A stretch of DNA of 10,144 nucleotides from Spirochaetaceae bacterium (GTDB taxonomy: Bacteria > Spirochaetota > Spirochaetia > Treponematales > Breznakiellaceae). Where the stretch lies: NCBI GenBank assembly GCA_031280115.1, contig JAITHF010000033.1:1-10144 (forward strand), read 5' to 3'. Made by a program: the position numbers and the translations under genes. Below the pieces are notes generated by a model, which saw nothing but the letters and a program-made list of their open reading frames with translations, was not told the DNA's origin and ran no database searches. Positions 1 to 10,144 of this stretch are shown one piece after another; the first letter of the stretch is position 1; every line of letters begins with the position of its first letter.

Positions 1-360
1 TTGCAGACAAGAAAAAGTTTCTTGTAGTCAAGAAAAGTTTTCTTGCAGTCAAGAAAAAGTTTCTTGTAGTCAAGAAAGGTTTTTTTGTAGTCAAGAAAGG
101 TTTTCTTGTAGTCAAGAAAAAGTTTCTTGTAGTCAAGAAAAGTTTTCTTGCAGTCAAGAAAAAGTTTCTTGTAGTCAAGAAAGGTTTTCTTGTAGTCAAG
201 AAAAAGTTTCTTGTAGTCAAGAAAGGTTTTCTTGTAGTCAAGAAAAGTTTTCTTGCAGTCAAGAAAAAGTTTCTTGTAGTCAAGAAAAGTTTTTTTGTAG
301 TCAAGAAAAAGTTCTTTGCAGTCAAGAAAAAGTTCTTTGCAGTCAAGAAAAACTATCCTG
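1..360. repeat. 21-bp tandem array of 17 palindromic units
   Basis: Units begin with CAAG at 8, 29, 50, 71, 92 and so on to 344, exactly every 21 bases with no insertion or deletion. Each unit is a 17-base palindrome, for example CAAGAAAAAGTTTCTTG, followed by a 4-base linker TAGT or CAGT. The outer arms CAAGAAA and TTTCTTG are nearly fixed; variation falls in the central three or four bases and the linker. The arms also pair across the linker (TTTTCTTG-NAGT-CAAGAAAA), so every arm has two possible partners. The last units (302, 323, 344) degrade, marking the right end. The left end lies outside the window, because bases 1-7 already match the end of a unit. There is no spacer sequence, so this is not CRISPR. 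Function unknown. Confidence 0.97.
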
Positions 361-405
361 TCCCCAGATAAATCATTATTCTATAACGAATTATCGGCGC
401 TGCGC

Positions 406-438
406 GCCTCTTTAAGAGAATTTGGAGGCTCTTTTATC
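406..438 (+). terminator. possible rho-independent terminator after the repeat array
   Basis: GCCTC (406-410) can pair with GAGGC (425-429), and the stem is followed by TCTTTTATC. The stem is short (5 bp) and the loop long (14 bases), so the call is weak. An alternative smaller hairpin, CTCTT-T-AAGAG (408-418), overlaps it. If real, it would end transcription coming through the array and separate it from purB. Confidence 0.3.
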
Positions 439-439
439 A

Positions 440-562
440 GCGCTTCATGTTTCGCGTATTCTTTTGCGAACTTCGCGTAAGGGAACAGCCTTCGGCTGCC
501 GGCGCTTCATGGTTCGCGCCTTCTTTTACGAACTCCGCGCAAGGGAACAGCCTTCGGCTGCC
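440..562. repeat. two direct copies of a ~62-bp intergenic repeat
   Basis: Bases 440-500 and 502-562 match at about 55 of 61 positions, with no gap. Each copy ends in the hairpin CAGCCTTCGGCTG (486-498 and 548-560). The copies sit between the array and purB. Frames crossing them are open but rich in Arg, Ala and Pro, with no ribosome binding site, so I do not call genes here. Confidence 0.8.
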
Positions 563-718
563 CTCCAAACCACCCCTAAAGGCTTCCTGCGCCGCGCCCT
601 TCCGCCTGCGGCGTCCGCTGAGGCGCCGCTTCGGGGTTGTGACTAAACGTGCAAACCCTCTCGCAACAAGAAGCACGTGAATCCCCCGCAGGGGGTGAAA
701 CAGCCTCCGGCTGGGGGG
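563..718. other. hairpin-rich intergenic region upstream of purB
   Basis: No gene is supported. Three GC hairpins are visible: CGCCGC/GCGGCG (590-595 with 608-613), CCCCC-GCA-GGGGG (683-695) and CAGCC-TCC-GGCTG (701-713). A longer inverted pair, AATCCCCC (680-687) with GGGGGATT (725-732), encloses the last two and would cover the purB -35 box. This leaves room for a structural effect on the promoter, but nothing resembles a known purine riboswitch. Confidence 0.5.
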
Positions 719-747
719 TTGACAGGGGGATTTTAACGGGTCATTAT
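719..747 (+). promoter_or_regulatory. purB promoter, possibly leaderless
   Basis: TTGACA (719-724) is a perfect -35 box. A 17-base spacer leads to CATTAT (742-747), which matches 4 of 6 bases of TATAAT. The expected start of transcription, about 6-7 bases downstream, falls on the ATG at 753. No Shine-Dalgarno sequence lies in the usual window before that ATG; the nearest purine run, AGGGGGA, is 22 bases upstream. The -35 box directly abuts a hairpin cluster. Confidence 0.55.
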
Positions 748-752
748 CACCT

Positions 753-2219
753 ATGGAAACGCGAACGATTTTCCGCAATATTTCCCCTCTTGACCACCGA
801 TATTCGGTTTCAGACCCGGACCGGGAGCTGTTTGACGCGCTTGCCCCGCTCCTTTCAGAGGAAGCGGCGGTAGCATCCTGCGTCAAGGCCGAAATCGCCC
901 TTATCAAAGCCCACCTCTGGGCGCGCGGCGGCCTTTCGGCGGAACTGAAAGACGCCCTTGAACACAGCGCCGCCCTGGTAGACCCGGAGGAAGTGTATCA
1001 AGAAGAAGCGAAAACCCGCCATAACATCAGGGCCCTGGTACAGGTGCTTAAAAAAAAGGTTCCCCCTGAAACGGCGCATCTGGTACACCTGGGCGCCACC
1101 AGCGCGGATATTCTTGATACGGCCCATTCGTTCAGAATACGGGAAGTTACCCGGAAGGCCGCGCTGCCGCTCCTTAGAAAACTTGAAATCCTCCTCTGCG
1201 GCCGGGCCGAACAGGAGGCGGACACGGCGCAGGCCGGGCGCACCCACGGCCAGCACGCGGTGCCTATCACCGCGGGCTTTGCCTTTGCCGAATATGTGTC
1301 CCGCCTGGGCGCGTCGATCCTTGAGATTGACCGGCTTTCAGGCACCCTTAAAGGGAAACTCTCAGGCGCCGTGGGCGCGTACAACGCAACCAGCATGCTC
1401 GTCAGGGACCCTGAGGGCCTTGAGCGGCGCTACCTTGCGGAGATGGGGCTTGAACCGGCGGACCACGCGACCCAGATCGTGGAGCCTGAATACCTGCTCC
1501 GGCTCCTTTTGGAATATAACGTGGCCTTCGGGATTATCGCCAATCTAGCGGACGACCTGCGCCATCTCCAGCGCAGCGAAATCGCCGAGGTGAGCGAGGG
1601 CTTCGGCGAAGAACAGGTGGGTTCCTCAACCATGCCGCAAAAGCGCAACCCCTGGAACGCGGAGCATATAAAAAGCCTCTGGAAAGCCTTCATGCCCCGG
1701 GTAACGACCTTTTTCATGGACCAGATAAGCGAACACCAGCGGGACTTGTCGAACTCGGCGAGCCAGCGGTTCATCGCTGAATATATAACCGGCTTCTGCC
1801 TTGCGGCGAACCGGATGGCTGGCGTTATCCAAGGGCTTAGGGTGGACCGGGAGCGGCTTCTTGCAAACCTGCGGGGCAGCGCCGGTATTCCGGGGGGCGT
1901 CATGGCGGAGTGCGCCTATATTTTGCTGGCGGAAACCGGCGTCTCTGATGCCCACGAGGTTATCCGCCGGATTACCCTCGCCGCGGAAAAGGAGAATACC
2001 GGCTTCGCCGGGGCCTTGGCGAAAGAAACGGCGGCGTTTGAGCGGATTCAAGAAAAATTGGCGGGACTGGGTATCATTCAGTCGCCGGATGAAGCATTGG
2101 CGTTTTTTCAATCTCCTGAGCGCTACCGGGGGCTTTCGGCGGAGAAAGCCCGGTCTGTCGCCCAAAAATACCGGAAACTTATGGCCGGGCATACTGAGGA
2201 GGGACACGGTGTTTCCTGA
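753..2219 (+). CDS. purB: adenylosuccinate lyase
   Basis: A cytosolic lyase of purine synthesis. It removes fumarate from SAICAR to give AICAR, and from adenylosuccinate to give AMP. The 488-residue protein belongs to the fumarase/aspartase superfamily: the family signature GSSTMPQKRNP lies at residues 290-300 with the catalytic-loop serines at 291-292, and the THGQHA segment at 164-169 carries the active-site histidine region. The N-terminus (ISPLDHRYS) matches the usual start of the family, which supports the ATG at 753. The protein is somewhat longer than the common 430-470 residues, with the extra length at the C-terminus. The start has no visible ribosome binding site. The last 11 bases overlap guaB, indicating co-transcription and probable translational coupling at the IMP branch point. 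Confidence 0.95.
   Translation: METRTIFRNISPLDHRYSVSDPDRELFDALAPLLSEEAAVASCVKAEIALIKAHLWARGGLSAELKDALEHSAALVDPEEVYQEEAKTRHNIRALVQVLKKKVPPETAHLVHLGATSADILDTAHSFRIREVTRKAALPLLRKLEILLCGRAEQEADTAQAGRTHGQHAVPITAGFAFAEYVSRLGASILEIDRLSGTLKGKLSGAVGAYNATSMLVRDPEGLERRYLAEMGLEPADHATQIVEPEYLLRLLLEYNVAFGIIANLADDLRHLQRSEIAEVSEGFGEEQVGSSTMPQKRNPWNAEHIKSLWKAFMPRVTTFFMDQISEHQRDLSNSASQRFIAEYITGFCLAANRMAGVIQGLRVDRERLLANLRGSAGIPGGVMAECAYILLAETGVSDAHEVIRRITLAAEKENTGFAGALAKETAAFERIQEKLAGLGIIQSPDEALAFFQSPERYRGLSAEKARSVAQKYRKLMAGHTEEGHGVS
2197..2202 (+). promoter_or_regulatory. guaB ribosome binding site
   Basis: A perfect AGGAGG lies six bases before the GTG at 2209 and inside the 3' end of purB. It decides the guaB start: the reading frame is open much further upstream, but that part runs antisense-like through purB in another frame and carries no IMPDH homology. 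Confidence 0.85.
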
Positions 2220-3645
2220 AGCCTATTCGTATGATGACGTGCTGCTGCTGCCTGATTATTCGGAGCTTCTGCCCAAAGACTGCGACGTGCGTACTACCCT
2301 ATGCGCTGACGTGAAGCTCAACGCGCCTATTATCTCTGCCGCGATGGACACGGTAACTGAGGAAAAACTCGCTATCGCTATCGCCCTTGAAGGGGGTTCC
2401 GGGGTTATCCACCGGAACCTAAGCCCTGAAGAGCAGGCGCACCAGGTGGCAAACGTGAAGCGGTACCTTAACTGGATTATCGACGAGCCTGTGACGGTGC
2501 GGGAAGACGCGCTGGTAAAGGACGTTAAACATCTTATGGAGCGCTTTAATGTTTCAGGGATGCCGGTGCTGGATTACAGCGGCCAGACTGTGGGGATTGT
2601 TACCCACCGGGACCTCCGGTTCTGCAAGGACGACGGGCTTTCGGTGGTGGACGTGATGACCGCCAAGGTCATCGTGGTGGAAGGGGAGCCGTCAGTCTCC
2701 GCGGCACGGGAAAAGTTTGACAAACACCGGATAGAGAAACTGCCGGTGGTGGACGCGGCAGGCCAGCTTACCGGCCTTATCACCGTAAAAGACATGGAGA
2801 AACACGCCCGTTTCCCCCTTGCCGCCACCGACCGGGTGGGGCGCCTCATTGTGGGCGCCGCGGTTTCCCCGCAGGATTATCTTGAGCGGCTCCCGCTCCT
2901 TAAAAACGCCAAAGTTGATTACGTGGTGCTGGACACGGCCCACGGGGATTCAAAAAACGTGATGGCCGCGGTGGCGGGCATTAAAAAGCGCTTCGGTGTT
3001 CCGGTTATCGGCGGGAACGCGGCATCAAGAGAGGGAACCCGCCGGCTTATTGAGGCGGGCTCTGACGCGGTTAAAGTCGGTATCGGCCCGGGTTCTATCT
3101 GTACCACACGGGTAGTGGCCGGCGTGGGGGTGCCCCAGTTCAGCGCCGTGTGGGAGTGCGCCGAAGAAGCGGCAAAATCGGGCATTCCGGTTATCGCCGA
3201 CGGGGGCATCAAGTTTTCCGGGGACATATCCAAGGCCATCGGCGCCGGCGCCAGCGTGGTGATGATCGGCAATCTCTTTGCGGGCCTGAAAGAGGCGCCG
3301 GGGAAGGAGATTATCTTTGACGGGCGGATTTACAAAGAATACCGGGGCATGGGAAGCATGGGCGCCATTAAGGACGGCGCCGGGGACCGGTACCAGATGG
3401 CCAAAGACGAAGAGCCGGTTCCTGAAGGCATTGAAGGGCGGGTTCCCTACAAGGGGGAGCTTAAAAATTACCTGCGCCAGCTCGTGTCAGGATTACAGAA
3501 AGGGATGGGGTACTGCGGCTGCAAAACCATCGGCCAGTTGAAACAGTACCGGAAGTTTGTACGGATAACCGCGGCAGGGCTCAGAGAAAGCCACACCCAC
3601 GATGTAACCATTACGCAAGAAGCGCCGAACTACAGCCGGTCCTAG
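2209..3645 (+). CDS. guaB: inosine-5'-monophosphate dehydrogenase
   Basis: Oxidises IMP to XMP with NAD+, the committed step to guanine nucleotides, in the cytosol. The 478-residue protein starts at GTG, directly followed by [14 protein letters not shown], the typical IMPDH opening. The catalytic (beta/alpha)8 barrel is interrupted by a pair of CBS domains at about residues 90-205 (including VSGMPVLD and IEKLPVVD), which in this family bind regulatory nucleotides. The catalytic loop [11 protein letters not shown] contains the nucleophile Cys298. The flap includes the Arg-Tyr pair R394-Y395, followed by EGRVPYKG, and the tail [11 protein letters not shown] is also typical. All key residues are present. 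It overlaps purB by 11 bases and has a strong AGGAGG, so it is probably made from the same transcript. Confidence 0.97.
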
Positions 3646-3696
3646 GCGCCGCGGCTGCCGCCGGGGGGCTTATAAACCGCAAGGATGAGAGAACAA

Positions 3697-6600
3697 ATGA
3701 GCCGGAGTATCTTTGACTATATCATGGGGTCCCTTCCTGACCGGCGCGTCCACTTCGTGTTCCCCTCGGCGGTGGCAGCCGATTTCTGGGCAGCCTATGC
3801 GGCGGAGGTCAGCCTTGAGCCCCTTGGGCCGGCGCGCTTTATTGCCTGGGACACGTTTAAGGCCGCGGCCCTCTCGGTCAGTCTTGAAGGAATGGAGGCG
3901 GTCAACCGCGGCGTAAGAACCCTCTTTGCCTCACGGCTTCTTGAAGAAAACGCGCGGAAAGGGGCGGCGTTCCTCACGGATTACATCAATCCCCTCTACG
4001 CAGGCTCGTATAACGGGTTCGTAAACGCCCTTACGAAACTGCTGCCTGCGCTTCAGGGCGTGCTGCGCCGCTTTGCCGAAATACCGCAGGACCCGTATTT
4101 CCGGGATCTTTACCAGATATACAGGCGTTACAAGACCTTTCTTGAAAGCCGCGCCCTCTATGAGCCGGCATGGAACCGCGCGGCCTTCGCCTGTTCCGAT
4201 AAGCGGTGGCTCCTCTTTTTTCCCGAACTGTCTGAAGACTGGGAGGAATATCGGGAAGAGCTTGCCGCGCTTGCCTCGGAAGGCGGGCATATTGAGATTG
4301 TCCCCCTGGAAGGGGTCGGCCCGCCGGTGTATCAGGGGGATTCTCCTGCTGTCTCAGCGGCGCTGGGGAATAAGGGGGGCCGGTGGATACCGTTCCCCTT
4401 TGCCGGCGAAGAATACCGCTGGCTTGCGCTGACCATCCGGCGCCTGTTGGACGAAAGCCGCCTCGCGCCGGAAGACATAGCCGTTTCTGTGCCGGGCAGC
4501 GCGGATATGGACCGGCTTATACAGGAACTGCATCGTTACGACCTTCCGGTAAACAGGCGGCAGGGGCGAACCCTCCCTGAATACCCGGGGGGCAGGATTT
4601 TTGCGGCCCTTGCCGCCTGCCCGAGTTCAAGGTGGTCCTTTAAGGCGCTTAAAAACCTCCTTCTGGACAAAGCCTTCCCGTGGAAAGATACCGGCCCTAT
4701 TACGGCGCTCCTTGATTTCGGCCTGCGCTTCCGCTGTGTTTCCGGCTTTATCGAGGGGCGGCGGGAAATCGACGTGTGGGAGCGCACCTTTGACCGCCGC
4801 TTGAAGCCGCGCTATGAACGGCTTAAAAAGATATTCCCCCTCCTGCCGCAGGATCAAAGCGCGCCGGAGATACAGGAGATACAGGAGATAGAAAAAGCGC
4901 TGGAGGCAGAAATAGAGAAAAGGATAGAAAACAGGATAGAAAAGAAAACCGAAAAGAGAGCCGAGAAAAACCCCGGGAACAAGACGGCAGAAACAGAAAA
5001 AGCCCTCCAAAGGGCGGCGCGTTATTTCGAGGCGCTTACCCCGGGGGCCGCGCCGGAGGCGCTTGAAAACATCAGCGAGGCGCTGGATATACTTGCAGAA
5101 CTAGGGGCCGCGGTCTTTTATGAGGGGCTTAAAAAAGATATTGCCGCGCTGGTGAGCGCCCCAACCTTTACCGGCCTTGAGAGAAACTGGCATTATTTTG
5201 AGGCCCGCTACTTTGATAAAACGCGGTTTCATCTGGAAACTGACCGTATTATCGCCCGGGCGATCAGCGCGCTTGAGGAACTTGCCGGCATTGAGAGCCG
5301 GTTTCCCGAACTGGCCGGCGGCGCGGCAGAGGGCAGCCGGCCTTTCGCGGTGTTTCAGTCTTATATTCAGGAAGAGCGGTATGTGTTCCAGTCCGAAACC
5401 GCCGGTATTTCGGTGTATGATTACCGGGTAGCCGCGGGCATAGGTCCGGCAGCGCATTTTATCGTTAATATGACGCAGGAAGCCGCGGCAGTGGTCTATT
5501 CTGGCGGCGCGTCGTTCCTGCGGGAAGACCGCAGGCGCGCCCTGGGGATATTGGATCAGGATCTTTCCGCCGAATTCCTGCGGGCCTACCGGTTTTCCGG
5601 CGCTTTTCCGGTGTTTACCCTGTCCCTCAAAACCTTTGCAGGCCCGGCCATCCCCCACCGCTCGCTCTCAGTGTTTCTAGGCCCGCCTGCCGCGGCGCCG
5701 CTGTTTCCTGATGACCCCTATCTGGCGGAAGCGTCCCTTGCCGCCGGCAAGGACATTCCCCGGGCTGTTCCGGTGCGCGTCCAACGGAAGGCATGGGAGG
5801 CGCTTAAAATCTTGCGCTCTTCCCCGCGCCCGCTTGATCTGCGGAAAGAGCCGGTGCCGGAGGGGCTGCTCCGGGCGGCGCTGGCGGATAGGCTGGGCAG
5901 CGGGAACGCCACGCGCCTGTCCCGCTGCGCCTCTGCGCTCAAGCAGGACAAAATCCCGCGGGTCTCCCCCACCTTTCTCAACGAATACCGCGCCTGCCCC
6001 TTTAAATGGGCGCTTGAACGGGGGCTTCTTATCAAAGAAAAGCAGACAGAGATAAAAACCATTGACCAGAAAGAGCTCGGAAAGCTCTACCACCGTATTT
6101 TAGAGCGCCTTTTTATACGGATAAAAGCGGAAACAGGCCGGTTCTTCCAAGAAAATATTGCGGCTTATAAAGCGTATCTGCGGGAAGAAACCGGTTCCGC
6201 CCTGGAAGACGCCCGCCGGCGGGAGGGGGCGTTTCAAGAGTCGGTTTATGCCATGCTTGAGCCGCGAATCACCGCCGCTTTGGAGGATTATCTTGACCAT
6301 GACCTTCCGGCGCTCGCAGGCGCGAAGATTCTGGGGGCCGAATACCCCCTGCAAAAAGCCTACGGGCCTGAGGACCCGCTTCTTGCGGGGACAGCGGATC
6401 TGGCGCTTGAAGATCCTGACGGGGGCCTTACCCTTACGGACTTCAAGACCGGCAGAATTCCGACCAAAAAAGAGCTCCTGTCTCAGGAGGGAAATCCCCC
6501 TCAAGACCTGCAAATGGCGGCGTATATCGCCATGATAGAAGATAACGATAGACAAGGCGGCGGGGAAAAAATCGTGCGTACCGCCCGGTTTTACTCGATT

Positions 6601-6819
6601 GATACGCGGCGTTTCTGTCCGGTCGTGTCTGAGCGGGAGGAAAAAGAGTCCAAGCGCCTCTCAAGAAAGTCTTATGAACACGAAGTCGCTGCGGTGGCGC
6701 GTATGGTGGGCGCTGTGGGGGAAGCGATGAAAACAGGCGCCTACATGGTTCCCGCCAAAGCTGACCCGGGGCAGTGCAGAACCTGCGGGGTCTCCTCGAT
6801 ATGCCGGATGCCTTTTTGA
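3697..6819 (+). CDS. addB: AddB/RexB-like ATP-dependent nuclease subunit with Fe-S cluster
   Basis: A large cytosolic protein of about 1040 residues resembling the AddB subunit of AddAB, the helicase-nuclease that resects double-strand breaks for RecA. The C-terminal PD-(D/E)XK nuclease shows H799 (YHRILERL), D901 (GTADLAL), D915 and K917 (TDFKTG), and Q939 (QMAAY). Four cysteines, C767 (YRACPFKW), C1027, C1030 and C1036, have the C...C-x2-C-x5-C spacing of the AddB 4Fe-4S cluster. The N-terminal half looks like the degenerate helicase scaffold; I see no Walker A motif. A charged insert of Glu/Lys/Arg repeats lies around residues 391-440. ATG 3685 is in frame too, but AAGG abuts it; ATG 3697 has AAGGATGAG upstream and is preferred. 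The gap after guaB is about 50 bases, so it is probably in the same operon. No addA is in the window. Confidence 0.8.
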   Translation: MSRSIFDYIMGSLPDRRVHFVFPSAVAADFWAAYAAEVSLEPLGPARFIAWDTFKAAALSVSLEGMEAVNRGVRTLFASRLLEENARKGAAFLTDYINPLYAGSYNGFVNALTKLLPALQGVLRRFAEIPQDPYFRDLYQIYRRYKTFLESRALYEPAWNRAAFACSDKRWLLFFPELSEDWEEYREELAALASEGGHIEIVPLEGVGPPVYQGDSPAVSAALGNKGGRWIPFPFAGEEYRWLALTIRRLLDESRLAPEDIAVSVPGSADMDRLIQELHRYDLPVNRRQGRTLPEYPGGRIFAALAACPSSRWSFKALKNLLLDKAFPWKDTGPITALLDFGLRFRCVSGFIEGRREIDVWERTFDRRLKPRYERLKKIFPLLPQDQSAPEIQEIQEIEKALEAEIEKRIENRIEKKTEKRAEKNPGNKTAETEKALQRAARYFEALTPGAAPEALENISEALDILAELGAAVFYEGLKKDIAALVSAPTFTGLERNWHYFEARYFDKTRFHLETDRIIARAISALEELAGIESRFPELAGGAAEGSRPFAVFQSYIQEERYVFQSETAGISVYDYRVAAGIGPAAHFIVNMTQEAAAVVYSGGASFLREDRRRALGILDQDLSAEFLRAYRFSGAFPVFTLSLKTFAGPAIPHRSLSVFLGPPAAAPLFPDDPYLAEASLAAGKDIPRAVPVRVQRKAWEALKILRSSPRPLDLRKEPVPEGLLRAALADRLGSGNATRLSRCASALKQDKIPRVSPTFLNEYRACPFKWALERGLLIKEKQTEIKTIDQKELGKLYHRILERLFIRIKAETGRFFQENIAAYKAYLREETGSALEDARRREGAFQESVYAMLEPRITAALEDYLDHDLPALAGAKILGAEYPLQKAYGPEDPLLAGTADLALEDPDGGLTLTDFKTGRIPTKKELLSQEGNPPQDLQMAAYIAMIEDNDRQGGGEKIVRTARFYSIDTRRFCPVVSEREEKESKRLSRKSYEHEVAAVARMVGAVGEAMKTGAYMVPAKADPGQCRTCGVSSICRMPF
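4867..4963 (+). repeat. in-frame 9-bp and 12-18-bp repeats in the addB-like gene
   Basis: GAGATACAG occurs twice in tandem with a third variant, GAGATAGAA (4867-4893), giving Glu-Ile-Gln repeats. AGGATAGAAAA-type units follow (about 4919-4945), then further Lys/Glu codons. The stretch is strikingly A-rich on the coding strand compared with the surrounding GC-rich gene. It stays in frame and encodes a charged, probably helical or flexible linker. Confidence 0.8.
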
Positions 6820-6834
6820 CTGGCGGGAGTGTTT

Positions 6835-6864
6835 CCGCGCCGCCCCTTATCAGCGCGGCTTTCT
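6835..6864 (+). terminator. possible terminator between convergent operons
   Basis: CCGCGC (6835-6840) pairs with GCGCGG (6853-6858) across a 12-base loop and is followed by CTTTCT. The uridine tail is poor and the stem overlaps the end of rpiA, so this is tentative. Its place, just after the addB-like stop and at the end of rpiA, is where a terminator is expected. Confidence 0.35.
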
Positions 6865-7575
6865 GACTTCTAGAGTGCCGTCAGCATGGCCTATGAATAC
6901 GTGGGGCGGAAGACGGGTGAAAAAGCCGTTCTCCACAACCCCGGGAATCTGGTTGAACTCCCGCTCAAGCTGTTCCGGCTCTACCGGCGCTTTGAACGTG
7001 ATGTCCAAGAGCAGGTTCCCGTGTTCGGTAATCACCGGCCCGGCTTTGCGTACCGCTTCCCTAAGGCGCGCCTCCGCGCCCATGCGCTCCGCGGCGCGGA
7101 TGACCGAAAGCCGCGCCGCCGGAACAACTTCGAGGGGCACGGGAAACGACAGCGCCAGATTATCCACCGTCTTTGTCTCGTCCACCACAATCGCGTATGA
7201 AACAGAGGCGTAGGCCACGATTTTCTCAAGAAGCAGCGCGCCGCCGCCGCCTTTCACGCAGTAATTATCCGTATCCACCTGGTCCGCGCCGTCTATCGTA
7301 AGGTCAAGGGTCCCGCCGATTTCTTTCGAGTTGAGGCTGTACAGGGGAATCCCCCACTCTTCGCAGGCCATAAGGGTCTGAAAACTCGTGGGAACCGCGA
7401 AAATATTGGTAAGCGTTCCTGCCTGTATCAAAACACCGATGCGCCGTACCGCGTGAATAGCGGTTGATCCGGTGCCAAGCCCGATCTTCATGCCGCTTAC
7501 AACCAGCACGTCTACCGCTTTGGCGCCGGCCATAGCCTTTATTTCGTTTTTATCTAATTTCATGCCGTTATCCAT
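6850..7575 (-). CDS. rpiA: ribose-5-phosphate isomerase A
   Basis: Interconverts ribulose-5-phosphate and ribose-5-phosphate in the non-oxidative pentose phosphate pathway, feeding PRPP and nucleotide synthesis. The 241-residue cytosolic protein has the phosphate-binding GLGTGSTA (32-39), DGADQVD (95-101), KGGGGALLLEK (108-118) and VDETK (131-135). D95, D98, K108 and E117 correspond to E. coli D81, D84, K94 and E103, all with the same offset of 14, so the active site is complete. ATG at 7575 is used; a second in-frame ATG at 7563 would shorten it by four residues, and neither has a strong ribosome binding site. It lies 67 bases downstream of aroDE on the same strand and converges with the addB-like gene. 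Confidence 0.95.
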   Translation of the reverse strand: MDNGMKLDKNEIKAMAGAKAVDVLVVSGMKIGLGTGSTAIHAVRRIGVLIQAGTLTNIFAVPTSFQTLMACEEWGIPLYSLNSKEIGGTLDLTIDGADQVDTDNYCVKGGGGALLLEKIVAYASVSYAIVVDETKTVDNLALSFPVPLEVVPAARLSVIRAAERMGAEARLREAVRKAGPVITEHGNLLLDITFKAPVEPEQLEREFNQIPGVVENGFFTRLPPHVFIGHADGTLEVRKPR

Positions 7576-7642
7576 TTTTTTATTTTTCCAGATAGTTATT
7601 TTTATTCATATCATATTTAAGCCGGCGCTGCCCCTGCCCTGT
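7576..7642 (-). promoter_or_regulatory. AT-rich gap, possible rpiA promoter
   Basis: The 67 bases between aroDE and rpiA turn sharply AT-rich. TATGAT (minus strand, 7610-7615) is a good -10 candidate about 35 bases before the rpiA ATG, but no convincing -35 box sits at the right distance. rpiA may therefore have its own weak promoter besides read-through from aroDE. Confidence 0.3.
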
Positions 7643-9151
7643 CTAAAACCGCATCCGCGTCATAAGGTGCGCGGGAAATTCGGCGTTTATAAAATAGCCG
7701 TACTGTAACTGGGCCTGACGCATGAGCATATCATAGCCGTTAAGCACCCGGCAGCCGGCGGCTTCGGCGCGGCGCAGAAAGGCCGTGCGCTCCGGTTTAT
7801 AGATGAGATCCATCACCACCTCAAAGCCTGAAAAAGCGTAGCTCTCAAGCGGATCCGCTTCGGCGTCCCCCTCCATGCCCGCAGAGGTGGTCTGTATGAT
7901 AATGTCCCGGTATTTTTCGATTTCTTTGATCCCTTGATTATCCAGCGCGCCCCAGGCGAAGCGGTAGGGGCCTGCAAGTTCCCGGGCCCGGGAGGATGTG
8001 CGGTTAAGGATCAGGGCTTTGCCGTGGAGCCGGTAAATCTCCGAAACCACCGCCCGGGCGGCCCCGCCTGAGCCTATAACAGTTATCCGCAAGCCTTTAA
8101 AGTTTTTCTTCCCTATGAAACAAAGCAGGGCGCCTGAAAATCCCGGGGCGTCCGAGTTATATCCGGTCCACCCTTCCTGCCCGTACACAATCGTATTACA
8201 GGCGCCGATGGACCTGACCTCTTCCGTGCTTTTGGCAAGATAGGGCAGTATAGACTCTTTGTGGGGTATGGTTACTGAGGCGCCGCCCATGCCCAGGCGG
8301 TCAGCGAGTTCCATAAACGGCTCAAGCCTGTCAGTGGGGAACGGCACATACACGGCGTCGATGTTTTCAAGGCCGAACACGGTGTTAAAAAAGAGGGGGC
8401 TGAACGTAACCTGTAAGGGGTAGCCGGTGATGCCGAAGATTCTCGTCTTGGCGGTGATATTTCTGAACCGGTAGAGTTCTGCCAGTTCCAGCGGGTCAAA
8501 CTGCCCCAGTGCCAGGTCCGGCAGGTCCGGCTCCCCTTTTACCGCGGTGTAGCTTATCTGGGAACCCATCTGTTCCGCCAGAATTCTTGTGGGGGTTCCG
8601 AGGCTTCCCATACAGACCAGGGTCTTCTCTATATCCATCGTTTCCCAGCCGGCTTTGAACACCCGCAGCACGTCGTCCATAGTATGGGGCGTTACCGCCG
8701 CCTTGACAAGCTCGTCCCCCACGCGGCAGAGGCTCCGGATACGCGCCGGAAGGTCTAGGTCAACCCCTTTCCGGTTATGATATGAACGGATGATTCTGGT
8801 TCCAAAGGCCCGCGCCGCCTCTTCAAGGCTGGGAACATTAAAATATTCCTCAAGATCCACATAGGCGAAATTGCGCCGGGGGTTAGGGTCCGCGAATGCA
8901 AGGCCCTTGGAGATGAGGCTTACCCGGGAAGCCTCGCCGCCGGTAAAGAACCCGCCGTCCAGGTCCCGGCGGATAGTAAGGATAACCGGAATACCCGCCT
9001 GTTCAGGAAAGCGGCGGATCGCGAGCCGCTCGTCAGGCTCAAGGCAGTCCGCCCGCAGTTCGGCCATATCCACCTGCTGCCGGTATTTTTCCAGCAGCTC
9101 AAGGTTCCGTTTAATGGTCTTTCCGGTTAAACACAGGCATATTTTAGCCAT
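7643..9151 (-). CDS. aroDE: bifunctional 3-dehydroquinate dehydratase / shikimate dehydrogenase
   Basis: A fusion of two consecutive shikimate-pathway enzymes, making shikimate from 3-dehydroquinate through dehydroshikimate. Residues 1 to about 220 are a type I dehydroquinase: ELRAD (31-35), H125 in SYHNRKG and the Schiff-base lysine K150 in LVKAAVTP. Residues about 235-502 are AroE: SVTIPHKE with K298, ACNTIV with N320, GYNSDAPGF with D334, the NADP loop GSGGAARAV (360-368), NRTSSR (383-388) and the closing QAQLQYGYF. The shikimate-binding motif reads GYPLQVTFSP instead of the usual GxPxxHSxSP. ATG 9151 is chosen because GGAGGG lies just before it and MAKICLCLTG is a typical start; an in-frame TTG at 9181 would add ten atypical residues. 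aroDE precedes rpiA on the same strand. Confidence 0.93.
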   Translation of the reverse strand: MAKICLCLTGKTIKRNLELLEKYRQQVDMAELRADCLEPDERLAIRRFPEQAGIPVILTIRRDLDGGFFTGGEASRVSLISKGLAFADPNPRRNFAYVDLEEYFNVPSLEEAARAFGTRIIRSYHNRKGVDLDLPARIRSLCRVGDELVKAAVTPHTMDDVLRVFKAGWETMDIEKTLVCMGSLGTPTRILAEQMGSQISYTAVKGEPDLPDLALGQFDPLELAELYRFRNITAKTRIFGITGYPLQVTFSPLFFNTVFGLENIDAVYVPFPTDRLEPFMELADRLGMGGASVTIPHKESILPYLAKSTEEVRSIGACNTIVYGQEGWTGYNSDAPGFSGALLCFIGKKNFKGLRITVIGSGGAARAVVSEIYRLHGKALILNRTSSRARELAGPYRFAWGALDNQGIKEIEKYRDIIIQTTSAGMEGDAEADPLESYAFSGFEVVMDLIYKPERTAFLRRAEAAGCRVLNGYDMLMRQAQLQYGYFINAEFPAHLMTRMRF

Positions 9152-9174
9152 AGGCCCTCCGTCAGCTGCCCCTT

Positions 9175-9195
9175 GCCTCAAGGCTTTTTCTAGGG
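9175..9195. repeat. 21-base direct repeat, copy 1
   Basis: On the plus strand this reads GCCTCAAGGC followed by TTTTTCTAGGG, identical over 21 bases to 9461-9481. It lies 24 bases before the aroDE start codon. The minus-strand form begins CCCTAGAAAAA. It resembles a small hairpin with a T tail, but only on the plus strand, where no gene is being transcribed. Confidence 0.9.
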
Positions 9196-9273
9196 CTTGG
9201 GGCTTGTTCCGGCTGTACCCGGCGTACTCCCCAAGGTTTCTCCTTCCTTCCCGCCCTTCTCTTTTTTTTTCTA
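9190..9273 (-). other. aroDE leader: polypurine tract and possible 14-codon leader ORF
   Basis: Minus-strand bases 9273 to about 9237 are almost all purines, including nine consecutive A and the strong ribosome-binding run GGAAGGAAGGAG. Five bases later a TTG (9232-9234) opens a 14-codon frame that ends at TAG (9190-9192) and would encode MGSTPGTAGTSPKP. This may be a leader peptide or just a coincidence. It contains no aromatic residues, so it is not an obvious aromatic-amino-acid attenuator. Confidence 0.25.
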
Positions 9274-9353
9274 AGCGGGTTTCTCTACGGCGGTTCCGCT
9301 CTTCTTGTTTCTGTTCCCAAGAGCCGGTGCCGCCGTATCCACAGGCGTTGCTT

Positions 9354-9370
9354 CCCCGCGCCGCGCGGGG
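9354..9370. other. GC hairpin in the aroDE leader
   Basis: CCCCGCG (9354-9360) and CGCGGGG (9364-9370) form a perfect 7-bp stem with a CCG loop. It sits just downstream of the predicted aroDE transcription start. No T-run follows on the minus strand, so it is not a terminator for aroDE. Confidence 0.5.
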
Positions 9371-9387
9371 AGGTCTTTGACTTTTTT

Positions 9388-9417
9388 AATATACAACAAG
9401 GCAGGCAAGGAGGTCAA
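9388..9417 (-). promoter_or_regulatory. aroDE(-rpiA) promoter
   Basis: On the minus strand TTGACC (9417-9412, 5 of 6 matches) is followed after 18 bases by TATATT (9393-9388, 5 of 6 matches). Transcription would begin near 9381, giving a leader of about 230 bases before aroDE. It lies in a short AT-rich patch within otherwise GC-rich sequence. Confidence 0.5.
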
Positions 9418-9460
9418 GAATAGGGGGTACAAAACGTTTCCGCCGCGCCTTATCCCCCAT

Positions 9461-9481
9461 GCCTCAAGGCTTTTTCTAGGG
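9461..9481. repeat. 21-base direct repeat, copy 2
   Basis: Identical to 9175-9195 and in the same orientation. The two copies bracket 265 bases containing the aroDE promoter and most of its leader. This copy lies 44 bases after the end of the small exported-protein gene. Confidence 0.9.
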
Positions 9482-9524
9482 TTTTACGGCGAACCGGATA
9501 AATAAAGAACGGTGATACCGGCTC

Positions 9525-9968
9525 CTAAAAGTCCGAGCGGTAAATAAAAATAGTGGATACCGCTTGGGACTGGTCGAAGTTGACTCTGAGTGTTATGGGC
9601 CAGTCCCGGCTGGGAAGGGTGTAGAGGAGGTAGGTGTCAAAATACAGCGCGCCGTCCAGAAGCTGGGACACCCGCCCGAAGGGATCGCCTATCCTGATAC
9701 CGTAGGCGGTCTTGATTTCTATCTGCCACACCCTGTTCCGGTACACATAAAACCCCTGATCCTCATAGACAAAGACCACATCGTCCTGCCATGTTTCAAT
9801 GCCCCGCACCGCATGAACCGATTGGGGTAAACCGAAGCGGGAGACAAGCCCGTCAAGGGTTAAGCCGATGAGGGAGGACGGATCAGAAACAGCAGCATCC
9901 AGTTGAACCGGCTGGGACCATACAAGAGGAGCACAGGTTATTAAAAACAAAATCCCTGTATAACGCAT
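9525..9968 (-). CDS. small exported protein of unknown function
   Basis: I do not recognise the family by name. The 147-residue product begins with a signal peptide: MRYTG, a hydrophobic core at about 6-17, then WSQP, a likely cleavage site after S18 or Q19. LITC at 9-12 weakly resembles a lipobox, but the hydrophobic run continues past the cysteine, so signal peptidase I is more likely. The mature part seems to hold two related segments, IGLTLDGLVSRFGLP... and IRIGDPFGRVSQLL..., each followed by aromatic beta-strand-like sequence (VFVYEDQGFYVYRNRVWQIEI; ITLRVNFDQSQAVSTIFIY). This pattern recalls small periplasmic SmpA/BamE-like folds, but that is only a suggestion. ATG 9968 fits the signal peptide; a TTG at 10004 would add twelve basic residues. 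No ribosome binding site precedes either start convincingly. Confidence 0.75.
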   Translation of the reverse strand: MRYTGILFLITCAPLVWSQPVQLDAAVSDPSSLIGLTLDGLVSRFGLPQSVHAVRGIETWQDDVVFVYEDQGFYVYRNRVWQIEIKTAYGIRIGDPFGRVSQLLDGALYFDTYLLYTLPSRDWPITLRVNFDQSQAVSTIFIYRSDF

Positions 9969-9974
9969 TATTCT

Positions 9975-10004
9975 ACTGTATCGCAGGAATCGCCGCCTTG
10001 CCAA
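9975..10004 (-). promoter_or_regulatory. promoter of the small exported-protein gene, possibly leaderless
   Basis: On the minus strand TTGGCA (10004-9999, 5 of 6 matches) is followed after 18 bases by TACAGT (9980-9975, 4 of 6 matches). Six bases later comes the ATG at 9968, so the transcript would start at or beside the start codon. A hairpin cluster lies directly upstream of the -35 box, as at purB. Confidence 0.4.
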
Positions 10005-10046
10005 CCCCCATAAGGGGCAGCCTCAGGCTGTTTGAGCGGCTCAAGG
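10005..10046. repeat. hairpin cluster upstream of the exported-protein gene
   Basis: Three stems are packed together: CCCC-ATAA-GGGG (10006-10017), CAGCC-TCA-GGCTG (10018-10030) and TTGAG-CGG-CTCAA (10032-10044). The second belongs to the same CAGCC-NNN-GGCTG family as 486-498, 548-560 and 701-713. On the minus strand the block ends in GGGGG immediately before TTGGCA. Confidence 0.75.
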
Positions 10047-10061
10047 TATGGCGGTGCGGGT

Positions 10062-10072
10062 TTTTTCTAGGG
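10062..10072. repeat. partial third copy of the CCCTAGAAAAA motif
   Basis: Minus-strand CCCTAGAAAAA recurs here, as in the repeats at 9175-9195 and 9461-9481. A CCTTGAG, also shared with those copies, follows on the minus strand at 10046-10040 after a longer gap. It lies 13 bases after the tRNA end. Confidence 0.6.
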
Positions 10073-10085
10073 AGGGGCTGTATTA

Positions 10086-10144
10086 AGCGGCCGACGGGAG
10101 TCGAACCCGCGTCACAAGCTTGGGAAGCTTGGATAATACCGTTA
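10086..10144 (-). tRNA. tRNA-Gly(CCC), truncated by the window edge
   Basis: Read on the minus strand, the 3' acceptor strand CGGCCGC (10093-10087) with discriminator T (10086) follows a T arm GCGGG-TTCGACT-CCCGT, a four-base variable region TGAC, and an anticodon arm CAAGC-TTCCCAA-GCTTG. The seven-base loop places CCC (10124-10122) as the anticodon, decoding GGG as glycine. The partial D arm (TAACGGTATTATCC) reaches the window edge, so the 5' acceptor strand and part of the D arm are missing. CCA is not encoded: the bases after the discriminator are TAA. Confidence 0.93.

Follow-up and report, generated by a model that had tools for sequence, protein, structure and literature searches.

What does a strictly periodic row of palindromes at the very end of a spirochaete contig represent, and is it the sequence, the period or the symmetry of the palindrome that is kept? 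The window, by which we mean the whole analysed stretch of 10,144 nucleotides, is contig C158 of its own assembly (1.84 Mb, 62% complete, treponeme-like) and opens with a 21-bp tandem array of a palindromic unit at positions 1–352, as given by TRF (consensus TTGTAGTCAAGAAAAAGTTTC; period 21, 16.8 copies, 87% matches, 0% indels, score 473) and by its placement on the contig. Because base 1 of the contig is also the start of the array, the left side is cut off and the 16.8 copies are the visible part. The strict period without an indel reported in the preliminary description is borne out and is far beyond chance: the RNA folding energy of positions 1–365 lies 13.8 SD below 100 dinucleotide shuffles, and the genome-wide search proposed there finds the exact palindrome 83 times in the window's own genome against none for the reversed control. 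The count of 17 palindromes was slightly generous, since both exact arms are present in 12 units (CAAGAAANNNTTTCTTG, 12 times) while the other five deviate in the right arm. Similarly, the two alternative pairing registers do exist, in that an arm can pair with either neighbour, but they are no special feature, because in any homogeneous tandem palindrome array the right arm automatically pairs with the next left arm.

On the forward strand the array passes into a flank, termed RF (353–425), recognised by its matches elsewhere and by the phase of the arrays to it, in which CTATCCTGTCCCC is followed by an inverted repeat formed around ATAAATCATTA..TAACGAATTATC, by a GGCGC hairpin and by the end TTTAAGAGAATTTGG. 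Positions 426–718 hold outer repeat modules, found by TRF and by matches within the own genome, with hairpins such as CAGCCTTCGGCTG and including a 62-bp direct repeat at 440–562; modules of period 62 and 56, comparable with this direct repeat, also appear in lag scans of other own contigs. The stretch 353–560 has at least 58 matches in the own genome, the best 40 of 422 first-look candidates having been scored. A promoter-like TTGACA-17-CATTAT (719–747, forward strand), read from the sequence, stands intact beside the composite and precedes purB (adenylosuccinate lyase; 753–2219, forward strand; Pfam Lyase_1 and ASL_C), a neighbour that serves here as context only; by eye a similar stretch precedes purB at L299 and L300, and not clearly at L302 and L303. 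The neighbourhood is otherwise ordinary, comprising, after purB, a gene which from reading alone we take to be guaB, a PDDEXK_1-domain nuclease, rpiA, a fused aroD-aroE and the end of a tRNA. The best 80 named relatives of the window purB are Treponema or Spirochaetaceae records, 66–78% identical and, judging by their isolate codes, presumably termite-gut bacteria.

Array and flank recur together throughout the genome. The RF family has 91 matches (E ≤ 1e-3) across 59 own contigs, the window included, and a second flank family, LF, has 51 matches in 59 own contigs. Elements of the form LF-array-RF mostly measure 180–560 bases and have apparently inverted ends around AGAGGCGCGAARGCGCCGATAAT, which stands on LF with its inverse on RF; a third end type, GGCTCCGGCGGGCGTTTTGTTG, also occurs. 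Outward of LF and RF follow further variable hairpin modules, which blur the outermost boundary. The RF flank is conserved even where the adjoining arrays have unrelated units, and the window array itself shows RF only, because the contig breaks off on its other side. There is good support for assigning the window array to a dispersed, MITE-like composite whose minisatellite conserves structure. At one further locus (L079, G000:C153) the contig end after position 11208 follows the RF flank directly and resembles an Illumina adapter.

The extent of this dispersal is evident from several surveys. BLAST with the window array returns 46 own-genome matches, and a lag scan of 59 own contigs, the majority of them picked because of arrays or flanks, gives 96 regions at lag 21, whereas no other lag below 42 exceeds 8. 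The 20 own contigs not picked for arrays, a sample that excludes C5 and C9, which had already been selected for their arrays or flanks, hold 14 period-21 arrays per 104,625 bases, or about 134 per Mb; in relatives there are 4 rows of period 21–22 in 477,388 bases (40 stretches from 30 relatives). TRF applied to 79 own contigs yields 88 arrays of period 21 with at least 3 copies, one each of period 20 and 19 and none of period 22, alongside multiples of 21 and various other periods. Every one of the 89 arrays of period 20–22, some of them weak repeats, falls outside the genes called by a simple codon-model finder and is likely intergenic, a status that rests on an imperfect gene set because the finder missed the window guaB. 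For 59 of the 89 no called gene intervenes between array and contig end, such that contigs often terminate in arrays.

Beyond this genome the distribution is narrow. Among 58 genomes, the own included, element sequence occurs in the own and in three of the same genus only, with flanks in G003 and G005 and as array sequence only in G001, where 21-bp arrays alternating two unit types are seen at L099, L103 and L109. The strict array pattern is absent from the 57 other genomes, and the whole purB loci of five same-genus genomes contain neither array nor flank; outer-module pieces are discernible by eye at the purB locus L300. A pattern scan for the RF flank over named genomes, a set from which near records may be missing, gave no match.

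What is kept in these arrays is symmetry, not sequence, and the changes between arrays are compensatory. Inside constant flanks the units differ fully (TTTGCTAGCAAAATAAGTTTG, CCGGTGAACCGGACAAGTTCT, TTTGGGTACCCAAATAAGTTT, GCGCGTTACCGCGCAAACCCT and others): 57 arrays contain 48 distinct consensus units, with in-register identity down to 0.19, and mean identity to the consensus within arrays is 0.87, compared with an average of 0.55 between distinct units. The best palindrome centre nevertheless lies at one offset from RF in 53 of 74 RF-anchored arrays, and 10 of 502 unit steps are off by one base. At d4, d5 and d6 Watson-Crick pairs are formed in 42, 44 and 40 of the 48 units, against column expectations of 28.5, 28.4 and 23.0, values reached in 0 of 2000 shuffles each; d2 also covaries (2 of 2000), d3 is nearly invariant, and no covariation appears at d1 or d7–d10 among the 48 units. 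Since shuffles of all 48 units ignore relatedness, we took as the answer 16 representatives at least 6 differences apart, in which 40 of 48 d4–d6 cells are Watson-Crick (0 of 2000 shuffles), and where sliding the partner column destroys the signal (1–10 of 16 per pair, versus 12–15 unslid). The earlier contention that the palindrome is kept beyond copying is thereby upheld; of the two signs of neutrality that had been named together, genome-wide scatter is present, while a lack of arm conservation beyond copying is not. Strict selection on 21 bp was considered and rejected, protection of the period against indels being not significant (9 indels to 541 substitutions within arrays, 0 to 156 between, p=0.22), and a special role of 21 bp is not supported by relatives, which keep 22–23.

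The closest published case, so far as the available part of the source describes it, is BrickBuilt of Porphyromonas gingivalis, a MITE with a 23-nt minisatellite (PMC4596501). Within that compass, BrickBuilt and the own element alike place spacer-free direct tandem repeats inside flanks (leader and tail in BrickBuilt), are intergenic, form long predicted stem loops and are species-limited; the short inverted ends of BrickBuilt have a probable counterpart in the own element. The own arrays fall within the repeat length of about 20–25 nt (period 21; 88 arrays in 79 contigs), and conserved flanks on both sides are supplied by the RF and LF families. The two nonetheless differ, in that the 19 BrickBuilt copies share one repeat family, as that part of the paper has it (PMC4596501), whereas the own unit differs between copies (48 units in 57 arrays) with compensatory changes, and the own arrays have a far higher density and a period of 21. 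BrickBuilt copy no. 14 is listed as adjoining a gene for a PF00216 DNA-binding protein (Table 1, PMC4596501). REP sequences, in the sections available, are 20–40 bp palindromes sorted into sequence families, of high copy and intergenic (PMC3733652); REP/BIME and the own arrays are thus alike as intergenic high-copy palindromes, but the latter, unlike REP families, combine a strict tandem period with freely changing sequence. Likewise, the non-coding satellite families of Leptospira interrogans, with repeats of 37–69 nt and 3–6 satellites each, resemble the own arrays in being intergenic and spread through a spirochaete genome, and differ in that palindromic covariation is not reported in the part of the source at hand (PMC6749651).

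A link between such arrays and a particular protein family comes from relatives. Genes for HU-like plus Ig-like proteins (PF14848 HU-DNA_bdg with PF14734 DUF4469) carry a 22–24-bp array at the stop codon in 42 of 53 testable loci at a score threshold of 0.65, as against 2 of 47 control windows further downstream (L279, in which a long array runs on, and L322). The loci were the best-scoring ones rather than a random draw, 59 in all, comprising 30 of 56 matches and 29 of a set of 30 (one per genome, out of 146 matches), with L313 omitted because it duplicates L269 and with the near-identical pairs L306/L307 and L311/L312 retained; six lacked downstream room. The 11 misses include three just below the threshold (L281, L317 and L331, at 0.61–0.63), two with two units by eye (L323, L325), two with the array upstream instead, again by eye (L334, L335), and four with no array (L321, L328, L330, L332). 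The arrays beside these genes are usually palindromic, like the own ones, with array-specific sequence, and their period is 23 in 43 of 46 and 22 in 3 of 46, only lags 22–23 having been offered; this 46-gene set, used also for the upstream-repeat and array surveys, excludes the seven that have no units downstream (L317, L321, L328, L330, L332, L334 and L335). PF18291 HU-HIG is found in 9 of 29 of the proteins, and the family is represented structurally by PDB 4fmr from Bacteroides vulgatus (structure comparison: VIA-align rows). In Parabacteroides distasonis TSDC17.2-1.1 all six DUF4469/HU-like genes found (L376–L379, L382, L383) have 23–24-nt arrays at the stop codon, and these six differ in sequence; at L379 gene and array lie within an ABC-transporter cluster. 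Of two loci on phage contigs, L380 has no array and L381 a weak one at 0.62. In the literature searched we found no report of arrays behind HU-like/DUF4469 genes; a Cell Cycle paper of 2017 reportedly described novel HU/IHF clades.

If the proteins simply recognised the unit sequence, the two might be expected to diverge together. For 42 of the 46 genes (at least 200 aa) the Spearman correlation of protein identity with unit similarity is 0.07, reached by 93 of 2000 permutations; in 10 of 14 protein pairs of 75–86% identity unit similarity stays within the shuffled 95% limit of 0.52, and the 65 pairs at 60–90% identity average 0.51 versus 0.46. Simple co-divergence of protein and palindrome is therefore rejected, the coupling being weak, and this near-independence argues against simple sequence recognition. 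Upstream of the same genes, within 300 nt, simple repeats (poly-C, CT, TTCACGGC and others) occur in 10 of the 39 genes with enough upstream sequence, compared with 2 of 28 control ORFs (p=0.06; L268–L335), and phase variation is possible.

Arrays of this kind also occur away from the genes. When nine gene-side arrays were searched in their four source genomes, eight recurred in similar form on further contigs of their own genome, some of these matches being weak (L269 at E 3e-5), and L274 had none; eight rows fell outside the genome from which the array came, and five of these belong to the TTTCAG type common to orthologous genes. Among 20 regions around such matches (19 in the same genome and one, L364, across genomes) TRF finds arrays in 17 and an open HU-like/DUF4469 frame of at least 100 aa in none, so that some arrays are orphans. 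At L364 (G060:C47) the array adjoins a HU-like gene that is split over several frames, and at L371 (G061:C64), near position 2256, the array directly follows the opening codons of a HU-like gene, as judged by eye. TRF reports a giant array at 3562–5443 of L358 (G060:C61), in which a 23-bp unit is repeated about 82 times.

Do the window arrays belong with these gene-linked ones? The own assembly, 62% complete, yields no HU-like/DUF4469 gene by family or by profile at E ≤ 10, nor relics in six-frame segments of 79 own contigs; no such gene is seen directly upstream of the window array, on the side that the contig lacks. The period, too, is 21 as against 22–23 behind the genes, and in G001 the 21-bp arrays stand apart from the gene. 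What the own genome shares with the relatives is tandem palindromes of array-specific sequence. As no such gene was found in the own assembly, we infer kinship with the gene-linked arrays from shared architecture, not from sequence, period or gene.

On this basis we favour, tentatively and at a little below an even chance, the following reading as a whole. The window array is one end, broken off, of a composite that is MITE-like, dispersed and likely intergenic; the dispersal, the conserved flanks and the covariation have been shown above. Its core, a 21-bp palindrome minisatellite, is homogenised within each copy and drifts between copies, yet retains its mirror symmetry, its period and its phase to the flank. 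The symmetry would be kept because the units line up as binding sites for symmetric (homodimeric) proteins of the HU/IHF type, reading either shape or a rapidly changing sequence, and the window arrays would belong to the gene-linked kind as its unlinked or orphan members, spread by the composite. The row of dimeric sites envisaged in the preliminary description gains indirect support from the relatives' HU-like genes with adjoining arrays and none from the own genome.

Palindromy could, alternatively, be made by mutation and not by selection. A selfish or neutral repeat, spread as a MITE, might maintain its core by hairpin-driven slippage and by quasi-palindrome correction, the template-switch correction of imperfect palindromes, such that symmetry would be a product of mutation and no protein would be needed. 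This explanation, which we consider a serious possibility though rather less than even, accounts for homogeneity within arrays together with free drift between them, fits a period not significantly protected and agrees with the location of the arrays in a high-copy element. It leaves unexplained, however, why the arrays of relatives in two phyla should begin right at the stop codon of a single gene family, and the fixed flank phase across unrelated units would require common descent of all arrays.

More speculative, and on balance unlikely, is a DNA address system, in which spirochaete and Bacteroidota HU-like/Ig-like proteins would each possess their own 3' array, with arrays of the same palindrome marking other sites of that genome. 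Addresses would turn over fast, making the paralogues of one cell mutually private; a simple-repeat switch of expression is possible, and the window arrays would be a runaway or orphan form amplified by the MITE.

That the arrays act as RNA, as transcribed hairpin chains serving as terminator, stability element or protein sponge, appears improbable. The predicted fold is strong (z −13.8), the arrays behind HU-like genes are placed as a 3' untranslated region would be, and in RF orientation G-T mismatches exceed A-C ones (about 102 versus 53 of 4 x 495 unit cells at d3–d6, the units not being independent, and 8 versus 2 in consensus units at d4–d6), as expected if the RF strand is the RNA. Folding stability, on the other hand, shows no significant strand preference (higher on the RF strand in 37 of 57 arrays, p=0.16), and the only Rfam family matched in the window is tRNA. 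Furthermore, the 30 arrays flanked by called genes on either side (convergent in 8 cases, divergent in 10 and codirectional in 12; all gaps of at least 200: 17, 17 and 47) have no clear place behind genes. On the strand question the signals for the hairpin-chain transcript proposed at the outset are mixed, and this reading is neither rejected nor favoured.

Intrinsically bent DNA, or a parS-like partition site, is very improbable. A period near two helical turns and the A-rich unit of the window lent themselves to this idea, but 17 of the 48 distinct units lack runs of A or T at least 4 long, which rejects a bent A-tract array, the arrays lie genome-wide rather than near one locus, and relatives have periods of 22–23. 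A CRISPR-like array, suggested by regular palindromic repeats, can practically be dismissed, since the units abut and no unique spacers separate them.

Symmetry with free sequence implies that something reads or makes shape, either a mutational process of replication or a structure-recognising protein, and either route is testable on these arrays, of which a single genome supplies dozens of natural variants. Since the relatives' arrays sit directly behind HU-like genes, the purpose of the arrays likewise becomes testable, and the pairing of gene and array provides a first concrete handle on the widespread, uncharacterised DUF4469 plus HU-like family.
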